From: Sthenelais limicola
Lineage: Eukaryota; Annelida; Polychaeta; Phyllodocida; Sigalionidae
Length of the DNA stretch: 64,000 nt
Reading direction: 5' to 3'
Assembly (NCBI GenBank): GCA_942159475.1
Contig: OW804097.1
Span: forward strand, 36,220,298 to 36,284,297
Shown: positions 1-64,000 of the stretch, piece by piece
Position numbering within the stretch: position 1 is the first letter of the stretch
Layout: each line of letters opens with the position of its first letter
The notes under the pieces: generated by a model
Databases searched by the model: none
What the model was told of the DNA's origin: nothing
Seen by the model: the letters and a program-made list of their open reading frames with translations, nothing else
Position numbers and translations under genes: made by a program

Positions 1-189
1 CCTTCAAACGGAGGGAAAGCCTCTCGCCTCAAACCGCAAAGTGCCATTATAATTCCATTATAAGACCGCAATATGTCATTATATTCCCATTAGAACGCCT
101 AGTCTTGGCAAGGAAACCGATTAGCGAAGTAGGCGTCCGATCACTGGCATACCATTTTTTATCTGATCTGAGGGTTTGGACCTAGACTG
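1..189 (+). mobile_element. Family D MITE copy 1 (5' end outside window)
   Basis: Starts in the shared block CCTTCAAACGGAGGGAAAGC and ends TTTGGACCTAGACTG. Confidence 0.75.
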
Positions 190-211
190 GCTCCATATTA
201 CCAATGACACA

Positions 212-358
212 TATCTGGGTATATTTAGCATTGTGTGGTTTTAAAATATCTGTTCTGCTATATATTAAACTGAATTTTCAAGCTCATTTTTGTCTTAAAT
301 CTTGGTTATTGGAGAGAATTATTGAAGGTCAATTGTACATTCTCTAACAATCTGACCC
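212..358 (-). mobile_element. Family A MITE, right half only
   Basis: Ends ATTGTACATTCTCTAACAATCTGACCC. In these entries + means the CACCTTCACCAATCC arm is at the left; intact copies are about 235 bp with GGGTCAGAT or GGGTGAAAT ends. Confidence 0.7.
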
Positions 359-879
359 TATTACAGTGCAATGCGTATATGTCCGAAGATTAAAAATAAA
401 TGCGGGACGGACGTAAGTGTCTAAGTTCGCGGAAATGCTATCATATATTACTGATACCATGTCCCTGCTTTATTGCATGAAATACGACCAGAGATAACTT
501 GGGTAAACATTGTTTTTAGCTGAGGGAACAAGGAAGAAAAAATCAAGGAAGGAGGACAACGAGGAATCCTACTGAGATGAAAACCATAAACAATTAAGTT
601 ATGGTAGCGTTTATCGCCCTGTTTCTCCGGGGCGGGATGGCTAGGCCCTAGCAGTGTGTGAAACCGCAGGGCCCTGGAGACTGTCCCCTGCCCCCCTTTT
701 ATCACCACAAATAATGGCAGAGGGCAAAATAGTTCTACTGATTTCAGTTTGATCACGTAGGCCCCTCAGTACAGTGGAAGTTAAAAGTTTGCTTAACATT
801 ACTGTAATTCAGGAGATTCAGGAAATTTACAATTTATTAATAGTTTGTTGATATCCTTTTTACAATAAGGGCTATTTGG
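359..879. other. No feature seen
   Basis: Non-repetitive within the window; a short - strand ORF shows no domain. Confidence 0.5.
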
Positions 880-940
880 GTTTGAGGCCAGAGGCTTCGC
901 CTTCATTTGAAGGGACTATCTCAACTTTGGGCCTAGACTG
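880..940 (-). mobile_element. Family D fragment
   Basis: Reverse copy of the first 60 bp of the family only (GGGCCTAGACTG at its right end). Confidence 0.65.
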
Positions 941-1175
941 CATACTTCTGAGACTTCTCACACTCAAGAGGGCTATGAAATGACCGAATGGACCCGGAGA
1001 TAACCCCAGGGCATGGAGGGGATACCACAAAAATAAAAATAACACCATTTTAAGACTTCTAATTATAAACACTCTTGAGTAAAAATGTGTTTCAGTTTCA
1101 CATTCTGTCTGAAGGACATGTAGTACTTATCACGCGTTGATTGACAAGTGCAATAGCGATAAAAGAATCACAATA

Positions 1176-1401
1176 CAGTCTAGGCCCAAAAGATGAGAGT
1201 GTCCCTTCAAACGGAGGGAAACTCTTTCGCCTGAAACCGCAAAGTGCCAATATCCGGGGCCATCATAATTCCACTAAACCGCAAAATGTAATTATAGTCC
1301 CATTAGAACGCCTAGTTCTAGGCGAGAAAACAGATTAGCGAAGTCGGGGTCAAATCACTGACATATCATTCTTATCTGATCTGAGGGTTTGGACCTGGAC
1401 T
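1176..1401 (+). mobile_element. Family D MITE copy 2
   Basis: CAGTCTAGGCCCAAAAG to TTTGGACCTGGACTG. Sits between two copies of a host segment of about 90 bp (see findings). Confidence 0.75.
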
Positions 1402-1500
1402 GAATTATAAATACTCTTGAGTAAAAATATGTTTCCATTTCGCATTCTGTCTAAAGGACATGTAGTACTTATAACGCGTTGATTGACAAGTGCAGTACAT

Positions 1501-1735
1501 GGGTCAGATCTTCAGAAAATGTACAATTGGCCTTCACCAATCCTCTCAAATAACACAAATTTGAAACGAAAATCAGGTTCGAAATACAGTTCAACATGAC
1601 CAGACAGATTTATTGAATGAATACAATACAGAATATACTCAGATATACCTAGTATTTATCATTTTCCACTCTAATTTAGCAGAATTTGATAGATGTGTAG
1701 AACTATAAAATGTGCATTTTCTGAAAATCTGACCC
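1501..1735 (+). mobile_element. Family A MITE
   Basis: Both ends intact; inserted in the second copy of a duplicated host segment. Confidence 0.85.
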
Positions 1736-2020
1736 ATATAGCGATACAAGAATCACAATAGCGTTTTCAGCAATGAGTACAATGAGGAAGTGTAGTGAGA
1801 CCTGAATATATGCGACGTGAACGTACACCAACTGTATAGTGCTTAACGACTCATACATCCCCCATTCATATTCAACATGTCGGAAATTATAAATATGCTC
1901 CCTTCAAAAAACAGCTTCATGTTTTGCCAGAACATCCGTCACTGCGTTGGACAAGCTACCCCGGTCGCTCGTTCGCCCGTCCCCCCACTCACATAGATCC
2001 TCAAAACACACAATGTCAAT

Positions 2021-2256
2021 GGGTCCGATTTTTAGAAAATGGACAATCTACATTTCTACACATCTCTCAAATTCTGCTAAATTAGTGAGAACAATGATAG
2101 ATATTGAGTATATCTGAGTGTATTCTGTATTGTATTCATTCAATAAATCTGTGCGGTTTATGTTGAACTGTATTTTGAACCTGATTTTTGTCTGAAATTT
2201 GGGTTATTTGAGGGGATTGGTGAAGGCCAATTGTACATTTTCTGCAGATTTGACCC
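2021..2256 (-). mobile_element. Family A MITE
   Basis: Ends GGGTCCGATTTT and GCAGATTTGACCC. Confidence 0.85.
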
Positions 2257-2517
2257 ACGTATACATGTTCCACTCCCCTTTTAAGCAAAGAGACACACAC
2301 CAGGTTTCTGCTCAGATAATGATTTATTTATTTGTTTTGCATAATTCTGTCACCACAGCCGATCGAATGAACCAATTAATCGTATTATGTATTGACGATA
2401 TTCCTCAAATTTATTATGTTGTTTTTATACTGATTCTTAACAAACGAGTCATGTCTCACGTAGGCCAAAGGATATTTTAGCTCTTTGACATACTTTGTCC
2501 CTTATTGCTATTGTCTA

Positions 2518-3257
2518 TCAGCAAGGAGATAATTCTGAAGTATTTATGATAAGTTTTTTTTTTATTATTGAAGATACGTCATCGTGTCCCAGGATAATAT
2601 TTTTTTGTTTGGGATCCTCTTGAAACTTGCATGGCCTTTCTTTAATCTTATCAATATTATTTGTTTCGAGGGACACTTTCAATTCAAACGTTCCTGCATG
2701 TTCTGTCAATGTGTACCATGATTCTTCGGTTTTTGTATTCTAAATTCATCACTTGACAAAATTCCTCCTTGGTTAAAATGTTGTATGAATGAATGAGAAC
2801 AGAGGAACAGCGCAGCACAAAAATACACTGTAAAATGAAAATTAAGTACCCAAAAACCTTTAAGAAACCGTTCGGGAAATTGTTTCAAGGATAAGTGATA
2901 ATTTTCGTATTAATCCATTGTTTTGAAAAACTTGTAAAACAATTCTTATAATAAACTAAGTATGTTCCTTAATATACCATATCACTATTCTGTGTCGTAC
3001 AACAGGTTCAATACTACTTCCCTTGGCCTAATGAAATGAAAACGACCTTGACATGAAAACTGCTTGTAAAAATGAAGGCCACGTCGGTAGCGTATTCCGG
3101 TCTGTGGATTGGTTGAGGCAAGTCGTGTGCGGACTACCTCTTCCTCCAAGTCGTCGCGTGGTGGGGAGTACCTCTTCCTCCTTCTGCACAACCAAAGCGA
3201 TACAAGGAACTCATACTCCAAGGTAAATAACCATTCTCTAACACTGATATTAAGCAA
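2518..3257 (-). other. Unassigned open frames on the - strand
   Basis: Short frames at 2709-2518, 2888-2706 and 3257-2985 are locally more protein-like than their surroundings. One has a charged stretch RRRKRYSPPRDDLEEEVVR after a possible acceptor (ttggttgtgcag). No family is recognised and no joined gene model works, so this may be chance. Confidence 0.15.
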
Positions 3258-3273
3258 TGATTAAAAATTGAAT

Positions 3274-3600
3274 TTCTGTAAGATATTGTTAAGCTTTTAT
3301 TTACCTCTAATTGTAATCAACGTTCTCGTTGATCTAATAAAATCCCACAATTATATTGAGTAACATGGTGGGAATAATTAAACAATTGGGAAAATATCCC
3401 AATTAATTACGTTATTTAGGCATATGCCTTATTTCTTCCTGAATAAAGAAATGTGTAAAAAAAAAAAAAAAAAAAAATGCTGTAAGATATTGTTAAGCTT
3501 TTATTCATTGTAATATCGTATATCTCTAATTCTAATCAACGACATTAACAAATCTCGTTGTTTTAATAAAATCCCACAATTATATCGAATAACATGGCGC
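3274..3600 (+). repeat. Poly(A)-tailed insertion between two copies of a 100-bp host segment
   Basis: CTGTAAGATATTGTTAAGC through AATAAAATCCCACAATTATAT occurs at 3274-3354 and 3479-3583. Between them are GAATAAAGAAATGTGT and a 21-A run (3457-3477). Confidence 0.7.
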
Positions 3601-3917
3601 TTTATTTCGTAACGTTCGTAAGATATTTACTGAAGTTATGATATCGTATGGCGTCCATTAAGTCGCATACTCGTTAGGGGTATTATCAGTAAACGGAACA
3701 ACATCTATGAGTAATTATATGTATTATTAACATGCATTACATGTAGTTGATATATTTGCATTTTATAAGTCATGATATATGTAATATCAGAAGTCATTAC
3801 AATAAAAGTCACGTATGCTCTACTAAGATATATGTAATATAGACGAGTGCAACCCTGACAATAGTATCGTTAGCTTATACATTTTCAAAGCATTTGAATG
3901 TTTGTGACTCAGTATTT
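3601..3917. other. No feature seen
   Basis: AT-rich, no coding or repeat signal. Confidence 0.5.
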
Positions 3918-4151
3918 GGGTCAGATCGTCAGAAAATGTACAATCGGCAGTTCTACACATTTAGGAAATTCTGCTAAATTCTGCTGAAAAATGGTCAATA
4001 CTAGGTATATCTGAGGGTATTTGGTTTTGGGTTGATTCAAACAATCTGTTTAGTTATGTTGAATTCTATTTTGAACCTCATTTTAGCTTAAACTTAGGTT
4101 CTTTGAGAGGATTGGTGAAGACAAATTGTACATTTTCCGAAGATTTCACCC
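3918..4151 (-). mobile_element. Family A MITE
   Basis: TSD ATTT; right end of the TTTCACCC type. Confidence 0.87.
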
Positions 4152-4395
4152 ATTTAACATCCTAGTTCGATTCTCATGCGAGTTATTTTCGTAATATCGG
4201 CTGTCGAGACCAGTGGAGCTTCAAAAAAAATATTTGAAGGGAACCATATGTCACTAAGACATTTAAATGAGGGTGTCCCACTCTTGTTAGTATACAGACG
4301 ATCATGAAACACTGTCAGAGAAAGCAAATGTTGATATCAGTCTGATGTATGTCCCTTCTTATCACGGGGCTTCTAATAAAACAGCGGCGTTATGT

Positions 4396-4630
4396 GGGTC
4401 AGATTTTCAGAAAATGTACAATTAGCAGCTCTACACATTTAGAAAGGTTTCATTAATTAGGCTGTAAAATGATGAATACCGGGTATATCTGAGTATATTC
4501 GGTATCACATTGATTTAAAGTATCAGTTCTGTTATGTTAAACTGCATTTTGAAGCTCATTTTCATCTTAAATGTGGGCTATTTGAGACGATTGGTGAAGG
4601 CGGATTGTACATTTTCTGACGATCGGACCC
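4396..4630 (-). mobile_element. Family A MITE
   Basis: TSD ATGT. Confidence 0.87.
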
Positions 4631-4723
4631 ATGTGTTGGGAGGATAAACTGGCGAGTGTGCTCGATTTACCATCCAGACAAATGGGAATGTTAATGATAT
4701 CCTACACTTAGCAATATGCACCT

Positions 4724-4960
4724 GGGTCAGATTTCCAGAAAATATACAATTCACCTTCACCAATCCTCTCAAATAACCCCCATTTAAGACAGAAATTATG
4801 AGCTTCAGAATGCAGTTTAACATAACAAAACAGATACTTCAAATCAATGGGATACCAAATATACTCAGATATGCCCAGTATTAATCATTTTCAGCCTAAT
4901 TTAGCAGAATTTACTAAATGTGTTAAGCTGCCAGTTGTACATTTTCTGAAAACCTGACCC
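4724..4960 (+). mobile_element. Family A MITE
   Basis: TSD ACCT, one of the clearest because it is not AT-only. Confidence 0.88.
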
Positions 4961-5224
4961 ACCTTCGTTTTCCCATCTTACCCTTGCGATGGGGCCGCGA
5001 TATGACAACGTTAGCAGCATTTGATATCAGTATGGTATCATGATTCCATTAAGTAAGATGATAACTCCATGATTAGGAAGCCATGATTAAAATCAGATTA
5101 TTTGTAATCCTTATTGTTATGACATTAACTCTAAGCTTTATTTCTGCAAAGTAGTGTTATATCACTTAAAACTGTTAAATCTTAAATTGTGATCTAGATG
5201 TTATGTTCGAACCAAACTCTTTAT

Positions 5225-5330
5225 GGGTGAGATCGTCAGAAAATGTACAATTGGCCTTCACCAATCCTCTCAAATAACCCAAATTTAAGACAAAAATTCA
5301 GTTCAACAAAACCAAACAGATTGTTTGAAT
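5225..5330 (+). mobile_element. Family A MITE, left half of a split copy
   Basis: Starts GGGTGAGATCG and stops at GTTTGAAT, where the 2.03-kb element is inserted; the rest is 7361-7488. Confidence 0.85.
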
Positions 5331-5344
5331 CGGTTCTAGGTGAA

Positions 5345-5625
5345 TAGCCACCCGGTAAAAAGCCACCTGGCCACTAAGCCACCCGGTAAAAAGCCACTCG
5401 GTAAAAAGCCACCCAGTAAAAAGCCACCCTGATAAAACCCCCCCTAGTAAAAAGCCACTCAGTAAAAAGCCATTCCACTCAAATGCCACCTGGTAAAATG
5501 CCACCCGGTAAAAAGCCATCCGGTAAAAACCCACCCAGTAAAAAGCCACCTCAATCAAAAGCCACCTTGGTAAAAAGCCATCCCAGTCAAAAGCCACCTT
5601 GGTAAAAAGCCACCCGGTAATAAAA
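5345..5625 (+). repeat. Left subterminal minisatellite (AAAAAGCCACCCGGT)n
   Basis: About 18 degenerate units of 14-17 bp; the inverted counterpart is at 7097-7345. They produce a spurious long ORF on the - strand. Confidence 0.9.
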
Positions 5626-5639
5626 GCATAATTTATGCC

Positions 5640-7095
5640 AGTGACTACTTTTTGCAGAGTTGAAAAAAAAAAGTCTCTGCCTTCACTTAAGTGAGCAAGA
5701 GTAGTTATCTGTAAGTGTTAATATGAGATACGCCAGGATGTATACTGTATATACCCGTGTATAAGCCCCGGCTTCAATTAATTTCAAATGGTGATTTGAC
5801 CCAGCTTATATTTGGGGTGGGCTTATATTCGTGGCCTGGCTTATATTACACTAACTAAAATCCAGTATATTTAGCTGAAACACATTTATATTATTATCTT
5901 TACTTATTGCTCTGGTTTTTCGTGGTTTTTACATTTCAACCTTGCACTTCCCCCCCCCCCCCCACCTCCCTCCGTTCTGCCATGCCTGATGGACTATGAC
6001 AAAAATAATTGAAAATTGAAAATTGAAATTGAAAAGTAATAAAAAATGGTCCATTCTCATGAAACGGTTCCAAATGGGTATTTTTAGAAAGGTCATTGGA
6101 ATGAAATGAAATTGCTAGTATAGGCACCCCATACACTGAAAATGCGCTTCTTATGTATGGAAATTGTTGGAAGTATACTCTAAAATATATTGCGTCATGG
6201 ATGGTGGTGGTCACAAAGATATTTTCATATCTTATCCCCACAAATATAAAGTGACTTTTTTTCAAATAGGTAAAATAAGCTTAGAAAAAAGATAAGGGTT
6301 TTTTCAAAACATAGAGAGCACCAACCCATTTGTGTGTATTGTCCTTATCGTTTATTGGAAATAAAGTTTCTCATACATTTGACACAGCCCATAGAAGACT
6401 GCAAGAAACACTTGCGATGGTACACCGGGCAGCAGAAATGTGCCGGCCACCATCCTGCGCCATCCTCAACCCCTCTCCCCTCCCAAGTCTTGAACGAAGG
6501 GGAGCGTCTTTCCCACAATAATGTAACATGCATAAGGAACTGGCAGCGGGAATTTTGAGGGAAGAGACATTGCATTATAGGGTCTGGTGTAGCATTCCAA
6601 AGTTCCCCGTCTCAACATTCCCATTTGATTTGCATATAAATTTATTATTTCAGGAGTAAGGCTCTCCTCAGTTACTTGTGTTTTGGAATAATGAGACAAT
6701 TCACTAGACCTCTGATCAATTGAAAGTACTTATTCTCTAATTTTAAACATTTTGTTGACGATTTACTCCTTCTCATTTAACTTTAGAGGGGCAAGGTATG
6801 TGAAGCAAAATGGTCCAGGGAAAATGCACAGGCAGGCCTTGCATGTTGATTTATTACCAGCTTTTGGTCCAGTTCTGCCAACAAATGAATCCTCAGTTTT
6901 GGATAAAATTGTGTCCTGATACACCTGCATAAATGAATGGTTCCCTTTATGGTGGGGTCATTTTTACATAACACCGGCCATAACAGGGGAATGCGTTGGG
7001 GTGTGTAGTCAGGCATATAGGCCATAGAGCATAGTATATTAGTTACATGGGTAAGGCAGAGAGCAGGTTGGGCAACCGCGGTAGCCCAAGCTTTA
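5640..7095. other. Interior of the 2.03-kb element, no gene seen
   Basis: Contains GGCTTATATT repeats (5760-5850) and a run of C (5950). Short ORFs on both strands overlap each other and show no domain. Confidence 0.5.
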
Positions 7096-7096
7096 C

Positions 7097-7345
7097 CAGG
7101 TGGCTTTTTCCCGGATGGCTTTTTACCGGGTGGCTTACCGGGTGGCTTTTTCCCAGATGGCTCTTTACCGGGTGGCTTTTTTCTGGATGGTTCTTTACTG
7201 GGTGGCATTTAGCCTAGGTTGGCTTTTTACCAGATAGGTTTTGCACCCAAGTGGCTCTTTACCGGGTGGCTTTTTCCCAAATGGTTCTTTACCAGGTGGC
7301 TTTTTACCAGTGGCATTTTACCGGGTGGCTTTTTACCGGGTGGCA
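7097..7345 (-). repeat. Right subterminal minisatellite, inverted
   Basis: Repeats of ACCGGGTGGCTTTTT with TTTTTCCC-type variants, mirror image of 5345-5625. Confidence 0.9.
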
Positions 7346-7360
7346 ATTCGCCTGACACCG

Positions 7361-7488
7361 TTTGGATCAAGGCAATGTCAAATACTCTCAGATATACCTA
7401 TAGTATTGACCATTTTTTACAGTCTAATTTAGCAGAATTTCATAAATGTGTAGACCTGCCGATTGTACATTTTCTGAAGATCTGACCC
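7361..7488 (+). mobile_element. Family A MITE, right half of a split copy
   Basis: Resumes at TTTGGATCAAGGC and ends GAAGATCTGACCC. Confidence 0.85.
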
Positions 7489-7675
7489 TTATATGCTTTT
7501 TAATTTGGCAAATGAGATGTATCACCATTGTGAATATTTGTCCCAATAGAATTATTTAAAAAAAGAATATCGAGGAAAAGTGTAATCCCTACAACTTGAA
7601 ATAATTCTAATGCATTTTGGTGCAGCATTTTCACTTAATTATCTGATATAATTAATCACAATGGTGTACATTGAA

Positions 7676-8384
7676 ACGCCCAGTCCTAAGCCAGAAAACC
7701 GATTAGCGAAGTAGGCTGACACACCATTCTTATCTGATCTGAGGGTGAATGAGTGAGATTGGTTGCTTTACACCCTTATCAACACATTTAATATGGTTAT
7801 ATCAAGGGCGGGTGAGCTGAGAGGGAGGCAGTTTATGATCATATCCAAGAAATAGAGATAGAGAAGAAGGGAAAGAGAGACAGAGAAAAGAGACAGAAAG
7901 GCACTTTATGGTCTTACCCAGGAAATAGAGATAGAGAGGAAGGGAGAGAGAGACAGAGAAAAGAGACAGAAAGGCACTTTATGATCATACCCAGGAAATA
8001 GAAATAGAGAAGGGAGAGAGAGACAGAGAAAAGAGACAGAAAGGCACTTTATGGTCTTACCCAGGAAATAGAGATAGAGAAGAAGGGAGAGAGAGACAGA
8101 GAAAAGAGACAGAAAGGCACTTTATGGTCTTACCCAGGAAATAGAGATAGAGAGGAAGGGAGAGAGAGACAGAGAAAAGAGACAGAAAGGCACTTTATGG
8201 TCATACCCAGGAAATAGAGATAGAGAAGAAGGGAGAGAGAGACAGAGAAAAGAGACAGAAAGGCACTTTATGGTCTTACCCAGGAAATAGAAATAGAGAA
8301 GGGAGAGAGAGACAGAGAAAAGAGACAGAAAGGCACTTTATGGTCATACCCAGGACCACTCTGATCTGAGGGTTTGGACCTAGA
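7676..8384 (+). mobile_element. Family D MITE copy 3 with internal minisatellite expansion
   Basis: The family block GAAAACCGATTAGCGAAGTA at 7695 and the end GGGTTTGGACCTAGA at 8370 are separated by the 72-bp tandem array at 7836-8358. Confidence 0.6.
7836..8358 (+). repeat. Minisatellite, about seven units of 70-73 bp
   Basis: Each unit contains GAAATAGAGATAGAGA, GGGAGAGAGAGACAGAG and GGCACTTTATGGTC. Units alternate between gtcttaccc and catacccag variants, giving a higher-order pattern. Confidence 0.92.
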
Positions 8385-8547
8385 ATGTTCAATACTGGAC
8401 TCAAACTATATAGATATAGTAATCTTCGCCTTTGACTATATCAAATACCATTTCAGCGCATTCCATATTAACCATATTTATTCAGTACTAGTTAACAGCA
8501 GCCAATGTGAAATTCATACTATTTATTTCTGTTTTTATTCTTCTCAG

Positions 8548-8662
8548 ATGTTCAACCACGTGGTGGTTGGGGTATGTGGGATGGCCATCCTATGGACGTG
8601 CCTCTTCAACACCCAGAAAGACATTAGAACTAAACTGGACAAGGAGTATGACTACATAGTTG
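8548..8662 (+). CDS. GMC oxidoreductase exon 1 (start, hydrophobic N terminus)
   Basis: The exon begins with ATG right after ttctcag and ends in phase 1 inside a Val codon at TG|GTAAGG. It encodes the hydrophobic N terminus and the first beta strand (EYDYIV) of the Rossmann fold. An in-frame ATG at 8374 lies in a family D end and is less likely. Confidence 0.85.
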
Positions 8663-11600
8663 GTAAGGAGACTGTTAATTTGAATAGGGGATTTGCATGT
8701 GCCACTACGCATGTCTGTTACAGTGCATCCTGGGATGGATTCTAATGAAATCTGACATACAACTATTTCGCAATATTTTCATCGAAAATTTCAAGAATGT
8801 TTTCACTGAAATCATATAGCTTTTATAAATGATCTATAAAAACCAAATGCATGATGGGAAAGATGATGGCTTAATTGTGCTATTAAAACATGTATAACAC
8901 ATGGATATTGACATTAGATCATTGATAAATAATCCATGATGAACATGACATGTTTTCTATAGATTTTAGACTGTACTATTAGTCCCATAATTCCTTGCGA
9001 ATCTGTATTCAAAATGGCGGCTATGCAAATTCCCTATTAGTCACGTTTATTTATAAATTACTCTCACACAATACAAAGCTAACTTAAATCATCTATTTTT
9101 GTGTGCATTTGACCGGTCCTTTATAATGATTTTAACTCATGAAAGCCTCACTGGACTGAAAAATGACCTTCTATACAAAATTAATATATTTTTAAATTCT
9201 AAGAAAGGTCTATAACCATGGACAGAGGTTTTGTTTTCTGACAACAAGGCTTGCAATCCACGATGTCGAAGGGCATAGAAACTCTGAACGAATGTTGACT
9301 TAAATTGTACCTTTCCCGGATCATCATTTCTTTGCTAAGAAAAGCTTGTATACATGTATCTAGCTCTACTAATAATGGTGAAAATACCCCGCCATTCCCA
9401 ATTTCAATTTGATTTTTTTATATTGTTTATTGACAAATTCCACATTTGTGATACGTTTCATTGTCACAAAGAAATATAAAAAAATAAGTTCATTTAATTA
9501 TATTTATGCATCGACGACATATCTCTTATTCAAATACATACAAAGTTCGATATAATAATATAATCAATTGGAGTATTTCACGTCGAATATAAGAGACTAC
9601 ACATTCAAGAGGGTAACCATTTTGAACGATTATATGGGTCAGATCTTCGGAAAATGTACAATCGGCAGATCTACCCATTTAGTAAATTCTGCTAAATTAG
9701 ACTGTAAAAGGGTCAACACTAGGTATATCTGAGTATATTTGACATTGCCTTGATTCAAACAATCTGTTTGATTATGTTGTACTGAATTTGACACCTCATT
9801 AGTGGCTTGAATGTGGGTTATTTGAGAGGATTGGTGAAGATGAATTGTACGGTTGCTGGCGATCTGACCCTTATAGTTACTGAAAATATACCGACAATAT
9901 ATTTTTTCAAAATTAATCATCATTTAAATTAATGTTATAAATTAAATATTGTGTTACAGTGGGAGGAGGATCAGCCGGAGGAATCGTCGCCACCCGCCTT
10001 AGTGAGGATACAGACCGCACGGTGGCACTACTGGAGGCGGGACCGGATAACTCGGAGTTTCCCCACGCAGACATTCCCGCCTCCTATCTCAATCTGCAGA
10101 AGAGCGAGGTGGACTGGCAGTACATGACGGAACCCCAGAACCACAGCTGTCAAGGCCTCGTCGGAAAGGTATAAATGGGTCAGATTTTCAGAAAATGTAC
10201 AATTGGCAACTGTACACATTTAGTTAATTCTGCTGAATTAAGCTGCAATTTGGCCAATACTATGTAACTTCGAGTACCGTATATTTGGTATTGCATTGAT
10301 TCTAGCAATCTGTTTGGTTAGGTTGAACTGTATTTTGGTCTTTATTTTCGTCTAAAATGTGGGTTATTTGAGAAGATTGGCGAAGTTGAATTGTACATTT
10401 TCTGAAAATTTGACACAAATGCACTTGTCAATTGCACCCCCCCCCCCTCATCCGACCCCCGGGGGTATGGGGGATTGTCCCGGGCATTTTGGGAAATATG
10501 ATGAAATCCCCGACCCACCAGAGCAAGAAATTCCTGTAAATCCCCGACCTCATGGGGCACATTTTCACATTATTATTGCAAATAAAAATTATAAAAAATA
10601 CTTTGGTAACTAAGGGAAATCCCCGCCTAGGTGGGGGCATATTGTTTTGGACATCCCCCTACCATTTCCCCATACCCCCGTGGGTGGGGGGCGGGGGGGA
10701 TGCAATTGACAAGTGCATTATTAATGATGGGTTCTTTTTCAGCTCACTGTTTGTCATTTTTGGAAGTAAAATTCACAACAAAGTGAAGTGGTAGTTATGA
10801 CACTAAAGAAGTAAATCTTGCATTTGTAGCTCTTTTATTTCTAAATTCTCAAAATAGATTCAGACCAGTTAATATTAAACATAACATGCCTCGTATTATG
10901 TCTTTTTGTAAGAACGTCCACTCGTTGTTACATCGAAAATCGTTATCACTCAAACTTAAAACCAAGAATATCCTTAATTTTCTATAGTTACATCAAAATT
11001 CCTGGTAAACCCGCTTTTTAAATACCAAAAGTTGTTATGTTTTATATTATTATTTACAAGTACTCACATTATCATTACTCCATTATTTGTTTAAAGTAAT
11101 GTTGCTTTTAACAAAGCATTGCACCATGGTTTTATGACTTATCAGTGAGATTATAAATATGCATGCACATCTCATCAGTACAGTTTAGGTCCAAAGACGA
11201 GAGAGTCCCTTCAAGCGAAGGAAAAGCCTGTCGCCTCAAACCGCAAAGTGCCATTATAATTCCATTAAGACCGCAAAATCTCATTATATTCCCATTAAAA
11301 CACCTATAGTCCTAGGTCAGAAAACTGATTAGCGAAGTAGGCGTCCAATCACTGACATACCACTCTAATCTGACCTGAGGGTTTGGACATGGACTGAGTA
11401 TCTAGATAGACATGATTATGATTAAATTGCATCACCAATGAAGACGAGAAAAATAATCCTTTTTGTGTATGACTATTTTTCCAAACTTCAACTTTTTTTT
11501 ATTTTTGGAAATAGAGAAGCGCCTGGCCCCGCGGTCGTGCCCTCGGAGGTTCTAGTTTGATCAACGCCATGATGGTAACAAGATGCAGTAAATTTGACTA

Positions 11601-14600
11601 CGAGCTGTGGGCAGAGATGGGCAACCCTGACTGGAGTTATAAAAACGTCCTACCTTATTTCAAGAAGATAGAAACCGTCACAAAGCAGGAATGGAAAGAC
11701 TCTGGTATGTATGCCTCTGGACAGTTGTATCAGGGAGGTATATGGGTCAGATTTTTAGAAAATGTACAATTCACCTTCACCAATCCTCTCAAAAAACCCA
11801 CATTTCAGACGAAAATAAAGTTCAAAATACAGTTCAACCTAACCAAACAGATTGCTAAAATCAATGCAATGCCGAATATACTTGAATTTACTATAGTATT
11901 GACCAACTTGAATTCCAAATTGTCTTTCAACGGGTTCTTTGTCCAGTAATGTAGCAGGATTTACTAAAAGTGTACAGCTGCCAATTGTACATTTTCTGAA
12001 AATCTGACCCATATACAGAGGGAGTGGAAGCCAGGTTCCATGTGTGGTACCCCAATTAGTTAAGAATAATGCCACTACAGCTTGTGATGCTGTGAGTCAG
12101 GTCCACCCACTCCCATCCCCATCCAATAGCCAATCAATTTTAAAGCTATTTCTAACTATGTGACTTTTATAGTGTTGCTGGGAAAAGGCAATCATCCAAT
12201 AGCCAATCAATCTTAAAGCTATTTCTAACTATTATGTGACTGTAATGGTATTGCTGGGAAAAGGCAATCAAATTTACCTGGGCCACCAATGTGTCAAAGA
12301 TTATATGCTGATGGAACAACTTAGCTGCTTTTTACTGATATATGATTAAACGATATAGCAAAAAGTGGTAGCAGGATACTTTGTCTAAATTCAACAGCAC
12401 CGCAGCGCCACCTGGTATACAATAGCGATAACACAACCCTGACAATCATGGTCCTGTACGATCAGCCCGTGGCTTCCACTCCGTCTGTATATACCTCCCT
12501 GGTTGTATACATTCACTGATAATAGAGAGATTTAGCAACCACAAGGCACCCACATGCACAACACTAACACATCCACTAACTATTATGTGATCTGTTTTAG
12601 GAAAATGAGTCATAAGTCGCAAAATATGGATTTTGAGATACCACTTTATTTGAAAAAAGATCAAGCCGATTCCAATGATAGTAAACACTAGGATATCTAA
12701 TATGTATTTCTATATTTTAAGTTTGATATTTTTATTTTTGAAAAAAAAAGTTTGCAATGTTTCTGGATGGGGAATTACCAGTAAAGTAACTAAATATACT
12801 CCATACGAAGGCCTTCAAAACGCAAAGATATATTTAATACAATGTCCTGAAATTTGTTACATGGGTTTATATGACTTAAGTACTGAACCCTCTAAAAATC
12901 AAAACATTTCAATAAAGGTATCTTATGATAAAAACACTACGAAAAATATTAATTTTGCGACTTATGACTCATTTTCCTGGAACACAACACGTTTGTACAT
13001 TGCTACCGCTGTGGGGATATCTCGACAGGCGCTAGGCCAAGGGCATATGCATTGCAGGCCTCTTGAGATATTATTACCCTTATTGTTCCTGAATAAATAT
13101 ATTTTTCATAATCAAAATCAGGTATATTTCTGTAAACCTCTTCTATCTTTAGGGTTGCGGGGTACAGAAGGCCCAATTACGATCACCGAATTTTTCAGCC
13201 TGCCCAAACTGATAAATGGCATTCTCAGAGCAACAGAAGCTCTTGGCTTCCAGACGAGAGATATCAACGGAGAAGATATGATCGGTAAGTAACATATTCA
13301 ACTCAACATGCACTTATTTGGGTAGAACTATGAATAGGCATGTTGCTGTCGTGTTGCACGCATTCCTCCCATCAACCTGCCTGACTTACCTTTCGACCAG
13401 GCCTATGTTGATACTATGGATTACATTGTCTTAATGTTAAATTAATATATGACAATTTAAAGTGTAATACCCAATGGTGTATATGTGTAAGAGCACGACG
13501 CAAATTATATAGATATTCTGTTCATTGTTTTTAAATATGTTTTTAGACAAAGATTCGAATTTGAATACGAAGTACTATTGACTATTGTGAAGTTGATCAC
13601 AATGTATCCATCATGTCGAAGTCTTTATGTATTGAAATGATTAATATCTTTATATAATTTTTCCTCCTATGTGTTATTGAATAACTTAGTGCCTTGCCTT
13701 ATGCAATCAGGCAACTTCTGAGAATATCAACGCTTGTCGCTGAAATGTATTTCTGTTGTCCTGAATAAACATAATTTCAAATCAAATCAACCACAAATGT
13801 GATATGTGATGTGTCACAGGGAAATCAGTCACAGGTCGCAAAGAATGGATTTTGAGATATCATCATATTTGAAAAGATTAGATCAAGGCGATTCCAATGA
13901 AGGTAAACAGTAGGATTAATCCAATAAGTGTTTCTATATTTTAAGTTTGATGTTTTTGAAAAAAAAGTTTGCAATATATTTCTGGGTGGACAATTACTAG
14001 TAAAGTAGCTAAATATACTCTCTCTATATATATCGTATTTTTATTCTGGTCCTTTCAATACAGTTACATCTTCCAGAACTGGGTTGTCTGCCTCTACCTT
14101 GGCAGGTCTACCTGACGCAACCCAATTAGTTCAATTACAAATTTTCTAATTTACCTTTATAAGAACACTAAAAACACGTGGTTATGTATAAACACTGTCT
14201 TGAAACTTCGTACATGCATGTATTCATACGACCTCAGGGGCTAAATACCCCAAACATGAGAACGTTCCAACAAAAAGATCTTGTAAAAAAATGACACTGT
14301 ATCAATTTTGCGACTTGTGACTCCTTTTTTACTGAAACACATCACATATAGGGAGGTATATGACCCATTCTCACGAAATGGGCCCACCCCAGATTTCTGG
14401 GGTCTCAGAAGTCACCAAAATTATATTTGTTAGAATCAGTTTATACTTAGTATGCCTTAAGTAGACCATTTTGGCCATCTAATCCTACATTTGCTACAGC
14501 CTGTCATCTATACTTTCTTCATAACGGGTTGTTGAAGTTCATGGATGAAAAATAGCATGTTTACATAGCGCAACATGTGGCTGTACCTTTTGTAAAAAAA

Positions 14601-17600
14601 TATTTTTCAGATTCCATTTCTTTGCACTCATATAGAATGAAACATCATTAAATGAAGTAAAACAACCAAAATAATTGTGATATTCCAACAATTAGTCCCT
14701 GTATACCAATCCAAATATTGATGCCCTCTTTCTTTTGAACACTTTCCTCATCATACTCTCTGTCGAATCAGCTTGTACTTAATAAAACAGCATAAATAAG
14801 TCAAACTAGTGCTTTATGGTAACATAAGGGTATCCTTCTGACATGTAAAGCATCATTTCCAAAATATCTCATTACATATGATGACTATCTCCAGTTAAAT
14901 ATGCGCTATGTAAACATGTGTGATGCATGACGTAAACATGATGTATGATGTAAACATGCAAACTCAGTTTCTCTCTTCTTTTTGTGCCTCTGATTCAATG
15001 TATTTACATGTTTCCTTGCTTTATTTGTGTTTGTACATACTCTGATGACCAAATAAACATCCAACATTACTATTTTTATTATAATTAGTACTGAAACCAT
15101 CCTTCAATATGAAGTATCAATTGATTTGAATCAAAATGTTAAAGTTCTTCTGTTAACTCATATTGATATGATAAATAATCTTTTGATCTTCAGAATAAAC
15201 ATTAACCTTTATGCCAAAAGCAATTTCATTTCTTTTCTCTCTCATTATCCACTGTTTTTCTTTAATCTTGTAAGAGAGTGACGTAAACATGCTGTGCTAC
15301 GTAAACATGATGCCAATAGCAGCTTCCTTTTCCTTGCCTGTAATTCCACTTTTAAAGGCCTATGCACTTTCTATCCACTGTAGAATCTATGGGAATAATT
15401 CTCACCATTGAATAAATATCTTTTATTCATGTTCTATGGCTTAGTTTTGACAATGTGTGTACATCAAAAACGTATATTGATATTTACAAACATAAAAAGT
15501 CATATCATGAATTCAATGGCAAATTTCTTCATTATTAAATTCTGCATTGAATTGCATCATTTACATAACCAGTAACTTCCAACATGTGTTTAGTGTGACA
15601 TGAATATATGCTGTGCAACATAAACATGCTTATATCTTAAATGTCTTTTTGCTGGTTAAAAAGTGTGACTGTCCTGCTTTTGTAATGTAGTTTGCATTCA
15701 TGTATGCCAATTTAGAAATGAACATTGCAAAATCTATTACTGCAATACATTTTGTTAGACAAACATAAGCATTTTTTGTAACAATATTTTGGGACTTACT
15801 TATTCGGAAAATACAACAAACAAACTACATACAATGTTATGTATATCATATTTTTTTATTTATTTTCCCCTTGCAACACTCAATGTCAAGTAAAGATTAG
15901 TAGAACAACAAGATGTCTAAGCCATAAAAGCTCTTTCTTACTTAGCCTGAATCTCTATGCTACAGTTTGTACATTGCCACATACTGCTTTTTATGATAAA
16001 CTGCGGCAAATTAATCCCCACATTTAGGTTTTACTTCTGCTGTTGCGATTTCATCCTTCCCCTTTGCATGCTCGTTTCATGTCTCCATATGTTCCTCTAT
16101 GTCAGATCCTTTCACAGTCATATCCTCTCATCCACATGTTCCCCTCCTGTCTCCATCTCTTCTGCCAGCACTTTGTCTGTCTATGATCCTTCCAGTCTCT
16201 TCAGAGCATCATTGTCTCCTTTCTCAATCTCTTCTTCCAGCATTTTTTCTGTCTCTGATCCTGCTTCCGTTTCATCCTCCTCCACCACATCTTTGTCTCC
16301 TGTCTCCATCGCTTCCACCAGCACTTTATCTGATCTCTTCTGCTGGCACATCAAAATGTGACACATAATAATAGAATAAATTCAAACTCAATGAATTCAA
16401 ACTCAAACCCAAACTGCCTCTTCCTCTCACCCTTCTGCAGTCTTGTCCTTCTCCAGTGCATATACCTATTCTGTCACTGTTGTGTTCTGTAGGCACATTG
16501 TCTGTTTCTGATCCTTCCGCTGTCTAATTTGTTTTCTCCTTATCTTTGTTTCCTGCCCCATCTCTTTTGCCAGCACTTTCTGTTCCTAAGATCCACAATC
16601 TCATATTTCTCCACTATATGTTCCTCTTCAACCACAATCTCTTTTGCTTCCACTAGCATTCCATCCTCATCTATTTTTATGAAGCAAATGCTTCATAATC
16701 AGATGATGAGTCATAATCAGATGATGAAATATCTGATTCAGGCAATTTATTTTCCTTTTCCTCCTCTTCATCTTTCAACATAAGACACGCTTGATTGTTG
16801 TTTTGACAATTAGGGCATGATGGTGTATCTATGCAACGGGTTTGGTGACAAGAGATATCTTTGAGGTAAACCTATTCTCTGTAGACACAAACAGAGTGAC
16901 ACTATACCTCTGACAGGAAACTTGCAACTGAGTTTGTCCCACACAATACAATGAGTTGTGCCCCTTATCTCTTTTCCCAGGTAATTCGCTGCTGTTAGCA
17001 GTATGCTAAAGAAACTCAAGGACAAGTTGATACCTCTCTTCATGTCTTAACTGGCAGGCCTTTTTAAGCTTAGTTTTTAAGAACAGGATTTTTTCAACTG
17101 ACTTTGAGCTTCTGAACTAAATGGGATTTGAAGCCCCGCCACCCCCCAGCCCCCCCCCCGCACCCCAAGGGCATTACTTGAACTGGCTTGTTGCTTGAAT
17201 ACAGCTTTCTTGGTCTCTTTGGGGGCCATGTTCACTTAATATGCAAGACAGTTTGCAGTAATGGATGGAATTTTGTTGGTGAAATTTTGTCTTGTAAAGT
17301 GAGGTATCAGCTTTCTGTACTGGTGCGAATACAATAGTATTTACAGCCTCTGTACTAGCGGGTAGCATATCAATTTGTATATATCCATCCACATCAATGA
17401 TAACTGCACCGCTCTTGTCTTCCTCTAGCATAAATGCCTTCTCAATAATGTATGCCACTTCATCACACTCTTTAGGCTGATTATATTCTTGTATAATGTT
17501 TGTCTTAGGTGCCCTATCTGTGTTGTTATTACCCTTTTTCAGGAATCCTTTTTTGCACACTATGTTGATTGCTTTGCTATTTACCTTTTTAGCAGTGCTG

Positions 17601-20600
17601 CTAACATGTCATTCTGGTATCTGGTTGTAATATGGTTGAACTAAGAGGGCCCTGAGGGAAGGACAATGCACATATGATGAATAAATAAAATGAATATTAT
17701 GAGGTGAGAATGGGAGCACACCAGGGTTCTAAAGTAGTGTATTCCATGCCATTTTGAGAAGCAAATATATTTGTAAAGTTTGCCTTCCCTCTCTTGCTTT
17801 CATTGACCCTATAGTCCTTATGCCTTTTCCAGGCAGCTTTAGCAGCCCATTGTTCTGCATTTCACTTCTGTATTGGCACCTGGAAAGAACAGATTTATAT
17901 ATAAATTACCACAATGTCTTTCACCACATATTTACATTGTGCATGCATGCTTACATCTCTCACATTGTATTTAGATATTTGAAGTAATATCTCAAAAATT
18001 AAAAATGCAAAAAAAAAATATGGGAAGATATTGTCTGGATACAAAAATATTGTTGCCATTAATGACCCATTCATAAGAGAAGTTCCTGACTAAGTTTACC
18101 AGTGGGAGTGGGAGATGATGGAGAATTGATATTCTCAACAAAATGCTTCTATAATGTAATTAATTATTGTTTCTATGTGCATCCAACTCTCTTCAATGCA
18201 CAGGAATAATTTGATAATGTTGTATGCATCCACCAAAGCAAAGAATACAGTGCAAAATTAGTCTATACGGGCCTGCATGTTTACGTAATACATGCATGTT
18301 TACATCATACACATAGAAAGCTTTGTATTTACATATTCAAAATTATGTATTTTCAAAATTTAAAAACTCAGCAAGGTCAAGCAATATATGATGGTTGTGT
18401 CTGGATACAAAAAGGTTCTTGCCAACATTTTAAACACTGATAACAGAATTTAGAAAAAAATGCAATAGTATGAGTTAGGCTGGGAGAGGTATTTGTCAAA
18501 TAGTGTGACTTTTATAGCGACCAATATTCACTAGATAATCATTCACCAGACTGTCCCATGCCTATGATGCATGTGATTCTTTTTCCAGCCTTCAAAAGAA
18601 GATAATAAATGTGATACAATAGTTCAGATATGTTTACGTCACCCATGCATGTTTACGTCATACATGTAAGAAGCACTGTATTTGCCCAATGGAAATTATT
18701 TTTTTCAAAATTTAAAAGCTCAGCAAGGTCAAGCAATATGTGAAGGTAGAGTGTGGATACAACAGGATAATTGCCAACATTTTAAACACTGATTATAGAA
18801 TTTTTAGAAAATTGGTAATACTAGGGGTAAGGCTGGGAAGGATATTTGTCAAATAGTGTCAGTCTTAGGGACCATTAATTCACTAGGTAAACATTCATCA
18901 GACTGTGCCCCATGCCTATGATGCATTTCATTGCTTTTCCAGCCTTCAAAGCAAGATAATGAATGTGATATAATAGTGCAGAATGCTCTGCATGTTTACG
19001 TCACACATGCATGTTTACGTCATACATATAGGAAGCACTGTATTTGCACAATGGAAATTATTTTTTTTCAAAATTTAAAAGCTTAGCAAGGTCAAGTAAT
19101 ATGTGAAGGTAGTGTCTGGATACAACAGGATAATTGCCAACGTTTTAAACACTGATTATAGAATTTTTGGAAAATAGGTAATACTAGGGGTAAGCCTGGG
19201 AAGGATCTTTTTCAAATAGTGTTAGTCTTAGGGACCATTATTTCACTAGGTAAACATTCATCAGACTGTGCCCCATGCATATGATGCATTTCATTGCTTT
19301 TCCAGCCTTTAAAGTAAGATAATGAATGTAATATAATAGTGAAAAATGCTTTGCATGTTTACGTCACACATGCATGTTTACGTCACACACATAGGAAGCA
19401 TTATATTTGCACATTCAAATTTATTTTTTTCAAAATCTAAAAACTCAGCAAGGACGAGCAATATGTGAAGGTAATGTCTGGATACAACAGGATAATTGCC
19501 AACATTTTAAACACTGATGATCGAATTTTTAGAAAATAGGTAATACTAGGGTAAGGCTTGGAGGGATATTTGTCAAATAGTGTGAGTCTTAGGGACCAAT
19601 AAATCACTAGGTAAACATTCACCAGACTGTGCCCCATGCATATGATGCATTTCATTGCTTTTCCAGCCTTTAAAGTAAGATAATGAATGTAATATAATAG
19701 TGAAAAATGCTCTGCATGTTTACGTCACACATGCATGTTTACGTCACACACATAGAAAGCATTATATTTGCACATTCAAATTTATTTTTTTCAAAATCTA
19801 AAAACTCAGCAAGGACGAGCAATATGTGAAGGTAATGTCTGGATACAAAAGGACTCTTGCCAACATTTTAAACACTGATGATCAAATTTTTAGAAAATAG
19901 GTAATACTAGGGTAAGGCTTGGAGGGATATTTGTCAAATAGTGTGAGTCTTAGGGACCAATAAATCACTAGGTAAACATTCACCAGACTGTGCCCCATGC
20001 ATATGATGCATTTCATTGCTTTTCCAGCCTTTAAAGTAAGATAATGAATGTAATATAATAGTGAAAAATGCTCTGCATGTTTACGTCACACATGCATGTT
20101 TACGTCACACACATAGGAAGCATTATATTTGCACATTCAAATTTATTTTTTTCAAAATCTAAAAACTCAGCAAGGACGAGCAATATGTGAAGGTAATGTC
20201 TGGATACAAAAGGACTCTTGCCAACATTTTAAACACTGATGATCAAATTTTTAGAAAATAGGTAATACTAGGGTAAGGCTTGGAGGGATATTTGTCAAAT
20301 AGTGTGAGTCTTAGGGACCAATAAATCACTAGGTAAACATTCACCAGACTGTGCCCCATGCATATGATGCATTTCATTGCTTTTCCAGCCTTCAAAGCAA
20401 GATAATGAATGTGATATAATAGTGCAGAATGCTCTGCATGTTTACGTCACACATGCATGTTTACATCATACATATAGGAAGCACTGTATTTGCACAATGG
20501 AAATTACTTTTTTCAAAATCTAAAAACTCAGCAAGGACGAGCAATATGTAAAGGTAGTGTCTGGATACAAATTAACAATTTATACACAAATCAGACTCTT

Positions 20601-23600
20601 CCCAATTGTCACCCCGGACTTCATGGACATAGTCAACCACGTCTACAGTGTTGTTACAACTCAGATACATATATTTTGGCAAAATAAAAAGGTTGTACTT
20701 ACTATTTCCAATCTCATCAATCCTTCCAGTGCATTTCAAATGTGTGTGGACATCTGGGGAGTCGTAGGAGCACTTTTAATAGATTGTGTGACGTAAACAT
20801 GCAAAAATGTTTACATCACACACAACGTTTTGTTCTATATCTCATTGGAATTTGTCAGGAAGGATAAATCTATTTAACCACATAAAGGATAGCATACAAG
20901 AAGCACTTGATAGGCATATCAATTAAATAATTCAATTATTTAATAAATGGCAGATGTTTTAAGTGTTTTACGTAAACATGCGCGCGTTGCGACCACATTA
21001 GACTTTTTTTACATTACATAGCCTGGCCTAGATATGTGTTTAAATTAGGCTCTAAAAAGTGGTTGGACCACAACTTACACTATTCATAATGACGTTAATG
21101 CACAAATTAATTTCATGGGAGCTTATTTTAATATTCAGACACCCCTTTACTTTTGTGTTACGTAAACATGCTCATGATTTCGCCACATATAAAATATTTC
21201 AATTCACGTTTCCGCAGGCCAATTCTAAGGAAGGGACTTTGAATTTATGTGGAGAACATTGTTCTTCAAAAGTTAGCATAGAGTAGTTATTAAATAGAAG
21301 ACATTGGAAAAAGTATTTAAGTTTTATTTAATGCATCAACACTAAAAATTAGCATTTTATCTAAAAAAATGAGTCTTATTTGTTGATAACTCCTGAGATA
21401 TTGATCCCAGGTATACAAAAGTATAGATGGCAGGAATTGTCAGAGCCTAAGGAACACGGCTGTGTTGGTTGTTTTCATCTACTGATAAAAATGAGTGATC
21501 TACCGGATGATTTGTCCGAAAAAGGGGGGTGGGCCCATTTCGTGAGAATGGGTCATATATATATTATATAAAGATTTTTATTCCAACTTTTTGTACATTC
21601 ATATAATACTTCGCAACATCATACATATTTAATACAATAAATGTGGAATCGGATATTAATAATCATCTGCAATCAGGTCTTCCAGACCGCCCAAACAAAT
21701 AAGATGAACTGTAACAGTTTGTAATGCTTAATAAAATGCCTGTCCATAGATCAATCGTTAATGATCATTGCTTTAAAGTTTATGTTTAATTCCTTGCCAT
21801 AGCTGTTGCACTATGAGGTGTACACTTATCGTTTCATAATCAGTCTTGTTCCTATTCAGGTTGGATGGCCTACCAAGCTAATATAAAGAATGGCTACAGG
21901 GAGAGTACGGCCCGCGCTTATGTCAAACCTGCTATGGATAGGCCTAACTTCCACGTCCTTACCAAAGCGCCAGTCACCAAGGTTTGTATCTGTATATCTG
22001 TATCTGTATCTGCTTGTATCTGTATAAGTATGCTTTAATTTATAATGTATTGAGCTGATTTGTTTTGATTTGAAACGACTCGGTGAAATATTTATATATA
22101 TGCAGTAGAAGATCGAATAACTGCTAATAATTAAACAGGTTAAACGATATGACTATTATATTAACGATCAAAAAATATCTCGAGTGATATATCTATGTTA
22201 ATGGTAAATGGTATGAGTTGTAATAATTAAATTGTAAGCTTTTGTTTTGTACTTGACAAATGAGAATTATCATTATATGAAACTTTGTCCAATAAAATCT
22301 TTAAAAAAAAAGGTATATAATACACTTTGACTCCAAATTGGCATTGTTTAGTTTGGGTATATGATCTGTTGGAACTATTGGAAATAAAAATAAAGAAGGA
22401 TGTGTCCAATTGACAATTCTCCTATTATATATAAACAGATCACAATTGGTTGCCATTAATCCGAAATATACTCATATATTTCGGATTAATGGCAACCAAT
22501 TGTGATCTGTTTAAGGAAAATGAGTCACAAGTTATTTCGAAAAGTGATTTATTCACAAGATGTCTTTGTTGGAATCTTGTAGTTTTTTTGGGTTGCTTAG
22601 CGCTGATAGTAGCATGAAGACATGTACCACATTTCAAGACAGTATAATACATATATCTATGCACTTCGAAAGTCATCCTATAGTCTATATTTTATATTTA
22701 GGTACTTTACAAGTTGTTATTTTGTTTGAATCAGGTTATCTTTGAAGGCAAGAGGGCAGTAGGCGTTCAGTATGTTCACGATGGACAGCTGAGAACAGTT
22801 AGAGCTAGGAAGGAAGTCATCCTCTCGGCTGGAGCAATAGGCTCCCCCCAGATACTCATGCTTTCTGGCATAGGACCCAGAGAACATCTCAAGAGTTTGA
22901 ACGTAAGTTGTTTGTTTTCTTTTAAGATCTTTAAGGGTGGTCTCCACTGGCTGCGGTAAGCTCTGCGGTAAGCCTTGCGACTGGTCCTGCCTACATGGTT
23001 CACTGGCCATGTAGGCAGGACCAGTCACCTCGTCACTTCTCACCATCACAGCACTATCGCAAGGCTTACTGCAGGATTCAGCGAGTAATAACATGGTAGA
23101 CGTGTTATTATACCTGTTATTAACATGTCAACTTTTGTGCCATGACAATTCATGTCTTACTACCCAATTGTTATGATTGTCACATTAATGAATGCCTTCT
23201 GTCGCGTTTAATTTCAACCTAAAACAATGGGGTGTGACGTAACAGACGCCAGTAGGATGGTGGGCGGTGAACCATAACAAAGCCAAAGCTAGCCTGGGTA
23301 GGAGGGGGTAACTCTACAGACCTTGTATTTGTTTCGAAATATTGGCTATATTGTGTGAGGTTCACTCACTATATATAAGCCATGTATCAGTGAAAGTGAG
23401 GAAATGTACATCTCAAAGCAATACTGATCATGGATCGGGTAGTTGTTGTAGGTTGATTGGGTGGTAAGGGGGATTTGGTTACCACAATCAAAACAAACAA
23501 TTGAAGTTTTGAAGGAAGTTTTGAAGGATAAGCATGCTAGAGTACTCGAAGTTCTACTCTTAGTGAATAGGAAATGTGCCTGACGGCCTTGGACATTTCC

Positions 23601-26600
23601 TATTCACTAAGAGTACAAATTCTTGTACTCTATCCTACAATTAGCAGAATGTGAGTTGTTGCTGTCCGTGGCTGGTAAGTGAGTGGTCTGCTAGGGTGTG
23701 GATATAGATAGCCACTAGTACTTTCCCCTCTGTACCCTCTGCAGTCATCCTCACATATAGATATATGCTGGGTGCGATATAGGTCACTGCCTCAAAGCTT
23801 TATTATCACACTACATTACCATGCTTGACCGCACACAGGTATATTTTGATTTGACGCGAAAGGCGCGGTTTTGACCTGAGCTTTCTTGGGACATGAATTC
23901 TTAACACGTCAAGCACTCAGCACGCGACAAAACACCAACATACCCACGACAATCCTAGTCTATGTATTCAGTGTTTTAACAGTGTAGGAACAAATGATCA
24001 AAACAATATCGTACAATTCTAGATTATTGTTTAAATAAACTATCAATGTTATATCAAGGTCTTATGAAACAATCTGATATAATACAAGGAAAATATGCTA
24101 AAAACAGTTTAAAACCACACATCCGGGACAGTGTCGTATGCATGGCGTGCAAGTAGGAAACTGTATGTTTAGGTTATCTATCATAATGATAAAGGGGCAT
24201 GCTGTTCAATTCAATAGGGGATTTGCATAGCTGCCATTTTGAATCTTGATTCGCATGGAATTATGGGACTAATGGTACAGTGTAAAATCTATAGAAAACA
24301 TGCCATGTTCAGCATGGAATATTTATCAATGATTGTCAATATCCATGTTTTATACATGTTTCCCTAACACAAGCCTCCATTTTACCCATCATGCATTTGG
24401 TTTTCATAGATCATTTACACAAGCTGTGTTATTGGTGAAAACATTCTTGCAATTTCGGATAAAAATGTTGCCAAATATTTGTATGTCAAATTTCTACAGA
24501 ATCCATCCCATGATGCACTGTAACAGACATGCACAGTGGCACATGCAAATCCCCTGTTCAATACATCATTTATTTACACCTACAAGTGTACAAAAAGGAA
24601 ACATACATCTGACAGATGACTTCCAGGTCTTCCAGTATGTCCCTGGACTAGACTACTGAGCTACATTTCAAAAGCGTAATTACAATGCAAAATTAAACCA
24701 TCTACCACCTTCAAGAGAGAGAATTTCAGTTTCTCAACTAACTAAACTGAACATAAGTGTAAATTAGCATTAATCAGTAAAAATCATAATAATCATAACA
24801 ACTCAATATTATCAAGACAGGCATTGATGAACCTGTTATAATTATAAATGGGTCAGATTTTCAGAAAATGTACAGAAAATGTACAATTCAACTTAGTCAA
24901 TCTTCTCAAATAACCCAAGTTTTAAACGAAAATAAAGATCAATATACAGTTGAACCTAGCCGAACAGACTGCTAGAATCAATGCAATACCGAATATACTC
25001 GAATTTACCTAGTATTGACCAAATTGCCGCCTAATTTAGCAGAATGTACTAAATGTGCACAGCTGCCAATTGTACATTTTCTGAAGATCTGACCCTCTAA
25101 ATGTTTCCCAGTCATTGATGAGCTTCAATCTCAAGCGCATTCCAGTATTCAACTGATTTGTATGTAAAAGGATTCAGAATTTCGGTGGATTTTGGTTGAA
25201 TTATTTAACCAAACAGATTGTTTGAATCAAAGCAATGTCAAATATCCTCAGATATACCTAGTATATTGACCATTTTACAGCCTAATTTAACAGGATTTAC
25301 TAAATGTGTAGATCTGCCGATTGTGCATCTGACCCATATATAGATTTAACATGTTTTATTTCAGATTCCAGTTAAAAAAGATCTCCCAGTCGGTAAACTG
25401 CTACAGGATCATTTGTGGGTGGATTCGACGGTCTATACCTTTGAAAAGCCTGTGACGATTGTGGCACAACGCATTGGAATATTTGACAAATTACAATACC
25501 AGCTCTATGGAACAGGTGAGAAGCTGATTTTAGTTAGGCCCCCAAAAAATAGATGTGTTTCCGATTTATCTGGTTGAAAACTAGGTAGGGGGGTGGTAAC
25601 TACAATGTAAGAGAAGGTTTTTCTAGGTAGGGGGAGTAAGGGAGAGTAATAAGTTATGTTCCTTCCAAAGAATAGCTACAAACATCGTGATCACTCAAGT
25701 CCTTCAACCACTCTAGGCCCAAAAACTCAGATCAGATCAGAATGGTATGTCAGTGATTGGACCCCTACTTCGCTAATCGCTTTCCTGGCTTCGGACTTTC
25801 TAGGCATTCTAATGGGAGTATAATTACATTTTGCGGTCTTAATGGAATTATAATGGCAATTTTCGGTTTGAGGCGAGAGGCTTTCCCTTCGTTTGAAGGG
25901 ACTCTCTCATCTTTGGGCCTAGACTGCAGCCGGCTTTCAAGAGATGGAAATAATTGCTTCATTATTACAATAACTGGAACATAATAGACTCGACCGGGTT
26001 ATAGATCTATAAATAGAATCAGACACGTGGCCATCCGGTTGATATGCCCGTTTCTTACATGCAGTGTATACATGTGGGTCAGATTTTCAGAAAATGTACA
26101 GTTCACCTTCACCAATCCTCCCAAATAACCCCCATTTAAATAAAAAAAATGAGGTTCAAAATACAGTTCAACATAGGCTAACTAAACAGATTGTTTGAAT
26201 CAGCCCCAAACCAAATATAATCAAATATACCTAGAATTGGCCATTTTTCAGTCTGATTTAACAGAATTTCCTAAATGTGTAGTGCTACCGATTGTATATT
26301 TTCTGACAATCTGACCCACATACCAAATGGGTGTAATATAATCGATATATTATTGGCACAAAAAGGACCCAAGATAATAACAGTCAAATATACAATTCAT
26401 TTTAAAAATTCTTTATTACTGACGTTAAAGGGTCAGATTTTCAAACATGTTATTGGACTTGATTCGTCTGCATAAGCACGCTGCCTATGGCATTGTGCTT
26501 ATGCAGACGAATCTCATCCAATACATTTTTGATTATTGCCGGCTCGTTCCATTCTCCATATTTATAATATACTAAGTGGGCCTACTCTATTTCATAGAAC

Positions 26601-29600
26601 CTATTTATCTTGCTATTAAGGTATCCTCGCCACAAGTGGTATGGCTGCTACTGGGTTCTCCATTGCTCACTCTCAGCCTAAAGACAGGAAACAACCCTAT
26701 CTACAGTACATCCTATTTGCAAAACTTTTCGGCAGCGACCCTGACAAGAAAGAACATTACAGACATGCTTTTAATTATGACCCTAAGGTAAGTTTATGAC
26801 CATACTTAAAAGTTTGATGGATAAAATGCTGCTGTGAGTTGATGTCTAACAGCTGTTTAACCAGGGAGGTATACAGAGGGAGTGGAAACAAGGATTATGC
26901 GCATCCACCAAATACTTGGAAGTAATGCCACTACTACTAGCGCCAACTATTTATAAGTGTCACATTGTAGTAAAAAAACCCACAACAATGAGGACAGAAA
27001 AGGAGATTTGCTGTAGGGTTGTTTTATTGGGGGGTCCGATGTCAGTAGTATGCTGTTGCTGGAAAAGAGCAATCAAATCTACCTGGGCTATAGGTAATAC
27101 TAGTGTCAACAACAGCACTGCAGCGTCACCTGGCGTGCACTGGCAAGACCATATACCTGTCCAGAAGCATAAACGTGAGATTTGACTGTGGTGTCTTAGG
27201 CTAGTTATTTGTATAAATATCAGACATGGCGAAACCTGCCGGACTGCGGACCGATGAAACTTTAGTATCACCGGTCCGACTGTCCAGTGAAAAATTTGTA
27301 GGAAACAATGAATAAACATTAAATTTTGAAGGACTGGTGAAAACTAAGGAGGTCCGGTGAAAGATCCTTTTCACTGATCCGACTGTCCGGTGAAAGTTCT
27401 CAAGCTTTCGCCATGTCTGAAATATGGATTCTTTTTCTCATTTTCAATGACAATGACACTGCCCACTACCCGCCCAGCTCTCCCTCCTACCTTAAAATGC
27501 TTTTGTCTTGGTGTCTAATACACTGTCCATGCCTCACACACTGTGGCGGTATCCGGAGAAACCATATCCCAGTGCTATGTTTATAATCGGCAGCAATGGG
27601 GCTCAGTACAAACCATCACAGAACGATGGATAATGCTAAACCCAACTCTAGCATCATTTGTGTACAGCAATGATGCATCGATTCTAGACAGAATTGCGGG
27701 GAAAACATCCTAAGATGGGGTTACCATCAACTGAATTGACGATTTCTATAGCATTCCCTTGACACACAGGGCAGTAATTATCAGTTCTGTCTGTATTGAC
27801 CCGTGATAACGAATACAACGGTTCTGTGAGTAATTATTTAGCCGAAGGCAGCTTTTTCCAAAAGCAGTCGTGCAGGGTCAAGCATCTGCTGCTTGTAGGA
27901 GTGGGCCATATCTACTCCCTCTGCATATGGGTCAGATTTTCAGAAAATGTACAAGTCAACTTCACTTATCCTCTCAAATAACCCGAATTTAAGACAGAAC
28001 TGAGCTTCAAAATGCAGTTTAACATAACAGAATTGATACTTTAAATCAATGCGATACCAAATATACTCAGATATACCCAGTATTCTTCAGAGCTGCTAAT
28101 TGTAAATTTTCTTAAAATTTGACCCATATACCTCCCTGGTTGAACCGATTAATCTCTTTGAGATAATCATTCAGATTCTAGTTAAAGCTGTACTTGTAAG
28201 TTATTTCATTAACATTCCTTTCTAGGTTTATGAAGCGCTTCATGGAAATTTGATTGGTAAAGATGGAGTTATTCTCTTCCCCAAACTCCTCCAGCCCTAC
28301 AGCTATGGTGAAATGCGGCTCAGATCGTCCAACCCATTTGATTACCCAATACTTGATCCCAACTATCTCAGTGATGAAAGAGATGTACAGATCTTCATTG
28401 AAGGTAATGTCCAGAAACTAATTATATCTGCCTGTGCGATAATTCAAGAACCACAATTGATGTGTTTGAATAATGGTCTGAGAAATTAACTAAAATATGT
28501 AATATGTTTCAGGAAAATGAGTCACAAGTCGCAAAATTTATATTTTTCAAAGTGATTTATTCACAAGATCTTTGTGTGGGAGTGTTCTCATGTTTGCGGT
28601 ATCTTACGCCTTTAGTCATATGAATACATGAATCAAATTTCAAGAAAGTGTATTAAATATGTCCTTGTGTTTCGAATATGCTGGTATCTCAAATCTATTT
28701 TTTGCGACTTGTGACTCATTTTCCTAAAACACATCACATATGGAAATAAAAAACTATTATTATTATTCTACCTAGGTATTCGTGTTGCCCAGACTGTCAT
28801 GGACCATCCTGAACTGAAGGCTCTTGGAGCTAAGCGGGTAAAGCGTATCCACCCACACTGTAAAAGGCACGAGTATGACAGCGATGAGTACTGGGCCTGT
28901 TTTGTACGCCAGAATACTGGCACCGTGTACCACCCTGTAGGCACATGCCACATGGGACCAGACTCAGACCCCGATGCTGTTGTTGACACAGACCTCAGGT
29001 AAATTATTGAATATTTTTGTCTTTTACTTTTTTTCCTAAAGGGTTTTTATTCAATATTCCTGCCAACTGGGCACATACATGGCTAATTGCAATTATAAAC
29101 ATGTACCCCATTTTATATATTTTGGTGTTTTCGAATTTTCTACATCTTCATCTTATAATTTGTAATTTGGGTTATTTGAGAAGGTTGGTGAAGGTGAATT
29201 GTACATTTTCTGACGATCTGACCCTCATAGCCCTTCACATGGTATCCATTGATGTGTATGTTTTAGTAGTTGTGGTGATAACGTGCCTTTAAAATACAAG
29301 TATTTTCCCCAATAAATGCGTTATAACTTTAAACGGTAGAAATCACAAATCATCTATGGTCAGATTTTCAGAAATTGCACAATCTACATTTCTACAATCT
29401 CTCAAATTCTGCTAGATTCGTGTGAAAAATGATAAATACTGAGTATATCTGAGTGTACTCTGTATTGTATTTATTCAATAAACCTATCTGATTATGTTTA
29501 AATGTACTTGGAACCTGATTTCTGTCAGAAATTTGTGTTATTTGAGGGGATTGGTGAAAGTCAATTGTACATTTTCTGAAGACTTGACCCTCATGATGAT

Positions 29601-29969
29601 GTAACCCTATTCATAAAATAAAGTTCAAAATACAGTTTAATACCTAGCCAAACTGATTGCTAGAATCAAAGTGATGCCGAATATTCCGGAATTTTACCTA
29701 GTATTGACCAAATTGTAGCCTAATTTTGCACAATATACTAAATGTGTAGTGCTGCCAATTGTACATTTTCTGAAAATCTGAACCATATAGTAATATCATG
29801 TCAATATCTTATTTCTCCCAACTTTAGGGTGAAAGGTCTGGAGGGACTACGTGTTGTCGATGCCTCCATAATGCCTTACATTACATCAGGAAACACCAAC
29901 TTCCCAACTATGATGATAGCAGAAAAAGCATCGGACATCATCAAGAACCAGAATCAAGAAACTGTCTAG
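8548..29969 (+). CDS. GMC-family FAD-dependent oxidoreductase, 11 exons (choline/glucose dehydrogenase-like)
   Basis: Exons 8548-8662, 9960-10168, 11515-11704, 13153-13284, 21860-21981, 22735-22902, 25365-25515, 26621-26787, 28226-28403, 28776-28998 and 29828-29969 all have AG/GT borders and join in phase to 1797 nt (598 aa plus TAG), a normal family length. Residues 4-20 are hydrophobic (signal peptide or anchor). The FAD-binding GGGSAGG is at 40-46 and the ALLEAG strand at 61-66. GMC signature 1 ([13 protein letters not shown]) is at 115-127 and signature 2 ([15 protein letters not shown]) at 289-303. The C-terminal domain keeps the catalytic pair His529 ([10 protein letters not shown]) and Asn576 (SGNTNFP). 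Members oxidise alcohols or sugars with FAD; the substrate cannot be read from sequence. The start was chosen because the ATG directly follows a pyrimidine-rich AG acceptor, implying an upstream non-coding exon that I did not find. Introns total about 19.6 kb, nearly all mobile elements. Confidence 0.93.
8683..9039 (+). mobile_element. Family E MITE copy 1 (GMC intron 1)
   Basis: AATAGGGGATTTGCATGTGCC to GGCTATGCAAATTCCCTATT; inserted 20 bp after the exon 1 donor. Confidence 0.85.
9040..9635. other. GMC intron 1, no feature seen
   Basis: AT-rich sequence between a family E and a family A copy. Confidence 0.5.
9636..9870 (-). mobile_element. Family A MITE (GMC intron 1)
   Basis: Both ends present; ends 89 bp before the exon 2 acceptor. 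Confidence 0.85.
9960..10168 (+). CDS. GMC oxidoreductase exon 2 (FAD-binding motif)
   Basis: Acceptor is gtgttacag; the first two bases complete the Val codon begun in exon 1. It encodes GGGSAGG and LLEAG and ends in phase 0 at AAG|GTATAA. A family A MITE starts eight bases into the intron. Confidence 0.92.
10177..10416 (-). mobile_element. Family A MITE (GMC intron 2, at the splice donor)
   Basis: TSD AAAT (10173-10176 and 10414-10417, overlapping the decayed end TGACAC). Confidence 0.8.
10421..10716. mobile_element. Family H MITE, about 300 bp, with C-rich and G-rich arms
   Basis: Inverted ends GCACTTGTCAATTGCA / TGCAATTGACAAGTGC, followed by runs of C (left) and G (right); the arms pair over much of the length. 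Located in GMC intron 2. Confidence 0.7.
10717..11180. other. GMC intron 2, no feature seen
   Basis: AT-rich, no repeat shared elsewhere in the window. Confidence 0.5.
11181..11396 (+). mobile_element. Family D MITE copy 4 (GMC intron 2)
   Basis: CAGTTTAGGTCCAAAGACG to TTTGGACATGGACTG. Confidence 0.75.
11515..11704 (+). CDS. GMC oxidoreductase exon 3 (GMC signature 1)
   Basis: Acceptor is ggaaatag; it encodes [19 protein letters not shown] and continues to KDSG. It ends in phase 1 at TCTG|GTATGT. A hAT-like element begins 27 bp downstream. Confidence 0.93.
11744..12010 (+). mobile_element. Family A MITE inside hAT-like copy 1
   Basis: TSD ATAT; carries a small internal insertion (267 bp). 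Confidence 0.87.
12121..12269 (+). repeat. 75-bp tandem duplication inside family B copy 1
   Basis: TCCAATAGCCAATCAAT through GGGAAAAGGCAATCA occurs twice in a row with few differences. Confidence 0.85.
12585..12991. mobile_element. Family C MITE copy 1
   Basis: Inverted ends ATGTGATCTGTTTTAGG and CCTGGAACACAACAC with AAAATGAGTCA just inside each end; GMC intron 3. Confidence 0.7.
13153..13284 (+). CDS. GMC oxidoreductase exon 4
   Basis: Acceptor is ctatctttag. It encodes [12 protein letters not shown] followed by a helical stretch ending DMIG, phase 1 in and out, with donor ATCG|GTAAGT. Intron 4 (8.6 kb) holds the 7.2-kb inverted-repeat element. Confidence 0.9.
13285..13801. other. GMC intron 4 start, little seen
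   Basis: A block near 13690-13790 (GCCTTGCCTTATGCAATC, then GTCCTGAATAAACATAA) resembles a retroposon 3' tail, like the one at 3421-3450. Confidence 0.3.
13802..14348. mobile_element. Family C MITE copy 2
   Basis: Left ATATGTGATGTGTCACAGG and right ACTGAAACACATCACATAT. Ends 12 bp before the 7.2-kb element. Confidence 0.65.
14361..14390 (+). repeat. Left terminal inverted repeat of the 7.2-kb element
   Basis: Thirty bases starting TGACCCATTCTCACGAAATG; exact reverse complement of 21526-21555. Confidence 0.9.
14391..15956. other. Left interior of the 7.2-kb element, no gene seen
   Basis: AT-rich. TGACGTAAACATG or close variants occur at about 14908, 14929, 14949, 15281 and 15298, in the opposite orientation to those in the 361-bp array. 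No coding signal. Confidence 0.6.
16099..17600 (-). pseudogene. Decayed acidic-protein gene inside the 7.2-kb element
   Basis: On the - strand, several open stretches read like one broken protein. About 17600-17174 is Lys-rich then mixed ([36 protein letters not shown]). About 16870-16673 has a Cys/His cluster ([16 protein letters not shown]) and an acidic Ser/Asp tail ([18 protein letters not shown]). After a frameshift near 16672 comes [19 protein letters not shown], and at 16366-16181 [20 protein letters not shown]. Stops and frameshifts separate the pieces. No family is recognised; it may be the element's lost accessory protein or a captured gene. Confidence 0.35.
17985..20570 (+). repeat. 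Seven-unit tandem array, period about 361 bp
   Basis: The landmark GCATGTTTACGTCACAC recurs at about 18275, 18629, 18990, 19353, 19714, 20075 and 20436, giving spacings of 354-363 bp. Later units are nearly identical and the first is divergent. Each unit carries a direct pair of TGTTTACGTCA motifs about 20 bp apart. The array lies inside the 7.2-kb element. Confidence 0.92.
20571..21525. other. Right interior of the 7.2-kb element, no gene seen
   Basis: Holds TGACGTAAACATG at about 20789 and related TTACGTAAACATG forms at about 20970 and 21160. Short ORFs look incidental. Confidence 0.5.
21526..21555 (-). repeat. Right terminal inverted repeat of the 7.2-kb element
   Basis: Exact reverse complement of 14361-14390; followed by a TATATATATT stretch. 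Confidence 0.9.
21860..21981 (+). CDS. GMC oxidoreductase exon 5
   Basis: Acceptor is cctattcag. It encodes [21 protein letters not shown] through KAPVTK, the conserved segment before the second beta-sheet region, and ends in phase 0 at AAG|GTTTGT. Confidence 0.92.
21984..22030 (+). repeat. (GTATCT)n-like simple repeat
   Basis: TGTATCTGTATATCTGTATC-type repeats right after the exon 5 donor. Confidence 0.75.
22433..22512. repeat. Perfect 38-bp inverted repeat with 4-nt loop (GMC intron 5)
   Basis: Arms 22433-22470 and 22475-22512 are exact reverse complements around CTCA; arm start AAACAGATCACAATTGG. Confidence 0.95.
22507..22715. mobile_element. Family C MITE copy 3, truncated
   Basis: Left end CTGTTTAAGGAAAATGAGTCA directly follows a 38-bp perfect hairpin; the right end is missing just before exon 6. 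Confidence 0.5.
22735..22902 (+). CDS. GMC oxidoreductase exon 6 (GMC signature 2)
   Basis: Acceptor is tttgaatcag. It encodes [11 protein letters not shown] through [15 protein letters not shown] and HLKSLN, phase 0 at both ends, with donor AAC|GTAAGT. Confidence 0.93.
22961..23075. repeat. Nested foldback (GMC intron 6)
   Basis: An inner perfect 20-bp pair (22979-22998, 23007-23026; GACTGGTCCTGCC) lies inside an outer pair built on AAGCCTTGCGA. Confidence 0.9.
23076..23538. other. GMC intron 6, no feature seen
   Basis: No coding or repeat signal between two foldbacks. Confidence 0.5.
23539..23638. repeat. Foldback, perfect 22-bp core (GMC intron 6)
   Basis: ACTCTTAGTGAATAGG at 23556 pairs with its complement ending at 23614; outer arms TAGAGTAC/GTACTCTA extend it. 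Confidence 0.9.
23639..24212. other. GMC intron 6, no feature seen
   Basis: No coding or repeat signal. Confidence 0.5.
24213..24557 (-). mobile_element. Family E MITE copy 2 (GMC intron 6)
   Basis: Reverse of copy 1: AATAGGGGATTTGCATAG to GTGGCACATGCAAATCCCC. Confidence 0.85.
24850..25095 (+). mobile_element. Family A MITE (GMC intron 6)
   Basis: Left end has a duplicated GAAAATGTACA word. Confidence 0.85.
25205..25335 (+). mobile_element. Family A MITE, right half
   Basis: Left arm absent; right end ATTGTGCATCTGACCC is shortened. Lies 29 bp before exon 7. Confidence 0.75.
25365..25515 (+). CDS. GMC oxidoreductase exon 7
   Basis: Acceptor is ttttatttcag. It encodes [17 protein letters not shown], typical of the segment after signature 2, and ends in phase 1 at ACAG|GTGAGA. 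A truncated family A copy ends 29 bp before the acceptor. Confidence 0.92.
25711..25928 (-). mobile_element. Family D MITE copy 5 (GMC intron 7)
   Basis: Reverse orientation: CTCTAGGCCCAAA at the left, GGGCCTAGACTGCAG at the right. Confidence 0.7.
26076..26317 (+). mobile_element. Family A MITE (GMC intron 7)
   Basis: Both ends intact; ACAT near both borders. Confidence 0.85.
26451..26524. repeat. Foldback (GMC intron 7)
   Basis: GATTCGTCTGCATAAGCAC (26461-26479) and its exact complement (26495-26513), with outer TATTGGA/TCCAATA. Preceded by a family A end-like GGGTCAGATTTTCA. Confidence 0.9.
26621..26787 (+). CDS. GMC oxidoreductase exon 8
   Basis: Acceptor is tgctattaag. It encodes [15 protein letters not shown] through HAFNYDPK and ends in phase 0 at AAG|GTAAGT. 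It matches the family's substrate-domain region. Confidence 0.9.
27221..27419. mobile_element. Family G MITE, about 200 bp
   Basis: Inverted ends CAGACATGGCGAAA / TTTCGCCATGTCTG are flanked by AAATAT on both sides. The interior repeats GTCCGACTGTCCGGTGAAA-type words. Confidence 0.75.
27929..28125 (+). mobile_element. Family A MITE inside hAT-like copy 2
   Basis: TSD ATAT; internal deletion. Confidence 0.83.
28226..28403 (+). CDS. GMC oxidoreductase exon 9
   Basis: Acceptor is tcctttctag. It encodes [32 protein letters not shown] and DVQIFIEG, conserved in the C-terminal GMC domain. It ends in phase 1 at GAAG|GTAATG. Confidence 0.93.
28496..28742. mobile_element. Family C MITE copy 4
   Basis: Left ATGTTTCAGGAAAATGAGTCA and right TGACTCATTTTCCTAAAACA are inverted; GMC intron 9. 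Confidence 0.7.
28776..28998 (+). CDS. GMC oxidoreductase exon 10 (catalytic His)
   Basis: Acceptor is ttctacctag. It encodes the helix ending in [20 protein letters not shown] with catalytic His529, then [18 protein letters not shown]. It ends in phase 2 at CAG|GTAAAT. Confidence 0.94.
29158..29225 (-). mobile_element. Family A MITE fragment (GMC intron 10)
   Basis: Right 68 bp only, ending GACGATCTGACCC. Confidence 0.7.
29358..29590 (-). mobile_element. Family A MITE (GMC intron 10)
   Basis: Left end has lost one G (TGGTCAGATT). Confidence 0.82.
29614..29784 (+). mobile_element. Family A MITE, truncated (GMC intron 10)
   Basis: Left arm missing; right end decayed to CTGAACC, 43 bp before exon 11. 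Confidence 0.75.
29828..29969 (+). CDS. GMC oxidoreductase exon 11 (catalytic Asn, stop)
   Basis: Acceptor is caactttag. It encodes [16 protein letters not shown] and [19 protein letters not shown], with the second catalytic residue Asn576. The TAG stop at 29967-29969 lies inside the first bases (GTCTAGGCCC) of a family D transposon, so the mobile element sets the C terminus NQETV. Confidence 0.93.
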
Positions 29970-30164
29970 GCCCAAAGTTGAGAGAGTCCCTTGAAACGAA
30001 GTGGAAGCCTTTCGCCTCAAACCACAAAGTGCCATTATAATTCCATTAAGACCGCAACTTGTCATTATATTCCCATTAGAACGCCTAGTCCTAGGCCAGG
30101 CAACCGATTAGTGATGTAGGCTAACACACCGTTCTTATCTGATCTGAGGGTTTGGACCTAGAGT
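29960..30164 (+). mobile_element. Family D MITE copy 6, overlapping the GMC stop codon
   Basis: Begins ACTGTCTAGGCCCAAAG, where TAG is the GMC stop, and ends TTTGGACCTAGAGTG. Confidence 0.8.
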
Positions 30165-30317
30165 GCAAAATGGGGATCTGTACACCAAGTTTAAATAACT
30201 TTTTTTTAAAAAAAAGCAAATGAAGCAGATAGTGGTGATTTATTATTGTTGATGAGATTTTTAATCCTCACCCCCTCAAATCATTTGTCAAATCAATTCC
30301 AAACTATTCAACCACCT

Positions 30318-30668
30318 AATAGGGCATTTGCATGTGCCACTGCGCATGTCTGTTACAATGCATACAGGGATAGATTCTTATGAAAACTGACATACAAATA
30401 TTCAGCAACATTTTTATCGAAAATTGCAAGGATGTTTTCACCAGTATCATAGCTTGTGTAAACGATCTATAAAAACCAAAATGCATGATGGGAAAGATTA
30501 GGCCCTGTGTAGTGGAAACATGTATAACACATGGATATTGACATTAGAGCATTGATAAATACCCCATGCTGAACATGGCATGTTTTCTATAGATTTTACA
30601 CTGTACCATTAGTCCCATAATTCCATGTGAATCAGGATTTCAAATGGCGGCTCTGCATGTCCCCTATT
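30318..30668 (+). mobile_element. Family E MITE copy 3
   Basis: AATAGGGCATTTGCATGTGCC to CCCCTATT; lies between the GMC stop and the candidate micropeptide. Confidence 0.8.
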
Positions 30669-30801
30669 GTTCCTACTTATCAGAAACACAATGCCACTGT
30701 CAAAATTGCCTTATAAAATCTCGATTTCGGGAGAGATAGCTCACATCCACACCGCCTTATAGATTAAATAACCTTGTTTTCGAAAGCAGAGAAATACCAC
30801 A

Positions 30802-30954
30802 ATGCCTCTGAGTTATCGTCGTCAAAGTTTAGATGAAACAAGAACAGAAATTACGATCAAAATATTATCAACCAAGGACCTCGACCCGTATCTACTGATC
30901 TCAGTATTATCATTTGTATTAGGTATCATGGGTTTTGTATTTGGAAGTTTTTAA
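30802..30954 (+). CDS. Candidate 50-aa tail-anchored micropeptide (phospholamban-like layout)
   Basis: An ATG with A at -3 opens 50 codons ending in TAA. The N-terminal half is charged and carries RRQS at residues 6-9, a protein kinase A type consensus (RRxS). The C-terminal third (about residues 29-50, PYLLISVLSF...GFVFGSF) is one predicted membrane helix reaching the last residue. AATAAA signals follow at 30982 and 31000. Length, RRxS near the N terminus and C-terminal helix recall phospholamban and other SERCA-regulating micropeptides, but I see no clear sequence homology. It lies 833 bp after the GMC stop, so it could instead be chance coding in that gene's 3' UTR or a separate gene of unknown role. 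Confidence 0.4.
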   Translation: MPLSYRRQSLDETRTEITIKILSTKDLDPYLLISVLSFVLGIMGFVFGSF

Positions 30955-30981
30955 GAAGGAATATGTTGGTATTTTTCAGTA

Positions 30982-31005
30982 AATAAAGAACTATCACAAA
31001 ATAAA
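30982..31005 (+). promoter_or_regulatory. Two AATAAA polyadenylation signals
   Basis: AATAAA occurs at 30982-30987 and 31000-31005, 28 and 46 bp after the micropeptide stop. They could serve that gene or the long 3' UTR of the GMC gene. Confidence 0.4.
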
Positions 31006-31087
31006 ATTGAATAGCGTTTCTTCTTTTGGTTCTATGGAACCTCATTTGAACATCCACAGTTGTTTGAGGGATTCTTTTATTACCAAC

Positions 31088-31273
31088 TGGGCCAGATTGT
31101 TAGAAAATGTACAATTGGCAGATCTACACATTTAGTGCATTCTGTTAAATTAGACGAATTCTGCTAAATTAGACTAAATGATGAGTATATTTAGTATTGT
31201 GGGGTTTTAAAATATCTGTTCAGTTATGTTAAACAGTATTTTGAAGCTCATTTCTGTCTTAACGAACTGACCC
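31088..31273 (-). mobile_element. Family A MITE, internally deleted
   Basis: Left end TGGGCCAGATTG; right end reduced to ACTGACCC. Confidence 0.75.
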
Positions 31274-31743
31274 AACAGTACATGGGTCACTGTTTTATGC
31301 GGAGAGCCAGTTATATCTACCAACACCGCCTGGCGCCACCCGCTGCATTAGGAGACGCACACAGCGTTCTTATATGACATCATTAAAAACTGACTGGCAT
31401 CCATCTCAGTTTGGATAAGCTCATACCTGAATAAAAATTAATTGAAAAAAGGCCAAATGCATATATAGACTTTCACTAACCTTACCCTGTATTAGATTAG
31501 TGGAGCAGCACCGAAAATGATTTGTCAAATCAATTTGTCAAATCAATTTAAAACTTTCCAACATGAAAAAACACCACCATGGGTCATATATTAAAGCGAA
31601 GCTTGAAGCTACCGTGGAAACCGTTTGTTCTGTTAAATTTCGCTAGTAGCATAGCGATTCAGGAACTTTACTTTTTCGGATATGTTTGGGCCTTTATACA
31701 CCCGATAGACGGGTCAATAATTAGTGATCGACGACCTGCTTGT
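31274..31743. other. No feature seen
   Basis: Direct repeat AATCAATTTGTCAAATCAATTT near 31525, nothing else. Confidence 0.5.
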
Positions 31744-31980
31744 GGGTCAGATTTTCAGAAAATGTACAATTCAATTTCGCCAGTCTTTTACAAAATAACC
31801 AAAATTTCAGACGAAAATAAAACTCAAAATACAGTTCAACCTAACCAAACAGGTTGCTAGCATCAATGCAATGCCGAATATTCTCGAATTTACCTAGTAT
31901 TGACCAAATTGCAGCCTAATTTCGCACAATTTACTAAATGTGTACAGCTGCCAATTGTACATTTTCTGAAAATCTGACCC
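31744..31980 (+). mobile_element. Family A MITE
   Basis: TSD TTGT. Confidence 0.88.
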
Positions 31981-32224
31981 TTGTGTTTGTTTGGAGCAAC
32001 AGAAGCAATAGTGACCCGTTTGCTAAAGCTTGTTTTGACTTAAAAAAACAACAATAACCTTGGCCACAAAACAAATGAGTTTCTAACCCGTAAATCAACC
32101 GAAAATAGAAAACATCTGATAGAATAATTCGCAATCTTGGAATTAAAACGCACTACCATTCTGATATCAATTAGCTATAGATATATTACCCTCCATTTAT
32201 TTTCTTATTTTCTTGCAATAATAT

Positions 32225-32530
32225 GTGTCAGATTGTCAGAAAATGTACAATTCACCTTCACCAATCTTCTCAAATAACTCAAGTTTAAGACAAAACTCAG
32301 CTGCAAAACACAGTTTAATATATTGCATTTTTATTCAGAACAGACAATAACATTCCGTATGTACATTTTGTAATGTTTGAAGCTTCTGTAATATACCAGA
32401 ACAGATATTTAAAAAAACATAATACAAAATATATCAGATATACCAGGCATTTATCATTTGTCAGTCTAATTTAGCATATTTTACTAAATGTGTACAGCTG
32501 CCAGTTGTACATTTTCGGACAATCTGGCCC
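32225..32530 (+). mobile_element. Family A MITE with a 70-bp internal insertion
   Basis: TSD ATAT; left end mutated to GTGTCAG. Confidence 0.8.
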
Positions 32531-32697
32531 ATATGTTAAATTGCCTTATAACACGACGTTTCTATTCGTGTAACTGTTATATTGACATGGGTGATATCAA
32601 ACTATTTTAGAGTCTGTTAATCAGTATTTACACGATGGGGGTAAACAATGTTACATAATTTATGTGCCTTGCACAAAGACGCCCCTGATGGACCTGG

Positions 32698-33053
32698 AAT
32701 AGGGGATTTGCATGTGCCACTGCGCATGTCTGTTACAGTGCATCATGGGATAGATTTTGATGAAATTTGACACAAATATTTGGCAACATTTTTATCAAAA
32801 ATTGCAAGAATGTTTTCACCAATATCTTAGCTTGTATAAATGAGCTATGAAAACCAAAGGCATGATAGGAAAGATGGGGACTTGTGTCATGAAAACATGT
32901 ATAACACATGTATAACACATATTGATATTGGAGCATTGATAAATAGTCCATGCTGAACATGGCATGTTTTATATAGATTTGAGACTGTATGCATTAGTCC
33001 CATAATTCCATGCGAATCAAGATTCAAAATGGCGGCTATGCAAATCCCCTATT
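32698..33053 (+). mobile_element. Family E MITE copy 4
   Basis: AATAGGGGATTTGCATG to TATGCAAATCCCCTATT, with an extra TGTATAACACA repeat inside. Confidence 0.85.
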
Positions 33054-33672
33054 AACCACAGAACTGCAGTTGGAATTCCTCAATCAAGATTGACATCTCC
33101 TTCTAACACTTCTTAGCTAGTGAGTGAATGGGGACCTATTGGTATTTACAAAAATGCCCCTACTTGCATGTACACATGTAATTGTTGATAAATAGGTTTA
33201 CGTAATCATCATTAATAAGGCGCACTTGGCTATGTATAGATGTTGGATTGGTGAATGTATATATCTTGGTATTGACCATATGGTGTACTTCTCATGCACA
33301 CTGGTGAACTAGACTGAGAACCTTTACATCCAGTGCAATGGAGACCAGGACTATTTCCCCAATATAATATTGCATACATTCATTCGAAAAGTGTGTCCCC
33401 GTCTAAGATGAATGACAATTAATTATCAACTTAAGTTCAATTCAATTCAATGCATTTTTGTATTAATACAAGAAAGGTGTGCAAAAAGGAGACCCGCATC
33501 TGAAAGTCAATTCCAGGTCTTCCAGTGGATTCCTGACTAGTTGGTACGAATAGAAAAAAAAATGATTTTGATTTGATTTTACATTAGGCCAAAAATAAAT
33601 TTGAGGGTTATTTTTCTAGATGTCTAAACTAGGCGTGTCGATCTAACTAGCAGCTAATATGAGCTATCTAAT
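33054..33672. other. No feature seen
   Basis: No gene or shared repeat recognised. Confidence 0.5.
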
Positions 33673-33738
33673 GGGTCAGATCGTCAGAAAATGTACAATT
33701 CGCCTTCACCAATCTTCTCTAATAATCCAAATTTAAAG
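33673..33738 (+). mobile_element. Family A MITE, left end only
   Basis: Starts GGGTCAGATCGTCAG, stops after CCAAATTTAAAG. Confidence 0.75.
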
Positions 33739-34017
33739 ATGCATTACCAGCTGTGGAAGATGCTGAAATGATATGACTATCCTTGAGATAAACACTCTAA
33801 AGCTATCATATGTCCTGGAGAAACGATTTATATGAAGAAAAACTGATTAAAAGTAAAAAATTTGGTTTGGGTTTTTGCTCTGCATATCACTGCATGAGTG
33901 GCCTGTAACTTCCCATTCAAGACAAGAGGGGTAGTGGGGAACCCCTAGTCACGTACATGCGTGTGCGCAGGGTCTATTTTTATCCGGTAAACAGCCCAAC
34001 CAATGGGGACTAAAGCC

Positions 34018-34144
34018 ATTAGAGCCTTCGTTTATTGTCCTCGCTGGCCCTCTAAGCCTTCGGGAAGCTGTCTCGGCCTCCGGCCTCGACAGGATTCCCG
34101 TCAGGCTTAGAGGGCCAGCTTGGACAATAAACTCAGGCTCTAAT
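34018..34144. repeat. GC-rich foldback, about 60-bp arms
   Basis: TTAGAGCCTTCGTTTATTG pairs with CAATAAACTCAGGCTCTAA; the centre holds CTGGCCCTCTAAGCC and its complement. Confidence 0.88.
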
Positions 34145-34849
34145 TGCCCAATAGTTTAGGTCCATAGAAGCAAGGTTTATAGAAATAGGCTTTACAGTTT
34201 CTAATAGGTAATCAAGTCATTGGTCACATTTTTATAAGTGGTATTTACCACTTAGAATTGTACTACTGTGATCTCATCCCCCTGATCAGAAACAAGTACA
34301 GAGTTATTAATAATAGCTGAGTGGATTGCTGTATATGTTCAGTTGACTGATCTAGTGATCACTGCATGGGGTTATAAATAGTGCATTTATAGATGCTTTT
34401 GACTACCATTGGTATTTATAATTATTGATGCCTATTTACTTTCACTTCAACCGAGAGGATTTTAATCAAGGAAATGTACAATGGCATTTGGACATAGTAG
34501 CAGTACAACAAACATCTGTTTGACAAGTCAAACCGAATTCCCCCAAACGTCTCACTATGCTAATGAAGCCAACTGAGATCATTAGCATATGGTGCGCCCT
34601 CATTTCCAATATATGATGTATGCTAACAAGGGAGAAATCCCTGTGAAATCTCTGGGTGAGAGACGATCCGACACACGTTCATTCGGTGCACACCGATTAT
34701 ATAATTCGCCACTTCTTTTGTTATTTACATGCTTTTAATGAGTTCGTAATTCTTAGATATTCGGGGACATGTTTGGGTTCACCTTATACTTGGTGTATGT
34801 GACAAAAGGAAAAAATGCGCAGATTTGCGCATCCATAGTTGGTAATGCA
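34145..34849. other. No feature seen
   Basis: No gene or shared repeat recognised. Confidence 0.5.
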
Positions 34850-35027
34850 TTTTTAAGACAGAAATAAGCTTCAAAATACAGTTTAATATAGCAGAACAGA
34901 TATTTCAAAACAACATAATACAAAATATATTCAGATACACCTGGAATTCATCATTGTTCAGCCTAATTCAATATATTTTACTAAATGTGTACAGCTGCGA
35001 ATTGTACATTTTTTGACAATCTGATCC
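34850..35027 (+). mobile_element. Family A MITE, left end missing
   Basis: Right end TTTTGACAATCTGATCC; next to another copy. Confidence 0.75.
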
Positions 35028-35039
35028 ATGTATATATAT

Positions 35040-35240
35040 GGGTCAGATTTTCAGATAACCCAAATTTCAGACGAAAATAAAGTTCAAAATACAGTTCAAC
35101 CTAACCAAACAGATTGCTAGAATCAATGCATTGCCGAATACTCCCGAATTTACCTAGTATTGACCAAATTGCAGTCTAATTTAGCAGAATTGACTAAATA
35201 TGTAAATCTGCAAATTGTACATTTTCTGAAAATCTGACCC
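35040..35240 (+). mobile_element. Family A MITE with deletion in the left arm
   Basis: GGGTCAGATTTTCAG joins directly to ATAACCC. Confidence 0.82.
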
Positions 35241-35344
35241 ACATACAGGTTAACTAATAAGTAAGCAACAAGTGCAATATTCTAATTAGCGACTGAAACC
35301 AACGAGTTAGTTAACAGATTTATTATACATGCCTTCAATCATAA

Positions 35345-35367
35345 ATTTTTTTTGAAAATCTGACCCA
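35345..35367 (+). mobile_element. Family A terminal fragment
   Basis: Only TTTGAAAATCTGACCC remains. Confidence 0.5.
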
Positions 35368-35369
35368 CA

Positions 35370-35779
35370 TATGTGATATGTTACAGGAAAATGAGTCATA
35401 AGTCATAAATAGATTTTGAGATATCATCATATTTGAAAAGAGGAGATCAAGGCGATTCTAATGGTAGTAAACAGTAGGACATCTAAATAGTGTTTCTATG
35501 TTTTAAGTTTGATATCTTCATTTTTGAAAAAGAAAAGTTATTTATATTTTTGGGTGTAAAATTACTGATGAAGTACTTAAATATACTCCATAAGATGACC
35601 TTAGAAATGCATAGATATATCTATAATACATTGCCTTGAAATTTTGTATATGTAATGTCACTAGCAACATTAAGCATCCCAAAAGTTAGAATATTCCAAC
35701 AAGGATATCTTATGAATAAATCACCTAAAAAATATCCATTTTCGACTTATGACTCATTTTCCTGAAACACATCACATAT
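35370..35779. mobile_element. Family C MITE copy 5
   Basis: ATGTGATATGTTACAGG at the left and CCTGAAACACATCACATAT at the right; CATAT/ATATG occurs at both borders. Confidence 0.75.
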
Positions 35780-36038
35780 GCTCTGGTAACATGTAACAGT
35801 CCAAGACATGAAGCGTTTGTGAATAGTAGGCAAAGAGACACTTAAGCTTCCATGGGGTTGGGAAGTTACAATCCCAAGATAAATCTTCAGTATATAAACG
35901 TGCGGAGATTAGCTGCGAGGATTCTTTGAAGTGTTAGCAAAGATTACCAGCCATACGGAGCTGACGGGGGATTAACTATGTTAACCCTGTATACAAGCCG
36001 GTATTAATCCTCTAGGCAATGCATACATACATGTATAT

Positions 36039-36226
36039 GGGTCAGATCGCCAGAAAATGTCCCATTCACCTTCACCAATCCTCTCAAATAACCCACATTT
36101 AAAATTAAGGCAATGTTAAATATCCTCAGATATATAATTTGAAAAGAGGAGATTTTTCAGCCTAATTTAGCAGAATTTACTAGATGTGTAGATCTGCAGA
36201 TTGTACGTTTTCCGAAAATCTTACCC
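36039..36226 (+). mobile_element. Family A MITE, internally deleted
   Basis: Ends GGGTCAGATCGCC and GAAAATCTTACCC. Confidence 0.82.
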
Positions 36227-36405
36227 ATGTATATCCTAATTTCTGTGGCGTTTCAAACTCTGCCTAAAACATACCGCATTAAGATGGGTGCAGCACTTTA
36301 TTATTATTTTTATCAAATATATTTATTCAGAATAAACGTACAGATACACGCTCACAATAAATTGTGTTTTTTGTTGTCTCCTGAAATTAGATCAATCAAT
36401 TACGT

Positions 36406-36479
36406 AGGTCAGATTTTCGCAAAACGCATTAATTGGATTTGGTGGAGATGAATTGTACATTTTCTGGCGGTTTTACCCA
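36406..36479 (-). mobile_element. Family A mini-derivative, 74 bp
   Basis: Both ends are present but almost all of the interior is gone. Confidence 0.7.
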
Positions 36480-36494
36480 TATATCATTTATAGT

Positions 36495-36625
36495 CGAATG
36501 ACACCAAAGCTATTAGTCCAACACTTTGGTATGTTCGAAGTTTTATTTGATGGTAATGGCGATGGTTTTTTTATTCGAACGTTTCGGATATTTAGTCGAT
36601 CCTTCTTCAGGGAATGATTACAATA
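36495..36625 (-). repeat. Retroelement 3'-tail-like repeat fragment
   Basis: On the - strand CCCTGAAGAAGGATCGACT, then ATCCGAAACGTTCGAATAAA, a motif seen near the ends of many invertebrate Penelope-like and other retroelements. No coding part is present. Confidence 0.35.
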
Positions 36626-37175
36626 ACGATTTTCAGAGTGTAAGATATTATAGGCCTATACATATTTTATCATATTCTAGGCAACGCACGAAGACACCTG
36701 GGTAGGGTATAATTGCGTTTTTTTCTCTCATATTATATTTTCACAATTTAATGTACTGGCCTCAAATAATTTTTTTTTAAAAATCATACAACAACGTCAA
36801 CGTGAATGGTGGCGGAAATCTAAAAAGGAATTATAGTGAAAGTCTAAAAAAGAATTATTGTGAAAGTCTCTATATAAAGGGTAGGTCTATATATAAAAAG
36901 GGGCTATTTTAGGCGTTGGTATGTTTACCAGGGAAGTACTGAAGGTGTTTACATAGCGCAGCAGGCTATAGGGATCTATAGTTAGAGCCAATGTAGTTGT
37001 TTGGTCATCTGGCTACACATCAATGCTCCACTTTCATTAATTCCTTTGATAAATGAATGATCGTTAAGTATCCAAGTTGTCAATCTCGGTTGCTATATCT
37101 TTTATTGAATATTCATTGATGAGAAGGTAATATTGGCTGATTATACTTTAAAAAAATCAATTATTGATAAACTTT
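36626..37175. other. No feature seen
   Basis: Contains a short tandem of GAAAGTCTAAAAAGGAATTAT; otherwise nothing. Confidence 0.5.
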
Positions 37176-37240
37176 TGTATTTGTATTTAAGATTTGTATT
37201 CAGCTACAGAGTAGTTTTGCAACAATTACAATATTCTCAG
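37176..37240 (-). mobile_element. 3' end remnant of the nested-LINE family
   Basis: This 65-bp stretch matches 53454-53514 (TGTATTTGTATTTAAG, then TATTCAG and CAATATTCTCAG), the 3' end of the intact LINE, in the same orientation. It looks like an extremely 5'-truncated copy and helps fix where the element's 3' end lies. Confidence 0.6.
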
Positions 37241-37264
37241 ACCGTGCTGTTATATATATACAAT

Positions 37265-37498
37265 GGGTCAGATCTTCAGAAAATGTACAATCGGCAGATC
37301 TACGCATTTAGTAAATTCTGCTAAATTAGACTGTAAAATGGTCAATACTGAGTATATCTGAGGATATTTGATATCGCCTTGATTCAAACAATCTGTTTGT
37401 TTATGTGGGACTGAAATTGAACCTGATTTCTATCTTAAATTTGGGTTATTTGAGAGGATTGGTAAAGATGAATTGTACATTTTCCGTCGATTTCACCC
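37265..37498 (-). mobile_element. Family A MITE
   Basis: Left GGGTCAGATC, right TTTCACCC. Confidence 0.85.
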
Positions 37499-37645
37499 AT
37501 AAGTTGTGGACCAAATAGTTCATGGACAGCTGCATTATAATTATCAACTCCTCATTAAATCCAATTCGATGAAATGAGTGATTATATAGGAATAAGTAGC
37601 CACATTCCGAGAGGGCAGGTAAAAAGGAACAGAATGGGTATATAT

Positions 37646-37881
37646 GGGTCAGATTTTCAGAAAGTGCACAATTCACATTTAGAAACCCTCCCAAATAACC
37701 CCAATTTAATACAGAAATGAAACTCAAAACAACATTAAACACAACCAAACACATATTTTGAATCAACTCTATAACGAATATACTCAGATATAGCTAGTAT
37801 TTTGTCATTTTTTCCTCTAATTTAGCAGAATTTGGGAGATGTGTAGAACTGTAGATGGTGCATTTCCTGAAAATCTGACCC
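37646..37881 (+). mobile_element. Family A MITE
   Basis: Both ends intact. Confidence 0.85.
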
Positions 37882-37992
37882 TTATACAATTCTATGACCC
37901 ACAGACAAAGGTCAGCTAGTCCAGGGTATTGCAGATTGTTCAATCATGTGACCATTGTGTGATATGACCGGGGATTATGTGCCTTTCCATAT

Positions 37993-38235
37993 GAGTCAGA
38001 TCTATAGAAAATGTACAATTGGCCTCCACTATCCTCTGAAATAACCCGAATTTAAGACGATAATCAGGTTCAAAATACAGTTCAACATAACCAGACAGAT
38101 TCATTGAATGAATACAATACAGAATACACTCAGATATGATAGATATACTCAGTATTTATCATTTTTTCATCTAATTTAGCAGAATTTGAGAGATGTGTAG
38201 AACTGTAGATTGTGCACTTTCTAACGATCTGACCC
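37993..38235 (+). mobile_element. Family A MITE
   Basis: Left end mutated to GAGTCAG. Confidence 0.83.
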
Positions 38236-38694
38236 ATGTACACATGTAGCTTTATTACATCTCGTAACATTCTAAACTAAACTTCCGTCGTTGATCGTGA
38301 CAAACTCCCTATATGATGGCATGCCCGCAATCATTGGTGTTAAAAAGAATTTTATCTACCCTTTTGATATTTCAAATTAGCATTTTTAACAGAAGAAACT
38401 GATATTTTTCCGGGTGGTAAACCAGTAGAGAGTTTAAGCATATAAAGATCGATACTCAAGTATCGCGATCTATAGTATCCTCGCCTCCAAATCTGATTGG
38501 TTGCTGGTCTAATCAGTGCACGCGGGTTCGCTTGATAGCAGACGACAATTGGACTCCCTCAGCGGCGTTCCACTACCATCATCAGTTGCAGGGTCGATTT
38601 CGTGGCGTCTACGTCGTGAGAGTAATACCAGCAGACGACATTTAGACGCAAACGCGGGAGTTACTCCTACTCATCATTTTGATCAAACTTAACC
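38236..38694 (+). other. PLAC8 gene 5' flank
   Basis: Repeat-free stretch upstream of the PLAC8 start, richer in GC after 38480; probably promoter and 5' UTR. Confidence 0.4.
38441..38447 (+). promoter_or_regulatory. Possible TATA box of the PLAC8 gene
   Basis: TATAAAG lies 248 bp upstream of the PLAC8 start codon in a stretch free of recognisable repeats. Position alone suggests it; no transcript start can be confirmed. Confidence 0.2.
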
Positions 38695-39093
38695 ATGTCT
38701 GGACAAGTACAAACACAAGGAACAGCCGAATGGCAACATGGACCTTTAGGATGTCTTGCCGACAAACGCCTCTGCATTTTATCTTTTCTCGTGCCTTGCT
38801 ACGTTATTGGGAAGAACGCTGAGGGTTTAGGGGAGGATTGTATCCTTACCGGTCTACTTGCTTGTATAGGCCTTCCCTTCCAACCCATAATGCGCTGGAG
38901 AATAAGGCAAGAAAAAGGAATCAAAGGATCGATGTTAATGGATGCGTTAATGACGACATTTTTACCATGCTGTGCTCTTACTCAAGAGGCCTTGGAACTG
39001 GGTTGGGCGCTACCAAAAGAAGTGGCCAACATGGGTAAGAAGAAGGAAGGGGCAAGCAATCCGGATCAAACCCCGGACATGGATAGGCAATAG
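38695..39093 (+). CDS. PLAC8/cornifelin-family Cys-rich protein, single exon
   Basis: One uninterrupted 132-codon frame from ATG to TAG. It shows the PLAC8 pattern: an N-terminal W..GPLGCL segment (residues 13-20), a Cys-containing hydrophobic stretch ILSFLVPCYVIGKNAEGLG (about 29-47), a second hydrophobic stretch GLLACIGLPF (about 54-63), then RWRIRQEKGIKGSMLMDALM and LPCCALTQEALELG, the family's C-terminal signature. Family members are small membrane-associated or lysosomal proteins (PLAC8/onzin, cornifelin, plant PCR/FW2.2) linked to differentiation or metal handling; the role here is not known. The Lys- and Asp-rich tail is divergent. Vertebrate relatives are split by introns, so the intronless form could be a retrocopy, but no poly(A) or TSD is visible. 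Confidence 0.85.
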   Translation: MSGQVQTQGTAEWQHGPLGCLADKRLCILSFLVPCYVIGKNAEGLGEDCILTGLLACIGLPFQPIMRWRIRQEKGIKGSMLMDALMTTFLPCCALTQEALELGWALPKEVANMGKKKEGASNPDQTPDMDRQ

Positions 39094-39396
39094 TTGGACT
39101 TGTTCCCCGAGTGCATTACTCCTGTATTATTGTATATCATTTGACGGATACAACATGAGGATTTCGGCATTACGTATATCATTATAAGATAAAGACTGCC
39201 AAGGATTTAATACAGATTATCTCTGTAAATGTGTAATATGTAGTGTATAATACAACGTTAGTATAGTATGTTTTGTACCTGGTATGATTACTCGTATATT
39301 TATGCTCATTTGGCGGACCCCCATCAACCTGTATATACACTGAGCTCTGTATGAACTGTACGTTCACCCGTAGAACTGGATTCCTAATAAGCAAGT

Positions 39397-39624
39397 GGGT
39401 GAAATCGCCGGAATATGTACAATTCACCTTCACCAATCCTCTCAAATAACCCAAATTTAAGACAAAAATTCAGTTTAAAATTCAGTTCAATATAACCGAA
39501 CAGACGGCTTGAATCAAGGCGATATCAAATATACCTAGTATTGACCATTTTACAGCCTAATTGTGCAGAATTTACTAAATGTGTAGACTTGCCGATTGTG
39601 CATTTTCTGAAAATCTGTCCACCC
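39397..39624 (+). mobile_element. Family A MITE
   Basis: Left GGGTGAAATCGCC; 304 bp after the PLAC8 stop. Confidence 0.85.
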
Positions 39625-39777
39625 AAGGGAATGAAAACTTGGATTGCTACGTAACGTTGCCCAGTCTGTAAGGATATGAGAACAACACTATGGACCACTA
39701 TTCAGCCTGGTATTCCTGGGCACCCTAAACTTGAACCGTAGCCAACCCATGTTTGACATCAAACATCAAGGAAACCC

Positions 39778-39801
39778 ACCACCACCACCACCACCACATT
39801 C
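39778..39801 (+). repeat. (CCA)n microsatellite
   Basis: About seven CCA units in a row. Confidence 0.85.
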
Positions 39802-40092
39802 AAGTCAACAACATATACGTGGACAATATAGCTTCACCAATATTACATTCTTTATACCAATTGTTCCTTAATTAACAGAGTTACTTACAGGGATTATTTG
39901 ATTTATAATATCTATGCAGCGAATGATTAAAACACATTTGTTTGACCTCAGGTTTAAAGACTGTAATCAACCAGTAATTATTTGCAATATTGTTACTCAT
40001 ATATTCGAGTTCCACTCTCATATGTTCGAGTTCCACTCTAATATGTTCGAGTTGCACACATAATTTGACGAACTGCCTATTGATTGATTGAT

Positions 40093-40160
40093 TATTCATG
40101 AGCTAGGTGGTAGAGCAGGGTAGCCTGGCAGGTGATCAGAAAGTTCAGACCACCAATAAC
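40093..40160 (+). repeat. Possible tRNA-derived SINE head
   Basis: TAGGTGGTAGAGCAGGGTAGC resembles an RNA polymerase III A box, and AAAGTTCAGACC a weak B box at about the right spacing. No tRNA fold is clear. Confidence 0.25.
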
Positions 40161-40721
40161 TGTCAACTGAACCGCTTGCACCTGCAGCTCTTTAAAAATG
40201 AAATAATTATAGCACCTATGGACTTGATACAAGAATATTAACAAGTTTTAAATTCCTCTGAAATGATACTAAGCAAAACTTACATATTGGATTACTAGCA
40301 ATAGGCATATTATATATTCATTCATACATGGGCAAATTTCTGTGAAACCTATTCGGGGCTTTAAATGGGCTTTGACAAAAAAAGCCATTTAACGTTTAGT
40401 AAAATTATCTTCGTTATTACTCTTGTAATTATTTACATGTTATCACTACTGAATATTAATTGTATACAAACATGAATAAATGAAAGTAACATTGTAATAG
40501 CTGGTCTGTTTTCGATGCTAGTATATGTAGTTCCATCGACATTAAAACTTGAATAGCTTCCCAATACTACTCTAATCCAATCTCGTCATGATAAAATTGA
40601 GAATAACTTATATTGTGTGTTTAAAATTACAATACAACCCAAAAGTGGAGCTTTTACATACTAGGCAAACGTCCTAACACCCTTTAAAGGTCCTCGTTGA
40701 TGTATTTATAAGAGGATAAGT

Positions 40722-40950
40722 GGGTGAAATCGCCAAAGAATGTACAATTCATCTTCACCAATCCTCTCAAATAACCCGAATTTAAGACACAAATCAGTTT
40801 TGATTCAGTTCAACATAACCAGATTGTTTGAATCAAGGCAATGCCAAATATCCTCAGATATACCTAGTATTGACCATTATCCAGCCTAATTTAGCAGAAT
40901 TGACTAAATGGGTAGATCTGCCGATTGTACATTTTCTAAAGATCTGACCC
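40722..40950 (+). mobile_element. Family A MITE
   Basis: Left GGGTGAAATCGCC, right GATCTGACCC. Confidence 0.85.
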
Positions 40951-41060
40951 ATAAGAGGATCTAGCTAACGCCTTGCTTTTGTAGGATGGAGATTACCAGG
41001 GAACCCGATAAACCCCTAGAAACCCCCTGCAGCAGTTGTAAACAGTCATGTCGGGTATTT

Positions 41061-41295
41061 GGGTGAAATCGTCAGAAAATGTACAATTGGCCTTCACCAA
41101 TCCCCTCAAATAACCCAAATTTCAGACAAAAATCAGCTTCAAAATACAGTTCAACCTAACCAGACCGATTTATTGAATGAATACAATACAGAATACACTC
41201 AGATATACTCAGTTTTTACAATTTTTCACACTAATTTGTCAGAATTTGAGAGATGTGTAGAAATGTGGATTGTGCATTTTCTGACAATCCGACCC
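41061..41295 (+). mobile_element. Family A MITE
   Basis: TSD ATTT. Confidence 0.87.
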
Positions 41296-41910
41296 ATTTG
41301 GGCCATTGTTCTGTATGAATGATGCACAGGTAAGGGGTGAGATTGACCTTTCTCTGGGGCGTCTGTTGTCATGGTCACGCCTCAAGAAGCAAGAGGGTCA
41401 CGTGTCCCGCGTACACTCTCACTGGACTCGCGTCTCTCTAGTATGGTGTGTCAATAACACGGGTATGGACATGGGAAGATTTTTTTATTAGATTGATGAT
41501 TAGATAAACGGATTATTTTAAACCCAATATTACCAAACAGCACTTTGGGATTATTGATATTCTTTCTCAGTAGGATTTGTTTTTTCATTTGTTTTCATTC
41601 TATTCAATTTAGAGGTTTTTTTCATCTTTTTGGGGGTAAAGTTAAATCAAGCAAATATAAATTGACCATCCTTTACATTTAATGACATCAATCTAAAAAC
41701 TAAACTAAAAACCGTGACTGACTCTAGTTTGAGCAATCAAATCCATCACCACAGATAAAAAAATGTTGTCCCAAACACCATTGATGAATCTTTTTTTATT
41801 TCATTGCATGATACTTCAAAAGGTTAATTTCAAGTGTTTGACCGTACGACGTATACGTCCACGTTTGTAATGTAAGTTGTTAGGTGATATTGGTGCCGGG
41901 ATATCATGGC
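41296..41910. other. No feature seen
   Basis: No gene or shared repeat recognised. Confidence 0.5.
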
Positions 41911-41962
41911 AATTCCAGGATGAAATGGCAGGTTTTATGGGAAAGCTCACTCCCAGGCTATC

Positions 41963-42312
41963 ATAGGGGATTTGCATGTGCCACTGCGCGTGTTTGTTAC
42001 AGTGCATCCTGGGATGGATTCTGATGAAATCTCACATACGAATATATGTCAAAATCTTTATCGAAAATTGCAAAAATGTTTTCAGCAATATCATAGCTTT
42101 TATTAATGATCTATGTTAACCAAATGCATGATGGGAAAAATGGTGACTTGTGATGTGGAAACATGTGAAACACATGGATATTGACGTTAGAGCATTGATA
42201 AATAGTCCATGCTGAACATAACATGTTTTCTATAGGTTTTACACTCTACCATTAGTCCCATAATTCCATGTGAATCAAAATTCAAAATGGTGGCTATGCA
42301 AATCCCCTATTC
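41963..42312 (+). mobile_element. Family E MITE copy 5
   Basis: ATAGGGGATTTGCATGTGCC to ATGCAAATCCCCTATT, flanked by 51-bp imperfect direct repeats (41911-41961, 42310-42360). Confidence 0.85.
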
Positions 42313-42481
42313 CAGGATGAATTGGCAGATTTTATGGGAAAGCTGACTCCCAGGCAATTCCACTATAGACAGGTACTTCCTTCCCCTATATTTCACGTCG
42401 CTATCGGCATAAAACTGATGACTTTTTGTCTACTATCACTACATATTTTTTCGCGCGTCTCTCTTGTTTTTATCATTAATT

Positions 42482-42717
42482 GGGTCAGATTTTCAGAAAA
42501 TGTACAATTTAACTTCACCAATCCCCTCAAATAACCCAAATTCCAGACGAAAATAAAGTTCAAAATAGAGTTCAACCTAACCAAACAGATTGATTGAATA
42601 AATGCAATGCTGAATATACTCAAATTTACCTAGTATTGACCAAATTGCAGCCTAATTTAGCAGAATTTACTCAAATATGTACAGCTGCCAATTGAACATA
42701 TTCTAAAAATCTGACTC
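42482..42717 (+). mobile_element. Family A MITE
   Basis: TSD AATT; right end CTGACTC. Confidence 0.86.
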
Positions 42718-42943
42718 AATTGACTAGCAGTTTCAGTTTTATGTCCTAGACCATTACACACACACACATAGATTCGCACGCAAAAAATGCGATTTATCCA
42801 TTTTGCCGGGGGAAATTTGTGATCAGACATATAGTTACAAAAGTGTTATACATCTGTCATTTTAATAGGTAATGTCTACTGATTTTTAACGAAGAAAAAA
42901 TACAGAAGTTATATGGGCAATTTCAGCATAAGACCCTGCCCAC

Positions 42944-43123
42944 ACACAGCCGATTTAGCCCCCGATTGCCCCCCGATGTGGGTCTCCCGATGAATCCTAT
43001 ACGATTTCATTTCAAATCCTGGTTTATGTTTTTGAAATAACATAAACCAGGATTGAAAATGAAACCCTAGGATTCATCGGGAGACCCAAATCGGGGGGAA
43101 ATCGGTTGTGTGTGTGCAGGGTT
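42944..43123. repeat. Long foldback, about 80-bp arms
   Basis: CTGCCCACACACAGCCGAT...GGGTCTCCCGATGAATCCTA pairs with its near-complement; centre ATCCTGGTTTATGTT/AACATAAACCAGGAT. Confidence 0.88.
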
Positions 43124-43314
43124 TAACATCGCATCTCTATCATAGATCTGACACATCTTTACGATTAACCTTATCAAACCCTTGTCGGCGATAATTATGT
43201 ACACTGACATTCCAGCAGCTAATGCCCGCACCCACATTCCACTTGCAATTCTCCCACACGCGGCGTGTGTGGTGGGACCCAGTGGTCCGGATCCAACATG
43301 CAGGAGATATACAT

Positions 43315-43549
43315 GGGTGAAATCGGCAGAAAATGTACTATTGGCCTTCACCAATCCTCTCAAATAACTCAAATTTAAGCCAAAAATGATGTTTAAAGTA
43401 CAGTTCAACATAACCAAACAGATTTTTTGAATCGAGGCAAGTTCAAATATCCTCAGATATACCTAGAATTGACCATTTTTCAGCTTTATTTACCAGAATT
43501 TCATAAATGGGTAGATCGGCCGATTGTACATTTTCTGACAGTCTGACCC
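43315..43549 (+). mobile_element. Family A MITE
   Basis: Left GGGTGAAATCGGC. Confidence 0.85.
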
Positions 43550-43800
43550 TTATTATATAATAAGAACAAAGCGGCATTCCTCCTTCCCTTTAAACGAACT
43601 TCCTGACTGATTGTGATAGTACCCAATGACTGATTCACTTCTAGCTGTTACCTTCCACATCAGGCTGCAGTTCCCACACATATAGTTTTCTATTGTATTT
43701 TTTTCCCTTTTCTTTTGCTGTATAGTGATGTTCCCATGTCATCATATTCCCAATTCCCTCTCCCCATGCGTCCACATATATGAAACACAGCTGACTAAAT

Positions 43801-44035
43801 GGGTGAAGTCGCCAGAAAATGTACAATTCGCCTTCACCAATCCCCTCAAATAACCTAAATTTCAGACGAAAATAAAGTTCAAAATACAGTTCAACCTAAC
43901 CAAACAGATTGCTAGAATCAATGCAATGCTAAATATACTCGAATTTACCTTGTATTGGCCAAATAGCCGCCTAAATTAGCAGAATTTACTAAATATGTAC
44001 AGCTGCCAATTGTGCGTTTTATGAAAATCTGATCC
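43801..44035 (+). mobile_element. Family A MITE
   Basis: TSD AAAT; right end CTGATCC. Confidence 0.86.
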
Positions 44036-44413
44036 AAATGATGATATTCGTGTCCCTAATGGTTGAAAATGTAATAAAAAGGTTCCCCCGTGGTTTAATT
44101 ATCCGTCTAGGTTGCATGATCTTGTTTGAGTTAAAGGATCATAATCTGGAAATAATAACTTCTATAATTACCTTAATTGTTAAAAACTGTGACTCGTCGT
44201 GACATCATTGAATTAAACACAAGGAATTTCACGAATGAGAATCACTACAATTAATTAAAGCCTAATTAATTAGTAATGTGTATCTCCATGATGGTTGTAA
44301 TGGTGGTCCTGACCTAGTTTACGTAATTAGGTCAATGACATACATATTATGATAATAAGGTCATTTGGTCGTTAACTGCTCGTTATAACAGCACTGGCTT
44401 TTAAATATCATAT
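44036..44413. other. No feature seen
   Basis: AT-rich, no signal. Confidence 0.5.
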
Positions 44414-44612
44414 GGGTCAAGTCTTCAGAAAATGTACAATTGGCAAGAATCAGGTTTAAGATACAGTTCAAAATAACCAGACAGATTTATTGAATGAATA
44501 CAATATATCATACACTCAGATATACTCAGTATTTATCATTTTTCATACTTATTTGGCAGAATTTGAGAGATGTGTAGAAATGTAGATTGTGTATTTTCCG
44601 AAAATCTTACCC
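44414..44612 (+). mobile_element. Family A MITE, left arm shortened
   Basis: Right end GAAAATCTTACCC. Confidence 0.82.
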
Positions 44613-45362
44613 TTATTATATACCTATAAGCATAGAATCTACGTGTATTATTAAGACTATCCATGATATGACACTATCTTGGAAGAAGATATTCCTAGCT
44701 GATGAATATTGCTCAAGTAGATACTCCTGAGTATAATAAAGCAGGAATATATAGTTATGTAATGATCTCATCCTAGTCGGCATTACTTCATCATGATAGC
44801 TTTAGGTGATCATCAAAATTATAATTTTTAAATCGAAAATAGTTTGTTTCTGGGTTTCGGGGCCATACCACCACCGCGGCATTTTTATGGAGAATGACTA
44901 TAGGTCGAGTGGTTCGGATTATTGGGTTACAATGATTCCTAGAATAGCTCTTATCATGTTATGGATATCGAACTTCTCCAAGATCATAAAGCCATGAATT
45001 ATATGTATGAAAAGCACAGACACAATATGGAGATCGATTATCGAAAATCATTATTTGAAAATTTCCCAAAATATGCCCCATTGATCGTTGAGGTGCACCG
45101 AGGAGCAAGTTTAAGGTAAGTATGTGTAAGGTAAGTAAGAGATGTAAGGTAAGTGATGTGAGGTAAGTAAGCAGGTTTTGCCCCATGGATTTCCTGGTCC
45201 ATGAATGGATTTCGTGATTTGCAAATTGTACCATAGTTAGTGTTTAGCGACTTTACCTTTCACCCATATTCAGGCTCTTCAATTCTCGGACAAGAATAAA
45301 ACAAATATTAAGTCGCCTAGATAGGAGTGGAGTCCAGTAGATCTGTGAATGTTAATGAATGT
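44613..45362. other. Intergenic, GGTAAGT cluster only
   Basis: Four GGTAAGT words at 45114-45171 in a short tandem; nothing else. Confidence 0.5.
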
Positions 45363-45600
45363 GGGTCAGATTTTCAGAAAATGTACAATTGGCAGCTTTA
45401 CACATTTAGTAAGTTTTGCTAAATTTGGCTGAAAAATGATGAATACCGGGTATATCTAAGTAATTTGGTATCACATTGATTTAAATTATCAGTTCTGTTA
45501 TATATGTTAAACTGCATTTTGAAGCTTATTTTTGTCTCAAATGTGGGTTATTTGAGAGGATTGGTGAAAGTGAATTGTACATTTTCTGAAAATCTGACCC
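45363..45600 (-). mobile_element. Family A MITE
   Basis: TSD ATGT. Confidence 0.88.
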
Positions 45601-45752
45601 ATGTAGATATGGCAAATAAGTTCACCAAAAAGATGAGGTTAGGAACGTGTGTAATTCATAGTATGTGGTTTCGTGAAGAAGGGAAGATTGAGTTCTTTGT
45701 GAACGATTTAACATAGGGTAAATACCCAACGGCCCTCTCAGCTAGAGTAAAA

Positions 45753-45988
45753 GGGTGAAATTGCCAGAAAATGTACAATTCATCTTTACCAATTTTCTCA
45801 AATAACTCTGATTTAAGACAAAAATGAGGTTCAAAATTCAGTTCAACATAACCAAACACATTGTTTAAATCAAGGCAATACAAAATATACTCCGATATAT
45901 CTAGTATTGACCATTTTTTTAGTCTAATTTAGCAGGTTCTGCTGAATGTGTAGGGCGGTCGATTGTATATTTTTTGAAGATTTGACCC
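45753..45988 (+). mobile_element. Family A MITE
   Basis: Left GGGTGAAATTGCC. Confidence 0.85.
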
Positions 45989-46137
45989 ATATGACAAAAG
46001 GTTAAACGTGCATGTGTACAGAGACCAACAAATGAATGACTAAAGTCGCAAGTAAACATTCAATTCTATTTAAAGTGTTTGATACGAATGTATCATCAAC
46101 GTTCAATGTGAGCCCTATTCGACTTAAATGCGCATGT

Positions 46138-46365
46138 GGGTCAGATTTTCATAAAATTGGCGGCTGTACATATTCAGTAAATTCTGCTAATGTAGGCTGC
46201 AATTTGGCCAATATAAGGTAAATTCGAGTATATTTAGCATTGTATTGATTCTAGCAATCTGTTTGGTTAGGTTGAACTGTATTTTGAACTTTATTTTCGT
46301 CTGAAATTGAGGTTATTTGAGGGGATTGGTGAAGGCGAATTGTACATTTTCTGGCGACTTCACCC
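46138..46365 (-). mobile_element. Family A MITE
   Basis: TSD ATGT. Confidence 0.87.
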
Positions 46366-46571
46366 ATGTATGCATTCCCTTGCAGGCATGCCATAATGCT
46401 CTAGTTATTATATAATGATAATTATCATGTTTCTCAAGGCAAATTATAATTTCGAAGCATGCTTTCCAAAATGTTAGTCCTCGGCTAATAATACCGTTCT
46501 GTTCCTCTACACACCTTCTATGTGACAGTTCTTTCTTTTTTTGTATAAAAACATTTATATTCGTATTCCCA

Positions 46572-46769
46572 CTCTAGAATCTGATAATAATGTTAGTGAT
46601 TGGACATCTACTTCGCTATAATCGGTTTCCTGGTCTAAAACTCGGCGTTTTAATGGGGTTATAATGACAATTTTGCGGTCTTAATGGAATTTTAGTGGCA
46701 CTTTGCGGTTTGAGGCGAGAGGCTTTACCTTCGTTTGTAGGGACTCTCTCAACTGTGGGCCTAGACTGT
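46572..46769 (-). mobile_element. Family D MITE copy 7
   Basis: Reverse copy ending GGGCCTAGACTG; left end ACTCTAGAATCTGA is degenerate. Confidence 0.7.
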
Positions 46770-46855
46770 TCCTGCCTTTACATCTCTCCGTATTACTGCA
46801 TTAGTGGCTTGTATGCACAATCTATTATGTACAATATGCATGTGTATGTATATAT

Positions 46856-47093
46856 GTGTCAGACCGTCGAAAAATATACAATCGGCAGATCTACACATTT
46901 AGTCAATTCTACTCAATTAGACTGTAAAAAATGGTCAATACTAGGTTTAGCTGAGGGTATTTGACATTGCCTTGATTCAAGCAATCTGTTTGGTTATGTT
47001 GAACTATATTTCAAACCTAATTTCTGGCTTAAATTTGGGTTATTTGAGAGGATTGGTGAAGGTGAATTGTACATTTTTATGACGACTTCACCC
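46856..47093 (-). mobile_element. Family A MITE
   Basis: Left end decayed to GTGTCAGACCG. Confidence 0.82.
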
Positions 47094-47114
47094 ACATACA
47101 TGTATACTGTATAA

Positions 47115-47349
47115 GGGTCAGATCTTCAGAAGTTGTACAATTCACTTTTACCAATTCTCTCAAATAACCCCCATTTAAGACAAAAATAAGGTTCAAAATG
47201 CAGTTTAACATAACAGAATAGATATATTAAACCAACAAAAAACCAAATGTCCTCAGATAAAACCGGTATTCATCATTTTTCAGCCTAATTTATCAGAATT
47301 TACTAGATGTATAGAGCTGCCGATTGTACATTTTCTGACGATGTGACCC
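47115..47349 (+). mobile_element. Family A MITE
   Basis: TSD ATAA. Confidence 0.87.
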
Positions 47350-47570
47350 ATAAGTATTTGGACCCCCCCCTCCTCCTTTCCTCACCTGAAACCTTTAAAC
47401 ATGTGCAAGTGCCTTATACCAACAATACCAAGAAACCCACAGGTATTATATCCAATCTTTAATGCCACGTGAGGACATGAGGCAAGAGAATGGTTTACTT
47501 CTCATGTCCTGGAACTCATGAATACCGCGAATCACTGGCAAGAATGAATGAATGCCCCTCACACACACAT

Positions 47571-47805
47571 GGGTCAGATTTTCAGAAAATGTACAATTGG
47601 CAGCTCTACATATTTAGTAATTTCTGCTAAATTCTGCTAAAAAATGATAAATTTTTGGTATATCTGAGTATATTTGGTATCACATTGATTTAAAGTATCA
47701 GTTCTGTTATGTTAAACAGCATTTTGGACCCCATTTCTGTCTTAAATGTGTGTTATTTGAGAGGATTGGTGAAGGTGAATTGTACATTTTTTGACAATCT
47801 GACCC
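47571..47805 (-). mobile_element. Family A MITE
   Basis: Both ends intact. Confidence 0.86.
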
Positions 47806-47858
47806 ATATATAGAGTTCCCTTTTAGGCTCCATGGTGGGTAAACGATATACTATATAT

Positions 47859-48086
47859 GGGTGAAATCGCCAGAAATGCACAATAATGGCCTTCACCAAT
47901 TCTCTCAAATAACTCCAAGTTAAGACAAAAATGAGGTTTAAAATTCAGTTCAACAAAACTAAACAGATTGTTTGAATCAACCCAATACCAAATATACTCA
48001 GATATAATTAAAATTGACCATTTTTCGGCAGAATTTAGCAGAATTTCCTCAATGTGAGGAGCTGCCGATTGTACATTTTCTGACCC
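47859..48086 (+). mobile_element. Family A MITE
   Basis: Right end lacks the GATCT step before GACCC. Confidence 0.82.
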
Positions 48087-48838
48087 ATTATGATCACTTC
48101 ATAGGGTCAATGTATGTTAAGACGACAGGCAGAGATTAGTAATTTTTAGATTGATGTTATCATCAATCTAAGTGAATTGGGGTGAGATCTGTCAATCATT
48201 GATAGCATCTTGGCTCCTCCCATCCTGGATATCAGTGTGAAGAATCTGTTGATTCTGATATCAGTAGATGGGATCAGAATCATGCTGGTAATGGCTGGGA
48301 GGGGGAGGGGATGGCGTTTAGGTGTGAATTAAAGGGTAGACCATGTGTGAATTAAAGTGGCAAGCTGAGAAATAAGATGCCTCATATGCAAAGTGTTAAA
48401 GGGACCAACAGAATTACATGGACTGACCAGTCATATATGGGATAAGGATTTCATGTGTTCTGTCTCCCCTTCCACTCCCTCCTACTATACCTCCCTCTCG
48501 AATTTTATATTTAACTGACATCAATCTTCGTTTCCCTTGGAAACGCAATCTTCTACATGAACCGGAAATAAATATATAAATGTAAACTGATTACTGTTAA
48601 CTATTTCTTGTTTGATGATGAATGTATGTGTTAAACAGGCAAAATCACATAGAATATCTAATTCCGGCGCCTGTAGATTTGTCAAACAAACAGCAGATAT
48701 CTGTATCTTCCTTGACAAAATGATGATATTCTGTTCTAACCCTATTGAAAAGCTGATGATTTAATAATTAGTCTTCAAACAAAAATCACCTTCTTGGATC
48801 TTGCGTCTCTTCGATTATGTAACCCACCCCAGGCAGAA
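48087..48838. other. No feature seen (left flank of the outer LINE)
   Basis: No gene or shared repeat recognised. Confidence 0.5.
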
Positions 48839-48850
48839 GACTTGATCCAT
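48839..48850 (+). repeat. Left TSD of the outer LINE
   Basis: GACTTGATCCAT is identical to 60935-60946; two further A residues upstream may extend it to 14 bp. Confidence 0.93.
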
Positions 48851-49542
48851 GGACTTCCGGTTACAACGCGTGCGGGATACAAAGTGGAACTTAGAAGCTC
48901 CGGCCATATCGTCATTTCTTTTTTTATCTTCCTCGCGCAGGCGAATCTTTCTAGCTAGAAAGGTTCATGAATGCTCCTGGAGTGTGGAGAAAGGAGTAAA
49001 ATAGACAAAAAGAGCTGGGATTCTTTGGAAAAAGTGTTAGAAAAATCAAGCGTCCCTCCTCGTGGAGTAGCAGCCATCTTGATCTGGACAACGGTCAACT
49101 GGTCAAGCGTGGCCCAGACGTTTAATCAGATGAACAGTGGATTTCGGCTATCTTTTGGACTTTGAGACAGTATTTCTGAGCACTGGACAAATATATGCAT
49201 ATAATCCCTGGGATAGAAGGGTGTGTTGGCCTGACTTTGAAAGATCGAAGCTAGGTTAAAACTGAACCGAGCCAGGAAGGCGGGAAATTTGCTACGGTGA
49301 GTTTCAAGAGACTCTGAAACAAGGACTAAGAAGGTGATCTTGACTTTAAATCTAGCTAATAATAACAAGGAGGTTAAATGAACATTGTGTGTATGTTAAG
49401 AGCCTGGGCCAGTGAATAAAGACTGAAAAAAGATAGACAGAAGGCCTACAACAGGGTGATCGCGCAGCCACAAGGTGATTCTAGCATAATCGCGCAACTA
49501 CCACAGCGCGGACGTAAACAAACCTCGTGAACGGCGCCATTA
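48851..49542 (+). promoter_or_regulatory. 5' UTR / internal promoter region of the outer LINE
   Basis: These 692 bp lie between the left TSD and the ORF1 start. No convincing ORF is present. By analogy with other full-length LINEs it should hold the internal promoter; no specific motif is claimed. Confidence 0.5.
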
Positions 49543-50907
49543 ATGCAGAAGAACGCGAAAAAGATCAAGTTATCTGGAGAAGGCATGGCCGAAGCAGATG
49601 CCATGCAGGTCGATAAAGACCCATTAATTGTTAAGATGCAAGCCATGATGGATGGCATGGAAGCTAGACTAAAGGCTTCCATGACAGAATGTGTTACTAA
49701 TCATCCTAAGGTGAAAGAGAACGCCGAGAAGATCGAGAAAATCGAGACGGCGCAAGAGAATCAGGAGGCGCGCATCGAGAGGTTAGAGAAAAGGATCAAC
49801 AAACAGGATCAGGAAATTGCAATGCTGAGGAAGACAAGCGTCAAGAAAGACGATAAAGCATTCCTGATACTGGCGGAAGATGCCAAGAAAAAAACGGAGG
49901 AGCGGCTAACAAAGGAGAAGGAAAACATGAGTAAGAGTTTTGTCATCGAAGGCATAGCTAGAGCAAAAAAAACAGCCAAAGAGGACAAGCAATACTTGGA
50001 GAAGACTGCGACCGAGATTCTAAATAACGGTCTAAGTATGGATGTCCCTGACGGGGCTAGAGTTAACAGGGCTGGCCCTCACATGAGAGTTTCCTTTATG
50101 AACGACTGTGATGCTTTTGAGTTTTGGACCAACAGGCTCGAGCTCAAGGATTACATATTACCAGAAACCGGAGCCAAAGTGTGGGTAAAACGCGACCTGC
50201 CTAAGGAACTGAGACTCAGGGAAAACAGGGCAGACTACCTAGTTCGCAAGGCCAGAAGGATGAAATTGTATGATCGGATTAGCCAGTTTGAAGGTAATAT
50301 TAACATTAACGGAGATGTATATTACCATGATCAATTCCACACGTTGCCCAAAGAGATTAATCCGATCTCGCTAGCCAAGGTGGAGGACAATGATGCTCTT
50401 GTGTTCTTCGGTAAGGAATCTCCTTTATCAAATCACCACTTGGCCGACTTCCATACTGGTGGTGTGAATTTCTCATGTGTTGAACAATTCTTAGCCCACT
50501 CATGTATGAAAGCTACAGAGGATGCAGCCAGGGCTCACTCCATAACTACGATGAGAAATCCAATGCTGTGTAAAGACGTGTTGAATACTGCAAAAAAAGC
50601 AGGGTCTGCGAAACATAAAGCCTGGATGCAAGGAATGGAGGAGACCCTATATGTGGCCCTTAAGGCAAAGGCGATTCAAAACCAGTACATCTCCGACTAT
50701 CTCCTCGAAACAAGAGCCAAGAGATTAGGGGAGGCGTCCCCAACCAATTCGGTGTGGGGAATTGGAATGGGTTCCCAACATGCTGAGGTTTTAGATCATG
50801 GGAAATGGCCTAAAGAAGGGAACATCGTTGGAAAAGTGTGGGAGAGAGTAAGATGTCATTTACAAGGTAGAGCTGCAGTAGCGGCAAAACAAGGTGGTGG
50901 CTCTTAG
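49543..50907 (+). CDS. Outer LINE ORF1 protein: coiled coil, L1-ORF1-like region, NADAR domain
   Basis: This is an intact 454-aa frame. Residues 56-100 form a Glu/Lys-rich heptad coiled coil (ENAEKIEKIE, RIERLEKRIN), as in trimeric L1 ORF1 proteins. Residues about 131-268 look like the L1 ORF1 RNA-binding plus C-terminal region (RVNRAGPHMRVSF, VKRDLPKELRLRENR). Residues 286-440 match NADAR (PF08719, formerly DUF1768): FFGKESPLSN (288-297), SCVEQF with Glu314, Trp361, LKAKAIQN (373-380), WGIG (405-408) and GNIVGK (426-431). NADAR enzymes cleave N-glycosidic bonds of ribose-phosphate compounds, and some remove ADP-ribose from guanine. That it acts on element nucleic acid or host ADP-ribosylation is inference. 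A short Gly/Ser tail ends the protein. The core motifs suggest a folded domain, although some positions diverge from the inner LINE. Confidence 0.85.
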   Translation: MQKNAKKIKLSGEGMAEADAMQVDKDPLIVKMQAMMDGMEARLKASMTECVTNHPKVKENAEKIEKIETAQENQEARIERLEKRINKQDQEIAMLRKTSVKKDDKAFLILAEDAKKKTEERLTKEKENMSKSFVIEGIARAKKTAKEDKQYLEKTATEILNNGLSMDVPDGARVNRAGPHMRVSFMNDCDAFEFWTNRLELKDYILPETGAKVWVKRDLPKELRLRENRADYLVRKARRMKLYDRISQFEGNININGDVYYHDQFHTLPKEINPISLAKVEDNDALVFFGKESPLSNHHLADFHTGGVNFSCVEQFLAHSCMKATEDAARAHSITTMRNPMLCKDVLNTAKKAGSAKHKAWMQGMEETLYVALKAKAIQNQYISDYLLETRAKRLGEASPTNSVWGIGMGSQHAEVLDHGKWPKEGNIVGKVWERVRCHLQGRAAVAAKQGGGS

Positions 50908-50963
50908 GAACTCCTGCACATGCCATGACAGTCTAACTGGATGTTACTACCACAACAACCAAG

Positions 50964-53458
50964 ATGGCAGTCAACAACATTGAATCGATAGTTTCGACAA
51001 ATGATCTTACAGCTTCACAAGAGACAATTGAGGAAGAAAAGAACACCTTTAGACTAAATTCTCTCAACTGCAACGGTGTGTCTGATATCAAAAGGCGTAA
51101 AGCATTATTTACTAAGTTGGGCTCCAGCAAACGTTCTATTTACGCTCTTCAGGAGACCCACTCTGACGTGGCCTCTGAACCTGTCTGGCGTAGTCAATGG
51201 AAAGGAAATATTTACTTTAGCCATGGTAGATCCAATTCGGGTGGGGTTGCCATTCTGATGTCAAATGATTTTGATTATAAATTTATTGCCAAAGGTAATG
51301 ACACTGAAGGTAGATTTGTGTATGTATGTGTAGAAATTGAAGATATTGTGTGGTGCCTGGTGTCGGTTTATTTTCCCACATCTTCACACAAAGTCGAACA
51401 GAAGTGAGCTCTTATAGAGTTGCGAAAAATGTTGGAACCGATTGAATGTCAATGTATGGCTATTTTGGGGGATTTTAATATCGATAAGATAAACAAGTCG
51501 AAGGAGGTAATGTCGGTTAGACTTGAAAGGTTTTTATGTAAATTTGATCTGAGTGACTCGTTACAAGCTCTGTATAATCAGGATCATACCTGGTCAAGAA
51601 ACAGTCAAAGGTCTAGAATTGATTACATATTTTTAAGTGAAGCGGCTGCTAACATGATAGCTGGGGGTCAGGTCGACATAATATCGTCATCTGACCATAA
51701 GATTTTGTACATTGATATTTTGAGCAAAGTTAAAAAAAGAGGAAAAGGCTTTTGGAAGCTAAATAATAATTTGTTAACAGACAAAATGTTGGTTGAAGAT
51801 ATTAAAAGGGTAATTCATGACCATGTGTTTGAGTATCGTGAGGTTTGTCCCATACTAACATGGAACCTGTTAAAAGATAAGTGTAAGGCCAAATTCCGCA
51901 CCAAAAGTAGGGAGGTAGCCTGGGCCAGAAACGAGAAGAAAGGCCACATGCAGTTAAGACTTGAAGAGCTTGATGCTCAAAATAGTTTAAGTGTTGAAGA
52001 AGAAAATGAAATTAGAGAAATAAAGGCAGAGATGTGTGCTATTGATCTGATTAAAGCCGAAGGGGCCCTTATGAGGTCCAAAGCAGAGTGGATAAGGGAT
52101 GGCGAAAAACCATCCAAGTATTTTTTAAATCTTGAAGCACAAAACGCAAGGAAGAAAACTATATCCTGTTTGTTGATCGAGGATACCTTGTCGGAGGACT
52201 CGTATGAAATCATCGAGGAAGGTAGAAGATTCTATTCTGAGCTTTACTCTAAAAGAGATATTGTTGACGGTGAAGCCGACTTCTTTTTAAATGCAGATGT
52301 AAAGGAGCTAAGTGTGCCAAAAATCGAATGGCTGCAAAGGCCTGTTACTGAAGGTGAAATTAAAAATGTAGTATCAAGTATGAAAAATGGAAAATCACCT
52401 GGCAGCGACGGCTTGTCGGTGGAATTTTATAAAATTTTTTGGAATGATTTATCTGGTGCTTTTATGGAGATGATGCATGCTGTTAACGATGAAGGTAGAA
52501 TGTCATCTGAACAGAGAAAAGGTATAATATCGGTTATTCCTAAGAAGGGAGTAGATCTCAGGAGGATAAAGAACTGGAGGCCAATAACGTTATTAAATGT
52601 AGACTATAAGATCGTGTCGAAGGTTATTGCTGAAAGAATCAACTCTGTCTTACCCGAAATTATTGATGAAGACCAGCATGGTTTTATTAAAAATAGATAT
52701 ATTGGTGTCGCCATTCGTAGGATTCAGGATAGTATTAATTTCTTAGCCAAAAAAAACATGAGTGGGATTGCAATTGCCATCGATTTCAAAAAAGCTTATG
52801 ATTCTATCAGTTGGCAGTTCCTACAGAGATGCTTGGGTCGTTTTGGTTTTCCGGAGTTTATCTGTGGGTGGATTGACACTCTTTTATCTGATTCTGTTTC
52901 AACCTTTACTAATAATGGTAACATGTCAGAGTGGTTTGAAGTAGAACGCGGGGTTAAGCAAGGTGATCCGGTTTCACCGGCCATGTTTACTCTTGTTGTT
53001 GAACGATTAGGTGCTAAAATCAGGGAAATGGTCGAAATTCAAGGTTTCGAAACTGGTAATATTATTAACAAAATAGTCCAATATGCGGACGATACCACAC
53101 TACTGTTAAAGAATAAGGTATCTGCTGTGAACGCATTAAATGTTATCCAGCGGTTTGGAATGGCCTCAGGGTTGGTGGTTAATATCGACAAAACTGCGGG
53201 TTTAATAATTGGAGAGTGTGACATTTCCAACAGTATTTTAGATGGTATAAGCTGGCAAGATACTGTAAAAATCCTGGGAATTGTCCTTGTAAGGCCAGGA
53301 GCCGAAGAAGATGAAAACAAGCTAAATTTTAATGATTTGATTAAAAGAATGAAGAGTGTCTGCGGTATATGGAACTCTAGACATCTCTCCCTCAAGGGAA
53401 AGGTGATAATAAATAACTCCCTAATTTTACCTATGTTGCAGTACGTCCTATCCTGTAT
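50964..53458 (+). pseudogene. Outer LINE ORF2, 5' part (endonuclease and reverse transcriptase), one TGA
   Basis: The frame opens at ATG 50964, has an in-frame TGA at 51405-51407 and is otherwise open to the nested insertion at 53458. It encodes an APE-type endonuclease (LNCNGVSD, ALQETHSD, GDFNIDK, SRIDYIF, SSDHKI) and a reverse transcriptase (NGKSPGSDGLS, ISVIPKKG, KNWRPITLLN, AIDFKKAYDSISW, GVKQGDPVSPAMF, YADDTTLLL). The TGA sits at codon 148 between AAG and GCT; a CGA-to-TGA change would explain it. Joined with 59403-60708 the coding length is 3801 nt, an exact multiple of three. Confidence 0.9.
53453..53458 (+). repeat. Left TSD of the nested LINE
   Basis: CTGTAT is shared with 59397-59402; the wider match is TCCTGTAT versus TTCTGTAT. 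Confidence 0.7.
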
Positions 53459-53472
53459 TTGTATTTAAGATT

Positions 53473-53478
53473 TTTATT
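53473..53478 (-). terminator. AATAAA poly(A) signal of the nested LINE
   Basis: On the - strand AATAAA lies about 15 bp before the element's 3' end. Confidence 0.6.
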
Positions 53479-53826
53479 CAGACAAGACATTATGTACAAG
53501 TACAATATTCTCAGAATTCGCTGATTTCTAGTAATTTCTATATATTTTACAGAATCGAAAGCTTTTTAGTGGCAATAAGTTCACATAAATTTACAAGTAC
53601 TTTAAAATTTACATAAGATATGGGTATATCGATAATTAAAACATGGTCACCTATAATAGATGTATCTAAAAACAAACACCTGCGCTTTGTTCAAATCATG
53701 ACAGTCAGTGAAAGTTTTTCTAAATTCATTTAAACATTGTTGAAGAATCCAAGAACATGTACTCATACGAGCAGAGACTAATAACAATATACTACCATCC
53801 AGTTCAATATTCCTAATTATTTCAAC

Positions 53827-56727
53827 CTAAAATACCATCGGATCTGGAATATTCCAGATGTTACCACTGTCTTTGAATGACTTTAAACAGATCTTTTTTA
53901 TCTGGTTCGAGAAAGCAACCTTTTCATCCAACCTTCTGATATTATTTGGTACCACATTCCAAATTGTATTAACCCTACATATTAAACTTCTCCGTATACT
54001 CTCTTTTCTCCAATATCGAACTCTCACCCTATAGGGGTCCCTCATGTTATATTCATGCATTTGGACGGTTTCACTATCCTTCTCAGCCCAAAACAAGCAC
54101 AAACACCGAACCAATCGTCTATAACATAAAGGTATTAATCCGCATCGATCATGAAGATCAATATTTGTTAATCGTTGGTTTTCCCTTATTCTTATGCTAC
54201 AAATAATCCGGAGACAACTGTTCTGTAATAGCTGGAGTCTTCTCGAATCTTTGTTACAAGCTATATCAATCACAATGCCTCCAAACTCTAAGATTGGCAA
54301 TATATACGTCTTGTATATTAAACATGTAATTTCTGTCGAAATAAAATGTCTGATCTTCCTCAACCTGTTCTTTAGCATTGTTACTTTAATACAAATGGCA
54401 TTTATATGTTGTTTCATATTCAAGTGATAATCAAGTACAAACCCTAAATATTTAAAATCATCAACGACCTCGATCATAGTCCCATTATTGTATATATTCA
54501 GGTCATTTTTTCTACCACGTCGACCTGTAAACACCTGTAGCTTAGTCTTTTTAGTATTTATTTTTAAACCATTTAAGTTCACCCACTCATTGAACTGATT
54601 TACATCACTTTGAATCCTACGTATATCATCATCGTTTGTCCATTTATGTAACAAAACACAATCGTCGGCATAAAGAATAACATCTCCATTAAATTCCAAC
54701 CTACAAATATTATTAATATACAGAATAAAGAGTAAAGGTCCCAGGATACTTCCCTGGGCCACACCAGCTTTAAGAGAAAGGGTATCTGATCGAAATTCAC
54801 CATTTAATACAAACTGTTTTCTGTTCTTTGAGTAAGTTCTAAGTAACTCTAATAGCTGGCCTCTTATCCCAATCATTTCTAATTTTTTCAGTAAGATGTC
54901 GATATTAATAGAGTTAAAGGCTTTAGAAGCGTCAAAATAAATAGCAATAGTATCTTCCCCTTCATCTTTATTTTTGAAAACAATGTCTAAGAAATACCTC
55001 ATTGCGTTATCTATTCCTTTTCCAGGCCTAAACCCATATTGGTGACAATATAAATATTCAATTCGACACAGATGATCTTCAATTTTCTTAGCGACTATCT
55101 TCTCTAATATTTTCCCAAATATAGGGCTTATTGATATCGCCCTCAGGTCATCGATTTTTCTAGAATTCTTTTTCTTCGGAATTATCGCGCAAATGGCCAC
55201 TTTCCAAGGACTAGGAAAGTATCCGCTAGTCTTAATTTTATTCAGTAGACTAACAAATCTCTCTATACAAGCTAGAATAGCATATTTGACAAATTTTGAG
55301 TTTAACCCCAAAATACCAGAACATTTGGTCGTGTCAATATCCTTAACAATCTTTGATACCTCCTCCTCCGATATCTCATCGTCCCATATAAGAGTCTGAT
55401 ATTCATTCTCCTCATTTTCGATATAATCAGGTGAAGAGTTCGGGTCGATATTACAAAAATAATTATTTATATAATTTACAGCCTCTAGACCTTTCAAACA
55501 CTCATTTTCTGAAGTTATTACATGATCATTCACCACATTTCTACAAGATGTCATCCCAAAAATATTAGCAATCTTCTGCCAAAATTTCCTATCGCTTCTA
55601 GAGTAATCTCTGCAAATTCTACTAACAATATCTTTTCTGACCTTCACCACACTACTTTTAACCTGATTTCGTATTAATTTTGCCTCCTGCCAATGGACTG
55701 GGTCCATTGAAATAATAGCTTTCTTAAATAGTCTGTTTTTCCTTCTTACCAGACGCTTCAAGTCCCTATCATATACAACACCCTCTTTATTTGTTGTTAT
55801 CTCCACTAGTGGATATAGTTCATCCTGAACAGAGGTTAAACTATCACTAAATCGATTACATATCTGATCTATGTCATCATTATTCCAATAATCTTGGTTA
55901 TGACTATCCATTTCTTCTTTTATCGTATCATATTGCATTTTATTTGTTGGTCTAACAAAGAAGCTCTCATCTTTATCTTTTAAGTCCACACCCCTCTTTT
56001 TCTTTATAACTAGATATAAAGGTAGGTGATCACTGATATTTTCTACCAGTGTCCCACTATCCCTTACATGTCGGCAGTTTGAGGCGATAAAATCAATCCG
56101 ACTGCTACCATTCATAGTTATCCGTGTGTCCACGTTTATATGTTGAACAAGGCTATAACTTTCTAACAATGATATGAATCTTCTGCTATTTGCAGTGGCC
56201 TTCTTAATATCAATGTTTACATCTCCACATGTAATAAACCTGCTCTTATTCAGGGTTTTGTCTACACTGCATGATAATATTTTACCAAAACTAGTGAAGA
56301 ATTCGTTCATCGATCCCACTGGCGGCCTATATAATACTGAGATTAGGGTAGATTTGTTCTTTCCAGGTTTAACCTTACAAGTCAATACCTCTAAATCAGA
56401 ATCAATGTGTGTCATCTCGGGAACTGTACATATAGTGTAACTGTCCCTATAAAATATTATTATTCCGCCACCTCGTTTGCCAGACCTGTCCTGGCGTACA
56501 AATTTATATCCTTTAACATACAGCATGCTATCGGTAATGTCTTTGCTTAACCAGCTCTCCACAATGGCGACGATATCATACATACCATTTAGATATTCTA
56601 ATTTCATATAATCCAATTTATTAAATAAGCTACATACATTAAAGCATATCAGCTTAAAACCCCTGCTCGTAGACACATTTACATTGGTGTCACACATAGT
56701 GTCGACACGCAAACCTACGTTCGTCAA
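53827..56727 (-). CDS. Nested LINE ORF2 protein: APE endonuclease and reverse transcriptase (CR1/Jockey-like)
   Basis: This is an intact 966-aa frame. The APE endonuclease spans about 24-242: FKLICFNVCSLFNK, VESWLS with Glu57, GDVNID (168-173), SRIDFIASN and SDHLPL (232-237). The reverse transcriptase spans about 505-770: AICAIIPKKK, FRPGKG, FDASKAFNSI with Asp599, AGVAQGSILGPLLFILYINN (654-673) and YADD (686-689). The C terminus has the HDRCGLIPL-type region common in CR1/Jockey elements. The protein nicks target DNA and copies the element RNA (target-primed reverse transcription). Nothing in the catalytic blocks looks broken. Confidence 0.93.
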   Translation of the reverse strand: MTNVGLRVDTMCDTNVNVSTSRGFKLICFNVCSLFNKLDYMKLEYLNGMYDIVAIVESWLSKDITDSMLYVKGYKFVRQDRSGKRGGGIIIFYRDSYTICTVPEMTHIDSDLEVLTCKVKPGKNKSTLISVLYRPPVGSMNEFFTSFGKILSCSVDKTLNKSRFITCGDVNIDIKKATANSRRFISLLESYSLVQHINVDTRITMNGSSRIDFIASNCRHVRDSGTLVENISDHLPLYLVIKKKRGVDLKDKDESFFVRPTNKMQYDTIKEEMDSHNQDYWNNDDIDQICNRFSDSLTSVQDELYPLVEITTNKEGVVYDRDLKRLVRRKNRLFKKAIISMDPVHWQEAKLIRNQVKSSVVKVRKDIVSRICRDYSRSDRKFWQKIANIFGMTSCRNVVNDHVITSENECLKGLEAVNYINNYFCNIDPNSSPDYIENEENEYQTLIWDDEISEEEVSKIVKDIDTTKCSGILGLNSKFVKYAILACIERFVSLLNKIKTSGYFPSPWKVAICAIIPKKKNSRKIDDLRAISISPIFGKILEKIVAKKIEDHLCRIEYLYCHQYGFRPGKGIDNAMRYFLDIVFKNKDEGEDTIAIYFDASKAFNSINIDILLKKLEMIGIRGQLLELLRTYSKNRKQFVLNGEFRSDTLSLKAGVAQGSILGPLLFILYINNICRLEFNGDVILYADDCVLLHKWTNDDDIRRIQSDVNQFNEWVNLNGLKINTKKTKLQVFTGRRGRKNDLNIYNNGTMIEVVDDFKYLGFVLDYHLNMKQHINAICIKVTMLKNRLRKIRHFISTEITCLIYKTYILPILEFGGIVIDIACNKDSRRLQLLQNSCLRIICSIRIRENQRLTNIDLHDRCGLIPLCYRRLVRCLCLFWAEKDSETVQMHEYNMRDPYRVRVRYWRKESIRRSLICRVNTIWNVVPNNIRRLDEKVAFSNQIKKICLKSFKDSGNIWNIPDPMVF

Positions 56728-57279
56728 TACGCGCTACATAAAATACACAAAAAACAATTACAATACTCAATTCAACCACAAAGATATATATATTCATTAT
56801 TGTATCTTGTGGCAAACACATTTCGGCTCTATAGAAACCTTCCAGGACATCCCCTTGCATAGTTTAAGTAAGAAACACAGTTTTATTTACGTACCATGTA
56901 TCGTTTTCACGCCATCGGTAGCCATCTTGGTTTTAACTACTTCCTCCTCTTCCGGTTATATGTCGTAAAACCATACAACATTTTTAAAGCTAAATCGTCA
57001 AATATAAATTATTAATCGTTTGTAGACTCGCTTCGTTACATTGTTATAATTACATAAACCTATTTTATAAGTTTAATTCAATTTTTAAACTCTGCAGAAA
57101 CAATAAACCCGATGGCGTAAATCACGACATTATATTGCGACACTACAAGTACCCACTTCCGACACAAAATGGCCGACATGGACAAGAACCAACGTAAACT
57201 CAATTTTTTACAAGACAAATACAGCAATGCAACACTAAGTATACGGTGTTTCAGCACATATATACACTCTTATGATAGT
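56728..57279 (-). other. ORF1-ORF2 spacer of the nested LINE
   Basis: This 552-bp stretch holds no convincing ORF on the element's sense strand. The gap is much longer than the 56-bp gap in the outer LINE. Confidence 0.6.
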
Positions 57280-59172
57280 TTAGACAGATTCTTTGTCTCT
57301 TCCCTCACTTAGAGACGCGTGCAGGGCGGTAATATCATGTAGACTGTCCGTGTCAAGTGGTACGAAGCTTCTCTCCGTTCTGTTCGCACGTGTGCTGTTC
57401 AAGCTTGACGAACCTCGAACATCAGAACCACCACCCTGTCCTCGTCTTGACCTATTCATTATAGGTAAGTCAGTTTGCAAAGATGGCGTGGTTATCTCCA
57501 TGCTCTCCTCATGATCTGTATTTCGTGATTTGTCCTTGTCAACTAAAGCATCAAACCGGTTATTAGTATCCACCGGGGTTGTAGTAGGCATGGCATTCGC
57601 TTTCCTCGTCACGTTGCCCGCAGCTGGGTGTGTAAATCCAGTCTTGTCAGTCGTGGCTTGCTGTTTAGGTTGTCCCTTATGGCGTTTGCAAATCAATTTG
57701 TTGAATTCACCTTTACTGTGTGCCTCTGTGACTTCTTTCCGTACCTGTTTTAGTAGCTTCCCCAATAAATTCTTGCCTTTGTCTTTCCAGGTACCGTTAG
57801 CGAGATGGACGTCTCCGAGGATACATCCAGACCCCCATTTGCGATTGGTCGTTGCCTCTATCAAGTCCACATTACCAGTTCCTGACAATTTCTCAGCCAA
57901 TACAGGATTTTGATAAAATTTGCAACGAAGTATCTGGAGCATTACCTCTTCTTCCATGGCAGTCCAGGTCGGATTAGGTGGAATTTTGTCCCCCATGCCT
58001 TTGATGTCTCTTGGATCATCAGTCTCCAAGATCGACTGTGCAACGGATGGCCTTCCTAGAACAAGGCACTTTTTATGTTGAAATGCTTGCTCGGAACTGC
58101 TATACATATTATCCTCAAATTGTAGTACACTGGACGAAAAGTTACTTAAATATGCACTCTCGCCCTGGAATGCAATACCACCCTTGACGTCGATGATCTT
58201 AATCCTTTCGATTGCATATTTCTCCTCAAGCAAGTGTAGGTGTCTACTACCATAAATCACCCCATCAATCTGAACTTGATCTCCTTTTGGTCTAGTAGTT
58301 TCAGAGTTGGCACCAGACAACAAAGCGTTTTTAGCCAAAAGCCTCATCGTGTTCTTACGTTTCTTCATTTCAATAGTGTCATGCTCTCTGAAGAACATGT
58401 TGGATTTACAAGGCCACATTTTGGTAGGAAAGACTTTTTCATCAGCGAACGGATCTCTCCTCCTAACCAATTCTTCCTTCACGCCCTTATGGATCAGGCG
58501 TATAACTATAGGGCTAGGCCCCCTCTTATGTGAAGCCTTAATCTCTCGATATGCAGTATCTACGGTCCCATCCCATATTTTAGGGAATATTCCACGGAAG
58601 ATCTTCTTTACCAATGACACAGTGTTTTCATTTTTTGTACTAGGGCAGCCCTCTAGCACTATATACGACTCTCTATGCTGTTGTTTGACGATTTCCAACT
58701 CATCCTTGACTTTAGTAACCTGGGATGTTAGATATTGTGATTTGCGTTGTTGAGCACCTAATCTCTGACCCAGCTCAGCAAACCCAGCCTTACATTTATC
58801 TTCGATGGTGAGTATGTCATCTTTTTTACACATTTGGGTCTTCATATCAGATACTTCTTGTCTTAACTCCTGTTGAGACGTGAGTAATGAACGTATTATT
58901 CTGTTCTGTTCGTTACTAGACAACGACATTGTATTGATTCTGTCGTAGATACTTTCTATGTCATTATCAACATTGACCCCGTCATCAGCTAGTTTGGCTA
59001 TGTCAGATTCTAATTTGTCAATACTAGCTCTAGGCTTTTTACCTTCATTATTTATTATCGGTGAGATTTGATCAGCTCCACGTTTGGCATTATTTGGTGT
59101 TCTCGGCGTGCTGCTAGCTGCAGCTAATCCCAGTGGCAACACCTCACCTTGTTGATGGTCTCCGTTCTCCAT
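57280..59172 (-). CDS. Nested LINE ORF1 protein: coiled coil, RNA-binding-like region, NADAR domain, basic/Ser-Thr tail
   Basis: This is an intact 630-aa frame. A Pro/Ala-rich head (1-50) leads to coiled-coil segments (about 50-170; KLESDIAKLA, QQELRQEVSDM). Residues about 170-320 resemble the ORF1 RNA-binding and C-terminal region (PIVIRLIHKGVKEELVRRR). Residues 333-478 are a well-kept NADAR domain: AFQGESAYLSNF, SSSEQAFQHKK with Glu361, DDPRDIKGMG, Trp403, VMLQILRCKFYQNP, GTGNVDLIEA, WGSG (446-449) and GKNLLGKLLKQVR. All the usual family blocks are present, so hydrolase activity is plausible. The tail (480-630) is Lys/Thr/Ser-rich. It precedes ORF2 by 552 bp. NADAR in ORF1 of a CR1/Jockey-type element is not something I know to be standard for the clade. 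Confidence 0.88.
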   Translation of the reverse strand: MENGDHQQGEVLPLGLAAASSTPRTPNNAKRGADQISPIINNEGKKPRASIDKLESDIAKLADDGVNVDNDIESIYDRINTMSLSSNEQNRIIRSLLTSQQELRQEVSDMKTQMCKKDDILTIEDKCKAGFAELGQRLGAQQRKSQYLTSQVTKVKDELEIVKQQHRESYIVLEGCPSTKNENTVSLVKKIFRGIFPKIWDGTVDTAYREIKASHKRGPSPIVIRLIHKGVKEELVRRRDPFADEKVFPTKMWPCKSNMFFREHDTIEMKKRKNTMRLLAKNALLSGANSETTRPKGDQVQIDGVIYGSRHLHLLEEKYAIERIKIIDVKGGIAFQGESAYLSNFSSSVLQFEDNMYSSSEQAFQHKKCLVLGRPSVAQSILETDDPRDIKGMGDKIPPNPTWTAMEEEVMLQILRCKFYQNPVLAEKLSGTGNVDLIEATTNRKWGSGCILGDVHLANGTWKDKGKNLLGKLLKQVRKEVTEAHSKGEFNKLICKRHKGQPKQQATTDKTGFTHPAAGNVTRKANAMPTTTPVDTNNRFDALVDKDKSRNTDHEESMEITTPSLQTDLPIMNRSRRGQGGGSDVRGSSSLNSTRANRTERSFVPLDTDSLHDITALHASLSEGRDKESV

Positions 59173-59396
59173 TATCGCTCAGGCCAGTCGATTCACACAC
59201 TAAAACAGTTCGTAATTCCTAGAATACTGATCGATCAGGTGATAAAAGTCCATATATATGATCACGATCGGTAATTCTCGCAATAGTCTCATTAAGACTT
59301 TCCAGAGATTCCTAGTAAGTCTCTACGACCCGAAATTCACAACGTATTTAGGCTCGATTGAAAAAAGCTGCTGCCATTTTGAATTTTCGCGCCATT
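59173..59396 (-). promoter_or_regulatory. 5' UTR of the nested LINE
   Basis: This stretch lies between the right TSD and the ORF1 ATG. On the element's sense strand it begins AATGGCGCG and contains AAAATGGCAGCAGC, a start typical of full-length LINE copies. Confidence 0.5.
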
Positions 59397-59402
59397 CTGT
59401 AT
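59397..59402 (+). repeat. Right TSD of the nested LINE
   Basis: CTGTAT matches 53453-53458; the outer ORF2 reading frame resumes here. Confidence 0.7.
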
Positions 59403-60708
59403 AAATATAGATGTGCACATGGAAAAAACCATAAACAGGGTCGCTAGATCTCTGATATGGGGTGGTAGGTCAAACAAAATCAGCTCTGCCTTTCTCAAAC
59501 AATCGACCGAAGATGGAGGGTTAAACCTTCGCAGTATTAAAGAGATAATTCAAGCTAACAGAGTTATGTGGGTGAACAGAGCCCTATATGAAAAAGAGTC
59601 AAAATGGGTTAAAATTTTGGAAAAATTTCACGATATGGGAGTGGAAGATCTTCTACTTGGTAGGAGGAAACCCCCCATCAGCCTTGGACCCTTTTATGAT
59701 AATGTATTTAGTGTTTGGGCGAGGTTATATTTTAACAGAAAGCCCCAGAATAAAAATGAAGTACTAGAGGAAAGAATAGCCAACAACAGATGGATAAAGG
59801 TTGGTAGGAAAGTAGTACGGAGAAAACACTGGTCGAACGCCGGTATTAATGTTATCCGTGACCTGCTGAGAGATGATAATACTTTCTACTCACATGAGGA
59901 TGTCACACGTAAATATGGTATCAGATGCTCATTCATTGAAATTTTACAGATCAGATTTGCTATACCTTTCGATTGGTTGGAGAAAATCAGAAACAACGTG
60001 GTTCAGGAAAACAGAGTTAGAACTAGATTGTTTGAGATCAACGGTAAAACATTTAATATTTTCAAAACCAGTAGCAAAGAGTTGTACAAAGAGCTAGTCG
60101 TATCTGATAGACCGGACTATGATAAACTCAGAGTCTGGGATGATACTGTTGCTGATATCGAATGGAACCCTGATCAAGATCTATCCAAAATAATCTTTTT
60201 AACTCCTGTTAAGAGCTGTACTGAGTCTAGATTACAGGCTCTCCAATATAGGGTCGTGCATCGAACAATTTGTTGTAACGAATACTTGAAAAGGATAAAA
60301 ATAGTACCAACTAACAAGTGTTGATACTGTGATGAAAAAGATGATTTAAGACACTTCTTTGTATCATGTGTAAATACAAGAGCCTTTTGGGACATGTTAA
60401 TGCTAAAGTTCATGGAAAATGATGTATTGAGCCCAATTGCTCACAACAACCTTCATGCTCAGAGCATTCTTCTAGGGTATTTTGGTACAGAGAGATTTAA
60501 TATCTTTTTTAATTGGATTTTGATTATGGCAAAAAACATGATTCACAGACAAAAGCTGTTCTATAATAATATCATTGAGTTCAGAGCCTTCGTAAATGAA
60601 GTAAAAAGACAGTATCGTGCCTTGTCCTACAACGGGGCATTCGATAAGAGCAGCTCTGTATGGCTGTCCAAGGTTAGAGTATTTATGAAGGAGTTTTGTA
60701 AAATCTGA
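59403..60708 (+). pseudogene. Outer LINE ORF2, 3' part (C-terminal region with zinc-knuckle-like motif), one TGA
   Basis: This continues ORF2 in phase after the nested LINE and one TSD copy are removed. It begins with the conserved post-RT segment (MEKTINRVARSLIWGG) and carries a C-terminal Cys/His cluster (NKC..YC, then LRHFFVSC) typical of Tx1/L1 ORF2 ends. A TGA at 60322-60324 falls between the first two Cys codons. ORF2 ends at TGA 60706-60708 (about 1266 codons overall). Confidence 0.88.
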
Positions 60709-60904
60709 TACTGGTGTTGACAAATACTTGCCTAGTGCGCGAGTCTACCTTGTTATGAGTCATTATTTCATGTAGATGTCATTATTGTTGTAGATATGTG
60801 TAGGAGGAGAAGAAAATAAGAAAATCCAAAAAAAAACTTTAAAAAGAATAAGGTACAGCAAAGAAAAAATTTAGATCTGTATATGCCCAGATGGCAGGTA
60901 GCTG

Positions 60905-60934
60905 AATAAAAACCTTTAAAAACAAAAAAAAAAA
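60905..60934 (+). terminator. Poly(A) signal and tail of the outer LINE
   Basis: AATAAA at 60905-60910 is followed by an A-rich stretch and 11 A residues (60924-60934) right before the TSD. Confidence 0.85.
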
Positions 60935-60946
60935 GACTTGATCCAT
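60935..60946 (+). repeat. Right TSD of the outer LINE
   Basis: GACTTGATCCAT directly follows the poly(A) tail and matches 48839-48850. Confidence 0.93.
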
Positions 60947-60955
60947 AAGACATAT

Positions 60956-61164
60956 GGGTCAGATTTTCAGAAAAAGTACAATTTGCCTTCACCAATCGTC
61001 TCAAATAACCCCATTTATGACAAAAATGAGCTTCAAAATGCTGTTTAACATAACAGAACTGATTTACTAAGATATTCCCGGTATTCATCATTCGTCAGCC
61101 TAATTTGGGAGAATTTCCTAAATGTGTAGAGCTGCCAATTGTATATTTTCTGAAAATCTGACCC
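60956..61164 (+). mobile_element. Family A MITE beside the outer LINE
   Basis: Begins 10 bp after the LINE's right TSD. Confidence 0.84.
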
Positions 61165-61331
61165 TAATGATAAGCGTTTGAGTGTGAGTTGGACAAGCAT
61201 AAGTGAACCACGAGGATGCTCATAATTATTGCGTAATAATGACTAACGCCCACTAAACGATACAACTACTATGTTGGAGGTGCAGTGAGATAAGGCAAGT
61301 GTACGTCCATGATAGGCCCACCACCCTACAT

Positions 61332-61568
61332 GGGTCAGATTTTCAGAAAATGTACAATTCACCTTCACCAATCCTCTCAAATAACACACCTTTAAGACAA
61401 AAATGAGCTTCAAATTACAGTTCAACATAACAGAACTGATACTTTCAAGCATTGCGACACCAAATATACTCAGATGTATACCCGATATTCATTATTTTTT
61501 CGCCTAATTTAGAAGAATTTCCTAAATGTGTAGAGTTGCCAATTGTACATTTTCTGAAAATCTGACCC
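61332..61568 (+). mobile_element. Family A MITE
   Basis: TSD ACAT. Confidence 0.87.
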
Positions 61569-61702
61569 ACATGTTATGATTACAAGTACATCAGCTCACA
61601 TTATGTTGACATTAAGCGCCTGTTCACCTCTTTATGAATTCAGTTCACAAAAGATTAAAGTGGAAATGTTTAACAATGCTTAGTATAGGCCGCATATATA
61701 TA

Positions 61703-61930
61703 TGAAATCGGCAGAAAATGTACAATTCCCCTTCACCAATCATCTCAAATAACCCAAATTTAAGACAACAATCCGGTTAAAAATTCAGCTCAACATAACC
61801 AAACAGATAATTTGAATCAAGGCAATGTCAAATATTCTCAGATATAGTATTGGCCATTTTACAGTCTTATTTAGCAGAATATACTGAATGTGTAGATCTG
61901 CTGATTGTACATTTTCTGAAGATCTGACAC
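61703..61930 (+). mobile_element. Family A MITE
   Basis: Left end has lost GGGT; right end GATCTGACAC. Confidence 0.8.
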
Positions 61931-61991
61931 AGTTATAAATAGATAATGGTGATAAGTAGTGGTGGTCAGTGGAGATAAATATATCACACAT

Positions 61992-62226
61992 CGGTCAGAT
62001 TTTCAGAAAATGTACAAATGGCAGCTGTGCTCATTTCGTAAATTCTGCTAAATTAGGCTGCAATTTGGTCAATACTAGGTAAATTCGAGTATACTCGCCA
62101 TTTCATTGATTCTAGCAATCTGTTTGGCTACGTTGAACTGTATTTTGAACTTTATTTTCGTCTGAAATTTGGGTTATTTGAGAGGATTGGCGAAGTTGAA
62201 TTGTACATTTTCTGAAAATCTGACCC
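61992..62226 (-). mobile_element. Family A MITE
   Basis: TSD ACAT; first base mutated (CGGTCAG). Confidence 0.85.
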
Positions 62227-62401
62227 ACATATTTGTCGATGGAAACGCAGAAATAAATACAGCCCTATTATGTAAACCTCCTTTGTAATTAGTGTGATAT
62301 AAACTCGTTGATTTCGTTAAAAATGCATTATTGATCAAATTTCCCAGTTTCAATTACGTTTTACAGTTTTAAACGTTTCAATCAAAATCGCATGTTGATG
62401 T

Positions 62402-62577
62402 GGGTCAGATTTTCAGAAAATGATGTAACCCATATCTGAGTGTATTCTGTATTGTATTCATTCAATAAATCTGTTCGGTTATGTTCAACTGTATTTTGAC
62501 CCTGATTTTTGTTTGAAATGTGGGTTATTTGAGGGGATTGGTCACAGTCAATTGGGCATTTTCTGAAGATTTGACCC
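62402..62577 (-). mobile_element. Family A MITE, left arm deleted
   Basis: GGGTCAGATTTTCAGAAAAT jumps straight to the middle of the element. Confidence 0.8.
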
Positions 62578-62706
62578 ATGGAGTTTATTAACGGATGATT
62601 TCACACCGTGATATTATTTATACGAAATTATGTTTTTGTCTTAATATTTTTATTCAGCTAATGCATTATGCAGATACGTTTTTTCCAGCACAGCTGACTT
62701 GAATAT

Positions 62707-62943
62707 GGGTGAAATTTCCAGAAAATGCACAATTTACATTCAGAAATCCTCACAAATAACCCAAATTTAAGGCAAAAATGAGACTCAAAATACAATTCAA
62801 CATAACCTAACAGATTATTTGAATCAGGGCAATACTAAATATACTCAGATATACCTAGTGTTGACGATTTTTTTTCGGTCTAATTTAGCAGAATTTACTA
62901 AATGGGTTGATCTGCCAATTGTACATTTCTGAAAATCTGACCC
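62707..62943 (+). mobile_element. Family A MITE
   Basis: TSD ATAT. Confidence 0.86.
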
Positions 62944-63259
62944 ATATAATTTGTAAGCAAAAAGAGAAAACATCTAGATGTTGTTACATTACTTTTCAAG
63001 AATATTACTCAGTTTAATAATAAAAGATAATTTCTAGCACATATAACAATTATTCTACGTCATTCAAGAATGAATCAAAGATTACAAAGTACAATACATA
63101 TCAATCAAATAGGGTCAAAATAAAACCTCACAGCGGGGACTGTGTCCACAAAAGCATGGCAGACCATAAAAAACAATTTAATCTTAAAATAACATATTCC
63201 GAAAACAACGGTATGTGACCATCACAACATTGGCGTCACTGGAATACTTAGAAATATAT
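62944..63259. other. No feature seen
   Basis: AT-rich spacer between two family A copies. Confidence 0.5.
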
Positions 63260-63498
63260 GGGTCAGATCATCTTCAGAAAATGTACAATTCACCTTCACC
63301 AATCTTCTTAAATAACCCACATTTAAGACAGAAAAGAGCTTCAAAATGCAGTTTAACATAACAGAACTGATACTTTAAATCAATGCGATACCAAATATAC
63401 TCAGATATACCCAAAATTTATCATTTTCTTAGCAGAATTTAGCAGAAATTACTAAGTATTGAGAGCCGCCAATTGTACATATTCTGAAAATCTGATCC
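63260..63498 (+). mobile_element. Family A MITE
   Basis: Right end CTGATCC. Confidence 0.83.
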
Positions 63499-63691
63499 AT
63501 AAACGAATCTGTTGGGTAACCAGGGACCATTTCCGAGTTGGACGATGAATTAATGGAAGTTAACCCATCCATTTAGAGCGGTGCCAATGTTATGTCCTTA
63601 TCCCACAATGGAGTCGTTGTATATGCATGTCCCTTGCCAATTGCAGTGAAGACATAGTGCACCTGAGGCCCTGAGCATATATATATAATAT

Positions 63692-63858
63692 GGGTCAGAT
63701 TTTCAGAAAATGTACAATTGGCAGCTCTACACATTTCACCAATCCTCCCAAATATTCCACATTTAAGACAGAAATGAGCTTCAAAATAAAAGTTTAATAT
63801 AGCAGAACAGATATCTTAAAACAACATGATACAAAATATACTCAGATATACTTGGTAT
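63692..63858 (+). mobile_element. Family A MITE, chimeric left arm, right half lost
   Basis: The left arm joins GGCAGCTCTACACATTT, normally the right arm, to CACCAATCC, normally the left arm. Confidence 0.75.
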
Positions 63859-63976
63859 ATGTTTGTGTGTATAGTGTATATACCAAGCTATGGAGTGCTC
63901 ATGTGTAGGATAGTTCAAGTATATATCATCTATTATGTATAGATTAGAAGACGTACGCCATTCCATATAATATATG

Positions 63977-64000
63977 AGTGAAATCGTCAGAAAATGTGCA
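63977..64000 (+). mobile_element. Family A MITE, cut by window end
   Basis: GAGTGAAATCGTCAG then GAAAATG at the last bases. Confidence 0.6.

Follow-up and report, generated by a model that had tools for sequence, protein, structure and literature searches.

The ORF1 protein of a LINE in the genome of Sthenelais limicola is an L1-type (type II) ORF1 that carries a NADAR domain behind its C-terminal domain (CTD). This element, here called the outer LINE, is interrupted by a second LINE (the inner LINE), which has a different reverse transcriptase (RT) and the same order of domains in its ORF1. Comparisons of these two proteins with 11 relatives lean to a single fusion of CTD and NADAR that later spread across RT lineages, and the pocket of the NADAR appears to have changed in nearly all members. 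The window in what follows is the whole 64-kb stretch of DNA that we analysed.

Anatomy of the two nested LINEs

The outer LINE consists of a 5' leader, ORF1, ORF2 (from position 50964) and an A-rich end. Both an A-rich 3' end and a 14-bp target-site duplication (TSD) are present, features that are typical of L1. The two elements comprise the following features outside the outer ORF1.

48837..48850 (no strand): left copy of the TSD, 14 bp, AAGACTTGATCCAT, found by repeat comparison
48851..60932 (+): outer LINE, assigned to the L1 superfamily; body between the TSDs with the inner LINE within, recognized from the TSD, the ORFs and the L1-like ORF2 piece
50964..53452 (+): 5' part of the outer ORF2 (endonuclease, RT), with an in-frame TGA at 51405-51407; read as separate pieces
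53459..59396 (-): inner LINE, in the outer ORF2, with the 6-bp sequence CTGTAT on both sides (53453-53458 and 59397-59402)
53827..56733 (-): inner ORF2 with RT; its match to human L1 is confined to the RT region
57280..59178 (-): inner ORF1, 632 aa, with the outer-like domain order plus an additional tail at the C-terminus
57733..58158 (-): inner NADAR (Pfam stretch 341-482, E 4.6e-26)
59403..60708 (+): 3' part of the outer ORF2, resuming beyond the inner LINE; contains the second TGA (60322-60324)
60933..60946 (no strand): right copy of the TSD, 14 bp, AAGACTTGATCCAT, immediately 3' of the A-rich tail

In the 5' part of the outer ORF2, RVT_1 passed its Pfam cut-off and the endonuclease matches stayed under theirs (20.9, 22.9, and 19.8 bits vs. 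24.5, 27.4, and 24.5), and the Pfam search gave no match in the 3' part. Its ORF2 being broken by two stops and by the inner LINE, the outer element is a dead copy. The inner LINE sits antiparallel in this ORF2, that is, one NADAR LINE lies within another. Its 3' end has no poly(A), and TTAAATACAA stands directly before the 6-bp repeat. No endonuclease match was among the matches listed by the Pfam search of the inner ORF2, and an Rfam search of the whole 64-kb window returned no family at gathering score.

Reverse transcriptase lineages

The outer ORF2 was compared with L1 over the piece 51408-53465, which matched human L1 ORF2p with an E-value of 4e-65 along residues 25-684 of 686; the best match of this piece to R2 proteins had an E-value of 1.9e-24. 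For the inner ORF2, the match to human L1 (E 1.2e-22) covered only residues 452-767 of 968. In BLAST comparisons with an L1 fragment, the outer ORF2 scored 229 bits over 675 columns and the inner one 107 bits over 330 columns, and the two ORF2s scored 73.9 bits against each other over 291 columns. An RT core of 251 columns contained 83 identities between outer and L1, 79 between inner and L1, and 72 between outer and inner, so that core identity by itself is not decisive in separating the outer from the inner RT. Between the motifs that we take to be B and C, the outer RT has the length found in L1, and the inner RT falls 13 residues short of it. The extent of the matches and this length difference rule out that the two RTs are of one kind. 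We conclude from these sequence comparisons that the outer element belongs to the L1 superfamily and that the inner element lies outside it. The first-pass annotation had described two LINEs with one ORF1 order and differing RTs, labelled L1/Tx1-type (outer) and CR1/Jockey-type (inner). The common order and the difference between the RTs hold; within the L1 superfamily, Tx1 is a putative label for the outer element, as is CR1/Jockey for the inner one.

ORF1 proteins with a NADAR domain

The outer ORF1 frame (49531-50907, + strand) has 458 open codons, with the first ATG at 49543. Domain borders were read from the secondary structure of an AlphaFold model, which was based on a 12-row alignment and had a mean pLDDT of 83.5.

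49543..50907 (+): outer ORF1, first ATG to stop; the frame is open from 49531
49621..49929 (+): coiled coil (residues ~31-133, counted along the open frame), modelled by AlphaFold as long helices
49930..50322 (+): RRM (134-222) and CTD (223-264) of the L1 ORF1p type, from the AlphaFold model, Foldseek and profile
50323..50385 (+): CTD-NADAR linker (residues 265-285), colinear in 13/13 NADAR ORF1s with one extra residue in P0009
50386..50892 (+): NADAR (residues 286-454), from the Pfam stretch 296-444 and the fold
50503..50505 (+): codon TGT for Cys325, placed by alignments at the essential-lysine site (K50 of the Phytophthora NADAR)

That a NADAR lies at the C-terminal end of the outer ORF1, as had been claimed, was borne out by Pfam (PF08719; E 6.8e-17, 62.6 bits vs. 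a curated cut-off of 35.1, residues 296-444) and by Foldseek, in which the model matched the NADAR structure 8bau (E 2.2e-9) and E. coli YbiA (2b3w; 2.8e-6). The same model matched the human L1 ORF1p trimer (2ykq) with an E-value of 6.0e-5, and the NADAR forms the end of the protein. A chance match was ruled out for the outer NADAR by the curated score, the agreeing fold and the 11 relatives described below. The inner NADAR scored 92.5 bits against the same cut-off of 35.1 (E 4.6e-26). Its ORF1 continues for ~145 residues past the NADAR, where model confidence is mostly low (mean pLDDT of the whole model, 68.0), and Foldseek matched this model to 8bau (2.4e-9), 2b3w (1.4e-7), and L1 ORF1p (1.5e-4). 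According to the models and a profile, both ORF1s have the coiled coil, the single RRM and the CTD by which type II ORF1s are recognized. The two motifs that had been quoted for the NADARs, VFFGKESPLSN and AFQGESAYLSN, were both found in the translations, and the divergence noted between the two domains is confirmed by 38 identities in 152 aligned residues.

Searches for further members returned 2 relatives among 7,996 scored candidate proteins with the outer ORF1 as query, 1 among 7,992 with the inner ORF1, and 9 among 7,997 (8 of them new) with an alignment of five sequences. The family thus totals 13: outer, inner, and 11 further NADAR-ORF1-like proteins. Precomputed Pfam annotation assigns a NADAR to all 11, and the full domain order was recovered by alignment in ten; the other, P0010, is incomplete and begins close to the border of RRM and CTD. 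CTD, linker and NADAR were in line in all 11, and, judged on this aligned architecture, the 11 proteins are probably LINE ORF1s. P0010 was left out of the domain identities, the junction scan and two ORF1 trees reported below. When a profile of 12 NADAR ORF1s was searched against the PDB, it matched 8bau (E 5.5e-31) and human L1 ORF1p (E 5e-15). Human L1 ORF1p (2yko, 2ykp, 2ykq) resembles the NADAR ORF1s in its coiled coil, RRM and CTD, as seen from the fold and profile matches, but it has no NADAR match beyond the CTD. Scans of viral contigs with the outer ORF1, both ORF2s and one alignment yielded 3, 11, 0, and 77 pattern stretches, with no relative among them.

The NADAR pocket in LINEs

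Passages of PMC11543638 describe the Phytophthora NADAR as holding the distal ribose by E43 and E125 and contacting the pyrophosphate through K50, R79, W89, R93, W133, and, via water, D130. For the E. coli C7 NADAR, the same passages report that the (basic) equivalent of K50 is essential for activity and that the equivalent of E125 is required; at the E43 equivalent, Ala had a minor effect in vitro and Gln abolished activity. The Phytophthora nicotianae enzyme (8bau), a guanine de-ADP-ribosylase, shares its fold with the LINE NADARs, together with E43, W89, and E125, the equivalents of which are present in 13/13 LINE versions. The K50 equivalent is Lys in 11/13, including the inner NADAR, and Cys in outer and P0003.

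Unlike in 8bau, R79 is replaced by D, N or E in 12/13 LINE NADARs, with members of both tree groups (see below) affected and P0008 as the exception. The outer residue at this site is Asn in our first alignment and Lys in a second one, in which the count becomes 11/13. Among 16 reference NADARs (14 found by tblastn with the inner NADAR, 2 from the PDB), 13 have R or K at this site and none has D, N or E; in a wider set, R or K occupies it in 66 of 69 non-LINE rows. A Fisher test on the less favourable alignment gave 1.9e-9, a value that, since the rows are related to each other, should not be read as the probability of independent events. R93 is likewise gone in 12 LINE versions (basic in 1/13 LINE rows, 16/16 references and 49/69 non-LINE rows; Met in outer), but this is weaker evidence than R79, since the residue is non-basic in 20/69 non-LINE rows too. 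The wider set derives from 160 fetched loci that were found by patterns around E43/K50, E125, and D130; the conservation of these sites in the 69 non-LINE rows is therefore partly selected, while R79, R93, and W89 lay outside the patterns.

By alignment, then, LINE NADARs have retained the ribose side of the pocket and changed the phosphate side. The changed pocket may mean that the substrate differs, that it is bound more weakly, or that the RNA-bound ORF1p assists its binding. With R79 altered in almost every LINE version, the substrate may be something other than ADP-ribose. The hydrolase activity of the outer NADAR is doubtful, and with Cys325 at the K50 site we do not file it as an active de-ADP-ribosylase. 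Its binding of ADP-ribose is doubtful as well, given Cys at K50, Asn or Lys at R79, and Met at R93, and we infer that the outer element has a weakened or binding-only version of the domain. Decay of a single copy is an unlikely cause of Cys325, since the step from Lys to Cys (TGT) takes three base changes; Cys325 is more likely a trait of the family.

A broader reading would extend this to all members, so that the LINE ORF1 NADAR is no longer an enzyme and serves as a structural module or one that binds nucleic acid or ADP-ribose. The Cys at K50 in outer and P0003 and the losses of R79 and R93, each in 12/13, would fit such a module. However, all 13 have W89 and both glutamates that bind the ribose, K50 is retained in 11, and a non-basic residue at R93 also occurs in the 20 non-LINE rows mentioned above, and we consider this reading rather unlikely.

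One fusion or two

LINE NADARs split into two groups in our trees, one of outer, P0001 and proteins of the P0002 type, and one of inner, P0009 and P0011. P0003 was unstable, grouping with outer and P0001 in one tree and with inner and P0011 in another; this protein, which has a very long branch, was left out of one 28-row tree and of the 81-row tree. Dereplication dropped 107 of the 160 fetched loci, and 35 of the other 53 were dropped for the 47-row tree. Bacterial or phage rows stood between the LINE groups in three of the four free trees, the LINE rows needed two changes in all four, and bootstrapping (200 trees) brought them together in 12, 4, 4, and 4 percent. Holding all LINE NADARs in one clade gave trees that were 1.04 (29 rows; p-AU 0.354), 1.46 (28 rows; p-AU 0.249), and 0.83 (47 rows; p-AU 0.507) log units worse than the free tree. 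With 81 rows, the held tree was 12.97 log units better than what the free search found (p-AU 0.683). A single clade was thus rejected in none of the four AU tests and had the higher likelihood in one. A NADAR phylogeny had been proposed as a check in the first-pass annotation. Now that it has been run, the free trees do split the groups with two changes, yet one clade stands unrejected in 4/4 tests, and NADAR sequences and trees alone do not settle one fusion versus two. By BLAST, 12/13 LINE NADARs found their best match in another LINE NADAR, and P0009 in a bacterial one; the inner NADAR scored 87.4 bits against a bacterial NADAR vs. 81.3 against the top-scoring protein of the outer group.

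The junction between CTD and NADAR, together with the change at R79 common to both groups, shifts the balance to one fusion. From outer Tyr264, in the last CTD strand, to the Ser of the NADAR motif LSN there are 37 residues in 12/13 proteins and 38 in P0009. In a sliding scan of 275 stretches of 37 residues across the 12 full proteins, only the stretch from outer residue 250, which comprises the CTD end and the linker, was equal in length in 12/12. A further reading of the scan is that 63/275 stretches were of equal length in at least 11/12 proteins, mostly from the CTD end into the NADAR; length constancy therefore marks the whole CTD-NADAR region and not the linker alone. The linker also contains an LP motif, with Leu invariant in 13/13 and the following Pro in 12/13. 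A tree of RRM and CTD pairs outer with P0001 (87/84) and the NADAR tree does likewise (100/99), so RRM-CTD and NADAR seem to have moved as a unit in this pair.

These observations bear on whether a NADAR was added to an already similar type II ORF1 twice, once in L1-superfamily LINEs and once in the inner lineage. Two separate captures would agree with the free trees, in which the poorly joined LINE groups (12, 4, 4, and 4 percent) are separated by bacterial and phage rows, with the bacterial affinity of the inner and P0009 NADARs, and with the uptake of a NADAR by Ectocarpus Gypsy elements, as described in PMC12477816, which means that capture recurs. Those are also retroelements with a NADAR, there located in Pol. 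What counts against two captures is the almost equal junction length, the LP motif, D/N/E at R79 in both groups, and the 12.97 log units in favour of one clade in the 81-row test, and we regard them as unlikely. The first-pass annotation had left the choice between separate captures and an exchange of ORF1 modules. We refine this in that one fusion followed by ORF1 exchange is favoured, because of the colinear junction and the common D/N/E at Arg79, and two captures are less so.

There is precedent for such exchange between LINE lineages in CR1 and L2, where, according to PMC4120745, an accessory ORF1 domain (esterase or PHD) is common across RT lineages. That case involves other domains, and both of its lineages are inside the Jockey superfamily, unlike the NADAR LINEs. 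A NADAR ORF1 that was ancestral to both RT lineages, descended vertically and was then lost in most is improbable in our view: the same source does record type II ORF1s in several clades, but very many losses would be required, and it also reports likely whole-ORF1 exchange.

Conservation of the NADAR within ORF1

Over the 66 pairs formed by 12 proteins, mean pairwise identity was 36.5% in the NADAR, 33.8% in the linker, 30.3% in the CTD, 28.7% in the RRM, and 19.0% in the coiled coil, the top value being subject to the caveat that relatives were recruited partly via the NADAR. On these identities, the NADAR appears conserved no less than the RNA-binding part of ORF1, which would be indirect evidence of selection for the domain in retrotransposition. 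That the NADAR is an unconstrained passenger, kept by chance after a recent fusion, is very improbable, for although the outer copy is dead (two ORF2 stops and the insertion), the NADAR is the top-conserved domain over 12 diverged ORF1s and its ribose-binding residues persist.

Known relatives and a possible role

Tx1 elements belong to the L1 superfamily. In Repbase, the ORF1s of several Crassostrea gigas Tx1 families appear to contain a NADAR, for which RNA processing was suggested (PMC12477816). Like the outer element, these Pacific oyster LINEs combine L1-superfamily membership with a YbiA-family NADAR in ORF1, and the outer element is probably a relative of this already noted kind. The comparison is by description, as the report devotes one passage to them, which contains no analysis of the junction, the active site or other lineages. 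Among the literature matches listed, we found no account of NADAR in LINEs beyond PMC12477816, and none of a second RT lineage, a common CTD-NADAR junction or a changed pocket; a survey of transposons in bivalves (PMC10294476) does not mention NADAR in its main text.

The abstract of PMC11125620 refers in general terms to eukaryotic and viral NADARs. According to PMC11833690, NADARs reverse guanosine ADP-ribosylation of RNA, which macrodomain and ARH-like enzymes tested alongside did not, and PMC9503650 places NADARs in RNA-virus polyproteins, with removal of host ADP-ribosylation proposed as their task. We also observed a NADAR-like gene in Vibrio phage vB_VpaP_SJSY21 (L001:301-1032), directly before a gene annotated as 3'-phosphatase, 5'-polynucleotide kinase, an RNA-repair-like neighbourhood.

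The explanation that we prefer is that an L1-type ORF1p and a NADAR were fused once, that the module was exchanged among RT lineages, and that it acts on ribosyl adducts at the RNP; taken as a whole, it has in our estimate about an even chance of being right. A NADAR of bacterial or phage-like origin would have joined once behind the CTD of an L1-type ORF1, and the CTD-NADAR module would then have passed among LINEs with different RTs, most simply by ORF1 exchange. Through its coiled coil, ORF1p would form a trimer on the element RNA as in human L1, a step suggested by the fold, and this would place the NADAR on the RNP. There it could remove ribosyl adducts (ADP-ribose or a relative), with outer-like versions perhaps binding only. 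Such adducts might be laid by host ADP-ribosyltransferases on the element RNA or cDNA or on RNP proteins. By analogy with other NADARs, shielding the LINE RNP against ADP-ribosylation by the host may be the likeliest role, and we propose this with moderate confidence. ZAP is a PARP-family protein. It reportedly restricts human retrotransposition, going by the title of one study, 'The Broad-Spectrum Antiviral Protein ZAP Restricts Human Retrotransposition'. A more specific version, to which we assign a low likelihood, a little below that of two captures, is that the once-fused CTD-NADAR cassette moves between RT lineages as a counter-defence, clearing from its place on the RNP the ADP-ribose-like adducts with which the animal host marks foreign nucleic acids, and that its pocket has been refitted to a LINE-specific substrate through loss of the arginine that binds pyrophosphate.

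A candidate for the opposing activity comes from six edible clams, in which PMC11209040 describes an ADP-ribosylating activity directed at the N2 of guanine in DNA. The reversal by NADARs of the marks left by CARP-1, the clam enzyme, has no experimental confirmation according to the passages of PMC11543638, and the clam activity is only a lead to a counterpart of the LINE NADAR. If our preferred explanation is true, retrotransposons would, like bacteria and viruses, carry a nucleic-acid de-ADP-ribosylase. This would suggest an as yet undescribed defence of animals in which the RNA or cDNA of retroelements becomes ADP-ribosylated. ORF1 sharing would moreover span a wider RT distance than in the CR1/L2 cases of PMC4120745. 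The 13-member family, with its differing residues and the nested pair, makes direct tests possible.

Other features of the window

Elsewhere in the window, self-complementary repeats of ~500 bp with ~73-78% identity occur at 4394-4962, 46853-47352, 47570-48083, and 61712-62214, some of them near the outer LINE; these are perhaps miniature inverted-repeat elements. Tandem arrays were found at 18273-20571 (361-bp period, 6.4 copies) and at 7826-8355 (73-bp unit, 7.3 copies). Two open frames likely belong to host genes: 11515-11946 matches the GMC oxidoreductase N-terminal domain (E 5.3e-13) and is likely an exon, and 38683-39090 matches the PLAC8 family (E 2.1e-15).
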